This document shows, one piece after another, positions 1 through 43,304 of a DNA stretch of 43,304 nucleotides; positions within the stretch are counted from its first letter, which is position 1, and every line of letters begins with the position of its first letter. Source of the stretch: Methanoculleus thermophilus (GTDB lineage Archaea; Halobacteriota; Methanomicrobia; Methanomicrobiales; Methanoculleaceae); NCBI RefSeq assembly GCF_001571405.1, contig NZ_BCNX01000017.1, positions 1 through 43,304 on the forward strand, written 5' to 3'. The position numbers and the translations under genes were made by a program. The notes beneath the pieces were generated by a model. It had not been told where the DNA came from, did not search any database, and saw nothing but the letters and a program-made list of their open reading frames with translations.

Positions 1-385
1 GTTCATGGGCGGCACCCTCGAGAACCCGACATATCGTGACGTCTGCACCGGGAGAACCGGGCACGCGGAGGTCGTCCAGGTGACCTACGATCCTGACGAG
101 GTCTCATACCGCGATCTCCTCACAGTCTTTTGGAACGTTCACGACCCGACCACGCCGAACCGGCAGGGCCCCGATATCGGTGAGCAGTACCGGTCGGTGA
201 TCTTCTACCACACCCCGGAGCAGGAAGCGGAGGCACGGGCCTCAAAAGAGGAGATGAAACGCTCGGGTAGGTTTGGGCGCCCTATCGTCACCGCGATCGA
301 GCCCGCCGGGACGTTCTGGCGTGCCGAAGAGTATCATCAGCAGTACTTCGCAAAACGGGGCGGCGGACACTGCAGGATTATGTAG
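1..385 (+). CDS. msrA: Peptide methionine sulfoxide reductase MsrA, 3' part
   Basis: This is the C-terminal part of MsrA, which reduces methionine-S-sulfoxide in proteins; the gene starts before the window. The visible frame opens with FMGG, matching the family's G(Y/F)MGG motif just after the catalytic GCFW motif, which is therefore outside the window. Conserved pieces follow: [39 protein letters not shown] and a C-terminal GGHC whose cysteine could act as a resolving residue. About 127 residues are visible out of a usual 160-200. It converges on dnaJ with a 44-bp gap. Family assignment is firm; whether an MsrB domain is fused upstream cannot be seen. Confidence 0.95.
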
Positions 386-411
386 TGGTTCGAGAAGAAA
401 CGGGATCGTCG

Positions 412-433
412 GTAAAGGGAGGTCCCCCTTTAC
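412..433. terminator. Convergent hairpin between msrA and dnaJ
   Basis: A perfect 8-bp inverted repeat, GTAAAGGG at 412-419 and CCCTTTAC at 426-433, has a 6-nt loop and overlaps the dnaJ stop codon (430-432). It lies exactly where two convergent genes meet, so it could help end both transcripts. There is no long T-run beside it, so the terminator role is inference. Confidence 0.4.
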
Positions 434-1575
434 TTCACCGACTCTTTCATCTTGTCGACGACGTCCTGGAAGAAGCCTTTGCTCTTCTTTGCGGGGCGCC
501 TCTTCCCCTCAATCTCAAGGAGGCGCCCATAGAGATCGCGCTCTTCGTCTGTCAGGCGTGTGGGGACGACGATGTGCACCCGCACCAGCATATCGCCGGG
601 CTTCGTCTGCCACCGCACACCCTCGCCTGCAATCTTTAACCCGGTGTTGTGCTGCACACCGGCCGGAATACTCAATACGACCGTCCGCCCGTCGATCGTC
701 TTGATCTCGACCTCGGAGCCCAGCGCCGCCTGGGCCGGGGTGATATCGACGGTCGTCTCCAGGTCGTCACCCCGCCTGACGAACGACTTATGCGGCGCAA
801 CACTGATCTCGATGTAGAGATCCCCCGGCGGCGCACCGTACTCTCCGGCGTCGCCGTAACCTTCCATCCGGAGGCGCATGCCCGTGTCCACGCCCGGCGG
901 GACACGGACCTTCACAGTCTGCCGGGCGCGCCGGTGCCCGCTCCCGCCACAGGTCTTGCACCGGGCCTCGGGCATCCTCCCCCGTCCCCCGCAGGCGGTG
1001 CAAGGTGTCATCCGGACGAAACTCCCGAAGATGGACTGGCTCATCTGGCGCATCTGTCCGCTTCCGCCGCACGTCGGGCAGGTGGTGAACTTCCTCGTCT
1101 CGCTCCCCGTTCCATCGCAGACAGGGCAGGGCTCGACATGATCGACGGAGATCTCCTTCTCCGTTCCGAACACCGCCTCCTCAAGCGTGATGCGCATATT
1201 CATCAGGAGGTCGGCGCCGGGGCGGGGGCCGCTCTGCCTGCCCCCGCCAAATCCGCCGCCGAAGAACGCATCGAAGATGTCACCGAACCCCGAGAAGTCG
1301 GCGCTGAACCCGCCGGAGTAGCCGCCGCCGGAGTACGAACCGCGGGACGCGTTGCTATAGGCTTCATGCCCCATCCGGTCATACTGAGCGCGCTTCTGGG
1401 CGTCGGAGAGGACGCTGTAGGCCTCGTTGATCTTCTTGAACCGCTCCTCGGCCCCCGGCTCCTTGCAGACATCGGGGTGATACTTTCGTGCCAGGTCCCG
1501 GTACGCTTTCCTGATCTCCTTCTCGTCGGCGTCTCTCGCGACGCCGAGGATATCATAGTAGCTGTCCGGACCCAT
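430..1575 (-). CDS. dnaJ: Chaperone protein DnaJ (Hsp40)
   Basis: DnaJ delivers unfolded proteins to DnaK and stimulates its ATPase. Domain order is complete: J domain at residues 5-66 with the HPD triad at 33-35, a Gly/Phe-rich linker at about 75-115, four zinc-finger repeats ([32 protein letters not shown]) and the C-terminal substrate-binding domain. Length is 381 aa, usual for type I DnaJ. The start is taken at the ATG at 1575. A GTG at 1584 in frame overlaps the dnaK stop (GTGA) and would add MRS to the N-terminus; it cannot be excluded. It is the last gene of grpE-dnaK-dnaJ. The whole set is generally regarded as bacterial in origin in methanogens. Confidence 0.96.
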
Positions 1576-1580
1576 CGACC

Positions 1581-3410
1581 TCACTCTTTGACTTCGTAAT
1601 CGGCATCAACGACGTTATCATCCTTCTTTGCGCCGCTTCCCGCCGCTTTCTGCTCCTGGGCGGCGGCCTGGGCTTTCTGGTACATCTTTGTCGTGACCGC
1701 ATATACCGCTTCGGTCAGGAGATCCATCTTCTGCTTGATGGCCTCAAGATCGTCACCCTCAAGAGCCTTCTTGAGGTCGGCAATCGCAGTCTCGATCTTC
1801 TCCTTCTCCGAAGCGTCGATTGAGTCCCCGGCGTCCTTTATGGCCCGCTCGGCGGTGAAGATCGCGGTGTCGGCGGTGTTCCGAAGATCAATCTCCTCGC
1901 GCTTCTTCTTGTCCTCTTCCTCGTATTTCTTTGCCTCATCAATCATCCGCTGGATCTCGGACTCGGAGGGGCGGGAATCCTGCGGCTTGATGGTGATCGA
2001 CTGCTCGTTGCCCGTGCCGAGGTCCTTTGCCGAGACGTGGACGATGCCGTTTGCATCGATATCGAACGTGACCTCGATCTGCGGGATACCCCGTGGTGCC
2101 GGCGGGATACCGGTGAGCTGGAACCGACCCAGAGTGAAGTTGTCCTTTGCGAGCGCCCGCTCGCCTTGCACGACGTGGATCTCGACCGAGGTCTGGCCGT
2201 CGGCAGCGGTGGAGAAGATCTGGCTCTTGCGCGTCGGGATGGTGGTGTTGCGCTCGATCAGTTTCGTCGCGATACCGCCGAGCGTCTCGATCCCGAGCGA
2301 GAGCGGGGTCACGTCGAGGAGCAGGACGTCTTTTGTCTCGCCGGTCAGCACGCCGCCCTGGATCGCGGCGCCGAGGGCGACACACTCGTCGGGGTTGATG
2401 CCCTTGTCGGGCTCCTTGTTGAGGATCTTCTTCACGGTCTCCTGCACGAGCGGTACACGGGTCGATCCGCCGACAAGAAGGACGTGGTCGATATCGCCGG
2501 GGCTCAGTTTAGCATCAGAGAGCGCCTGTTTCACCGGTCCGATGGTTGAGTCGACGAGATCGGCGATGAGCTGCTCGAATTTTGCACGAGTAAGATCGAT
2601 ATCGAGGAACTTGGGCCCGCTATCCGTCGTGGTGATGTAGGGGAGGTTGATGTTGGTCTTCTGGACCGTAGAGAGTTCGATCTTCGCGTTCTCGGCTGCG
2701 TCCCGTAGCCGCTGCATGGCGACCGGATCCTTGCGGAGGTCGACGCCCTCCTTCTTCTGGAACTCATCGACCAGGTAGTCGATGATCCGCCGATCGAAGT
2801 CGTCACCGCCAAGGTGGTTGTTCCCTGCGGTCGCCTTGACCTCGAAGACACCGTCGCCGAGCTGGAGGATGGAGACATCGAACGTACCGCCGCCGAGATC
2901 GTAGACGAGAACCGTAGACTCGCCTTCCTTGTCAATACCGTAGGCGAGGGCGCTTGCAGTCGGCTCGTTGATGATCCGGAGCACCTCGAGACCGGCGATT
3001 GTTCCTGCGTCCTTGGTTGCCTGTCTTTGAGCGTCGTTGAAGTATGCGGGAACTGTGATGACGGCTTTTGTTATCTTCTCGCCCAGGTACGCCTCTGCGT
3101 CCAGTTTGAGCTTCTGGAGGATCATCGCAGAGATCTCCTGGGGCGTGTAGGTCTTATCCCCGATCGTGACCTTCTCACTCGTGCCCATCTTGCGCTTGAT
3201 CGACTGGATGGTACGGCTTGGGTTTGTGATCGCCTGCCGCTTTGCGACGGTCCCGACCAGCCGCTCGCCCTCCTTGGTGAAGGCTACGACCGAGGGGGTA
3301 GTCCTCCCGCCCTCGGCGTTGGCGATGACGGTCGCCCGCCCGCCTTCCATGATTGCCATGCACGAGTTCGTTGTTCCGAGATCGATGCCAAGGACTTTCT
3401 CTGAAACCAT
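1581..3410 (-). CDS. dnaK: Chaperone protein DnaK (Hsp70)
   Basis: This is the ATP-dependent Hsp70 chaperone. The nucleotide-binding domain begins with GIDLGTTNS near residue 8 and contains the [13 protein letters not shown] phosphate loop and LVGGSTRVP. It is followed by the substrate-binding beta domain ([14 protein letters not shown]) and the helical lid, with a tail [13 protein letters not shown] typical of bacterial-type DnaK. The 609-aa length fits archaeal and Gram-positive-like DnaK, which are shorter than E. coli's 638. The ATG is preceded by a strong GGAGGAAT Shine-Dalgarno inside the end of grpE, 4 bp upstream of the gene. It overlaps dnaJ's alternative GTG start. It acts in the cytosol with GrpE and DnaJ. 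Confidence 0.98.
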
Positions 3411-3414
3411 CTGC

Positions 3415-3924
3415 TTATTCCTCCATTCCCTTAGACACTACGACTTTAGAGCACCTGATGACCTTATCCTGCATACAATACCCACGGATGACCTCGTCGA
3501 TCACGGTCCCTTCTTCTGCTTCTGAAGGAACGTAGGCGATAGCCTCATGCCGTTCGGGATCAAAAGGAAGGTTCCGGCACTCGATAGGCTTGATCCCATG
3601 CCGTTCAAGAATGGTCATAAAGAGCTTCTTGATCTGCTCCATTCCTTCCTTGAGACCCGCACCGTCGGCCTTCTCCGCCCGCTCAAAGTTGTCTACGACG
3701 TCGAGCAACTCCACCGCGAACTCCTCGATGGCAAATGTTGTACGAGCGTCGAGCTCCCGGGCCATCCGCTTTCGGTAGTTGTCGAAATCTGCCGCAAGGC
3801 GCAGATAACGGTCGTTAAGGTCATCATACGCCTTCTGCAACTCTTCAAGCGTCGGAGATGCTGCATCCGTCGTTTCATCGAGATCTTGTTGCTTCTCGTT
3901 TGGTTCGGATGTATTCTCCTGCAT
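3415..3924 (-). CDS. grpE: Nucleotide exchange factor GrpE
   Basis: GrpE releases ADP from DnaK. The chosen start (ATG at 3924, preceded by AGGTAAGG) gives 169 aa. It has an acidic N-terminus, a long coiled-coil helix (about 27-85, containing [12 protein letters not shown]) and the C-terminal beta domain with [10 protein letters not shown] and [10 protein letters not shown] frame extension to 4134 is open but unlike GrpE and lies upstream of the TATA box, so it is rejected. It is the first gene of grpE-dnaK-dnaJ. No CIRCE-like inverted repeat was seen. Confidence 0.95.
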
Positions 3925-3966
3925 ACGCCTTACCTGCTTGAGAATGATGTAAACTACTCGTTTTTG

Positions 3967-3994
3967 AATATATTGTAATGTAGTTCTATATAAT
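3967..3994 (-). promoter_or_regulatory. Promoter of grpE-dnaK-dnaJ
   Basis: On the minus strand an archaeal TATA box, ATTATATAG (3986-3994), would set transcription start near 3964 and give a leader of about 40 nt with a Shine-Dalgarno. A second AT-rich candidate, CAATATAT, lies at about 3969-3976. Two possible boxes would suit a heat-shock operon with more than one promoter, but this is inference. Confidence 0.5.
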
Positions 3995-4185
3995 ATTGGT
4001 GGATAGGGCAAGAATCTGGGTTCTATAATGAGTCGATTTTTCGATTGGGCGCTCTTTCGAGAATATTCCTTCACCGATATGCAGTCCCGAATGAGGCAAC
4101 TGAAGCCTCTTTGGCTAAATAGCGTCTGATTCACCCCGCATACAGGCCGGCGGGATGAAATACCCCCAAATCCGCGGGCGGCGCC

Positions 4186-4193
4186 AAATATAT
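4186..4193 (+). promoter_or_regulatory. TATA box of purH
   Basis: AAATATAT at 4186-4193 is centred 30 bp before the purH ATG (4220). Archaeal transcription starts about 24-28 bp after the box, so the mRNA would begin within a few bases of the start codon. There is no Shine-Dalgarno upstream of the ATG, which agrees with leaderless translation. Confidence 0.55.
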
Positions 4194-4219
4194 CTCCCTA
4201 TCCCGCTCATGTGTTAACC

Positions 4220-5704
<1,485 letters not shown>

Positions 5705-5773
5705 ACACTTTTTTTGAGTTATTCCAAACTGTTATATTCCCCGCCCCCTCTTTGCGGCCGAAGGTGATGTGGT

Positions 5774-6466
5774 ATGGACTATGGTAGTATCATCTCCCGG
5801 TCGTTACGTTACACAAAAGACGCCCTCTGGGGCGAATGGTGGCGGTGGGTGCTCCTGGTCATCCTATCGCTCATCCAGACGTTCACGCTCTTTTTAGTCC
5901 CGCTCTACAGCGGCTACCTTGTCCGGGTGCTCTCCGGCCGGCGGCCCGCCCCGGACGTGAACCAGTGGGGCAGGCTCTTTGTTGACGGATGGAAGCTGAA
6001 CATCATCACTCTGATCTACCTGATCCCGGTAATCCTGGTCCTAGCCGTCTTTGGGGGAATTGCAGCCATCTCAGCCATAGCGGCAAAGGGGCTGGATAAC
6101 CCCGATGTATGGGCATCGGCCGTCGCGGCAGCCGTCACCGGGATCGTGATCGCAAGCATCCTCTGGATCATTATATCGTTCATATCCATGCTTGCCGTCG
6201 TCCGGTTTGCCCACACGGGGAGATTCTTCCAGGCGTTCAGCTTCGGGGCGATCTTCTCTCATATCGGGCGAATAGGATGGGGTGCCTGGATCCTTGTGGT
6301 CATCATCCTCGCGCTCATCGGCCTCGTCTACGCGGTTGTAACCGGGCTCATCACCTCGATACCCATCCTCGGCTGGATCATCAACCTCTTCCTCGGGGTG
6401 GCCTACGGCATTTTCCATGCCCGCTATCTTGTTGAGGCCTATGAGAGCGTCCCGGCGCCGGGATAA
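5774..6466 (+). CDS. DUF4013-type multi-pass membrane protein, copy 1
   Basis: The function is unknown. This 230-aa protein belongs to a family recognised as DUF4013. The N-terminus is MDYGSIISRSLRYTKDALWG, followed by a first hydrophobic segment (about 22-48), the signature YLVRVLSGRRPAPDVNQWG and LFVDGWKLNIITLIY, then further membrane segments. The conserved VVRFAHTGRFFQAFSFGAIF amphipathic stretch and the C-terminal YLVEAYESVPAPG follow. About six membrane segments are expected. A TATA box TTATATTC (5732-5739) predicts a start near 5762. It is the first of four paralogues on the same strand, each with its own spacer, promoter and downstream T-run, so they are probably transcribed separately. 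Confidence 0.85.
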   Translation: MDYGSIISRSLRYTKDALWGEWWRWVLLVILSLIQTFTLFLVPLYSGYLVRVLSGRRPAPDVNQWGRLFVDGWKLNIITLIYLIPVILVLAVFGGIAAISAIAAKGLDNPDVWASAVAAAVTGIVIASILWIIISFISMLAVVRFAHTGRFFQAFSFGAIFSHIGRIGWGAWILVVIILALIGLVYAVVTGLITSIPILGWIINLFLGVAYGIFHARYLVEAYESVPAPG

Positions 6467-7003
6467 GATTACATTTTTTGGTGCAATATCGGTCTTCCTC
6501 TGCAGGGAGAACTGCACCATTTACCGATTCATGAAAAGAATTAGTCAATGAACCTGGAGGTATCCTCGCCGGTATTCATCCTTGTGGCAGAGGTGCATGC
6601 ATCGACGTTCCCGATGAGCCGCCGGAAAGTCGATCGGGATAAAGAGTGATAGAGTACAGGGCACGTCCAAACTATCCATGATACATCTGACCAAATCCAG
6701 AGAGGAATAAGGACAGAATTGCGGCGATGACTAGACTCCTCTGGTGAACGATGCTGCCAGTTCTGGCCGGGTCGCCTGGATCGCGACCGGGACGGCCTAC
6801 AGAATCCCTTCAACCCAACTTCCGCCCTGTCCTAGGCTCTAAACGCCACCTCGCTGTGATTTCGGGATAGTTTTTCTGCACCTCAGTTGACCAATTTGAA
6901 CCGAAAATATTGCTCATTTTCCATAAAAATTGGCATAATGGAGAGGGCTATGGCAACACTTTTATATCATCCTGTCTCAGGGTAAATCATAGGGGTTATA
7001 CCT
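6467..7003. other. Intergenic region with a degenerate gene fragment
   Basis: This is 537 bp without an intact gene. After copy 1 there is a T-run (6474-6479). An open minus-strand frame at 6541-6813 has no family resemblance. In another minus frame a TM2-like fragment is visible (separate entry). At the right end, TTTATATC (6961-6968) is the promoter of copy 2. Imperfect inverted repeats such as CCAATTT/AAATTGG occur around 6890-6933, without clear meaning. Confidence 0.5.
6642..6758 (-). pseudogene. Degenerate TM2-like membrane protein fragment
   Basis: Read on the minus strand from 6758, the frame gives GSIVHQRSLVIAAILSLFLS, then GFGQMYHG, a TAG stop (6672-6674) and FGRALYSITL. The series IAAILS(L/F)F...G(F/L)GQMY.G(Q)FGRAL is the hallmark of archaeal TM2-type small membrane proteins. 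The stop sits where the family usually has glutamine, consistent with CAG having become TAG. No start codon or zinc-ribbon part remains. The family resemblance is recognised by eye over about 30 residues, so it is tentative. Confidence 0.4.
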
Positions 7004-7654
7004 ATGGACGTTGGAAACATGCTGAGCGATTCGTTCGGCTATGCAAAAGACGCAGTCTGGGGAAAGTGGGTCCAGTGGATCCTGCTTATCATCAGCACGA
7101 TCATATTCCCGCTCATCATGGGATATATGGTCCGCATTTATAGTGGTGTGAAGCCGGCTCCCGAGATGGGGAACTGGGTGAAGACATTCATAGACGGCCT
7201 GAAACTCTGGATCATCGGGATCATCTATGCCATCCCGATATTCATCGTCATGGCCATCTTCATGGTGCCGATATTCATGGCAGCTGACAGCGGAGACGCC
7301 ATGCTCGCCCTCGGGTCGCTGGGCATCGGACTCATCGTCATGCTCATCGTAGGAATCATTATCACGCTGGTCTCGGCGATCGGTATGATCCGGTTCGCGC
7401 GAAAGGACAGCATGGGCCAGGCATTTGCCTTCGGCGCTATCCTTGAGCACATCGGAAAGATCGGCTGGGTGAACTACATCGTCGCCCTCATCGTCCTCTG
7501 GATCGTCGGGATTGTCTTTGGCGTCATCGTCGCCTTGCTGAGTTTCATCCCGATCATCGGCGGACTGATCGCACTGTTCCTGTCCCCGGTCTGGGCGATC
7601 TTTGCGGCACGGTATATGACCCTGATCTACGAGAGCGCCCCGGCACCGGCGTAA
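7004..7654 (+). CDS. DUF4013-type multi-pass membrane protein, copy 2
   Basis: This is a 216-aa paralogue of unknown function. It shows the same landmarks: MDVGNMLSDSFGYAKDAVWG, YMVRIYSGVKPAPEMGNWV, FIDGLKLWIIGIIYAIPI, MIRFARKDSMGQAFAFGAIL, and the end YMTLIYESAPAPA. About six hydrophobic segments are visible. TATA box TTTATATC (6961-6968) predicts a start about 13 nt before the ATG. The spacer between first and second membrane segments is shorter than in copies 1 and 3, which pair more closely with each other (both have VPL..GY.VRVL and W..LF.DGWKLNII). Copy 2 pairs with copy 4 (both have IIFPLI.GY.VR). A T-run follows the stop. Confidence 0.85.
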   Translation: MDVGNMLSDSFGYAKDAVWGKWVQWILLIISTIIFPLIMGYMVRIYSGVKPAPEMGNWVKTFIDGLKLWIIGIIYAIPIFIVMAIFMVPIFMAADSGDAMLALGSLGIGLIVMLIVGIIITLVSAIGMIRFARKDSMGQAFAFGAILEHIGKIGWVNYIVALIVLWIVGIVFGVIVALLSFIPIIGGLIALFLSPVWAIFAARYMTLIYESAPAPA

Positions 7655-7690
7655 AAATCTATTCTTTTTTGACTGCGGTCACATACTGCG

Positions 7691-7873
7691 TCTCCTCTGT
7701 ATTTCCAGATCATCGCTCTGATGACTCTGATACGCTTCTCAAGGACCAACAGTTTCAGAGAGGCATTCAACATCGGTGCCATCGTCGCGGCAATCCTCGT
7801 CGAACCGTTTGCAGCAGTATTCGTGACGAGGTACTACATCCTCATCTATGACAGCGCGGCAGCACCTGCCTAA
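7691..7873 (+). pseudogene. Remnant of a fifth DUF4013 copy
   Basis: In one frame the sequence reads FQIIALMTLIRFSRTNSF, REAFNIGAI, a short join, then FVTRYYILIYDSAAAPA and a TAA stop at 7871-7873, with a T-run after it. These are the conserved LIRFARTxxxxxAFxFGAI block and the conserved C-terminus of the neighbouring DUF4013 genes. The intervening membrane segments (about 45 residues) and the whole N-terminal half are missing. The frame is closed upstream by a TGA at 7670-7672. An ATG at 7721 could still start a 50-aa product, but most likely this is a decayed duplicate made by recombination within the array. Confidence 0.75.
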
Positions 7874-8189
7874 ACAATCCTCTTTTTTTTGTGAAATCCC
7901 GCTCAAATTGGCGTTCATCTATCGCCCTCCTCCGTAAGAACTTCGCAGTCTTGAGGCAGAACCTCCCCTTTGCCTGACCGGGAGCTCCCGGCAGGCACGC
8001 TCCAAGGCCAGCATCCCCGCCATGAACGGACATACCGGGGCGCTCTAGCCCCGTCCGGATATCATCTTTCGGCATTTGAGTGATTATACAAGGATTACTG
8101 CATACTTCTTCAGAAACGAACGATATCTAACCAGATAAATCCAGCATATTTATATACAGTATTCTCACATCTACTCGTAGGTAAATCCT
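7874..8189. other. Intergenic region with strong hairpins and a promoter
   Basis: This is 316 bp without an intact gene. A T-run follows the remnant copy. Two strong inverted repeats are visible. The first, at 7972-7996, has CCGGGAGCTCCCGG at its centre and GCCTG/CAGGC arms. The second, at about 8028-8058, has CGGGGC/GCCCCG around a 6-nt loop and an outer CGGAC/GTCCG pair. The promoter of copy 3, ATTTATATAC (8148-8157), is at the right end. A minus-strand open frame (7842-8075) is not recognisable as a protein. Confidence 0.5.
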
Positions 8190-8876
8190 ATGGACTACGG
8201 AACTGCAATCTCCAGGTCATTTGAGTATACCAAGGATGCCCTGGTGGGAAAATGGATGCGGTGGGTCATCCTGGCGGTCCTGTCAATCGTGCAGGGGCTT
8301 ACGCTCTCTCTGGTCCCGCTCCTTAACGGCTACGCCGTGCGGGTGCTTGCAGGGAAGACGCCGGCTCCTGAAGTCGACGGATGGGGCAAACTCTTCATCG
8401 ACGGATGGAAGTTGAACATTATCGCGCTGATCTATATGCTCCCGGCGATCATCATCTTCGCGGTATTCGGCGGGTTTGCTATCATCAGTGCCGCGGCAAA
8501 CGAGGCCACCGGCGGCGACCCGACGGCAGCAGTGCTGAGTCTCCTCGGGGGTTCCCTGCTTGCAGCGCTCATCGCGATCATCCTCGCGTTCATTGCCCTG
8601 TTTGCTATCATGCGGTTCGCCCACACGGACAGCCTCGGTGAGGCGTTCAACTTTGGTGCAATCTTTGCGCACATCGGCAAACTCGGGTGGGGAACCTGGA
8701 TCATCGCGGTCATCGTCCTTCTCATCATCGCACTCATCTACGGGTTTGTGGTCGGCCTCCTTTCCATGATACCCTTGATCGGGTGGCTCATCGTCCTCTT
8801 CCTCAACGTGGCGTTTACCGTCTTCTACGCACGGTACCTTGCCCTGGTTTACGAAGAGACATCTGCTCCGATGTAA
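8190..8876 (+). CDS. DUF4013-type multi-pass membrane protein, copy 3
   Basis: This is a 228-aa paralogue of unknown function, closest by eye to copy 1. It has MDYGTAISRSFEYTKDALVG, YAVRVLAGKTPAPEVDGWG, LFIDGWKLNIIALIYMLP, IMRFAHTDSLGEAFNFGAIF, and the end YLALVYEETSAPM. It is hydrophobic almost throughout, with an Ala-rich loop (about 95-115) between membrane segments. The promoter ATTTATATAC (8148-8157) predicts a start about 10 nt before the ATG. The 10 bases before the start (GTAAATCCTA) resemble those upstream of copy 2, which supports duplication that included the upstream region. Confidence 0.85.
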   Translation: MDYGTAISRSFEYTKDALVGKWMRWVILAVLSIVQGLTLSLVPLLNGYAVRVLAGKTPAPEVDGWGKLFIDGWKLNIIALIYMLPAIIIFAVFGGFAIISAAANEATGGDPTAAVLSLLGGSLLAALIAIILAFIALFAIMRFAHTDSLGEAFNFGAIFAHIGKLGWGTWIIAVIVLLIIALIYGFVVGLLSMIPLIGWLIVLFLNVAFTVFYARYLALVYEETSAPM

Positions 8877-9051
8877 GTCGGAGGAACCCTTTCTTTTTCC
8901 CCGCCTGCAGGGCCGCGATCAGGCCGGGGCAGGTCACTTGCAACCACTCACCGTTATAAACAGTCTTTCATTCCGTCATCACCTTTTACGAACAAAACGG
9001 CATGTTTTTCCCCAAAACAGTAGGACGCTATCGTCATATCCGGTGACACAC

Positions 9052-9729
9052 ATGGATTGCATGCGCCTACTCAGCGCCTCCTTCGACTACACGAAGGAAG
9101 CCCTCTGGGGCAGGTGGATCCGCTGGTTCCTCCTGCTCATCGCCTCGATCATATTCCCGCTCATCTACGGCTACAGCGTACGGGTCATGAGCGGCGCAAA
9201 GCCTGAACCCGAGTTCGAAGGCTGGATCAGGCTCTTTATCGACGGCATCAAACTGCTCGTCATATCGATCGTCTACTCGATCCCGCTCATAATCCTCATG
9301 CTCCTTCCACTGGTGCTCTACCTCACCCCGGTCTCGACGACAACGACCCCGGCGGGGGCGAGCTCCGGCGGGCTCATCGACCCGGGGCTTGGCATCTTCG
9401 TGGCTCTCGCCTTCTTCGTCATCTGTATCCTCGCCGTCATCGTCCTCGGCATTCTTGCGACGTTTGCGGTGGTCCGGTTCGCCCGCACGGGGAGGATGCG
9501 CGAGGCCTTCAGGTTCAGGGCCATCCTTGCACACATAAAAAGGATCGGGTGGCTCAATGTCTTTGTCGCTCTCCTCGTTCTGACGGTCGTCATCACGGTT
9601 GCGCAGGTCATCCTATCCCTGATCCCGATCATCGGCTGGCTCCTCTTCTTCCTCCTGACACCGGCGTTTATCATCTTCGCCTCCCGCTACCTCGCTCTCC
9701 TCTATGAGAGCGCCCCGGCGCCGGTGTAA
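9052..9729 (+). CDS. DUF4013-type multi-pass membrane protein, copy 4
   Basis: This is a 225-aa paralogue of unknown function, closest to copy 2. It has MRLLSASFDYTKEALWGRWI, YSVRVMSGAKPEPEFEGW, LFIDGIKLLVISIVYSIPL, VVRFARTGRMREAFRFRAIL, and the end YLALLYESAPAPV. A Thr/Ala/Gly/Ser-rich extracellular or cytosolic loop (STTTTPAGASSGG) is unique to this copy. The frame stays open to 8839, but the ATG at 9052 matches the paralogue starts; ATG 9061 is an alternative. A possible TATA box TTATAAAC lies at 8954-8961, giving a leader of about 65 nt. Confidence 0.85.
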   Translation: MDCMRLLSASFDYTKEALWGRWIRWFLLLIASIIFPLIYGYSVRVMSGAKPEPEFEGWIRLFIDGIKLLVISIVYSIPLIILMLLPLVLYLTPVSTTTTPAGASSGGLIDPGLGIFVALAFFVICILAVIVLGILATFAVVRFARTGRMREAFRFRAILAHIKRIGWLNVFVALLVLTVVITVAQVILSLIPIIGWLLFFLLTPAFIIFASRYLALLYESAPAPV

Positions 9730-9817
9730 TATCTCTCATTTCTTTTTCTTGTCCTCCAAATGCCCAACATTTAAGTAACGGTGTCGCCAAATGTTATGGC
9801 GGTGGAACCCACTATGA

Positions 9818-11329
9818 GTGATTGTTTTATTTGGTGAATCGATCCGCTTTTTTGACACTACCTTACGGGACGGCGAACAGACACCCGGTGTCTCTCTCAC
9901 GCCGGACGCAAAGCTTGAGATTGCGACGCACCTTGCCGAGGTTGGCGTACACGTCATCGAGGTCGGCTCTGCGGCCGCCTCTCTCGGGGAGCGCGAATCC
10001 ATCCGCGCCATCGCCGACGCCGGGCTTTCGGCCGAGTGCTGCACCTACGTCCGGGCTCTTCCCGGGGACATCGATCTCGCCGCCGATGCCGGTGCCGACT
10101 CTGTGCACCTCGTTGTACCGGTGAGCGATCTCCATATCAGCAAGAAGCTTCGAAAGACCCGCGACGAGGTCTCCGAGATGGCCTGGAGCGCCGTCGAGTA
10201 CGCGAAGGAGCGCGGGCTCATCGTCGAACTCTCCGGGGAGGACGCGTCCCGCGCCGACCAGGCGTTTCTTGCGGAGGTCTTCCGCGAAGGAGTGGAACGG
10301 GGTGCCGACCGGCTCTGCTTCTGCGACACCGTCGGGCTCCTCACCCCCGAGCGGGCGGCCGCGATGATACCGCCGCTCTGCTTTGCCCCGCTCTCGATCC
10401 ACTGCCACGACGACCTGGGGTTTGCGCTCGCAAACACCGTCGCCGCCCTCAGGGCGGGGGCGACCGCTGCCCACGTCACCGTCAACGGCCTCGGCGAGCG
10501 GGCGGGGAACACCTCTCTCGAGGAACTGGTGATGGCGCTCGAGGTTCTCTACGGGGTCGATACCGGGATTAAGACCGAAGAACTCTACCACCTCTCGACC
10601 CATGTCTCCCGGCTGACCGGGGTGCCGCTCCCGACCAACAAGCCGATCGTCGGAGAGATGGCCTTCACCCACGAGAGCGGGATCCATGCCCACGGGGTGA
10701 TGCGGGACGCAAGCACCTACGAACCCATCCGGCCGGAGCAGGTGGGCCGAAAGCGCCGCATCGTCCTCGGGAAGCACTCGGGGTCGGCGGCGGTCGAGGC
10801 CGCGCTCCATGACATGGGGTATACCCCGAATGCGGCGCAGCTTGCCGAGATCGTTGCCCGGATCAAGCAGATCGGGGATGCCGGAGTGCGGATAACCGAC
10901 GCAGACATCATGGCGATCGCCGATACGGTGATGGAGATCGAGTTTAAGCCCTGTATCGAACTGCGCCAGTTCACCATCGTCTCGGGGAGCAACGCGATGC
11001 CGACCGCCTCGGTGACGATGCTGGTTCACGGCGACGAGATCACCGGAGCCGCAGTCGGGACCGGGCCGGTGGATGCGGCGATCCGCGCGCTCCAGCGATC
11101 GGTTGCAGCGGTCGGAAACATAAGACTCGACGAATACCGCGTGGATGCCATAACCGGCGGCACAGATGCCGTCGTTGACGTAACGGTCAAACTCAGCAGG
11201 AACGGGAAGACCGTGACCTCGCGGGGTGCCCGGACCGACATCATCATGGCCAGCGTCGAAGCAGTTATCGCCGGAATGAACAGACTACTCAGGGAAGAGC
11301 ATGAAAACCGGAGCCAGGACTCTGATTGA
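9818..11329 (+). CDS. 2-Isopropylmalate synthase / citramalate synthase family protein
   Basis: This is an acetyl-CoA-dependent 2-oxoacid aldolase of the LeuA/CimA/AksA family. The TIM-barrel starts with [17 protein letters not shown] (signature and metal/acid residues), and includes [16 protein letters not shown] and [17 protein letters not shown]. The middle has [11 protein letters not shown] and LGKHSG, and a C-terminal regulatory domain of about 125 residues (370-500) is present, as in LeuA and CimA. The start is GTG 9818; a stop in the same frame at 9815-9817 forbids anything earlier. It overlaps ilvB by 29 bp, so it belongs to the branched-chain operon. The family alone does not tell leucine synthesis (LeuA) from citramalate-based isoleucine synthesis (CimA). 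Confidence 0.88.
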
Positions 11330-12977
11330 CGCGCTGCAGCGTGAAGGGGTGGACACCATATTCGGCTACCCCGGTGGCGTAGTGTTGCCGATCTACGATG
11401 AACTCTACGATTCGTCGATCCGGCATATTCTGGTAAGGCATGAGCAGGCAGCGGCGCACGCGGCCGACGGGTACGCGCGTGCAAGCGGCCGCGTAGGCGT
11501 ATGCCTTGCCACCTCCGGCCCCGGCGCGTGCAACCTGGTTACAGGGATCGCGACGGCGTATATGGACTCCATTCCTATCGTGGCGCTCACCGGTCAGGTG
11601 CCCACCGGCCTCCTCGGGAACGATGCGTTCCAGGAGTCGGACATCACCGGGATCACGATGCCGGTGACGAAGCACAACTATCTGGTCAAAGATGCCAACG
11701 ATCTCGATCGCATCGTTCAGGAAGCCTTCTACATCTCCCGGACCGGACGGCCCGGTCCGGTGCTGATCGATCTCCCCAAAGACGTCAGCACGAGCGAGGT
11801 GAGGAACAGCAAACCCGTCCCGGAGACAGTCTCCCTCCGCGGTTACCAGCCCACCTATCAGGGGCATATCCGCCAGATCGACAAGGCGATAGACCTTATT
11901 GCAAGAGCGGAGCGCCCGCTCGTCTATGCCGGCGGGGGCGTGATCCTCTCGGGGGCATCTGCCGAACTCCTGCAGTTCATCGAGACGGCAGGGATCCCCA
12001 TCACGACGACCCTGATGGGGCTCGGCGCCGTCCCCGGCGATCACCCGCTCAACCTCGGGATGCTCGGGATGCACGGCACCCAGCCCGCGAACTACGCGGT
12101 GACGGAGTGCGACCTCCTGATAGCCATCGGCGTCCGGTTCGATGACCGGGTGACGGGCAAGATTGAGTCCTTCGCGCCGAACGCGGCGGTCATCCATATC
12201 GATATCGACCCGGCCGAGATCGGGAAGAACAAGGTCGTCGATGTCCCGATCGTGGGTGACGTCAAAGCTGTCCTCCAGGCGATCCTCCAGCGGATGCAGA
12301 AGCGCGGTGATACGGCGGGCTGGGTCAGTCGGGTCAGCGCCTGGAAGACGCAGTACCCCCTCCGCTACCGCGATGACGGCCACCTTCGCCCGCAGTACGT
12401 CATCCAGGAACTCAGCGACATCTTGAACGGCGAGGGTATCATCACAAGCGAGGTCGGCCAGAACCAGATGTGGACCGCGCTCTACTACTGCTTCAAGAAA
12501 CCCCGGACCTGGATCACCTCGGGGGGCCTTGGGACCATGGGCTACGGCTTCCCGGCAGCCATCGGCGCTCACTTCGCCCGGCCGGATACGCCGGTCGTCG
12601 ATGTTGCAGGCGACGGGAGTTTCCAGATGAATATCCAGGAACTCGGGACGGTGGCGCAGTATAACATCCCCGTCAAGGTCGTGATCCTGAACAACATGTA
12701 CCTCGGGATGGTGCGTCAGTGGCAGGAGCTCTTCTACGACCGCCGTTACTCCTACACGGAGCTCCCGCCGGTGGACTTCGTGAAGATCGCAAACGCCTAC
12801 GGCGTCGAGGGGATCCGGGTCGAGGAGAAGGCCGACGTCCGGGAGGCACTCGAGACAGCGCTTGCCACCGACGGGCCGTTCGTCCTTGACTTCAGGATCG
12901 AGCGGGAGGAGAACGTCTTCCCCATGGTTCCTGCGGGTGCCGCCATCAACGAGATGATCGGGGTGAGGCAGGGATGA
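11301..12977 (+). CDS. ilvB: Acetolactate synthase large subunit
   Basis: This is the TPP-dependent enzyme that makes acetolactate and acetohydroxybutyrate for valine, leucine and isoleucine. The order of domains is the N-terminal PYR domain with [29 protein letters not shown] (the catalytic glutamate) and [14 protein letters not shown], the central FAD-type domain with [11 protein letters not shown], and the C-terminal PP domain with [14 protein letters not shown] and [14 protein letters not shown] (GDG...NN, Mg-TPP). The 558-aa length is normal. It begins inside the end of the upstream synthase gene and its stop overlaps the ilvN start (ATGA). A feedback-regulated complex with IlvN is expected. 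Confidence 0.97.
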
Positions 12978-13477
12978 AATCGCATACGCTGAGCGTCCTT
13001 GTCGAGAACCGGGCGGGTGTCTTGAGCAGGGTCGCCGGAATGTTCTCGCGTAGGGGGTTCAATATCGAGAGTCTCGCCGTCGGGACCTGCGAGGAGCCCA
13101 ACATGAGCCGGATCACGATTGTCGTGAACGGTGATGACCGCGTCATCGAGCAGGTGATGAAGCAGACCAACAAACTCATCGACGTCATCAAGGTCTCGGA
13201 CCTGACGGAGCGCGAGAGCGTGGAGCGGGAACTTGCGCTCATCAAGGTTGCTGCTGAATCAGGCACATCCCGTGCCGAGATCCTCCAGATCGCCGATATC
13301 TTCCGGGCCCAGGTCGTGGATGTCGGGTCAAAGACCCTGATCCTCCAGGTGACCGGGGATACGGAGAAGATCGACGCATTGGAGAAACTCCTGCGCCAGT
13401 ACGGCATCAAAGAACTCGTCCGCACTGGTAAGATCGCACTCCTCCGGGGTGCAAAGACCGTTAAGAGTTCCAAATGA
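12974..13477 (+). CDS. ilvN: Acetolactate synthase small (regulatory) subunit
   Basis: This is the valine-sensing regulatory subunit of acetolactate synthase. The N-terminal ACT domain (3-78) has [31 protein letters not shown] and SRITIVV. The C-terminal domain (about 84-158) has [17 protein letters not shown] and [18 protein letters not shown]. At 167 aa it is the typical length for IlvH/IlvN. Its ATG overlaps the ilvB stop by 4 bp, so translation is coupled. A T-run (CTCCTTTTTTG) after the stop is a likely operon end. Confidence 0.97.
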
Positions 13478-13543
13478 CTCCTTTTTTGATGTGATCGAAC
13501 TGACCATCCATCGGGGTAGTCTCCCGGTTCCCCGGCGATCGTG

Positions 13544-13550
13544 TTATATG
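13544..13550 (+). promoter_or_regulatory. TATA box of the mini-gene/symporter operon
   Basis: TTATATG at 13544-13550 is centred 29 bp before the ATG of the 35-codon gene at 13576. This predicts a leaderless transcript beginning with that small gene, which is good evidence that the small gene is real and is first in the operon. Confidence 0.5.
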
Positions 13551-13575
13551 TTAGCACGCCACATAGTGTCATAGC

Positions 13576-13683
13576 ATGTTCTTCGGGTTACCTACTCATA
13601 CGGCCCTCATCGTGGGCGGTGCGACTCTCTTTGCCGTCGTATTGCTCACCCTCTGGGGCCTCCGGTTCAGGGAGGCCGCTTGA
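13576..13683 (+). CDS. Small single-pass membrane protein beside symporter
   Basis: This is a 35-aa product starting MFFGLPTHTALIVGG and ending LWGLRFREAA. Residues 9-28 form one membrane helix, followed by a positively charged tail, so the C-terminus is likely cytosolic. The stop TGA (13681-13683) is immediately followed by the symporter ATG (13684), so the two must be co-translated. The start sits 29 bp behind a TATA box. Small one- or two-helix partners are known upstream of several sodium:solute symporter genes (for example the YhdT/PanF and YjcH/ActP pairs); by context this looks like such an accessory subunit. There is no sequence match I can prove. Confidence 0.7.
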   Translation: MFFGLPTHTALIVGGATLFAVVLLTLWGLRFREAA

Positions 13684-15267
13684 ATGGCGGATATAGCAAC
13701 GCTCGTCCTGATCGCGCTCTACTTTATTGTGCTCATCGGCATCGGGAACTGGGCCTCGAAGAAGATCCACAACACCGAGGACTACATCCTCGCAGGCAGA
13801 TCGCTCGGGTTCTGGGTCTTCACGATCCTGATCGTCTGCTCGATCTGCAGCGGGATGACCCTGCTCGGTGTGAGCGGCTTTGGGTACACATCAGGCTGGC
13901 CGGGGATATGGGAACAGATCTTTGTCCCGCTCGCAGCCTCGTTCTGCATCATCTTCTTTGGGGTGAAGCTCAACGCCATTGGAAAAGAGCGGGGTTACCT
14001 GACTGTCCAGGACTATCTCGCCGAACGGTTCGAGAGCCCGCGGGCGCTCCGGGGTCTCTCGGCCATCTCCGGGATCGTCGTCTCGCTGATCTACCTCGTC
14101 GGGCAGTACGCCGCGATCAGCATCGTGCTGGTCTGGCTCTTCGGTATCCCGCACTGGCAGGCGCTCCTCATCGCCGGGGTCATCATCACCGCTTACACGG
14201 TCGTCGGCGGGCTCTATGCGGTCTCCTGGACGACCCTCTTCCAGGGCGGGATCCTGATCCTCGGCGTCCTCCTGATGGCGCCGCCGGTCATCATGAGTGC
14301 CGGCGGGCTTGAGCATATCAACACAGTTCTTACCGGGATCGACCCGAACTTCGTCGAGCCCTGGTACCCGACTGCCTACGCTTCATACGCCTACACGACG
14401 CCGGAGTTCCTCTTCTCGTTTGCGATCCTCCTGATGGTCGGCCTTGCCTGCGCACCGCACGTCATCAACAACGTCCTCGCTGCAAAAGAGGCACGTTACT
14501 TCAAGTGGGCGCCCCTTGTGGCGTTCGCCATCTACGCGGTCATCATGTTCCTCGTGAAGTTCACCGGATTTGCCGTCCGCTCGCTCGTTGAGGAGGAGAC
14601 GCTCGTCCTCCCGGACGCCGTGAACGCCCAGGACTTCGCCTTCATCGCCGGCGTCGAGTACGCGATACCGAACGTGGCGCTCTGGGCGTTCTTCGCGGTG
14701 ATCGTCCTTGCGGCGGTGATGTCGACGACCGACCGGCTGATGCTCACCGTCGGCACCTCGTTCGCGTGGGACGTCTACAAGAACATTCTCCGCCCCTCGG
14801 CGTCCGACAGAGAGGTGCTCCTCGTCTCGAAGGTCGCGATCGTCCTCGGGGCCGGCGGTACACTCATCCTTGCTATCAATCCTCCTGAGATGCTCGCCTG
14901 GCTGATCTGGATGGGCATCGGGGTGATGCTCGCGACGTTCGCGGTCCCGCTGCTCGCCGGGCTCTACTGGCGCGGCGCGACCGGAGAGGGAGCGATCGCG
15001 AGCATGGCGGTCGGGCTCGTCTCTTCCGGCATCTTCGGCTACTGGCACCAGTTCGTGGCGAAGCTCCCCGTGCACTTCAGCCTCTACGCGCTCATCTGCT
15101 CGCTTCTCGCCATGGTCGTCGTCAGCCTCATGACCGCCCGGAACTCCGAGGACGTACTCGACGGCACCCGGACCGGCTGGTTCATCCAGTCGCCAGCCCT
15201 CCCGTCACAGGCCGCAAGCCCCGGAGAGACCTGGTTTGCCGACCGGGACGCAGCCCGCCGGCAGTGA
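13684..15267 (+). CDS. Sodium:solute symporter family (SSF) transporter
   Basis: This is a 527-aa secondary transporter of the SSF family, expected to move an organic solute with sodium across the cell membrane. About 13 hydrophobic segments are visible. Early landmarks are IGIGNWASKKIHNTEDYILA and GRSLGFW, the usual SSF start with its (T/S)x(E/D)(D/E)(Y/F)xLAGR motif. Later ones are GERGYLTVQDYLAERFES-like text near residue 105 and the TVVGGLYAVSWTTLFQGGIL region, which aligns with the SSF signature. The substrate cannot be assigned; proline, pantothenate and carboxylate transporters all lie in this family. A terminator hairpin follows. Confidence 0.9.
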   Translation: MADIATLVLIALYFIVLIGIGNWASKKIHNTEDYILAGRSLGFWVFTILIVCSICSGMTLLGVSGFGYTSGWPGIWEQIFVPLAASFCIIFFGVKLNAIGKERGYLTVQDYLAERFESPRALRGLSAISGIVVSLIYLVGQYAAISIVLVWLFGIPHWQALLIAGVIITAYTVVGGLYAVSWTTLFQGGILILGVLLMAPPVIMSAGGLEHINTVLTGIDPNFVEPWYPTAYASYAYTTPEFLFSFAILLMVGLACAPHVINNVLAAKEARYFKWAPLVAFAIYAVIMFLVKFTGFAVRSLVEEETLVLPDAVNAQDFAFIAGVEYAIPNVALWAFFAVIVLAAVMSTTDRLMLTVGTSFAWDVYKNILRPSASDREVLLVSKVAIVLGAGGTLILAINPPEMLAWLIWMGIGVMLATFAVPLLAGLYWRGATGEGAIASMAVGLVSSGIFGYWHQFVAKLPVHFSLYALICSLLAMVVVSLMTARNSEDVLDGTRTGWFIQSPALPSQAASPGETWFADRDAARRQ

Positions 15268-15268
15268 C

Positions 15269-15296
15269 GGGGGAACGCATCCCCGCTTTCTTTTTT
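15269..15296 (+). terminator. Terminator after the symporter
   Basis: A GGGGA/TCCCC hairpin (15270-15284) just after the stop codon is followed by a T-rich run, CTTTCTTTTTT. Hairpin plus T-run at the end of an operon is good evidence for transcription termination, although archaea mainly need the T-run. Confidence 0.6.
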
Positions 15297-15716
15297 AGCC
15301 AAGTTCAAGCGCTATTCACAACCTCGACGATGCGGCGGCTCGCCGCGGCGGATGCAGAACATGGTGCAATTGCTGGCCGGATCCAGCGGGGTGCCGCACC
15401 GAGGTGAGGAGGCGCTACAGGCGCCTGGAGATCACGGTTGCGGATATACAGGCACAGGCGGGGAGCGAACCCCGTGCATAATCCCTATTCGTTCTGCTGC
15501 CGTCAGCTCCATTCTATTTGGCCAGCGGCATGATCTCGACCGGTGGGATATGCCCCCCTCGCCATCACCACCATGTTCTGGCAAAGATCAGACCCTCGCA
15601 CATGCTCCGGCCACTGCAGAACCGGTGGTACACCCGAACACTCACCCCGCGTTCCCGGCCTAATTTCACTGAATTTTCAGCCCAATATGCAGCAATCGCG
15701 GAGAACAGATGGTCAA
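15297..15716. other. Intergenic region, no recognisable gene
   Basis: About 420 bp with open frames on both strands but none resembling a protein family. The plus frame that continues into the FAD oxidoreductase from 15543 has none of the family's residues before 15723. Short inverted repeats are present (for example AGGCGC/GCGCCT at about 15410-15425). Nothing else stands out. Confidence 0.4.
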
Positions 15717-15726
15717 CCATATATGG
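15717..15726 (+). promoter_or_regulatory. TATA box of the glycosyltransferase operon
   Basis: CCATATATGG (15717-15726), itself a palindrome, is centred about 29 bp before GTG 15750. It overlaps the ATG at 15723, so that ATG would lie upstream of the RNA start. This decides the start codon in favour of GTG 15750, if the box is used. Confidence 0.45.
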
Positions 15727-15749
15727 CATCGGCAGTAAACCCTATAAGC

Positions 15750-17063
15750 GTGAAAACGGCGGTACTGGGTGGCGGTCTCACCGGGATTACGCTGGCCCGC
15801 CTGCTCCATGAACAGGGCGAGGATGTGGTTGTTCTCGAACAGAATGTAACAATCGGGGGGCTCTGCCGCTCGAGGAGTGAGTCGGGTTTCACGTTTGACA
15901 TTGGGGGCTCGCACATCATCTTCTCCCGTGACACGGAAGTCCTCTCATTCATGCTCTCGGTCCTCGGCGAGAACGCCGATCGACGAAAGCGGAATACAAA
16001 GATTCTCTATAAAGACCGCTACGTAAAGTATCCCTTCGAGAACGGTCTCTACCAACTGCCCGACGAAGACCGTTTCTTCTGCATCAACGAGTTCGTCAAA
16101 AACCTCATCGCCGTCGAGAAGGGCGAGGTTCCGCCGCCCACGAACTTTGCCGAGTGGATCACCTATACCTTCGGCCGGGGGATTGCCGAGTGCTACATGC
16201 TCCCCTACAATCAGAAAATCTGGAACTATCCGGCCGATCGGATGTCGCACCACTGGGTTGAGGGGCGCATACCCCGCCCTCCGGTCGAGGATATCATCAA
16301 ATCAGCCATCGGGATCGAGACCGAGGGCTATGTTCATCAGGCGGTCTTCTCCTACCCGATCGAAGGCGGGATCGAGGCGCTGGTCCGGGCCATTGCAGAA
16401 CCGATCCTCCCGGCCGTCCGGACAGGGTTTCGCGTCGCCTCAATCCGTGAAGAAGACGGGGGATTTGCTATCAGCGATGGCAACGAGGTCATCCACGCCG
16501 ACCGCCTGATATCGACCATCCCGCTCCAGAACCTGCTCCCCAGTCTAGCGGACGTCCCGGCCGAGGTACAGGCGGCCTGCGACGCCCTCCGCTATAACTC
16601 GCTATGCTCGGTCTTCATCGGGCTTGCAGGGGAGGTCCCGGATATCTCGTGGCTTTACATCCCCGATCCGGCGACGGGCCTCTTCAACCGGATCTCGTTC
16701 CCCTCAAACTATAGTACTAAAGTCGCTCCCCCGGGCCACTCCTCGATCCTCGCCGAGATCACCTACAACGACGGGGACGCGGTCTCGAGGATGTCCGATG
16801 CCGAGATCATCGAGCATACCGTCACCTCCCTTGTAGCCGCAGGGATAATCCCCTCGAAGGATGCGGTCGTCTACACCGGTCTTGAGCGACAGAAGTTCGC
16901 CTACGTCGTCTATGATATCGATTACCTCCGAAACATCGCGATTGTCCGGGAGTTCTGCCGGGAGCGGGGCATCAACCTCGTCGGCCGGTTCTCGCAGTTC
17001 GAATACCTTAACATGGATGGCTGCATCAGGAGCGCGATTGACTTCGTGGGGGCAAACCGATGA
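15750..17063 (+). CDS. FAD-dependent oxidoreductase, amine-oxidase / UDP-galactopyranose mutase-like
   Basis: This is a flavoprotein with a Rossmann start KTAVLGGGLTGITLARLL, the second-strand acidic end VVVLEQN, GGLCRSRSESGFTFDIGG, and a C-terminal FAD-contact segment (FSQFEYLNMDGCIRSAIDF). The GGSHIIFSRD motif resembles the FDIGGHVIF-type motif of UDP-galactopyranose mutases and protoporphyrinogen-oxidase-like proteins. The 437-aa length fits. It is the first of three overlapping genes with two glycosyltransferases, so a sugar-nucleotide or lipid substrate for surface glycoconjugates is more likely than haem metabolism. The start is GTG 15750 (leaderless); ATG 15723 is an alternative. The substrate is unknown. 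Confidence 0.8.
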   Translation: MKTAVLGGGLTGITLARLLHEQGEDVVVLEQNVTIGGLCRSRSESGFTFDIGGSHIIFSRDTEVLSFMLSVLGENADRRKRNTKILYKDRYVKYPFENGLYQLPDEDRFFCINEFVKNLIAVEKGEVPPPTNFAEWITYTFGRGIAECYMLPYNQKIWNYPADRMSHHWVEGRIPRPPVEDIIKSAIGIETEGYVHQAVFSYPIEGGIEALVRAIAEPILPAVRTGFRVASIREEDGGFAISDGNEVIHADRLISTIPLQNLLPSLADVPAEVQAACDALRYNSLCSVFIGLAGEVPDISWLYIPDPATGLFNRISFPSNYSTKVAPPGHSSILAEITYNDGDAVSRMSDAEIIEHTVTSLVAAGIIPSKDAVVYTGLERQKFAYVVYDIDYLRNIAIVREFCRERGINLVGRFSQFEYLNMDGCIRSAIDFVGANR

Positions 17064-18037
17064 AGGTCAATATATTCGTCGAAGATTTCCGGTTTCTTCG
17101 GTATATCGGGTGCGCAACGGCTGCAAGGACGCTGTACAACCACCTTGCCCGTCTCCCCGATATGGAGGTCTCCCGAAACCAGTATCTCGGCGATTTTGAC
17201 CTGACTCACTACCATACCTTCGGGCCCTGGGCGATGTATCACCTGAAGTTCACCAATGGCGTAAAGGTTCTGACCGCTCACTCAACCCCTCGCCTGAATG
17301 ACGGGAATGTCGCCTTCGCAAAGAGGATCAACACTGTATATCCGAAAATCTACCGGCAATTCGACCATATCATCACGATCTCGGAGCCCTGCCACCGGGA
17401 GGTCGAGCAGCTCGTCCCCGAGATCCCAAAGACCCTCATTCCAAACGGCATCGACCGGGAGTACTTCAAACGGGACAACAAAAAGCGCAGACTCTTTCGC
17501 AATGAGTATGGGATCGATCCCGACCAGAAAGTGGTCCTCTCCGTCGGCCAGCAGACCCCGCGGAAGGGCATCTATGACTTCCTCAAACTTGCCAACCAGC
17601 ACCCTGATATGACCTGGGTCTGGGTGGGCGGGTTCCCCTACGGGACGCTCTCAAAGGACTATGCGAAGATCCAGATGCTCAAGACCCACTGCCATGAGAA
17701 TGTCATCTTCACCGGGGTCATCGATGACATCTCCCGGGCATACAGCGGGGCGGACGTCTTCTTCATGCCGTCCCATGCCGAGACGTTCGGTCTTGTGATC
17801 GTCGAGGCTCTCTCGGCCGGTCTCCCGGTCATCGCCAGAGATATCTTTGAGTTCCGGGAGATATTTGGGGATTCTGTCCTCTTTTTCTCCGATGTTGGCG
17901 AGGCGCAGGACCTCCTTACTGACGATGCAACCCTCCGACGCTGTGCAGCGAAAGCCCGTGCCTCAACCGAGGGCTACGACATCACGCTTATAGCAAAACG
18001 GCATCAAGAGTTATACAAGGAGTTGATCGAGGGATGA
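17060..18037 (+). CDS. Glycosyltransferase family 4 protein
   Basis: This is a GT-B fold retaining glycosyltransferase of 325 aa. Landmarks are the N-terminal Rossmann start MKVNIFVEDFRF, VLTAHSTPR, IPNGIDREYF (hinge), VLSVGQQTPRKGIYDFLKLA, VIFTGVIDDISRAYSGADVF, and the donor-site E-x7-E motif in ETFGLVIVEALSAGLPVIA. The start overlaps the previous stop (ATGA). It acts in the cytosol or at the membrane inner face and would add a sugar to a lipid or polysaccharide. The specific sugar and acceptor cannot be told from sequence. Confidence 0.93.
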   Translation: MKVNIFVEDFRFLRYIGCATAARTLYNHLARLPDMEVSRNQYLGDFDLTHYHTFGPWAMYHLKFTNGVKVLTAHSTPRLNDGNVAFAKRINTVYPKIYRQFDHIITISEPCHREVEQLVPEIPKTLIPNGIDREYFKRDNKKRRLFRNEYGIDPDQKVVLSVGQQTPRKGIYDFLKLANQHPDMTWVWVGGFPYGTLSKDYAKIQMLKTHCHENVIFTGVIDDISRAYSGADVFFMPSHAETFGLVIVEALSAGLPVIARDIFEFREIFGDSVLFFSDVGEAQDLLTDDATLRRCAAKARASTEGYDITLIAKRHQELYKELIEG

Positions 18038-18732
18038 TCTCCGTCGTCGTTCCAACCTATAACGAAGAGCAGAACATCGAGCGCTGCCTGCGGTCCCTTG
18101 CCGACCAGACGGTGCCGAGGGAGACGTACGAGATCATCGTCGTCGACGGAAACTCGAAAGACAGGACCCGAGAACTGGCCAAGCCTCTTGCGGATAAGGT
18201 TTTTATCCAGACGAGCAAGCGGGTCGGCGGGGCGCGAAACGATGGGGCAATGGCCGCAAAAGGCGATATTATCGCCACGACGGATGCCGATTGCATCCTT
18301 CCCCGAGACTGGATAGAGCGGATCGAGAGAAACTTTGCGGAGCGCCAGATCGTGCAGCTTTACGGTACGGTCTATCCGATCGAGGATACCTTCCGCAACC
18401 GGCTCTCACTCATGGGCGCAAACGCCTTCTCGCGCTTCGGCTACTACACCCGGACGATATACTTCACGCTCGGGTGCAACACGGCCTTCGACCGGGATGC
18501 GTTCTTCCAGGCCGGGATGTACCGGTGCATCGATGCCGGGGACGACCTTGAGATCGCGCAGAGGATGCGCAAACTCGGGAAGGTCTACCTCGATCCCCGC
18601 CTGAAGGTCGGGTTCTCGATGCGGCGCTACCAGCAGTTCGGGACTATCAAGTCGCTCTGGGAGTGGTTGTATATCGTTCTTCGCGGCGGCGAGGCAAGCG
18701 GTGCGACCTACTCACGGCGGGAGTATAAGTAA
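18034..18732 (+). CDS. Glycosyltransferase family 2 protein
   Basis: This is a GT-A fold inverting glycosyltransferase of 232 aa. MISVVVPTYNEEQNIERCL is the canonical start, followed by IIVVDGNSKDRTRELA, the metal-binding DADC (DXD type), and GCNTAFDRDAFFQAG with the DDLEIAQRM block carrying the likely base. No C-terminal membrane helices typical of dolichol-phosphate synthases of the longer type are seen, only a short hydrophobic patch near LWEWLYIVL. It overlaps the GT4 gene by ATGA, so it is the third gene of the same operon and probably acts in the same glycan pathway. Confidence 0.93.
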   Translation: MISVVVPTYNEEQNIERCLRSLADQTVPRETYEIIVVDGNSKDRTRELAKPLADKVFIQTSKRVGGARNDGAMAAKGDIIATTDADCILPRDWIERIERNFAERQIVQLYGTVYPIEDTFRNRLSLMGANAFSRFGYYTRTIYFTLGCNTAFDRDAFFQAGMYRCIDAGDDLEIAQRMRKLGKVYLDPRLKVGFSMRRYQQFGTIKSLWEWLYIVLRGGEASGATYSRREYK

Positions 18733-18734
18733 GC

Positions 18735-19160
18735 GTGGAGACCAAACGACCTATCCCTGAGATCTTCGCTGAGGTGGTGCACCGGTCCGATAACTGCGAG
18801 TTTGCCCGCCGCCTCGGGATGGTGGTCACCGAGATCGCCGATGGGTGCGTCCGGGTGACGATGCCGACTGCAGGGATGAAGAACGGTCACGGCACAGTCC
18901 ACGGGGGCGCAATCTTTGCCATCGCTGACCATGCCTTCGGCATCGCCGGAAACCTGGATGAGGTGGAAGAGACGGGGCTCTCGGCTCATATCCGCTACTT
19001 CTCTCCGCCAGCAGGGGGGACGCTTGAGGCGGTCGCCCGCAGGGTCGCGGAGACTGAGAGGACATCAGTGTATGCCGTGGATGTCTACTCAGACGGCCGC
19101 CCTGTTGCCTCGTTTGAGGGGATCGGGTTCAAGGTCGGCGCTCAAATGAAGCGGGCGTGA
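18735..19160 (+). CDS. PaaI-type hotdog-fold thioesterase
   Basis: This is an acyl-CoA thioesterase-like protein of 141 aa. The single hotdog domain has NGHGTVHGGAIFAIADHAFG, where HGG and the following acidic residue form the usual active site, and the later SAHIRYFSPPAGG. The start is GTG 18735, 2 bp after the GT2 stop, with GGCGGGAG upstream. Co-transcription with the glycosyltransferases is likely from the spacing, but a shared pathway is not implied. The acyl substrate is unknown. Confidence 0.88.
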   Translation: METKRPIPEIFAEVVHRSDNCEFARRLGMVVTEIADGCVRVTMPTAGMKNGHGTVHGGAIFAIADHAFGIAGNLDEVEETGLSAHIRYFSPPAGGTLEAVARRVAETERTSVYAVDVYSDGRPVASFEGIGFKVGAQMKRA

Positions 19161-19216
19161 TCGGCCTACGTATCTTCCCGCCCGTTTTATCGCCCTATAG
19201 GGCCAATATCCTTTGG

Positions 19217-20170
19217 ATGAAACTGCTCTTCGAACTCTCCGGTGAGCACCCCGATCTTCCGGTTGCGGAACTGGAGTGCGTGGGCACCGTGCTTGACCGG
19301 CGGATCCAGGTCGCGGTTGCCGAATGTCCGGACCCGGGAGCCGCCCGACGACTTGCCCTGACGCATGTGGTGATGGAGTACCTTGGGGAGTGCGAGCCCA
19401 CCCATGATGCATTTGTCTCTCTCCTCCGCGATCTTGCCATCCAGACCGAGAAACCATTTGCCGGCCGGGTGAAGATGATCCAGGGGAGCCGGATGGATGT
19501 CGCCCGGCTCGAGGTGGAACGGCTGATCGGGAGCCTGATCGTCGGCCCGGTGTCGCTTCGTGAGCCGGTCGAGGAGTACCGCGCCGTCGTATCGGAGGAC
19601 CGTTGTTACTTCGGCCGCGTCATAATGCAGATCGATCGGGGGGCGTTTGATGTTCGGAATCCCATGCGCCGGCCATTCTTTCATCCCGGCGTCATGATGC
19701 CCCGGATGGCCAGGGCACTCGTCAATATCTCCCTTGCTGCCCCTGGGGATTGGGTCTACGACCCCTTCTGCGGCACCGGCGGGATCCTCCTTGAGGCCCG
19801 GGAGATCGGCGCCCGGATACTCGGGAGCGACTTCGACCCTGCAATGGTTGCCGGCTACCGGCAGAACCTCCCGAACTCGGATGTGCTGATCGCCGACGCC
19901 ACCGCGGTCCCGGTCTGCGACCATGCCATCGACGCGGTCGTGACCGATCTCCCCTACGGTCAGTCCGTCCGGATCCGGGCCGAGAGCATGGACAGACTCT
20001 ACGACGGCTCGCTCGCGGAGATCCGGCGGATCCTCAAGCCCGGGAGGCGCGCGATCGTCGTCACGCATCGCGATATCACGGATATCGCCGCCCGCCACTT
20101 CACCGTCCTGCAGGAGCACGAGCAGCGGGTCCACAAGAGCCTGACCCGCCGGATCCTGGTGCTTGCGTGA
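19217..20170 (+). CDS. tRNA (guanine(10)-N2)-dimethyltransferase, archaeal TrmG10 (Trm11) family
   Basis: This is a SAM-dependent tRNA methyltransferase of 317 aa. The N-terminal half (1-145) looks like the ferredoxin-like plus THUMP region (MKLLFELSGEHPDLPVAELE). The C-terminal Rossmann domain has FHPGVMMPRMARALVNIS, then YDPFCGTGGILLEA (SAM binding), GSDFDPAMV, and DLPYGQS, matching the (D/N)PPY motif for N2-methylation of guanine. The ATG at 19217 begins exactly at the family's conserved MK.LFELSGEHP and lies 30 bp behind TATA-like GTTTTATC (19184-19191). An upstream GTG 19157 overlapping the previous stop is rejected. Confidence 0.88.
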   Translation: MKLLFELSGEHPDLPVAELECVGTVLDRRIQVAVAECPDPGAARRLALTHVVMEYLGECEPTHDAFVSLLRDLAIQTEKPFAGRVKMIQGSRMDVARLEVERLIGSLIVGPVSLREPVEEYRAVVSEDRCYFGRVIMQIDRGAFDVRNPMRRPFFHPGVMMPRMARALVNISLAAPGDWVYDPFCGTGGILLEAREIGARILGSDFDPAMVAGYRQNLPNSDVLIADATAVPVCDHAIDAVVTDLPYGQSVRIRAESMDRLYDGSLAEIRRILKPGRRAIVVTHRDITDIAARHFTVLQEHEQRVHKSLTRRILVLA

Positions 20171-20216
20171 CGGTGCCGACCCTGATTTTTATGAGGTGGG
20201 CCGGCAAACTTCATAC

Positions 20217-20585
20217 GTGGAAATAAATTTTAAACGCTATGGCCTTTACCTCATCCGGTGGCAACTCTCGACCCCGATCCTTGCCGGGGTGCTCGCGCTG
20301 CTCGGGGGCCTTGGGGCGCTTGCCGCCACCATCATTGCAAACCTCATCGGCGGCCTCATCTTCTTCTGGGTCGACCGGTTCATCTTCACCTCCGAGTCGC
20401 TCGCCGCACAGTGGGAGGTCAAGGAGGAGGTCCGGTGCGTGGACTGCGGGAAGGTTGCCCGGGGCTACCGCCTGGTGAAGGCGGAGAACTACGACAAAAC
20501 AAGAGATCCCGCCCCCGAGTTCCGGTGCGAGGAGTGCTCGAAGAGGAAGTCGGAGGAACTCCGGAGAAAGGGGATTAAATTCTGA
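20217..20585 (+). CDS. Membrane protein with C-terminal zinc ribbon
   Basis: This is a 122-aa protein of unknown function. Two hydrophobic segments (about residues 15-33 and 37-54, the latter ending FFWVDRFIFTS) are followed by a cytosolic part. That part has two CxxC knuckles, CVDC and CEEC, spaced 32 residues apart, as in a zinc ribbon. The tail is strongly basic (RKSEELRRKGIKF). The helix pair ending in WVDRFIFTS resembles the end of GtrA-like membrane proteins, but the match is weak. The start is GTG 20217, 28 bp after TTTTTATG (20185-20192); a TTG at 20163 would overlap the upstream gene and add 18 residues. Confidence 0.7.
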   Translation: MEINFKRYGLYLIRWQLSTPILAGVLALLGGLGALAATIIANLIGGLIFFWVDRFIFTSESLAAQWEVKEEVRCVDCGKVARGYRLVKAENYDKTRDPAPEFRCEECSKRKSEELRRKGIKF

Positions 20586-20682
20586 TGTGGGGGCATAAGA
20601 GGGCCAGCAAATCTTGTTAGGTCGTTCTGCAGCACAACGCTACGTCTTTCTTTTAGATGTGTCTGCAGGTGATGGGTCTGTG

Positions 20683-20932
20683 TACGGATTTCGAGGGGGC
20701 ATCGCAATTGGGGGGAGGGGCTGACGGGGAGTGCGATGATCCGAAGGACCGGAGCTCGAGCACCGTTAGGTGCGAGGTGCGAGCGAAGCGAGCTTGAGAA
20801 ACTCGAAGAGTTTCGAGGAACGAAGGGCGGAACGCCCTGAGTTCGAGCACCGTTAGGTGCGAAGGGGGTTCGCCCCCCCTCCCCTGTCCCCACCCCCACA
20901 TGGCGATAGCCCCCACGGTCCAGTGTACTGGG
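20683..20932. repeat. Hairpin-cassette island A
   Basis: This is an intergenic island made of successive short hairpins: GCACC-GTTA-GGTGC (twice), GAAACTC-GAA-GAGTTTC (20798-20814), GGGCG-GAA-CGCCC and GGGGG-TTCG-CCCCC. The core 20721-20887 begins CTGACGGGGAG and ends CTCCCCTGT. It is bounded by GGGGGGAGGGG on the left and CCCCACCCCC on the right. Outer flanks are TACGGATT..GGGCATCGCA on the left and CACGGTCCAGTGTAYTGGG on the right. Island B (25438-25718) has the same flanks in the same orientation, but its core is inverted. Confidence 0.9.
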
Positions 20933-21240
20933 TTAAGTTTGGTATTCCCGATTCTTCTGTCACAACCTTATACCCCACGTCAGGACCACACAGCCCGACC
21001 ATGCCGTCCGGTCCTGTCCAGCGCCCGCGGGCGAACCGCAAGTGGGAATACTGCAGTTCGGAGATGAACCCGGTTTCGTGATCATTCCCGCGGATACGGC
21101 TCGTCTCCAGAGCAGTCCATCCACCTCACCGCGATTGCAGCCGCGGAGGACGAACACCGTGCAGGTCTCCGGTTGTTCGCCGGGAACAGTCACTTTAATG
21201 AGATCTCCATCTACCCTACATCCCCTTGAGGGTGAAGAAG
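20933..21240. other. Intergenic region, no recognisable gene
   Basis: About 308 bp between repeat island A and the TIGR04255-type gene. Open frames here have no family features. Near the right end CTTTAATG (21192-21199) could be a weak TATA box, and GAGGGTGAAG just before ATG 21241 is a Shine-Dalgarno. Confidence 0.4.
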
Positions 21241-22008
21241 ATGGCAGAAATACGAAAGTACGTCAACCCGCCCGCCGCCGAAGTGATATGCGAGTTCCGG
21301 TTTCCCGAGGATCTCCCCTGGGATATGACCTATCCCGGCATGCTCTATGCCCACTTAAAAGACGCATACCCAAAACGGGACCAGCGCTACGTGCGCGAGG
21401 TGGTCATGCTCCTTGGTCCAGAGGGGCTCCGCGAGGAGATTGTCGTCAGCGAACGGTCGATCTTTCTTACCGAGGACGAGGGCTGTGCCGTCCAGGTCGG
21501 CCCCCGCCTCCTCTCGGTGAGTTGCCAGAGGCCGTACGTCCATTGGGAGGCATTCTCGGAGAAGATCCTCGTGGGCTTCGACCGGTTCCGGGAGGTCATC
21601 AGTATCGATGCTATCGGGACGATGAACCTGCGCTACGTCAACCTCATAGAGATCCCCGAACGCGAGGTGACACTCTCGGACTACTTCGCCTTCTACCCGA
21701 CCCTTCCACCGGAGCTGCCACGGGTCCCGGCGGGGTTCATCACCGGGTGCGAGTTCGCGTTCCACGACAACCGCGACAACTGCCGGGTGGAACTTACCGA
21801 CGCTGTGCCCGAGTCGACGGAGAACAATGCCTTCCTCCTGAATATCGACTACTACCTGACAGAGGGAGAGAGCATCCCACTGGACGGGGTCGCGGACTGG
21901 CTGGAGATTGCCCACACGCACGTGCGGGATATCTTTGAGGCCTGCATTAAGGACCCCCTGCGCGACCTCTTCGTCCTCCGGGAGGAGGCAGCAGCGCCAG
22001 CACGGTGA
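21241..22008 (+). CDS. TIGR04255-family protein of unknown function
   Basis: This is a 255-aa soluble protein. The N-terminus (YVNPPAAEVICEFRF) and the middle segment (IGTMNLRYVNLIEIP) are the recognised landmarks of the TIGR04255 family, whose role is unknown. The C-terminal part has ENNAFLLNIDYYLTEGESIP and LEIAHTHVRDIFEACI. ATG 21241 follows a good Shine-Dalgarno (GAGGGTGAAG); TTG 21226 is in frame but lies at the Shine-Dalgarno itself. It is the first of three closely spaced plus-strand genes (gaps of 13 and 3 bp), so it is probably co-transcribed with the methyltransferase and the proline-dehydrogenase-like gene. Confidence 0.8.
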   Translation: MAEIRKYVNPPAAEVICEFRFPEDLPWDMTYPGMLYAHLKDAYPKRDQRYVREVVMLLGPEGLREEIVVSERSIFLTEDEGCAVQVGPRLLSVSCQRPYVHWEAFSEKILVGFDRFREVISIDAIGTMNLRYVNLIEIPEREVTLSDYFAFYPTLPPELPRVPAGFITGCEFAFHDNRDNCRVELTDAVPESTENNAFLLNIDYYLTEGESIPLDGVADWLEIAHTHVRDIFEACIKDPLRDLFVLREEAAAPAR

Positions 22009-22021
22009 GGGTGAATCTCAT

Positions 22022-22828
22022 ATGGGCGATATTGTCCGCCGGAAATGGATGAAGATGATGGATGCCCATGCCGGCGAGGTAGAGGAGGTCTACGGGGGGC
22101 CGGTCGGGCTCATCTGGGAGATGCTCGCGGGCGAGGATGCCGACGGAGATCTCGACGTACTTGCAGAACGGGCGGGACTGGCCCCGGGGACCCGGGTGCT
22201 CGCCCTCCTCCCGGGCCCGGGGGGCCCTGCCAGGCATATTGCGCGTGAGCACGGTGCGACCGTGATCGGGCTTGTCGCGCTGCCGCAGATGGTCGATCTG
22301 GCGGTCAAAAAGAATGAAGAGGCCGGTCTTGCCGCCCTGGTCGACTTCCAGCAGGGGAACGCTCTTGAAATGTCGTTTAAGGACGGAATCTTCGACGCAG
22401 TCTGGGGCGAGGATGCGTGGTGCTACGTGAGGGATAAAGACCGAATGATCCGCGAGGTCTATCGGGTCTTAAAGCCAGGGGGCACGCTTGCGTTCGCCGA
22501 CTGGGTGCAGACCGGGCCGATGAACGACGAAGAGTGGCACACCCAGAATACCTTCCGGGCCTTCCCCTACTTTGAGACCCTCGAGAGTTACGCGGGACTC
22601 CTTGAGCGGAATGGATTCTCCATCATAGACCTGGGCGATCTCCCCGGCGACTCCACACAAAAGATCTGCAAGATCCGGGAGAGGCTCGAGAATGACCTGA
22701 GGGATAGCATCGTCGGGCTCTTCGGGGAGGAGGCATACAAGGATGCCCTGAAAGGGCTTGACCTCTGGGCGATGGCGGCCGACCGGGGGCTCGTCGGCCG
22801 CGCGTGGCTGCTCGCGGGGAAGCCGTAG
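22022..22828 (+). CDS. Class I SAM-dependent methyltransferase
   Basis: This is a 268-aa methyltransferase. The SAM-binding Rossmann motifs are VLALLPGPGGPARHIAREHG (motif I; note ALLPGPGG where DLGCGPG is usual), VIGLVALPQMVDLA, FQQGNALEMSFKDGIFDAVW and VYRVLKPGGTLAFADWV. The WGEDAWCYVRDKDRMIREV region is like that of sarcosine/dimethylglycine and UbiE-like methyltransferases acting on small molecules. The missing acidic residue at the start of motif I is unusual. An open frame to 21908 overlaps the preceding gene and is rejected. The substrate is unknown; a link to proline or betaine metabolism through the next gene is speculative. Confidence 0.85.
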   Translation: MGDIVRRKWMKMMDAHAGEVEEVYGGPVGLIWEMLAGEDADGDLDVLAERAGLAPGTRVLALLPGPGGPARHIAREHGATVIGLVALPQMVDLAVKKNEEAGLAALVDFQQGNALEMSFKDGIFDAVWGEDAWCYVRDKDRMIREVYRVLKPGGTLAFADWVQTGPMNDEEWHTQNTFRAFPYFETLESYAGLLERNGFSIIDLGDLPGDSTQKICKIRERLENDLRDSIVGLFGEEAYKDALKGLDLWAMAADRGLVGRAWLLAGKP

Positions 22829-22831
22829 GGT

Positions 22832-23635
22832 ATGACCGCAGGCAGGACTGATCGGTGGACGCTGCCCGACCTTGATGCGGCGATTCAGCGTTGCCGGATG
22901 CAGAACGACCGGGGTATCCGGTGCATCCTCGCACCCCTCGGCGAGTATGCGAGAAGCGAGCGGCAGGTCAGGGAGAACCTGGAGCGCTCTTTTGCCGCGA
23001 TAGCCGCGATCGACGAGCAGGAATTGGACGCATCCCTCACCGTGAAGATGACCGCGCTCGGAGCCCTCATCGACCGGAACGCTGCCCGCGATCTCCTACT
23101 TCGGCTCTCCCGCGGGGCGTATGAACGCGGCATCGGGTTTGAGGCGGATATGGAGGGGCGGGGATTTGTGGAAATGACGGTCGAGGCCGCTATCGCTTCC
23201 GCTCGGGAGGGGGTGCCGGTGACGCTCGCTCTCCAGGCCTCCCTCGACCGTACTCCGGGCGACCTGGAGCGCATCGTCCGTCACGGCATCCGGCCCCGCC
23301 TGGTGAAAGGCGTCTATCCCGGGGATACCGACGACCCAAGCGAGGTTCGGGAGCGCTTTCGTGCGCTTGCAGCGGGACTCCTCGAGCGGGGCGTGCCGTT
23401 CTCGGCCGGAACCCATGACCCGGATCTGGTAGCGTGGCTGCTCGAGGATACGACCGGAGTGGTTGAGTTCGCGTTTCTCATGGGGCTTTCAGACGAGACG
23501 AAACTTCGGTTCGCAGAAGTTGGCAGGGCAGTTGCAGAATACGTGCCTTTCGGAGAGCAGGCGGATGTCTATATCGCCCGGCGCGAGGCCTACCTCACGA
23601 GGCTGGCGGCAGAAGGGCGGATGTCGGTGCCCTGA
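22832..23635 (+). CDS. Proline dehydrogenase-like protein
   Basis: This is a 267-aa beta/alpha-barrel protein resembling the catalytic core of proline dehydrogenase (FAD-dependent oxidation of proline to pyrroline-5-carboxylate). Family landmarks are TVKMTALG, IGFEADMEG, RPRLVKGVYPG, FSAGTHDPDLV, EFAFLMGL and the C-terminal YVPFGEQADVYIARR, matching YVPYG..W..Y..RR. Single-domain ProDH proteins are usually about 300 aa, so this one is compact. No P5C dehydrogenase is nearby. Its ATG is 3 bp after the methyltransferase stop. Activity on proline is likely but not proven; it may use another cyclic amino acid. Confidence 0.78.
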   Translation: MTAGRTDRWTLPDLDAAIQRCRMQNDRGIRCILAPLGEYARSERQVRENLERSFAAIAAIDEQELDASLTVKMTALGALIDRNAARDLLLRLSRGAYERGIGFEADMEGRGFVEMTVEAAIASAREGVPVTLALQASLDRTPGDLERIVRHGIRPRLVKGVYPGDTDDPSEVRERFRALAAGLLERGVPFSAGTHDPDLVAWLLEDTTGVVEFAFLMGLSDETKLRFAEVGRAVAEYVPFGEQADVYIARREAYLTRLAAEGRMSVP

Positions 23636-23751
23636 CTCTTCATCACCACCCCTTCCGTCTCGGCCAGGATGCCCGGGCTTGAGTACCTCCTCAGGCATAC
23701 TCGATCGCCTCCTGGCACGGGGTCGAGTACGGGTTCTGCCCGGTCCAAGGG

Positions 23752-23759
23752 TATAAAAG
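23752..23759 (+). promoter_or_regulatory. TATA box of malQ
   Basis: TATAAAAG (23752-23759), a near-ideal archaeal TATA box, predicts transcription from about 23782. That is 18 nt before the malQ ATG, leaving room for the GGTGGTGG Shine-Dalgarno-like sequence just upstream. Confidence 0.65.
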
Positions 23760-23799
23760 GATCGAATCCAATCTTGCGCACCAACTCAGGGGGTGGTGG

Positions 23800-25299
23800 A
23801 TGATCCAGGTGCGGGGGAGCGGTATACTCCTGCATATCACGTCCCTGCCGTCAGAGTACGGCATCGGGGACTTCGGTCCGGCGGCATACCGGTTCGTGGA
23901 GGCGCTGGAGCAGGCCCGGCAGCACTACTGGCAGATCCTGCCGCTCAACCCGACACAGGCCGGATATGCTCATTCTCCCTACTCCAGCCCATCTGCGTTT
24001 GCCCTAAATACCCTCCTCATCAGCCCCGAGATGCTCGTCCGGGACGGACTCCTCAGGAAGAGTGAACTGGAGCCAGCTCCAGAGTTTTCGGAGCGGCGGA
24101 CGGCATACAAGGCGGCCGCGTGGTACCGGGAACGGCTCTTCTCGATGGCGTACAGGCGGTTCCGCGGTTCGGGGCCGGATCGTGAGTTCGAGACATTCTG
24201 CGACGCAAGCAGGTGGTGGCTCGACGACCATGCGCTCTTTGTCGCGCTTAAAGACCACTTCCACGGAGAGGCCTGGGACCGGTGGCCGGAGGAGATCCGG
24301 AGCCGGCAGCCGGAGGCTCTCAAGGAGATGCGCGAACTGCTTGAGGAACGGATACGCAAGGAGAAGTTCCTTCAGTACGTCGCCGCCCGGCAGTGGTCGG
24401 CCCTCCGTCGGCACTGCGCGAGGCACGGCATCCAGGTCATCGGCGATATCCCGATCTATGTCGCATACGACAGCGTCGACGTCTGGGCGAATCCGGGAAT
24501 ATTCAAACTGGACGAGAACCTCCGCCCGAACGTGGTGGCAGGGGTGCCTCCCGATATCTTCAGCAAGACCGGGCAGCTCTGGGGGAACCCGGTCTATGAC
24601 TGGCCTGTGCTCAAAAAGCTGGGCTACGACTGGTGGGTGCGTCGGATCGCCCGGTCAGGAGAGCTCTACGACCTCTTCCGGATTGATCACTTCCGGGCGT
24701 TCGCCGACTATTACGAGGTCCCGGCGGGGGATGCGACGGCCGAGCACGGCACCTGGGTCGACGGGCCGGGAGCCGACTTTTTTGAGACGCTTGCCCGGCG
24801 GTTCCCCTGCTTTGCCATCGTCGCCGAGGACCTCGGGGCGAACACTCCGGCCGTCCAGGCTCTTCTCGACCGGTTCGATCTGCCCGGGATGAAGATCCTC
24901 CTCTTCGCGTTCGGCGGGGGGATCGAAAAAAGCCCACATATCCCTCACAACTATGTCCCAAACCTCATCTGCTACACCGGGACGCACGACAACAACACAG
25001 CCCGGGGGTGGTTTGAAGAGGAGGCATCGGAGGAGGATAAGGCGCGGTTCTTCGCCTACATCGGGCGAAAGGTGGGGGCGGACGAGGTCCACCGGGAGCT
25101 CATCCGCCTTGCGATGACATCGGTTGCACGGGTCTGCATCATCCCCATGCAGGACCTCCTCGGGCTCGGATCGGAAGCGAGGATGAATTATCCATCGACC
25201 ACCGAAGGGAACTGGGTGTGGCGGATGACGCCGGAGGAGTTCGCCGGTGCGCCCTTCGAGTGGCTGCGAGGGTTGACGGAACTCACCGGGCGGGGGTGA
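23800..25299 (+). CDS. malQ: 4-alpha-glucanotransferase (amylomaltase, GH77)
   Basis: This enzyme transfers alpha-1,4-glucan segments in glycogen or maltodextrin metabolism. The GH77 series is complete: GSGILLHITSLPSEYGIGDF, WQILPLNPTQ, IPIYVAYDSVDVWANP, the nucleophile region FRIDHFRAF, the acid/base in VAEDLG, and the transition-state residue in YTGTHDNNT. The 499-aa length is typical. It has its own promoter (TATAAAAG at 23752). It lies back to back with the gluconeogenic block on the minus strand, in keeping with storage of carbon as glycogen. Confidence 0.96.
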   Translation: MIQVRGSGILLHITSLPSEYGIGDFGPAAYRFVEALEQARQHYWQILPLNPTQAGYAHSPYSSPSAFALNTLLISPEMLVRDGLLRKSELEPAPEFSERRTAYKAAAWYRERLFSMAYRRFRGSGPDREFETFCDASRWWLDDHALFVALKDHFHGEAWDRWPEEIRSRQPEALKEMRELLEERIRKEKFLQYVAARQWSALRRHCARHGIQVIGDIPIYVAYDSVDVWANPGIFKLDENLRPNVVAGVPPDIFSKTGQLWGNPVYDWPVLKKLGYDWWVRRIARSGELYDLFRIDHFRAFADYYEVPAGDATAEHGTWVDGPGADFFETLARRFPCFAIVAEDLGANTPAVQALLDRFDLPGMKILLFAFGGGIEKSPHIPHNYVPNLICYTGTHDNNTARGWFEEEASEEDKARFFAYIGRKVGADEVHRELIRLAMTSVARVCIIPMQDLLGLGSEARMNYPSTTEGNWVWRMTPEEFAGAPFEWLRGLTELTGRG

Positions 25300-25437
25300 T
25301 CTGCAGTGGTGCGGATTTGCCCAGGGGTTATTTCGAAATGTCGGGTTAGATGTTGAGTAGCAACTTGAATGCAACGATGCTATCGGCTAAAAGAAAGAAG
25401 ACATTCAATGGGAAAAGTCTCCCCATAGCAACCCGGA

Positions 25438-25718
25438 TACGGATTCCCACTGGGCATCGCATTACAGGGGGGAGGGGACAGGGGAGTGCGAGCGAAGCGA
25501 GCTTGAGAAACTCGAAGAGTTTCGAGGGGGGAGCATCCCCCCTCACACCTAGCGGTGCTCACGCTCACTTTCGTTCGCGCCTCGCACCTAGCGGTGCTCA
25601 CGCTCACTTTCGTTCGCGCCTCGCACCTAGCGGTGCTCGAGCTCCGGTCCTTCGGACCGTCGCACTCCCCGTCAGCCCCACCCCCCAGCGCGATATCCTC
25701 ACGGTCCAGTGTATTGGG
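25438..25718. repeat. Hairpin-cassette island B
   Basis: This is the same type of intergenic island as A. Left flank TACGGATT..GGGCATCGCA and GGGGGGAGGGG, right flank CCCCACCCCCC and CACGGTCCAGTGTATTGGG, all in the same orientation as island A. The core (25478-25675) is reversed: ACAGGGGAG is now next to the left flank and CCCCGTCAG next to the right. Hairpins include GAAACTC-GAA-GAGTTTC (25507-25523), GGGGGGA-GCA-TCCCCCC, GCACC-TAGC-GGTGC and GGTCC-TTC-GGACC. Part of the core is tandemly repeated (separate entry). Confidence 0.9.
25546..25640. repeat. 39-bp tandem repeat inside island B
   Basis: A unit of 39 bp beginning CACCTAGCGGTGCTCACGCT starts at 25546, 25585 and 25624. The first two units are identical and complete and the third is partial (about 17 bp). 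Each unit contains a GCACC-TAGC-GGTGC hairpin, except that the first starts with ACACC. Island A lacks this expansion. There are no unique spacers, so it is not a CRISPR array. Confidence 0.9.
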
Positions 25719-25786
25719 CACTTCAGGGAAGAGTCAGGTTCTGTTTATATCGCTCTAGTATGATGTCCGACAGTTTGAGGACCAAA

Positions 25787-25984
25787 TCAATACCTCGACG
25801 TCAGCATCTCAAGCTCTTCCCTGATGGTCCGGCGGATCATCTCCTCGATGGCCGTGTAGTCGCGCTTCGCCTTCTCCTGCTTCTTCAAGAGCTCTTCCAT
25901 CTTCATGATCCCGGCTGAGAGGTTCTTCCCGTACTTCAGGGCGACCTCCAGCGCCTCCTCGTCGATCCGGACGACCTTGGACAT
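25787..25984 (-). CDS. Small putative ribbon-helix-helix DNA-binding protein
   Basis: This is a 65-aa protein. The start MSKVVRIDEEALEVALKYGK fits a ribbon-helix-helix pattern: a short strand (KVVRI), helix A (about 9-17), a turn and helix B (about 21-35). After it comes a long charged helix (about 36-63) rich in Lys, Glu and Arg. The ATG lies about 26 bp from an AT-rich box on the minus strand (TTAAATTT, about 26006-26013), predicting a leaderless mRNA. The three operator-like sites just upstream make an autoregulated repressor a natural reading. The fold assignment is by eye; a structural or coiled-coil role cannot be excluded. Confidence 0.6.
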   Translation of the reverse strand: MSKVVRIDEEALEVALKYGKNLSAGIMKMEELLKKQEKAKRDYTAIEEMIRRTIREELEMLTSRY

Positions 25985-26014
25985 AGAAAGAAGATTTTCC
26001 GGGACGAAATTTAA

Positions 26015-26096
26015 TTGTTACAGATCTGTAACGGACTTGGCCGGGGTTGTAACAGATTTGTAACATTTTTGAGGGAGTTGTAACAATTGTGTTACA
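26015..26096 (-). promoter_or_regulatory. Three-site operator array upstream of the small regulator
   Basis: Three copies of a TTGTWACA..TGTAAC-type element begin at 26015-26016, 26047 and 26078, i.e. paired half-sites (26017, 26048, 26079) exactly 31 bp apart. The first is a perfect 16-bp palindrome, GTTACAGATCTGTAAC (26017-26032). The second has direct half-sites TGTAAC at 26048 and 26059. The third has TGTAACA/TGTTACA arms (26079-26096). The first site abuts the predicted TATA box of the 65-aa gene. A spacing of about three helical turns suggests cooperative binding on one DNA face. Confidence 0.75.
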
Positions 26097-26232
26097 GGGC
26101 GCGACAGTCGCGACTCCCGGATGGAAGATGTGCTTTATCACCGCTCTGATTCCATTTTAGCCCATTTTTGGGAGTAAGGACGAACCCCGATCACACTTCA
26201 CGGTTTGGGATCGCACCTCCTGATCCCGTCCC

Positions 26233-28671
26233 TCACCGGGGCACCGGAACGGCCTCCTTCTCCTTTGCTAACCGCTCCTCGACCTCAGCCACGCGAAGAG
26301 TGATCTTTAAGAGTGCGTCGGGCTCGACCGATATCGAGTCGATCCCCTGCTCCACCAGGAAGTCGGCGAACTCCGGGTAGGTGCTCGGCGCCTCGCCGCA
26401 GAGCCCGCTGTGCCGCCCATTCCGCCGGCATCCTTCTACGGCCATCGCGACCATCCGCTTGACGGCCGGGTCGCGTTCGTCGAAGGCCTCCCCCACGACC
26501 GCCGAGTCACGGTCGATCCCGAGGACGAGCTGGGTCAAGTCGTTTGAGCCTATCGAGAACCCGTCGAAGTACTTGCTGAACGCGTCGATCTCAACGATGT
26601 TGCTTGGGATCTCGCACATCTGATAGATCTGCAGACCGTTCTCGCCTCGCCGAAGACCGTTCTTCTCGAGTTCCTCAATGACCCGCTTTGCCTCCTCCAC
26701 CCTGCGGCAGAAGGGGATCATGATGATCAGGTTCGTAAGCCCCATCTCATCTCTGACACGCTTGAGCGCCCGGCACTCGAGGCCGAACCCCTCCCGGTAG
26801 CGCTCATCGTAGTAGCGGGAGGCCCCGCGGAACCCGAGCATCGGGTTTGCCTCCTCCGGCTCAAAGTAGGCCCCACCAAGCAGGCTTGCGTACTCGTTGG
26901 TCTTGAAGTCGCTTGTCCGGACGACGACCGGGTTTGGGTAGAACGCGGCGGCAATGGTCCCGACGCCTTCGGCCAGTCTCTCGACGAAGTACTCCTCCCC
27001 GTCCGGGTATCCATAGACGAAGTCGGCGATCGCCTCCCGGACGGCCGTATCCTCGATCCGCTCGGGGTGGAGAAGCGCCATCGGGTGGATTTTGATGTAA
27101 CTGCTGATGATGAACTCCATCCGGGCAAGCCCGATACCGTCGTTCGGGACCATTGCAAGCCCGAAGGCCATATCGGGATTCCCGAGGTTCATCATCACCT
27201 CGGTCTTGGGCCGCCGCAGGTCGGAGAGCCGGATCTCTTCGACATGGTACGGGAGGCTGCCCTCGTAGATGAACCCCTCCTCCCCCTCGGCGCAGCTCAC
27301 CGTCACCTCCCGGCCCGTCGGGATCTTCTCGGTCGCGTCGCCCGTGCCGACGATTGCAGGGATGCCGAGTTCCCGGCTGACGATCGCGGCATGGGATGTC
27401 CGGCCGCCCCGGTTCGTCACGATGGCGGCGGCCGTCTTCATGACGGGCTCCCAGTCGGGGGTCGTGGTATCGGAGACCAGAACCTCCCCCGGCTTAAATT
27501 CCGGGAGGCGGCTGACGTCGGTGATGATCCGGGCCTTCCCGGCGGCAATCTTATCGCCGATGCTCTTACCTGCGGCAAGCACCGGCCCGCGTTCATCAAG
27601 GACGTAGGTTTCGAGGACGTCCCGCACCTTCTGCGAATGCACCGTCTCGGGCCGGGCCTGGACGACGAAGAGTTCATTGGTCTCGCCGTCCTTCGCCCAC
27701 TCGATGTCCATCGGGACCGGCTTACCAGCCTTCATCGAGTAGTGGTCCTCGATCGTGAGGGCGTATCCTGCGAGCGCAAGGATCTCGTCGTCGGTGATGC
27801 AGAACTTCCTTCGGTCCGATTCCGGGACATCGATCCTCCGGGTGACTTCTTTTTCACCTCCGTGAGCGTAGACGAGTTTCACCCGTTTCTCACCGAGGTT
27901 CTTCCTGATGACGGCCCGGTAGCCCTTCTTGAAGGTCGGTTTGAAGACGTAGAACTCATCGGGGTTGACGGCGCCCTGGACGACCATCTCGCCAAGGCCG
28001 TAGGACCCGGTGATGAGGACGACGTCCCGAAAACCGGTATCGGTATCGAGCGTGAAGATGACCCCGCTTGAGGCGAGATCGGAGCGGACCATCTTCATGA
28101 CCCCCACCGAGAGGGCGACCTTGAAGTGGTCAAAGCCGTTGTCCACCCGGTAGGCGATCGCCCGGTCGGTGAAGAGGGAGGCGAGGCACCGCGTGTAGGC
28201 CTCTCGCAGGGCCTGGTAGCCGCGGATGTTTAAGTACGTCTCCTGCTGGCCCGCAAACGACGCCGTGGGGAGATCCTCGGCGGTTGCGGAGCTCCTGACG
28301 GCGACGTCGGCATCGGGCCCGTATTCGTCGCAGAGCATATCATACGCAGCCCGGATCTCGTCCCAGAGGTCATCCGGGACCCCGGCGGAGAGGATCAGGT
28401 CGCGGGCACGCCTCCCTCTCCTGGCGAGATCGGTGACGTTGTTCCGATCAAGACCCCTAAGCGTCTCTTTGAGGTCATCGAGGATTCCGGCGGACGAGAG
28501 GACGTGCCAGTAGCCCTCTGCGGTCACGGCGAAACCGTCGGGGATCTTTACGCCCTTCGGCGTCAGTTCGCGGTACATCTCGCCGATTGATGCGTTCTTC
28601 CCCCCGACGAGGGCGATGTCCTCTGACCCGATATCGGCGAACCAGCGGATATAGGCCGCATCCTGTCTCAT
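26233..28671 (-). CDS. ppsA: Phosphoenolpyruvate synthase
   Basis: This enzyme makes PEP from pyruvate and ATP, the entry to gluconeogenesis from acetyl-CoA in methanogens. The N-terminal ATP-grasp domain (about 1-340) has LVGGKNASIGEM and VRSSATAEDLPTASFAGQQE. The swivelling phosphohistidine domain has GGRTSHAAIVSRELGIPAIV with the phosphorylated His. The C-terminal PEP-binding barrel has FSIGSNDLTQLVLGIDRD and GLCGEAPS with the catalytic Cys. The 812-aa length is slightly above the usual 750-800. The ATG overlaps the preceding dehydrogenase stop by 4 bp (ATGA), so it is the last gene of gapA-dehydrogenase-ppsA. Confidence 0.97.
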   Translation of the reverse strand: MRQDAAYIRWFADIGSEDIALVGGKNASIGEMYRELTPKGVKIPDGFAVTAEGYWHVLSSAGILDDLKETLRGLDRNNVTDLARRGRRARDLILSAGVPDDLWDEIRAAYDMLCDEYGPDADVAVRSSATAEDLPTASFAGQQETYLNIRGYQALREAYTRCLASLFTDRAIAYRVDNGFDHFKVALSVGVMKMVRSDLASSGVIFTLDTDTGFRDVVLITGSYGLGEMVVQGAVNPDEFYVFKPTFKKGYRAVIRKNLGEKRVKLVYAHGGEKEVTRRIDVPESDRRKFCITDDEILALAGYALTIEDHYSMKAGKPVPMDIEWAKDGETNELFVVQARPETVHSQKVRDVLETYVLDERGPVLAAGKSIGDKIAAGKARIITDVSRLPEFKPGEVLVSDTTTPDWEPVMKTAAAIVTNRGGRTSHAAIVSRELGIPAIVGTGDATEKIPTGREVTVSCAEGEEGFIYEGSLPYHVEEIRLSDLRRPKTEVMMNLGNPDMAFGLAMVPNDGIGLARMEFIISSYIKIHPMALLHPERIEDTAVREAIADFVYGYPDGEEYFVERLAEGVGTIAAAFYPNPVVVRTSDFKTNEYASLLGGAYFEPEEANPMLGFRGASRYYDERYREGFGLECRALKRVRDEMGLTNLIIMIPFCRRVEEAKRVIEELEKNGLRRGENGLQIYQMCEIPSNIVEIDAFSKYFDGFSIGSNDLTQLVLGIDRDSAVVGEAFDERDPAVKRMVAMAVEGCRRNGRHSGLCGEAPSTYPEFADFLVEQGIDSISVEPDALLKITLRVAEVEERLAKEKEAVPVPR

Positions 28672-29726
28672 GCTCCCCTGCCCCCGGTCGGTGCCGCTGC
28701 CGGCATCCGATAGGTCCCGGCGACGACGTTCTGCGGGTTCCCGGCAAAGAAGGCCTTTATGTTCTCGATGCTGGTCGCGAGGATCCGCTCGACCGCCTCG
28801 CGCGTGTTGAAGGCGTTGTGCGGTGTGAGAATCGCCCGATCCGAGTGCAGGAGGGAGAAACTCTCAAGCGCGTCCCGCAGTTCGTCCGCCGGCGCCTCAT
28901 CAGCCCCGGCAAACTCCTCCTCGATCCAGACCCGCTCCCCCTCGAAGGTATCGAGCGCGACCCCCGCAAGCCGACCCTCGCGAAGGGCATCCGCGACCGC
29001 CCTCGTATCCACCACGCCGCCGCGGGCGGTGTTGACGAGGAGAGCAGTGGGTTTGACCAGTCGCAGCCGTTCGGCATTGATCAGGTGGTGGGTGGCCTCC
29101 GTGTAGGGGACATGCAGGCTGATGACGTCTGCTTCGGAAAGCAGGTCGTTGAGATCCATGTAGCGGACGCCGTACTCCTCCGTAAGGGCCGGGTTCGGTC
29201 TTGTGTCGTAGGCGATCACCTTCATCCCCGCTGCATGGGCGATCCGGGCGAGGTGCGAGCCGATGCGCCCGGTCCCGATCAGACCGAGGGTTTTGCCGGA
29301 GAGATCCATTCCCTGCAGCCCGGCACGGGAGAAGTCGCCCCGGTCCACCCGCTCAAACGTCGGCCTGAACCGCCGGACTAGAGCCAGGATGAGCCCGAAC
29401 GCGAACTCCGCCACGGTGGCATCGCCGTAGCGCGGCACGTTGCAGACGGCGATATTTCTCTCCCGGCAGGCATCTACGTCGATATGATCAAACCCCGTGG
29501 ACATGGTGGCGATCATCTTGAGGTTCGGCAATCGGTCGAGGACCTCTCGGGTAATTCGCGAGAGGACGAAGATACCGATGCCGTCAGCGTCGCGGGCAAG
29601 CGATACGTTCTCGATTGTGAGCTGTTCGGTGTGCAGGGCAATCTCATAGCCGCTCGGGCCGGCGAACGCTCTCCAGATCACGTCCTGTTCGTGCTCATCG
29701 AGGCCGAAGAAGACCAGCTTTGGCAT
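28668..29726 (-). CDS. D-2-hydroxyacid dehydrogenase, D-lactate dehydrogenase-like
   Basis: This is an NAD-dependent D-isomer-specific 2-hydroxyacid dehydrogenase of 352 aa. The Rossmann domain has LGLIGTGRIGSHLARIAHAA and an acid-ended strand VIAYDTR, suggesting NAD rather than NADP. Catalytic arginine lies in VNTARGGVVD, and the histidine in ILTPHNAFNT. The VWIEEEFAGADE insert before the C-terminus is like that of fermentative D-lactate dehydrogenases. It sits 12 bp after gapA with a GGAGG Shine-Dalgarno and overlaps ppsA. D-lactate, hydroxypyruvate or phosphoglycerate are possible substrates; the gene context favours pyruvate/lactate. Confidence 0.9.
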   Translation of the reverse strand: MPKLVFFGLDEHEQDVIWRAFAGPSGYEIALHTEQLTIENVSLARDADGIGIFVLSRITREVLDRLPNLKMIATMSTGFDHIDVDACRERNIAVCNVPRYGDATVAEFAFGLILALVRRFRPTFERVDRGDFSRAGLQGMDLSGKTLGLIGTGRIGSHLARIAHAAGMKVIAYDTRPNPALTEEYGVRYMDLNDLLSEADVISLHVPYTEATHHLINAERLRLVKPTALLVNTARGGVVDTRAVADALREGRLAGVALDTFEGERVWIEEEFAGADEAPADELRDALESFSLLHSDRAILTPHNAFNTREAVERILATSIENIKAFFAGNPQNVVAGTYRMPAAAPTGGRGA

Positions 29727-29738
29727 GGTTCAACCTCC

Positions 29739-30746
29739 TCATTCACGAGATGCCATGTAGGAGGCGATATCGACCATCCTTTTAGCATACGCAAACTCGT
29801 TGTCGTACCAGACCAGGATCTTGACCATCCGCCCGCCGACGACGCTCGTGGACTGCCCGTCAACGACCCCGGAGTGCGGGTCGCCGACGATATCGGCGGA
29901 TACGAGGGGATCATCGGTGTACATGAGAAGCCCCTTCATCGGTCCTTCCGCCGCCTGCTTCATCGCGGCGTTCACTTCATCCGCCGTTGCGTCCCGCGAG
30001 AGCTCCGCAACGATATCGAGGACCGATCCATCGGGGATGGGGGCCCGGATGGCTATCGCATCCATCTTCCCGGTGAGTTCGGGGAGGACCCGCGTGGTGG
30101 CGACGGCGGCCCCGGTCGATGTCGGGATCAGCGAGACGGCAGCAGCACGCCCCCGGCGCGGTTTCTTTGCGGCCCGATCCACCAGCGCCTGGGTGGCGGT
30201 GTAGGCGTGGATTGCCGTGGCCATCAGGCGTTCGACGCCGAACGTCTCGTTCAAGACCTTCGCCGCCGGGGCAAGCGCATTGGTCGTGCAGGATGCGTTC
30301 GAGATGACGACGTGCTTTGCGGGATCGTAGGACCCCTCGTTGACGCCGAGGACGACCGTCAGGTCCGCATCATCCGACGGCGCACTGATGACGACCCGTG
30401 ATGCCCCGGCATCCAGATGTTTTGCGGAGGCCGCCCGCTCGGTGAACCGCCCGGTGCACTCGAGCACCATATCCACGCCGAGGTCTTTCCATGGGAGGCG
30501 TGCAGGATCTCTCTCGTGCAGCACCCGGACCCCTTTCGAGCCGGCCCGGATGGTATCTCCGCTGACCTCGACCGGGTAGGGTGCCCGCCCGTGGACCGAG
30601 TCGTACTTCATCAGGTAAGCAAGCTGGTCTGTCGGGTTTGGATCGTTCACCGCAACGATCTCGATATTCTCTGGCGGGTCGATCACGTAGTTGTGGAGAA
30701 CTTTCCGCCCGATCCGCCCAAACCCATTGATGGCAACCTTCTTCAT
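29739..30746 (-). CDS. gapA: Glyceraldehyde-3-phosphate dehydrogenase, bacterial (class I) type
   Basis: This is a phosphorylating GAPDH of 335 aa. KVAINGFGRIGRKVLHN is the class I Rossmann start, and VNDPNPTDQLAYLMKYDSVHG continues it. The catalytic cysteine is in SNASCTTNALAP, the histidine in TAIHAYTATQ, and the C-terminal signature is VKILVWYDNEFAYAKRMVD. This is the bacterial type, not the class II GAPDH usual in archaea, whose catalytic cysteine motif is different. The Asp in VNDPN suggests NAD. The Shine-Dalgarno GGGGGAAG precedes the ATG. The promoter has an inverted repeat around its TATA box. In this setting it likely works in gluconeogenesis with gpmA and ppsA. Confidence 0.95.
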   Translation of the reverse strand: MKKVAINGFGRIGRKVLHNYVIDPPENIEIVAVNDPNPTDQLAYLMKYDSVHGRAPYPVEVSGDTIRAGSKGVRVLHERDPARLPWKDLGVDMVLECTGRFTERAASAKHLDAGASRVVISAPSDDADLTVVLGVNEGSYDPAKHVVISNASCTTNALAPAAKVLNETFGVERLMATAIHAYTATQALVDRAAKKPRRGRAAAVSLIPTSTGAAVATTRVLPELTGKMDAIAIRAPIPDGSVLDIVAELSRDATADEVNAAMKQAAEGPMKGLLMYTDDPLVSADIVGDPHSGVVDGQSTSVVGGRMVKILVWYDNEFAYAKRMVDIASYMASRE

Positions 30747-30781
30747 CAGACTTCCCCCTGTGAGGCTGGACCACCCCCTCT

Positions 30782-30815
30782 ATGGGTTGAGTATATGATT
30801 CTTCCCCCAACCCAT
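30782..30815 (-). promoter_or_regulatory. gapA promoter inside an inverted repeat
   Basis: ATGGGTTG (30782-30789) and CAACCCAT (30808-30815) are perfect 8-bp arms. Between them on the minus strand lies GAATCATATACT, whose ATATA core is a TATA box about 26 bp from a start near 30769. Arms that enclose the TATA box look like an operator, which would let a regulator control gapA, the dehydrogenase and ppsA. The regulatory role is inference. Confidence 0.5.
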
Positions 30816-30832
30816 GGGTCCCGGGGAGGGGG

Positions 30833-31582
30833 CTATCTTGGCCCGGCCTGCCGGGCCACGCCGCGGGCGGCCGCCGCGACCTCTTGTGGGTCGCCCAGGT
30901 AGTAGTGCCCGACCGCCGTTAAGTCCCCATCATCCAGTTCGTAGATTAAAGGATAGCCGGTGGGAATGTTTACGTCCGCGATCTCGTCGTCCGGAATGTT
31001 ATCCAGGTGCTTGACCAGGGCGCGGAGGCTGTTGCCGTGGGCAGAGATCAGGACGGGCTTGCCTGCCGCAAGATCCCTCTTGATGTGGTTCTCCCAGCAG
31101 GGGAGGACCCGCTTGAGCGTGTCATGCAGGGATTCTGTCGCCGGGAGGCTTGCAGGGTCCAGGTCCGCGTAGCGGGGGTCGAACCGCGGGTGCCTCGGGT
31201 CGTCCCATGCGAGCGGCGGCGGCCGCACGTCATAGGCCCGGCGCCAGAGGTGCACCTGTTCTGCGCCATACCGCTCCGCGGTCTCCTGTTTGTTCAGACC
31301 CTGCAGGGCGCCATAACTCTTCTCATTCAGCCGCCACGACCGGTGCACCGGGACGTACATGAGGTCCAGGTCGTCCATGACTATCCAGAGCGTCCGGATG
31401 GCCCGCTTCAGGACGGATGTGTAGGCGACGCGGAACGTATGTCCACCCTCCTTAAGGAGCGCCGCCGCCCGGTGGGCCTCTTTGATGCCCTGCGCCGAGA
31501 GGCCCACATCGGTCCAGCCCGTGAACCGGTTCTCCCTATTCCAGAGGCTCTCGCCGTGCCGTAAGAGGATTAACTCGACCAT
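30833..31582 (-). CDS. gpmA: 2,3-Bisphosphoglycerate-dependent phosphoglycerate mutase
   Basis: This enzyme interconverts 3- and 2-phosphoglycerate. The phosphohistidine motif [20 protein letters not shown] is at the N-terminus. [18 protein letters not shown], the second basic cluster (LKRAIRTLW) and [10 protein letters not shown] near residue 190 complete the dPGM signature. The length is 249 aa, as in E. coli GpmA. ATG 31582 has GGGAG at the right distance; the frame open to 31702 is not conserved. Archaea usually have ApgM, so this is another bacterial-type enzyme, encoded just upstream of gapA on the same strand (gap 86 bp, own promoter between). Confidence 0.95.
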
Positions 31583-31825
31583 TCCAGTCATCTCCCGCCC
31601 GAGGGTGGTTTTTGCCTCCCCATAAACCCTATGCATCACCCAAAAAGACGATCCACGGGAGCATCTCCCGCACCCGGGCAATAGGAAAGTACGGTGGGGC
31701 AACAGAGTGATCCGATCTCAATGTCGAATATAATCACCTGGTTTTGGAAATCGGTCGCATATAGGTTCGATTTTTTTCGTAACTTACAATTCATTTATCT
31801 TTTCTTCCCGCCCATATGCTGTTGT

Positions 31826-33469
31826 ATGGCACCGAATAGAAACTGGAACAGGAACCAGATCCTTGCGGCGGCATCACTGCTCGTCATCGCTGTGGCGTGC
31901 ATCATAACCGCAGGATGTATATCAGGGACGTCGACCCCCGGCCCGGCTGTCGCGCTCCCTGGAACCTCCTGGTCACTTTACTCCTACCTTGCCGAGAACG
32001 GCTCCCTCGTCTCGGTTCTGCCGGGAACGGAGATCACCGTACGGTTCGAAAACGACGGCAAAATCATCGGCTCCGCCGGGTGCAACGGATACGGCGGCAA
32101 CTACCTCCAGAGCGGCACAACCCTCTCGATCTCCTCACTCGTCCAGACACTGAAACTCTGCACGGAGCCCGCGGGTATCATGGAGCAGGAGTCAAGGTTC
32201 ATGGATCTCCTCGGCTCGGCGGCAGGTTGCCGGATGGAGAACGACCGGCTCGTCATCACCGATGCGGCAGGCACCGACGTGCTCGTCTTCGTGCAGGACT
32301 CCTTCGTACCCGTGATGCTCCCCGGAACGTCCTGGAAACTCGTAAGCCTCGCCGATGAAAACAGCACCCTGGCCCCGGTCATCGCCGGCACAACCGTCAC
32401 GGCGATCTTTGACGCTGACGGGAAGGTCAGAGGCAGCGCCGGGTGCAACCACTACAGCGCACGCTACACCGCAAACGGCGCGAACCTCTCGATCGAACCG
32501 GTCACACGAACCGAGATGTACTGCAGCGAGCCGCCCGGCCTCATGGAGCAGGAGGACCGCTACCTCGCTCTCCTCGCGGACGCCGCATCCTACCGCGTTG
32601 AGCGCGTGATGGCGGACGGCGAGAGGATCCCTCTCAGCGCTTATGTCTCCTCAAGGACGACGAGCGACCGGCTGACCCTCACGGACAGCGAGGGCAACGA
32701 CATCCTGGTCTTCGAGCTCGACCTCCCGAAGCCCGACCTCCCGCTCTTCGGGACAGACTGGGTGCTTGAGGCCTACAGCACCGGTGGAGGTGCAGTCTCC
32801 TCGGTGATCGCCGGCACGACCATCACCGCGAACTTCGCGGCCGATGGGATCGTCACCGGGAATGCCGGGTGCAACCACTACGGCGGTCAGTACAGCCTTG
32901 ACGGCGCAAACCTCACGGTCGCCTCGCTCTACAGCACCCTGATATACTGCGAGACGCCGGGGGTCATGGAGCAGGAAGCGGCGTTCATGGGCCACCTAGC
33001 AAACGTCTCCTCCTACCGGGTCGAGGGCGACCGGCTGATCCTCGCGGATGCGGAGGGTAACGAGATCCTCTTCTTCGTACAGGCGCCGGAAGTGCCTCCG
33101 GCACCCCTCACCGGGACGGAGTGGACGCTTGAGTCATACAGCCTTGGTGGGGAGGCCGTCTCCTCGGTTATCGCCGGGACCACGATCACTGCGGTCTTCT
33201 CGCCCGATGGGAACGTCTCCGGCAATGCCGGGTGCAACTCCTACGGGGCTGGCTACCGACTTTTCGGCATGAGCCTCACCATTGATGCGCCTATCAGCAC
33301 GAAGATGTACTGCGAAGAGCCCGAAGGCATCATGAAGCAGGAGAGCACATACCTTAACCTCCTTACGTCGGTAGCGGGCTATCGCATCGATGGAGACCGG
33401 CTCGAACTCCTCGATGAGGCTGGAGAGACCCTCCTCTCCTATCGGGCAGAGAGCGCGGATCGCTCCTGA
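31826..33469 (+). CDS. Secreted protein with four tandem META (HslJ-like) domains
   Basis: This 547-aa protein has an N-terminal hydrophobic segment (about 12-29) ending in a lipobox-like ITAGC, so it is likely exported and lipid-anchored. Four META-type repeats follow, each with LxGTxWxLxS, a GTxxTxxF strand, an (S/N)AGCNxYxxxY motif, a (Y/L)CxxPxGxMxQE motif and a YRVEGDRLxL strand. Repeat 2 has an extra loop of about 25 residues. Each repeat has two cysteines at the same places, so disulfides are plausible. ATG 31826 lies 30 bp behind CATTTATC. HslJ-like META domains are linked to novobiocin resistance and heat response in bacteria; the role here is unknown. Confidence 0.85.
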   Translation: MAPNRNWNRNQILAAASLLVIAVACIITAGCISGTSTPGPAVALPGTSWSLYSYLAENGSLVSVLPGTEITVRFENDGKIIGSAGCNGYGGNYLQSGTTLSISSLVQTLKLCTEPAGIMEQESRFMDLLGSAAGCRMENDRLVITDAAGTDVLVFVQDSFVPVMLPGTSWKLVSLADENSTLAPVIAGTTVTAIFDADGKVRGSAGCNHYSARYTANGANLSIEPVTRTEMYCSEPPGLMEQEDRYLALLADAASYRVERVMADGERIPLSAYVSSRTTSDRLTLTDSEGNDILVFELDLPKPDLPLFGTDWVLEAYSTGGGAVSSVIAGTTITANFAADGIVTGNAGCNHYGGQYSLDGANLTVASLYSTLIYCETPGVMEQEAAFMGHLANVSSYRVEGDRLILADAEGNEILFFVQAPEVPPAPLTGTEWTLESYSLGGEAVSSVIAGTTITAVFSPDGNVSGNAGCNSYGAGYRLFGMSLTIDAPISTKMYCEEPEGIMKQESTYLNLLTSVAGYRIDGDRLELLDEAGETLLSYRAESADRS

Positions 33470-33487
33470 TCCGCTCTTATCCTCCAT

Positions 33488-33530
33488 GGCAGGGATCGTA
33501 TCTCATGAACCAGTCCCTGCCTTGCTTTTT
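33488..33530 (+). terminator. Terminator after the four-META gene
   Basis: GGCAGGGA (33488-33495) and TCCCTGCC (33514-33521) form an 8-bp stem with an 18-nt loop, followed directly by TTGCTTTTT. It lies 19 bp after the stop codon. Confidence 0.65.
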
Positions 33531-33700
33531 CCAATTCATCACATTTGGTCATCCGTCTCCCTTGCCAGAGGATGCTCAGAGCGATACACCGGGATCGGGA
33601 CCGTTACCTCATCTCAGCAGAATGAAAGGGAATTGAGAGAATCTCGATAAAAATAGATTACTTTTTAATTCTGTTTCCCTAACGCCTACCTGTGGTATAG

Positions 33701-34219
33701 ATGGGCAGAGGCGGACACCACACACTCGCAAAGGCTGCACTCCTGATCATCGCGGTGACGTGCCTCATCTCAGCCAGTTACTCCGGCGCAACAACCTTGC
33801 CCCATAACGATGCTGATCGGGCCGCCGAACCACTCGGGGGGACGACCTGGAAACTCACTCAATTTTGTGCGGATAACGGCTCGATCATTGCACCCCTGCC
33901 CGGAACGGAACCGCTTATCGCTTTCAGCGAGGACGGCACGCTCTCGGGTTTGGCCGGGGGGAATCCCTACTCCGCCTCCTACAGAATCAATGGTTCAACC
34001 ATCACGGTGGAATCAGGCGACGTCGCACTGGCCCACCCCGCAATAGCCCAGGACTTTGCCCGGCAGGAAAGCCGGTACCGCGAACTCCTTGTTGCGGCCG
34101 CTTCTTACCGCGTTGAAGATAACCTTTTGATCCTCTCCGGTCCGTCGGGCAGAAATCTGCTCGTGTTCTCGCGGATAGAGGGGCCAAAGACCGGACCACT
34201 GCTCTCGGCCGAACGATAA
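33701..34219 (+). CDS. Secreted single-META-domain protein, cysteine-poor paralogue
   Basis: This is a 172-aa relative of the four-repeat protein just upstream. The hydrophobic export segment (about 9-27) has no clear lipobox. One META repeat follows: LGGTTWKLTQF, IAPLPGTEPLIAFSEDGTLS, LAGGNPYSASY, RQESRYRELLVAAASYRVED and LLILSGPSGRNLLVFS. In place of AGCNxY it has AGGNPY, and the later YCxxP cysteine is also gone, so the potential disulfide of the paralogue is lost. A TATA-like TTTTTAAT (33662-33669) predicts a start about 9 nt before the ATG. The function is unknown. Confidence 0.75.
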   Translation: MGRGGHHTLAKAALLIIAVTCLISASYSGATTLPHNDADRAAEPLGGTTWKLTQFCADNGSIIAPLPGTEPLIAFSEDGTLSGLAGGNPYSASYRINGSTITVESGDVALAHPAIAQDFARQESRYRELLVAAASYRVEDNLLILSGPSGRNLLVFSRIEGPKTGPLLSAER

Positions 34220-34314
34220 CCCTGCTACCAGATCGTCGAAATACGCTCGCGGTCATCGACAGCAGGATCTTCTTGTGCCTGCTGGTGAGGAGGATTTTCA
34301 AAGCAGCCCGGATA

Positions 34315-34731
34315 CTATACCCGCCGATATGACCGCCCTTCTGCCGGGAGGGAGTAATGCATCTGGGCAAAGACCCATGCGTGGCCTGTCCCGCGGAGCA
34401 CCGCCGTCATCCGCCCGGTTAAGGTCTGCGGAGCGCCGTCTACGACGAAGTGATAGGTCATATCGGCCATGATCCAGGCGATTGTCCCCTCTGCTCCGAT
34501 ATGAATCCCGGAGAGCTCAAGTGAGATCGCCTCAGTCTTCGCAAACTCGCGCTCAATGTGCCTGCGGTAAGCCTCCTTCCCGATAACCCTCTCATCGACC
34601 CCGATTCCGAAACCCCGGAAATCAGGGTCGGTAAGCGCCATGATGCCCTCGATGTCTTTTCTCCCGATGGCCTCCGCCATTCGCTGGAGCATCGCCATGA
34701 TCTGGTTCCGTGTCTGTTCACTGACACGCAT
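34315..34731 (-). CDS. NTF2-like / SnoaL-like protein
   Basis: This is a 138-aa single-domain protein. The helical start LQRMAEAIGRKDIEGIMALT and DPDFRGFGIGVDERVIGKEA, then IHIGAEGTIAWIMADMTYHF and AVLRGTGHAWVFAQMHYSLP, match the NTF2/SnoaL cone fold (helices followed by a curved sheet). Such domains bind small ligands or act as enzymes; no catalytic set is recognised here. The ATG at 34731 is about 26-28 bp from a minus-strand GAATATCT box, suggesting a leaderless mRNA. It follows the MoeA fusion gene by 52 bp on the same strand. Confidence 0.72.
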   Translation of the reverse strand: MRVSEQTRNQIMAMLQRMAEAIGRKDIEGIMALTDPDFRGFGIGVDERVIGKEAYRRHIEREFAKTEAISLELSGIHIGAEGTIAWIMADMTYHFVVDGAPQTLTGRMTAVLRGTGHAWVFAQMHYSLPAEGRSYRRV

Positions 34732-34783
34732 GAAGAGGTGTCCTGTCAAAAGAGAGATATTCGTTTCGAGGAGATGTGCTGTT

Positions 34784-36637
34784 TCAGGCCGGGAGCACGT
34801 CGCCAGAGGCTCCGTCCACCGGTGCTCTCCCTGCTGCACGGAGGAGCGCGCGGAGTTCCGGGGAATGCGCAGCCCGGATGAGGGCGGCGACGCCGTCGTC
34901 TGCAGCGAGTTCCTTCCGGATCACGAGATCGTACGACTCGTAACCGAGCGGGGTGAACCGGAGCCCTGCTTCCCTGGCCATATGAGCCGTACAGACACCG
35001 GCGTCTGCGTTCCCACTGCTGATAGCAGCAACAACCGCACTATGCGTTCGTATCTCGTGACCATACCCGCTGATCCCCCCGGCATCGAGACCCTGCCCGT
35101 CCAGCCATTCATCAAAGAGTGTTCGTGCCGGCGTTCCCTTTGGACGGTTGACGAACCGCAACGATGCAAGATCGGCGGGATCAAGGTGCCCGGTCGAGGC
35201 GATCCCGAGTTCCGTCCGGGCTACCTGAAGTCGCAGGAGGTCCACGTCGGGCAGGAACCTGAGGACATGGTCGTTCCAGGCCGATCTGGTCTCCGGAAGA
35301 GCGACCGCTGCCGCATGGCAGGTGTTTCCCCGGAGAGCCAGCACCGCACCAATCGTCGAGGCGTTGCAGCAGTGGAGCAGGTAACCGGCATCCGCAAGGC
35401 AGTTTCCAAGTTCGCCGAGAGCAAGATCGCGCTGACCGACACAGATGAGCGTGCGGGCGATCGTGGCCGGAGGAACGGTGAGCCGGACACGCACCTCCTC
35501 GCCTGCCTCGATACCCTCTCGATCGGCAGGGATGTGAAGGTAGCCGTTCGCCCGGACAACCGCCATCTGGATACCCCCGCCCCGGGGATGCGGGGTCGCC
35601 CAGCAGGTGCCGGAGACTCTCCCGATCGAGACCGGAATAAACTCGTCAAATCCAAGATCGGACGCCAATCTCCGCGAGAGCCGGACGTCCAGCTCCTCGG
35701 CCTGAGGTGCTGAAAGCCCCCACCATTCAAGCAGGTTCCCGACGACCTCGCGGAGAATCGTCTGTGCCGCGACGGGATACCCGGGCATCCCGATGACCGG
35801 TTTGCCGTTGACCCTCGCAAGCAGCACCGGTTTTCCCGGTCGAACGGCGATACCGTGGAATATGATCTCTCCGAGCGCCTCGACGACCTCCCGGGAGTAA
35901 TCGCGGGTGCCGGCCGATGACCCCGCCGAGAGAATGACAAGGTCGTTCTCAACGAGGGCCTTCTCCAATGCCGGGCGAATCAGATCAGGGTCGTCAGGAA
36001 CAATACCGTAACGGCAGCAGGTCGCTCCCATCCGGGTGAGGTAGGCCTCCGCCATGAGGGTATTCGTCTCGATTGTCTGGCCGGGCGCCGGTGCTACACC
36101 GAGCGGGACGAGGTCGCTCCCCGTTGGGATAATGCCGATCCTGACCGATCTCACGCATACCCGGGTTATTCCGTAGGTCGCGAGCGCACCGATATCGAAC
36201 GACCGGATTCGATGACCTTTTGGGAGTACCAGTTCACCGGCTCGGATATCTTCGCCCGCATGCCGGACGTTCTGGCCGGATGAGGCAGATTTCCTGATCC
36301 AGGGTATGCCGCCATCATCCCAGGTATCCTCGATCATGACAACCGCATCAAAGGATGGAGGGATCAAATCCCCGGTATTAACCCGAGCATACTCAGTGAG
36401 AGGCAGCGGCCGCTGGTCCTGTGCTCCCAGCGTCTCCCTGCTCTTCACCGCGTATCCGTCGAACTTTGCTATATCGGTCTCCGGGACCGAATATGCTGCA
36501 TAAATGGGTTTAGCCGTCACTCTGTCGACAGCCTGGCGCAACGGCACGGTCTCGGCATGCTCCTCCGGAGGAAATGCCGCCCGCATAGCCGCAAGTGCTT
36601 CCGAAAGTGGCGTAAGGTTCAGGTACCGGCGTGGCAT
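34784..36637 (-). CDS. MoeA-PBP fusion, molybdopterin metal-insertion protein
   Basis: This is a 617-aa fusion. The N-terminal about 400 residues are MoeA, which inserts molybdenum or tungsten into molybdopterin: TDIAKFDGYAVKS, RVNTGDLIPPSFDAVVMIED, IGIIPTGSDLV, LSAGSSAGTRDYS and GKPVIGMPGYPVA. The C-terminal about 215 residues form a periplasmic-binding-protein-like domain (ARTLICVGQRDLALGELG to the end), as in the ligand-sensing PBP-like domain fused to some MoeA proteins. It may sense the metal oxyanion. ATG 36637 follows a GGAG Shine-Dalgarno, 15 bp after the TrmO-FmdE gene. It serves the fdhA-encoded enzyme next door, by inference. Confidence 0.9.
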   Translation of the reverse strand: MPRRYLNLTPLSEALAAMRAAFPPEEHAETVPLRQAVDRVTAKPIYAAYSVPETDIAKFDGYAVKSRETLGAQDQRPLPLTEYARVNTGDLIPPSFDAVVMIEDTWDDGGIPWIRKSASSGQNVRHAGEDIRAGELVLPKGHRIRSFDIGALATYGITRVCVRSVRIGIIPTGSDLVPLGVAPAPGQTIETNTLMAEAYLTRMGATCCRYGIVPDDPDLIRPALEKALVENDLVILSAGSSAGTRDYSREVVEALGEIIFHGIAVRPGKPVLLARVNGKPVIGMPGYPVAAQTILREVVGNLLEWWGLSAPQAEELDVRLSRRLASDLGFDEFIPVSIGRVSGTCWATPHPRGGGIQMAVVRANGYLHIPADREGIEAGEEVRVRLTVPPATIARTLICVGQRDLALGELGNCLADAGYLLHCCNASTIGAVLALRGNTCHAAAVALPETRSAWNDHVLRFLPDVDLLRLQVARTELGIASTGHLDPADLASLRFVNRPKGTPARTLFDEWLDGQGLDAGGISGYGHEIRTHSAVVAAISSGNADAGVCTAHMAREAGLRFTPLGYESYDLVIRKELAADDGVAALIRAAHSPELRALLRAAGRAPVDGASGDVLPA

Positions 36638-36652
36638 ATTAGACTCCAGAAA

Positions 36653-37474
36653 CTATGTCTCCAGCGGCTGCGCCGGAGAGCAGACGGCGCAGTCTAATAG
36701 CGATTCTTCGGGGCACGCAAGAATTTCATCGACGCTCTCGGGCACGGCACGAAGGTGGAAGATTACCTCCTCTTGTGGACTGGATACGCTATAGCGATCA
36801 TCTTTCGAGTATCGGAGCCGGCAGTTTCCCCGGCTTGCGCCGGTGATCCCGATGAGTGCATCGGAGATGCAAGGGTCAGCGCCGAGCACGACTGAGATCT
36901 GCGGCGCCCGTAGGTCGCTTTTGAGGGCGCGGGTTGCCGCCTCCGCGATCCGCACCGCAACCGCCACGCCCGGGCAGAGTTCCCCGTGATAGTTCATGGC
37001 CTCACGAATGAGGCCGGCCCGGTACTCTGCAGGACTCATCTTCAGGATCTTCTCCGTCCGGTCGTGGCCGGTCGCAGAGAAGACGCAGTCCCATCCTGCC
37101 TGGTAGGGCTTGATATCGATCACCGGCGTCCCGTCGATGAGGTCGACGTTTGCAAGCGCGAGAAATCGTCCATCTTGGATGCCGATCAGTCGAACCACCG
37201 AGATTGAGAGAGGGTTCGGCCGGGCAGGAGAACGAAGGGAAAAGACGCCTTTCTCCGGCAGGTCGCTCGAAACCTTCCGGGCCACTGCCCGCAGGACGTC
37301 GCGGTCGGCCTCATGCATCCAGCAGACGAGGATCAGGTGTGAGTTCTCCTCGATACCTGCGAGCCCCTCGGAGTATTGGGGAAGTATCTCAATCTCGGCG
37401 TCGACGCCCTGGACCGGCATATCACTGCGAGAGTGAATACTCGAATGCACGAATCCGATAGGAGAGAGCTCCAT
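36653..37474 (-). CDS. TrmO-like (TsaA/UPF0066) and FmdE-like domain fusion
   Basis: This is a 273-aa two-domain protein. Residues 1-135 match the TsaA/TrmO SAM-dependent methyltransferase domain, which methylates t6A37 in tRNA: LSPIGFVHSSI, GIEENSHLILVCWMHEADRD, KGVFSLRSPARPNPLSISVV and DGTPVIDIKPY. Residues about 150-273 match the FmdE domain: MNYHGELCPGVAVAVRIAEA, GADPCISDALIGITGASRG and a C-terminal CAVC. The TrmO landmarks are intact. The TATA box GTATAAATC (about 37497-37505) sits 26-28 bp from the ATG, predicting a leaderless mRNA. It lies between the FmdE gene and the MoeA fusion, so a role with molybdopterin enzymes or metal-ligand chemistry is more likely than tRNA modification. Confidence 0.85.
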   Translation of the reverse strand: MELSPIGFVHSSIHSRSDMPVQGVDAEIEILPQYSEGLAGIEENSHLILVCWMHEADRDVLRAVARKVSSDLPEKGVFSLRSPARPNPLSISVVRLIGIQDGRFLALANVDLIDGTPVIDIKPYQAGWDCVFSATGHDRTEKILKMSPAEYRAGLIREAMNYHGELCPGVAVAVRIAEAATRALKSDLRAPQISVVLGADPCISDALIGITGASRGNCRLRYSKDDRYSVSSPQEEVIFHLRAVPESVDEILACPEESLLDCAVCSPAQPLET

Positions 37475-37531
37475 GCGGTGCCTTCTATCTCAATAGATTT
37501 ATACCTCCCCAAAAGGGGGAGGAGCTCACGT

Positions 37532-38191
37532 TCAATATGCTATTTTTTCGTAATAGGACTGGGATCGGCAGTCTGAGCAAGCCCCATCGACGAGCAGGTG
37601 GTCGGGGACCATCTCACCGCATATGGAGCAGATTGCAGATTTCCACGGCCATTTCTGCGGTACTTTCACCCGCACCCGTTCGGCGGAGATGAATGCACGC
37701 CCTGCATCGAGGATCTCGTCAATCAACGCTGCACCCCGTTCTCTCGGGTCAAAGAGCGGGTCTTTCGTGAACCAGAGAGCAAACGTTGGATACTGCTCGA
37801 TCTTATCGCCGTCGACAAAGACCCGGATTCCATTTACGTATGGAGAGTCGGCAGGTCCGTTCATGGTGAGGGCGAACTTTCCGATCGGGAGCACCCGGAG
37901 ACGGTGATTGCCGATCGTACAGTGGGCAATCACCTGCAGGGCGTCCGGCAGACACTTCATGGTCTCGCAGACAGCGTAGATCTTCTCGCCCTTGGGTGGA
38001 TTCAGGAGTTCCAAGGCGTAGTCCACCATGTAGACCCCGACCAGGAGTCCGGGAGCTGCATAGGTATGAAAGTCGATACATCGCCGGAAGTGCTCAATCA
38101 ACTCTGGAGAGGTACCTTTTGATTTGAGCCTGGTCTCGATGTCGTCCCATGTGTGAGTCAGTCTCGGTTGCACGGGATAATGTTTGGTCAA
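37532..38191 (-). CDS. FmdE family protein with C-terminal zinc finger
   Basis: This 219-aa protein resembles FmdE, named for the molybdenum formylmethanofuran dehydrogenase operon but not a catalytic subunit of it. Landmarks are CIDFHTYAAPGLLVGVYMVD (in place of FHGHxCPGLxLGYRM), AVCETMKCLPDALQVIAHCT, GNHRLRVLPIGKFALTMN, and a C-terminal four-cysteine finger, CSICGEMV...CSDC. The start is uncertain: TTG 38191 gives the full frame, while GTG 38173 is an alternative. The minus-strand TATA-like ATTTATATATATTTTG (about 38238-38253) suits TTG 38191 with a leader of about 30 nt. It is the first gene of a four-gene minus-strand group divergent from fdhAB. Confidence 0.82.
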   Translation of the reverse strand: MTKHYPVQPRLTHTWDDIETRLKSKGTSPELIEHFRRCIDFHTYAAPGLLVGVYMVDYALELLNPPKGEKIYAVCETMKCLPDALQVIAHCTIGNHRLRVLPIGKFALTMNGPADSPYVNGIRVFVDGDKIEQYPTFALWFTKDPLFDPRERGAALIDEILDAGRAFISAERVRVKVPQKWPWKSAICSICGEMVPDHLLVDGACSDCRSQSYYEKIAY

Positions 38192-38490
38192 GGTTATTTG
38201 TAAATATTTTGGCTCTGTAAAATTTGTTCAATTAACAAAATATATATAAATATGACTTATTCCTTTTATTTTGCCATAAAACCTGATATGGCGCCTAAAC
38301 CACATGAGCAACCTGAGAATTAAATTTAAACTTGCCTGTAACAATTATACGCCATAATATTTCGATCGAAGTTAAATGAGTAAGTTTAAATTTATATACT
38401 ACGTAGTAAATGTAAAACTAATGGTGTGCGCATGTCTCTCTTTGGACATGCCGGCGACCGACGTTGAACGCAACAATTTGGAGAATGTGA
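38192..38490. promoter_or_regulatory. Divergent control region of fdhAB and the FmdE group
   Basis: This is 299 bp of unusually AT-rich DNA. The fdhA promoter is TTTATATA (38391-38398), predicting a start near 38422 and a leader of about 70 nt. A perfect 12-bp palindrome TACTACGTAGTA (38397-38408) abuts that box. AAATTTAAACTT (38322-38333) and AAGTTTAAATTT (38382-38393) are exact reverse complements about 48 bp apart, and the second runs into the TATA box. A further near-palindrome TTTGTT-CAATT-AACAAA (38223-38239) lies near the minus-strand promoter. No protein-coding frame is supported. Confidence 0.7.
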
Positions 38491-40560
38491 ATGGCTGAAA
38501 CCAATGGAAAACTGCGCTATGTTCCCACGACATGCCCATACTGCGGTGTAGGGTGTGGGCTCAACCTCGTGGTGAACGACGGCAAGCTTGTTGGGGTTGA
38601 GCCCAACAAGAGGTCCCCGATCAACGAAGGGAAACTCTGCCCCAAGGGGGCAACCTGCTGGGAGTTTGTCCAGAGTCCGGATCGGCTGACAAAGCCTCTC
38701 ATCAAGAGGAACGGCAAGTTTGAAGAAGCGACCTGGGATGAGGCGCTCGATCTCGTTGCCTCGAAGTTCAAGGAGATCTATGAGAAATATGGGCCTAAGT
38801 CCCTCGGTTTCCAGGTCTCGTGCCGGACCCCGAACGAGGAGTGCTACATCATGCAGAAACTCGCCCGGGTCGCCTTCAAGACCAACAACATAGACAACTG
38901 TGCCCGTATCTGCCACGGACCATCCGTCGCCGGACTCTCGCTCTCGTTCGGCTCCGGTGCCGCGACAAACCCATTCGAGGACGCCTTAAACGCCGATGTC
39001 ATCTTCCTTATCGGTGCAAACACTATTGAGGCACACCCACTCGCTGGCCGCCGGCTTGTCCAGGCAAAGAAGATGGGGAAGAAGATCATCGTCTGCGACC
39101 CGCGGTACACTCCCACGGCACGTCTGGCCGACGAGTACGTCCGCTACAACCCCTCGACGAACATCGCCCTGATCAACTCGATCATGTACTGGATCATCCA
39201 GCAGGATCTCCACGACAAGGAGTTCATCGAGAAGAGGACGACTGGATTTGAGGAACTGAAGAAGACCGTGGAGAAGTACGCCGACGTTGAGTCGATCACC
39301 GGTGTGCCCACCGAGCGGGTCAAGGAGATTGCCCGGATCTACGCCAGTGCAAAGAACGCAGTGATCATCTACTGCCTCGGCATCACGGAGCTCACGACCG
39401 GCACGGACAACGTTCGGTCGCTTGGAAACCTTGCCATGCTCACCGGCAACGTCGGGAGACCCGGAACTGGTGTCAACCCGCTCCGTGGCCAGAACAATGT
39501 GCAGGGCGCCTGCGACATGGGTGCCTACCCGAACGTCTTCTCCGGCTACCAGAAGTGCGAGGATGATGCCGTCAGGGCGCGTATGGAGGAACTCTGGGGC
39601 GTCACCGGACTTGCAAAAGAGTACGGCGCGACATTAATAGAGCAGATCAAGCAGTGCGGCGACCAGATCAAGGCAATGTATATCTTTGCGCTGAACCCGG
39701 TTGTCTCTTATCCGGATTCGAACCTCGTCATGCAGTCGCTTGAGAAACTCGACTTCCTTGTCGTGCAGGACATCTTCATGACCGAGACGGCGCAATATGC
39801 CGACGTCATCCTGCCCGGCGCATCGTTTGCCGAGAAGGATGGTACGTTCACCAGCGGTGAGCGGCGTGTCAACCGTATCCGCAAGGCCGTGGAGCCTCCG
39901 GGCGATGCAAAGGAAGACTGGCAGATCTTCGTCGAACTTGCCCACAAACTCGGGCTCAACGGTTTCGACTTCAACTCGCCGGAGGATATCTGGAACGACA
40001 TGCGGCGTGTCACCCCGTCGATGGCCGGTATCACCTACGCAAGGATGGAGAAACCGGAGTCTGTGCACTGGCCCTGCCCATCCGAGGACCACCCTGGAAC
40101 GCCCATCCTGCACCGCGAGAAGTTCGCTAACCCCGACGGCCTCGGACACTTCTTCGGCATCGAATATCGACCGCCTGCGGAGGTTGCCGACGAGGAGTAT
40201 CCGTTCACCCTGATGACCGGACGTCTGCTCTTCCACTACCACACCCGGACCCAGACCGGCCGGGCGAAGATCCTCCACCAGGAGGTGCCGGAAGCCTACG
40301 TGCAGATCAACACGGAGGACGCTGCGCGGCTGAATATCCTGAATGGTGAGAAGATCAGACTCGTAAGCCGGCGCGGACAGGCAGAGGCCCTTGCCAGGGT
40401 GACCGATGAGGTCGGGCCCGGTGTGCTGATGATGACGATGCACTTCGGTGGGGCTGGATCTGTGAACCAGCTGACGAACACCGCCCTCGACCCGCTCTCC
40501 AAGATGCCGGAGTTGAAGCACAGCGCTGTGAAGGTCGAGAAGATCACGGGGGTGCAGTGA
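38491..40560 (+). CDS. fdhA: Formate dehydrogenase alpha subunit (F420-type)
   Basis: This catalytic subunit oxidises formate to CO2 at a molybdopterin (or tungstopterin) centre and passes electrons to FdhB for F420 reduction. The N-terminal [4Fe-4S] motif CPYCGVGCGLN...CPKG is present. NIDNCARICHGPSVAGL holds the active-site cysteine followed by the conserved His, so this is a Cys, not a selenocysteine, enzyme. Pterin-guanine-dinucleotide contacts follow, and the C-terminal domain begins YPFTLMTGRLLFHYHTRTQTG. At 689 aa it matches the characterised methanogen FdhA. The Shine-Dalgarno is GGAG; the fdhB ATG is 1 bp after its stop. Confidence 0.97.
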   Translation: MAETNGKLRYVPTTCPYCGVGCGLNLVVNDGKLVGVEPNKRSPINEGKLCPKGATCWEFVQSPDRLTKPLIKRNGKFEEATWDEALDLVASKFKEIYEKYGPKSLGFQVSCRTPNEECYIMQKLARVAFKTNNIDNCARICHGPSVAGLSLSFGSGAATNPFEDALNADVIFLIGANTIEAHPLAGRRLVQAKKMGKKIIVCDPRYTPTARLADEYVRYNPSTNIALINSIMYWIIQQDLHDKEFIEKRTTGFEELKKTVEKYADVESITGVPTERVKEIARIYASAKNAVIIYCLGITELTTGTDNVRSLGNLAMLTGNVGRPGTGVNPLRGQNNVQGACDMGAYPNVFSGYQKCEDDAVRARMEELWGVTGLAKEYGATLIEQIKQCGDQIKAMYIFALNPVVSYPDSNLVMQSLEKLDFLVVQDIFMTETAQYADVILPGASFAEKDGTFTSGERRVNRIRKAVEPPGDAKEDWQIFVELAHKLGLNGFDFNSPEDIWNDMRRVTPSMAGITYARMEKPESVHWPCPSEDHPGTPILHREKFANPDGLGHFFGIEYRPPAEVADEEYPFTLMTGRLLFHYHTRTQTGRAKILHQEVPEAYVQINTEDAARLNILNGEKIRLVSRRGQAEALARVTDEVGPGVLMMTMHFGGAGSVNQLTNTALDPLSKMPELKHSAVKVEKITGVQ

Positions 40561-40561
40561 G

Positions 40562-41800
40562 ATGGTAGCAAAGGGAGATATGGTATACGCCTGGACAACG
40601 AGCCCCGAACTCGCCGAGGTGGCGGAGTGCGGCGGCGCGGTGACCGGGCTTCTCAAGTATGCCCTGGAGAACAATATCGTTGACGCCGTGCTGGCAGTGA
40701 AGAAGGGAGTGGACCTCTACGACGCTGTTCCCACGCTCATCACCGACCCGGCAGAGATCGGACAGACGGCAGGCTCGCTTCACTGCGGAACGCTCCTGCT
40801 CTCGAAACTGATCAAGAAGTACCTCGACGGCGCCGAGAACATGCGTATCGGGGTGACGGTCAAGGGCTGCGATGCAATGGGCATCTACGAGCTCGCGAAG
40901 CGCAACCAGGTCAACCTGGACAACATCCTGATGATCGGCGTCAACTGTGGTGGTTCGGTCAGCCCCGTCGCCGCCCGGAAGATGATTCGCGAGAAGTTCG
41001 GCGTTGACCCCGACGACGTCGTCAAGGAAGAGATCGACAAGGGCCAGTTCATCATCGTCACGAAGGACGGTCAGCACAAGGGCATCTCGATCGACGAACT
41101 CGAGGAAGAAGGCTACGGCCGCCGCAGCAACTGCCGCCGCTGCAAGATGAAGATCCCCCGCCAGGCCGATCTTGCCTGCGGAAACTGGGGTGTCATCGGT
41201 GACAAGGCCGGCAAGGCGACCTTCGTCGAGGTCTGCTCGGAGAAGGGGGCAAACCTCCTCGATGCAGCCGTGAAGGCCGGTGCAATCGCCTCCGAGCCCG
41301 CAAACCCGAAGGGCATCGAGATCCGCGGCAAGGTCGAGAACGCGATGCTCAAACTCGGCGACAAGTGGCGGGCGCGCTACTTCGGAGAGCTCGGCGATGG
41401 CAAGGAGCGCCTCCAGAAGATCATGGAGGACTCGAGCCGGTGCACCAAGTGCTACGCCTGTATCTCGAACTGCCCGATCTGCTACTGTGTCGAGTGCAGC
41501 ACGAAGAAGCCCTACCTGGTAGCGCCCGGCGTTCTCCCCGTGCCGTTCATGTTCCACCTGATCCGCTACGCTCACGTGGCTGACTCATGTGTCAACTGCG
41601 GCCAGTGTGAGGAGAACTGCCCGATGGAGATCGCGAACTCCCTCTATATGCACGCCCTGCAGACCGAGATGGAGAAGATGTTCGGCCACGTCCCGGGTGT
41701 GAACATGGATCTTCCAGTGCTTGCGCTCGTTGAGGAGCGGGCGGAGCGGGATCGGCTCACTGCAACCGGCGACGACCAGATCTTCGACATATTCAAGTAA
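40562..41800 (+). CDS. fdhB: Formate dehydrogenase beta subunit (F420-reducing)
   Basis: This 412-aa subunit carries FAD and iron-sulfur centres and reduces coenzyme F420. The N-terminal FrhB-like part (about 1-280) has the ECGGAVTGLLKYALEN start, GVTVKGCDAMGIYELA and the CRRCKMKIPRQADLACGNWG segment with several cysteines. The C-terminal part has two ferredoxin-like clusters, CTKCYACISNCPICYC (with extra cysteines) and CVNCGQCEENCPMEIAN. It overlaps nothing but starts 1 bp after fdhA, so it is co-translated as one operon. No formate transporter fdhC is present in the window. Confidence 0.97.
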   Translation: MVAKGDMVYAWTTSPELAEVAECGGAVTGLLKYALENNIVDAVLAVKKGVDLYDAVPTLITDPAEIGQTAGSLHCGTLLLSKLIKKYLDGAENMRIGVTVKGCDAMGIYELAKRNQVNLDNILMIGVNCGGSVSPVAARKMIREKFGVDPDDVVKEEIDKGQFIIVTKDGQHKGISIDELEEEGYGRRSNCRRCKMKIPRQADLACGNWGVIGDKAGKATFVEVCSEKGANLLDAAVKAGAIASEPANPKGIEIRGKVENAMLKLGDKWRARYFGELGDGKERLQKIMEDSSRCTKCYACISNCPICYCVECSTKKPYLVAPGVLPVPFMFHLIRYAHVADSCVNCGQCEENCPMEIANSLYMHALQTEMEKMFGHVPGVNMDLPVLALVEERAERDRLTATGDDQIFDIFK

Positions 41801-42315
41801 TCCCCTTGCCACGGCAGGCTGTGATGGGCTCGCGCCCGGAGCCTGACCGGACCCGGGGAGGGTCCAATCGGGTGTGTGATCGATCGTCGAAGAGCATCTT
41901 GAGTTCTATAAAAATCTGAAAGTGCCCGTGCCGGGGCACAAAAGAATTTGCCTGGGCAATACCCGGGGACGGACGGATTCCCCGATCCTCTCCCGCCCCG
42001 GGGTAGCCGGTAAAACCTCTTTTATACCGTTTTTCGACTCATGAGAATAAATGAGGTAAGCGGGATCGGATGGCCGAACTGCTGCAATACCTATGAGGTT
42101 CGTCTGTCCCTCATTGCCGTTCGTGACATAGAGAGGTGGTGTTGGGCAGAGCGTTCTCCGTAATCTCGGTAAGAGTTTACGACGCACCATATCAAACGCG
42201 ATCAAGGGACCGGCAGGATATAGTTCACCCCCGCAGATCTCTTATGGGATGACCGGCCCCACACCGGGCAGTGCCCGGTGCTCTCCGGGAATGCGTCAAT
42301 ACGATGTGAGGAAGC
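41801..42315. other. Intergenic region between fdhB and fdhD
   Basis: This is 515 bp without a convincing gene. It holds a TATA-like CTATAAAAATC (about 41905-41915), a short hairpin GTGCCC/GGGCAC (41922-41939), another box TTTATACC (42021-42028), and a strong 9-bp inverted repeat with 1-nt centre, CACCGGGCA-G-TGCCCGGTG (42262-42280), 36 bp before fdhD. A minus-strand open frame (41906-42205) and a plus-strand 40-codon frame (42041-42163) have no recognisable features. A non-coding RNA or regulated leader for fdhD is possible. Confidence 0.45.
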
Positions 42316-43050
42316 ATGTTCAAGAGAATTGCCTGTATCCGTATCGGTGGTGGAGAGATCGCCCGTGATGCCGCCGAGGAGACGCCGGTTGCGATCTTCG
42401 TCAATGGCCGCCACCTGACAACCGTGATCTTGAGCCCCGGTGGGTTTCAGGACTTCATCACTGGCTACCTCTATACCGAAGAGATCATCAAAAGCCCCGA
42501 TGAGATCGAGTCGGTCAGGATCGAGGAGAATAGGATCAGTGTCCTCACAAAGAATCCCTTCCGAAGGGGCACCGTAAAGAAGACCATCCTCTCCGGGTGC
42601 GGAGGGGCTGTCTCCTACATCGACACCCAGAAACTGCCCACAATCGACTCCGATCTCGCGGTCTCCATCCCCGAGATCGAGGCCGCCGTCGCTGCCCTTT
42701 CGGCGCCCGACCCGCTCGATGCGGTTTTGCTCGCCCTGGACGGCCGGCTCGTCGCCCGCTTCGAAGATCTCGACCGCCACAACGCACTCGACCGGGTCAT
42801 CGGCCGGGGACTCCAGGACAAACTCGACTTCTCCCGGATGGTCGCCGCCAGCACCGGGGCGATCACCTCCGAGATGGTCAGGAAGTGCCTGGTTGCCGGC
42901 ATCCCGGTGCTCGTCTCCACCGGCACGCCGACCGCGCTTGCCGTCGAGATCGCAGACGAGACGGGCCTATGCATCGTCGGTTCTGCCAGGACACCGGAGA
43001 TGGCGGTCTATACGCATCCGGAGAGGATTGTGGGGTGTAGCGGGGCGTAG
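42316..43050 (+). CDS. fdhD: Formate dehydrogenase accessory sulfurtransferase FdhD
   Basis: FdhD transfers sulfur from a cysteine desulfurase to the molybdenum cofactor of formate dehydrogenase, which activates the enzyme. The family landmarks are the LSPGGFQDFITGYLYTEEII region, the cysteine loop SGCGGAVSYID, RFEDLDRHNALDRVIG (usually EDxGRHNAxDKxxG) and VSTGTPTALAVEIADETGL. The cysteine loop has only one cysteine (CGGA), where E. coli FdhD has CxxC. The 244-aa length is a little under the usual 260-280. The ATG has GAGGAAGC upstream. It sits 515 bp after fdhB, so it likely has its own promoter. Confidence 0.93.
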   Translation: MFKRIACIRIGGGEIARDAAEETPVAIFVNGRHLTTVILSPGGFQDFITGYLYTEEIIKSPDEIESVRIEENRISVLTKNPFRRGTVKKTILSGCGGAVSYIDTQKLPTIDSDLAVSIPEIEAAVAALSAPDPLDAVLLALDGRLVARFEDLDRHNALDRVIGRGLQDKLDFSRMVAASTGAITSEMVRKCLVAGIPVLVSTGTPTALAVEIADETGLCIVGSARTPEMAVYTHPERIVGCSGA

Positions 43051-43060
43051 GGTGGGAAAC

Positions 43061-43165
43061 CTTTCGAAATTCTTCGAATTTTTCACTCTCTGATCCTACG
43101 AATCGCCGCACCTCGAAACTCTTCGAGTTTCTCAAGATCCGGTCCTTCGGACTCTCGCTCCTCCA
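43061..43165. repeat. Hairpin-repeat island C (short)
   Basis: This short island uses the same building blocks as A and B: AAATTC-TTC-GAATTT (43067-43081), GAAACTC-TTC-GAGTTTC (43115-43131) and GGTCC-TTC-GGAC (43141-43152), all with 3-nt GAA/TTC loops. The order and spacing differ from A and B, and the G-rich flanks are absent. It lies just after fdhD and overlaps the end of the truncated ZnuA-like frame. Confidence 0.8.
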
Positions 43166-43304
43166 AAACCCACCATCTTTTCAGGAGGACAACCCCGGCG
43201 AGGACTCCTGGCGGCGGTTCATAGGTATGCGGATCGGCTCCCTGCGGCACGAGCACGATCACCCGAACGTGGTCGCCTCCAACACGCTCCAGGAATTCGA
43301 CCGA
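43083..43304 (-). pseudogene. Truncated ZnuA-like metal ABC transporter binding protein, N-terminal part
   Basis: Read on the minus strand from the window edge, the frame gives [20 protein letters not shown] followed by DPHTYEPPP. This is the hallmark of zinc/manganese ABC-transporter substrate-binding proteins (GADPHTYEP, with a metal-ligand histidine). After about 38 visible residues the family match stops and the frame runs through the hairpin repeat ([17 protein letters not shown]), ending at 43083-43085. The rest of the protein (usually 250 more residues) is missing. Most likely the gene has lost its 3' part and the repeat now supplies the end. The start lies beyond the window. Confidence 0.7.

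What the first reader, a model, noticed from the sequence alone, without database searches (positions are those of the whole stretch)
25787..26096. Three operator sites, exactly 31 bp apart, before a small RHH-like gene
Half-sites GTTACA/TGTAAC occur in three pairs starting at 26017, 26048 and 26079, a strict 31-bp period (about three turns). The first pair is a perfect 16-bp palindrome abutting the TATA box of the 65-aa gene. The product looks like a ribbon-helix-helix protein with a helical tail. The combination fits cooperative autoregulation by a new small archaeal repressor. The ppsA gene, on the same strand, lies further upstream and so is unlikely to be controlled by these sites.
Basis: partly seen in the sequence, partly recalled or inferred. 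Interest (0 to 1): 0.66.

Follow-up and report, generated by a model that had tools for sequence, protein, structure and literature searches.

The report
Self-repressing gene switch in methanogens
A 65-residue protein gene in a Methanoculleus-type methanogen has six regularly spaced copies of a short DNA word directly next to its start signal, and this pairing of gene and DNA words is kept across four families of the order, so it is very probably an unnamed small repressor that switches off its own gene.

Summary
The 65-aa gene (25787-25984, -) is preceded by six symmetric TGTWACA elements (GTWAC cores at 26017, 26028, 26049, 26060, 26080, 26091): three pairs, 11 bp within each pair, pair pitch 32 and 31 bp. 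The 'strict 31 bp' comes from mixing GTTACA and TGTAAC starts. The perfect palindrome directly abuts the TATA box. An orthologue occurs in 76 of 232 Methanomicrobiales genomes, in four families, nearly always single-copy; 62 of 72 distinct upstream regions keep the array. Element columns are 97% conserved in Methanoculleus, spacers 64%. One GTWAC element abuts the TATA box in nearly all, but the array sits in two registers shifted by one pair; in the second, the last pair covers the inferred start site. In its own genome the array is unique; the only other pair lies elsewhere and alone. Best reading: cooperative autorepression by a ribbon-helix-helix-like protein that blocks TBP/TFB. Self-binding and repression are inferred, not shown. 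The fold is unproven: no Pfam, NCBIfam or PDB family match, and AlphaFold monomers were uninformative. Some relatives carry the array beside the next gene or in a convergent gap, or pairs at xerA, so the sites are not only self-operators.

The parts
25787..25984 (-). Gene of the 65-aa protein MSKVVRIDEEALEVALKYGKNLSAGIMKMEELLKKQEKAKRDYTAIEEMIRRTIREELEMLTSRY (putative ribbon-helix-helix-like autorepressor)
   Evidence: ORF; orthologues 78-92% identical with conserved start and stop in Methanoculleus; profile matches in 76 of 232 genomes of the order
26007..26014 (-). TATA-like box (TTAAATTT on the minus strand, positions -30 to -23 from ATG), implying a leaderless or nearly leaderless transcript
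   Evidence: sequence; TTAAAT/TATAAAT-type sequence directly after the -36 element in relatives
26017..26032 (.). Proximal pair, GTTACAGATCTGTAAC: GTWAC elements at 26017-26021 and 26028-26032, perfect palindrome abutting the TATA box and overlapping the expected BRE
   Evidence: unique in the genome
26049..26064 (.). Middle pair, GTAACAGATTTGTAAC: elements at 26049-26053 and 26060-26064
26080..26095 (.). Distal pair, GTAACAATTGTGTTAC: elements at 26080-26084 and 26091-26095
25995..26002 (-). Conserved CCGGAAAA between TATA box and start codon (-18 to -11), probably a proximal core-promoter element
   Evidence: phylogenetic footprint in 22 Methanoculleus-type upstream regions

Best explanation
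The 65-aa protein is the founding member of an unnamed family of small chromosomal DNA-binding proteins of Methanomicrobiales, very likely of the ribbon-helix-helix type with a third C-terminal helix. Homodimers bind the symmetric element TGTWACA, one dimer per element. Two dimers sit 10-11 bp apart on one face of the DNA as a tetramer, and three such tetramers lie in phase every three helical turns (31-32 bp). The pair that abuts the TATA box overlaps the BRE and keeps TBP/TFB off, so the protein represses its own gene and, in relatives, a gene directly downstream. Shown here: the array, its conservation, its fixed position relative to the TATA box, its co-occurrence with the gene, its near uniqueness in the genome. 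Inferred: that this protein is the one that binds, that binding represses, cooperativity, the fold.
For: Three pairs at 11 bp in the window against 0.025 expected. 72 distinct upstream regions hold 346 GTWAC in the last 120 bp against 17.2 after shuffling; 62 of 72 have three or more. In Methanoculleus the element columns have mean top-base frequency 0.97, spacer columns 0.64. Outside the window's own family (f1), strict arrays lie within about 250 bp of the gene in 39 of 48 genomes with the protein; any array-like match occurs in 6 of 144 genomes without it; Fisher p about 1e-25, not corrected for phylogeny. Where the array is upstream, an element lies at -34 to -42 directly before a TATA-like sequence in 24/24 f1, 21/21 f3, 2/3 f4 and 14 of the 16 f5 regions with an upstream array or a residual element at the promoter. 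In G081, f4 and f5 the whole array is shifted by one pair so that the last pair runs up to the ATG, which fits blocking rather than activation. The element is symmetric (T before 0.79, A after 0.81; centre A 0.58 or T 0.42), as expected for a two-fold symmetric dimer. Strand residues [S/T]2, V4 and R6 are conserved in all 36 family members, as is the DNA element.
Against: No binding or expression data. No Pfam, NCBIfam or PDB sequence match identifies the fold; both AlphaFold monomer models gave one long helix with low pTM (0.43, 0.41). In G114, G116 and G117 the array lies at another locus from the gene (in G114 and G116 clearly in a convergent intergenic gap), and in genus g19 it lies between this gene and the next. 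Some complete genomes of the same genus (for example G056) lack the gene.
Confidence: 0.77

Rival explanations
1. The array is an operator, but it is read by another regulator, or it activates: a different protein binds TGTWACA upstream of the TATA box and recruits TFB/TBP to the gene.
For: In Methanoculleus and in f3 all three pairs lie upstream of the TATA box, a position also used by archaeal activators (own knowledge).
Against: The array follows this one gene through four families with different neighbours, and is rare where the gene is absent. In the shifted register the last pair covers the inferred start site and ends at the ATG. The own genome has no second array of this type, unusual for a general activator.
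Confidence: 0.11
2. The array is a chromosomal recognition site (centromere-like or genome-organising) and self-repression is a by-product, as in plasmid partition systems with ribbon-helix-helix centromere-binding proteins.
For: Essentially one array per genome. In G116 and G114 a three-pair array (degenerate in G114) is kept in a convergent intergenic gap far from the gene. GTWAC pairs also lie upstream of the XerA-type recombinase gene in seven f5 genomes.
Against: No ParA/SegA-type gene stands out beside it (neighbours not exhaustively annotated). Distance from the main orc1/cdc6 gene (mean 0.39 of the genome) is not clearly different from that of xerA (0.355) in the same 15 genomes. The array is locked in register to the TATA box in most genomes.
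Confidence: 0.07
3. The protein is an antitoxin-like component: a small DNA-binding protein with a conserved C-terminal tail that also binds a partner protein encoded downstream, orphaned in Methanoculleus.
For: In f5 a metallophosphoesterase-domain gene and in f3 an Asn_synthase-domain gene follows directly, mostly within 0-60 bp on the same strand; the C-terminal tail is strongly conserved.
Against: The partner is a different enzyme in each family and neither is a classical toxin fold; Methanoculleus has no partner but keeps the tail.
Confidence: 0.05

Closest known systems
[quoted passage not shown] review PMC5569661)
   Same: Small archaeal protein; sites are repeated short elements in or next to promoters including its own.
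   Different: F55 sites are ATAGATAG tandem repeats and it is a viral lysogeny regulator with several promoters; here a chromosomal gene, TGTWACA pairs every 31-32 bp, essentially one promoter. No sequence match was found in phage or viral collections.
SvtR and AvtR (archaeal viral ribbon-helix-helix repressors; PMC5569661)
   Same: Repress their own gene by occluding BRE/TATA; AvtR/RHH proteins described as spreading as oligomers along DNA.
   Different: Consensus sites differ; no detectable homology by profile search.
E73 of SSV-RH, 'RH3' fold (PMC5569661)
   Same: 73-aa protein with strand plus three helices; our family shows a strand-like start and three helix-like segments separated by proline-tolerant or indel-rich gaps.
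   Different: No sequence similarity found; E73 showed only non-specific DNA binding.
CdrS (short ribbon-helix-helix regulator linked to ftsZ2 in haloarchaea; cited in PMC12284271)
   Same: Small chromosomal euryarchaeal DNA-binding protein.
   Different: The own genome has a separate RHH_1-family 62-codon frame next to a tubulin/FtsZ-like gene (L178), so the 65-aa protein is something else.
SegB of Sulfolobales (ribbon-helix-helix partition protein; PMC12284271)
   Same: Binds sites in front of its own operon as well as chromosomal sites.
   Different: Motif TCTAGASTCTAGA at about 40 scattered sites, with a SegA ATPase partner; here one array and no such partner seen.

Membership tests
Ribbon-helix-helix (MetJ/Arc/CopG) superfamily | Sequence match to a curated RHH family | tested here: not met
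   No RHH family passes a cut-off in Pfam or NCBIfam, 36 members and two consensus sequences scanned; other proteins of the same genomes do match RHH_1. Only a weak DUF6290 hint (E 0.085).
Ribbon-helix-helix (MetJ/Arc/CopG) superfamily | Strand-helix-helix chain fold, intertwined dimer | tested here: inconclusive
   AlphaFold monomers gave one long helix, pTM 0.43 and 0.41, from shallow alignments and without a dimer; but proline at position 20 in 13 of 36 sequences and indels at 35-40 argue against one helix and for the RHH segment pattern. Profile comparison with RHH sequences aligned the 'S-x-G-I-R' helix start only, probability 31%.
Ribbon-helix-helix (MetJ/Arc/CopG) superfamily | Tandem symmetric sites bound by adjacent dimers on one DNA face | tested here: met
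   DNA side only: symmetric TGTWACA, 10-11 bp apart in pairs, pairs every 31-32 bp, conserved in four families. Binding itself not tested.
Autorepressor | Binds its own promoter and lowers its own transcription | not testable with these tools
   Only the comparative architecture is available.
Type II antitoxin | Co-transcribed toxin gene of a known toxin family | tested here: not met
   Downstream genes are Metallophos/Metallophos_2 or Asn_synthase proteins or absent.
Partition (centromere-binding) protein | Adjacent ParA/SegA-type ATPase gene | tested here: inconclusive
   Three neighbours on each side in 55 loci were clustered; the large conserved clusters read by sequence are not ParA-like, but not every neighbour was annotated.

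The most novel reading that the evidence does not exclude
The protein-array pair is a chromosome-maintenance module of methanogens: a small DNA-binding protein with one phased, centromere-like array per chromosome that usually sits in its own promoter but can move to other places (convergent gap near pycA, xerA upstream region) and still be kept.
Probability: 0.07. Interest if true: 0.75.

Novelty: new member of a known kind. Interest (0 to 1): 0.42.

Why it matters
It defines an unannotated regulator family with a readable DNA code in an order of methanogens for which few regulators have a known site. The array is TATA-phased and comes in two natural registers, so it gives a clean test of how a small repressor blocks TBP/TFB at a leaderless archaeal promoter. 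The genomes in which the array has moved away from the gene give natural experiments on what else the protein does.

Tried and rejected
Terminus location: the gene looked far from the main orc1/cdc6 (mean 0.39 of genome length, 0.25 expected), but xerA in the same 15 genomes gave 0.355, so this was dropped. Regulon in the own genome: pattern scans found nothing beyond this promoter except one 10-bp-spaced pair on contig C7; the first 400 bases of its locus, up to about 1.1 kb from the pair, look like ABC-transporter coding sequence; not counted as a target. Fold by sequence: Pfam, NCBIfam, PHROGs and PDB searches gave only chance hits (helical designed proteins, dihydrodipicolinate reductase). 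Fold search of those models was not run, as a single helix would match anything. malQ as a position control failed, because it is found only in Methanoculleus. Mobile origin: no match in phages, plasmids or viral contigs. Literature: five searches found no paper on this protein or motif.

Full report
WHAT IS THERE. The window is contig C17 of a 2.2-Mb genome whose closest named relatives in the search are Methanoculleus. A 65-aa reading frame lies on the minus strand at 25787-25984, 248 bp after the end of ppsA (26233-28671, -) and convergent with malQ (23800-25299, +). The 248-bp gap holds six GTWAC elements starting at 26017, 26028, 26049, 26060, 26080 and 26091. They form three pairs with exactly 11 bp between elements; the gaps between pairs are 21 and 20 bp, so the pair pitch is 32 and 31 bp. 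No other GTWAC pair of this kind exists in the window; a first-order simulation gives 0.025.

THE ELEMENT. Over 346 elements in 72 distinct upstream regions the consensus is T-GTWAC-A (T 0.79 before, A 0.81 after; centre A 0.58, T 0.42). It is its own reverse complement apart from the centre, so each element is a symmetric site, not a half of one. This is what a two-fold symmetric dimer binding one element would need, with two dimers 10-11 bp apart.

CONSERVATION. The 18 nearest orthologues (78-92% identical over full length; the eighteenth, L018, is cut by the contig end) all carry the same array in front. In 22 aligned Methanoculleus-type regions, element columns have a mean top-base frequency of 0.97 and spacer columns 0.64. 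A profile finds the protein in 76 of 232 genomes of the order, in families f1, f3, f4 and f5, nearly always single-copy, and not in f2 or f6; a wider class search added no other lineage. Distant members are about 37-59% identical to the window protein. Of 72 distinct upstream regions, 62 have three or more elements. Of the ten others, four (G103, G105, G107, G108) have the array between this gene and the next, three (G114, G116, G117) have an array at another place, and three (G104, G119, G120) have lost it; G119 and G120 keep one element, the one before the TATA box. Outside f1, strict arrays are near the gene in 39 of 48 genomes with the protein, against any match in 6 of 144 without it (Fisher p about 1e-25, uncorrected for shared descent).

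REGISTER AND MECHANISM. In nearly all regions with an upstream array, one element starts at -34 to -42 from the start codon and is followed at once by a TATA-like sequence (GTAACAATTAAAT, GTTACTTATAAAT, GTAACATTTATC). In most f1 and all f3 members the three pairs extend upstream from there. In G081, f4 and f5 the array is shifted by one pair: two pairs upstream of or at the TATA box and one between the TATA box and the ATG, ending at the ATG itself. With the TATA box about 25-30 bp before the ATG the transcript should be leaderless or nearly so (inference from the usual archaeal TATA-to-start distance). A pair that overlaps the BRE, and in the second register a pair on the start site, fit blocking of TBP/TFB/polymerase; the review of archaeal viral RHH regulators describes exactly this promoter occlusion (PMC5569661). 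Within-pair spacing is 11 bp in f1 but 10 bp in f3-f5, while the pair pitch stays 31-32 bp: overall helical phase is kept although local spacing changed.

THE PROTEIN. The family alignment (36 members) has invariant V4, R6, Y18, S23, M29, R51 and [S/T]2. Proline is allowed at position 20 (13 of 36) and indels or Pro/Gly at 35-40, so the chain reads as strand 2-7, helix 9-18, helix 23-35, helix 43-60 (inference). This is the ribbon-helix-helix order with a third helix, as in E73. I therefore say that it works like an RHH autorepressor and do not file it as a proven member.

NEIGHBOURS. In f5 the gene is usually followed by a roughly 420-aa protein with a metallophosphoesterase domain, in f3 by a roughly 330-aa Asn_synthase-domain protein. 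In f1 it stands alone. In genus g19 the array lies between this gene and the phosphoesterase gene, right before the latter's start. So the controlled unit changes while protein and sites stay.

LOOSE ENDS. In G116 a full three-pair array, and in G114 a degenerate one, lie in the convergent gap between an upstream gene and pycA, with no remnant of the small gene; G117 has the same array behind the same aminotransferase gene at a contig end. In seven f5 genomes (G104, G105, G106, G108, G109, G119, G120) two to four isolated pairs, mostly 120-250 bp apart, lie upstream of a XerA-type recombinase gene; in G119/G120 they sit in repeats of about 215-235 bp. G106 and G109 lack the protein in their assemblies. 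Nothing of this kind is at xerA in the own genome. These cases show that the sites can be kept or gained away from the promoter of the gene, and are the main reason for the novel reading.

VERDICT. A real, highly conserved, previously unnamed protein-operator pair; most likely an autorepressor of a known kind. Interest moderate.

Noticed in passing
L206 (G119), L207 (G120), L208 (G104), L210 (G109), L211 (G106), L229 (G108), L230 (G105): Isolated GTWAC-N5-GTWAC pairs upstream of the XerA-type recombinase gene in two genera of f5, in G119/G120 within tandem repeats of about 215-235 bp; possible second target or recombinase-related repeats.
   Followed up: partly
L146 2510-2604 (G116), L147 2484-2570 (G114), end of L205 (G117): Three-pair array (degenerate in G114, cut by the contig end in G117) between an upstream gene and convergent pycA, unlinked to the small gene.
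   Followed up: partly
L203 2685-2756 (G114:C9) and L204 2429-2500 (G116:C33): Two GTWAC pairs 57 bp apart around the palindrome GATCACAAATTGTGATC, followed by repeats of 'GGTGGTCAAAAG'; looks like a regulatory or mobile-element region shared by two genomes.
   Followed up: no
window 25535-25625: Short tandem repeat 'CACCTAGCGGTGCTCACGCTCACTTTCGTTCGCGCCTCG' downstream of malQ, about two and a half copies.
   Followed up: no
window 25995-26002 (-): Conserved CCGGAAAA between TATA box and start codon in Methanoculleus, possibly a proximal promoter element.
   Followed up: partly
L151 (G037:C243) 2494-2540: Two GTWAC pairs downstream of the gene that often precedes the small gene in f3, but the small gene is absent and an ATPase-like gene stands there; possible relict array.
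   Followed up: partly
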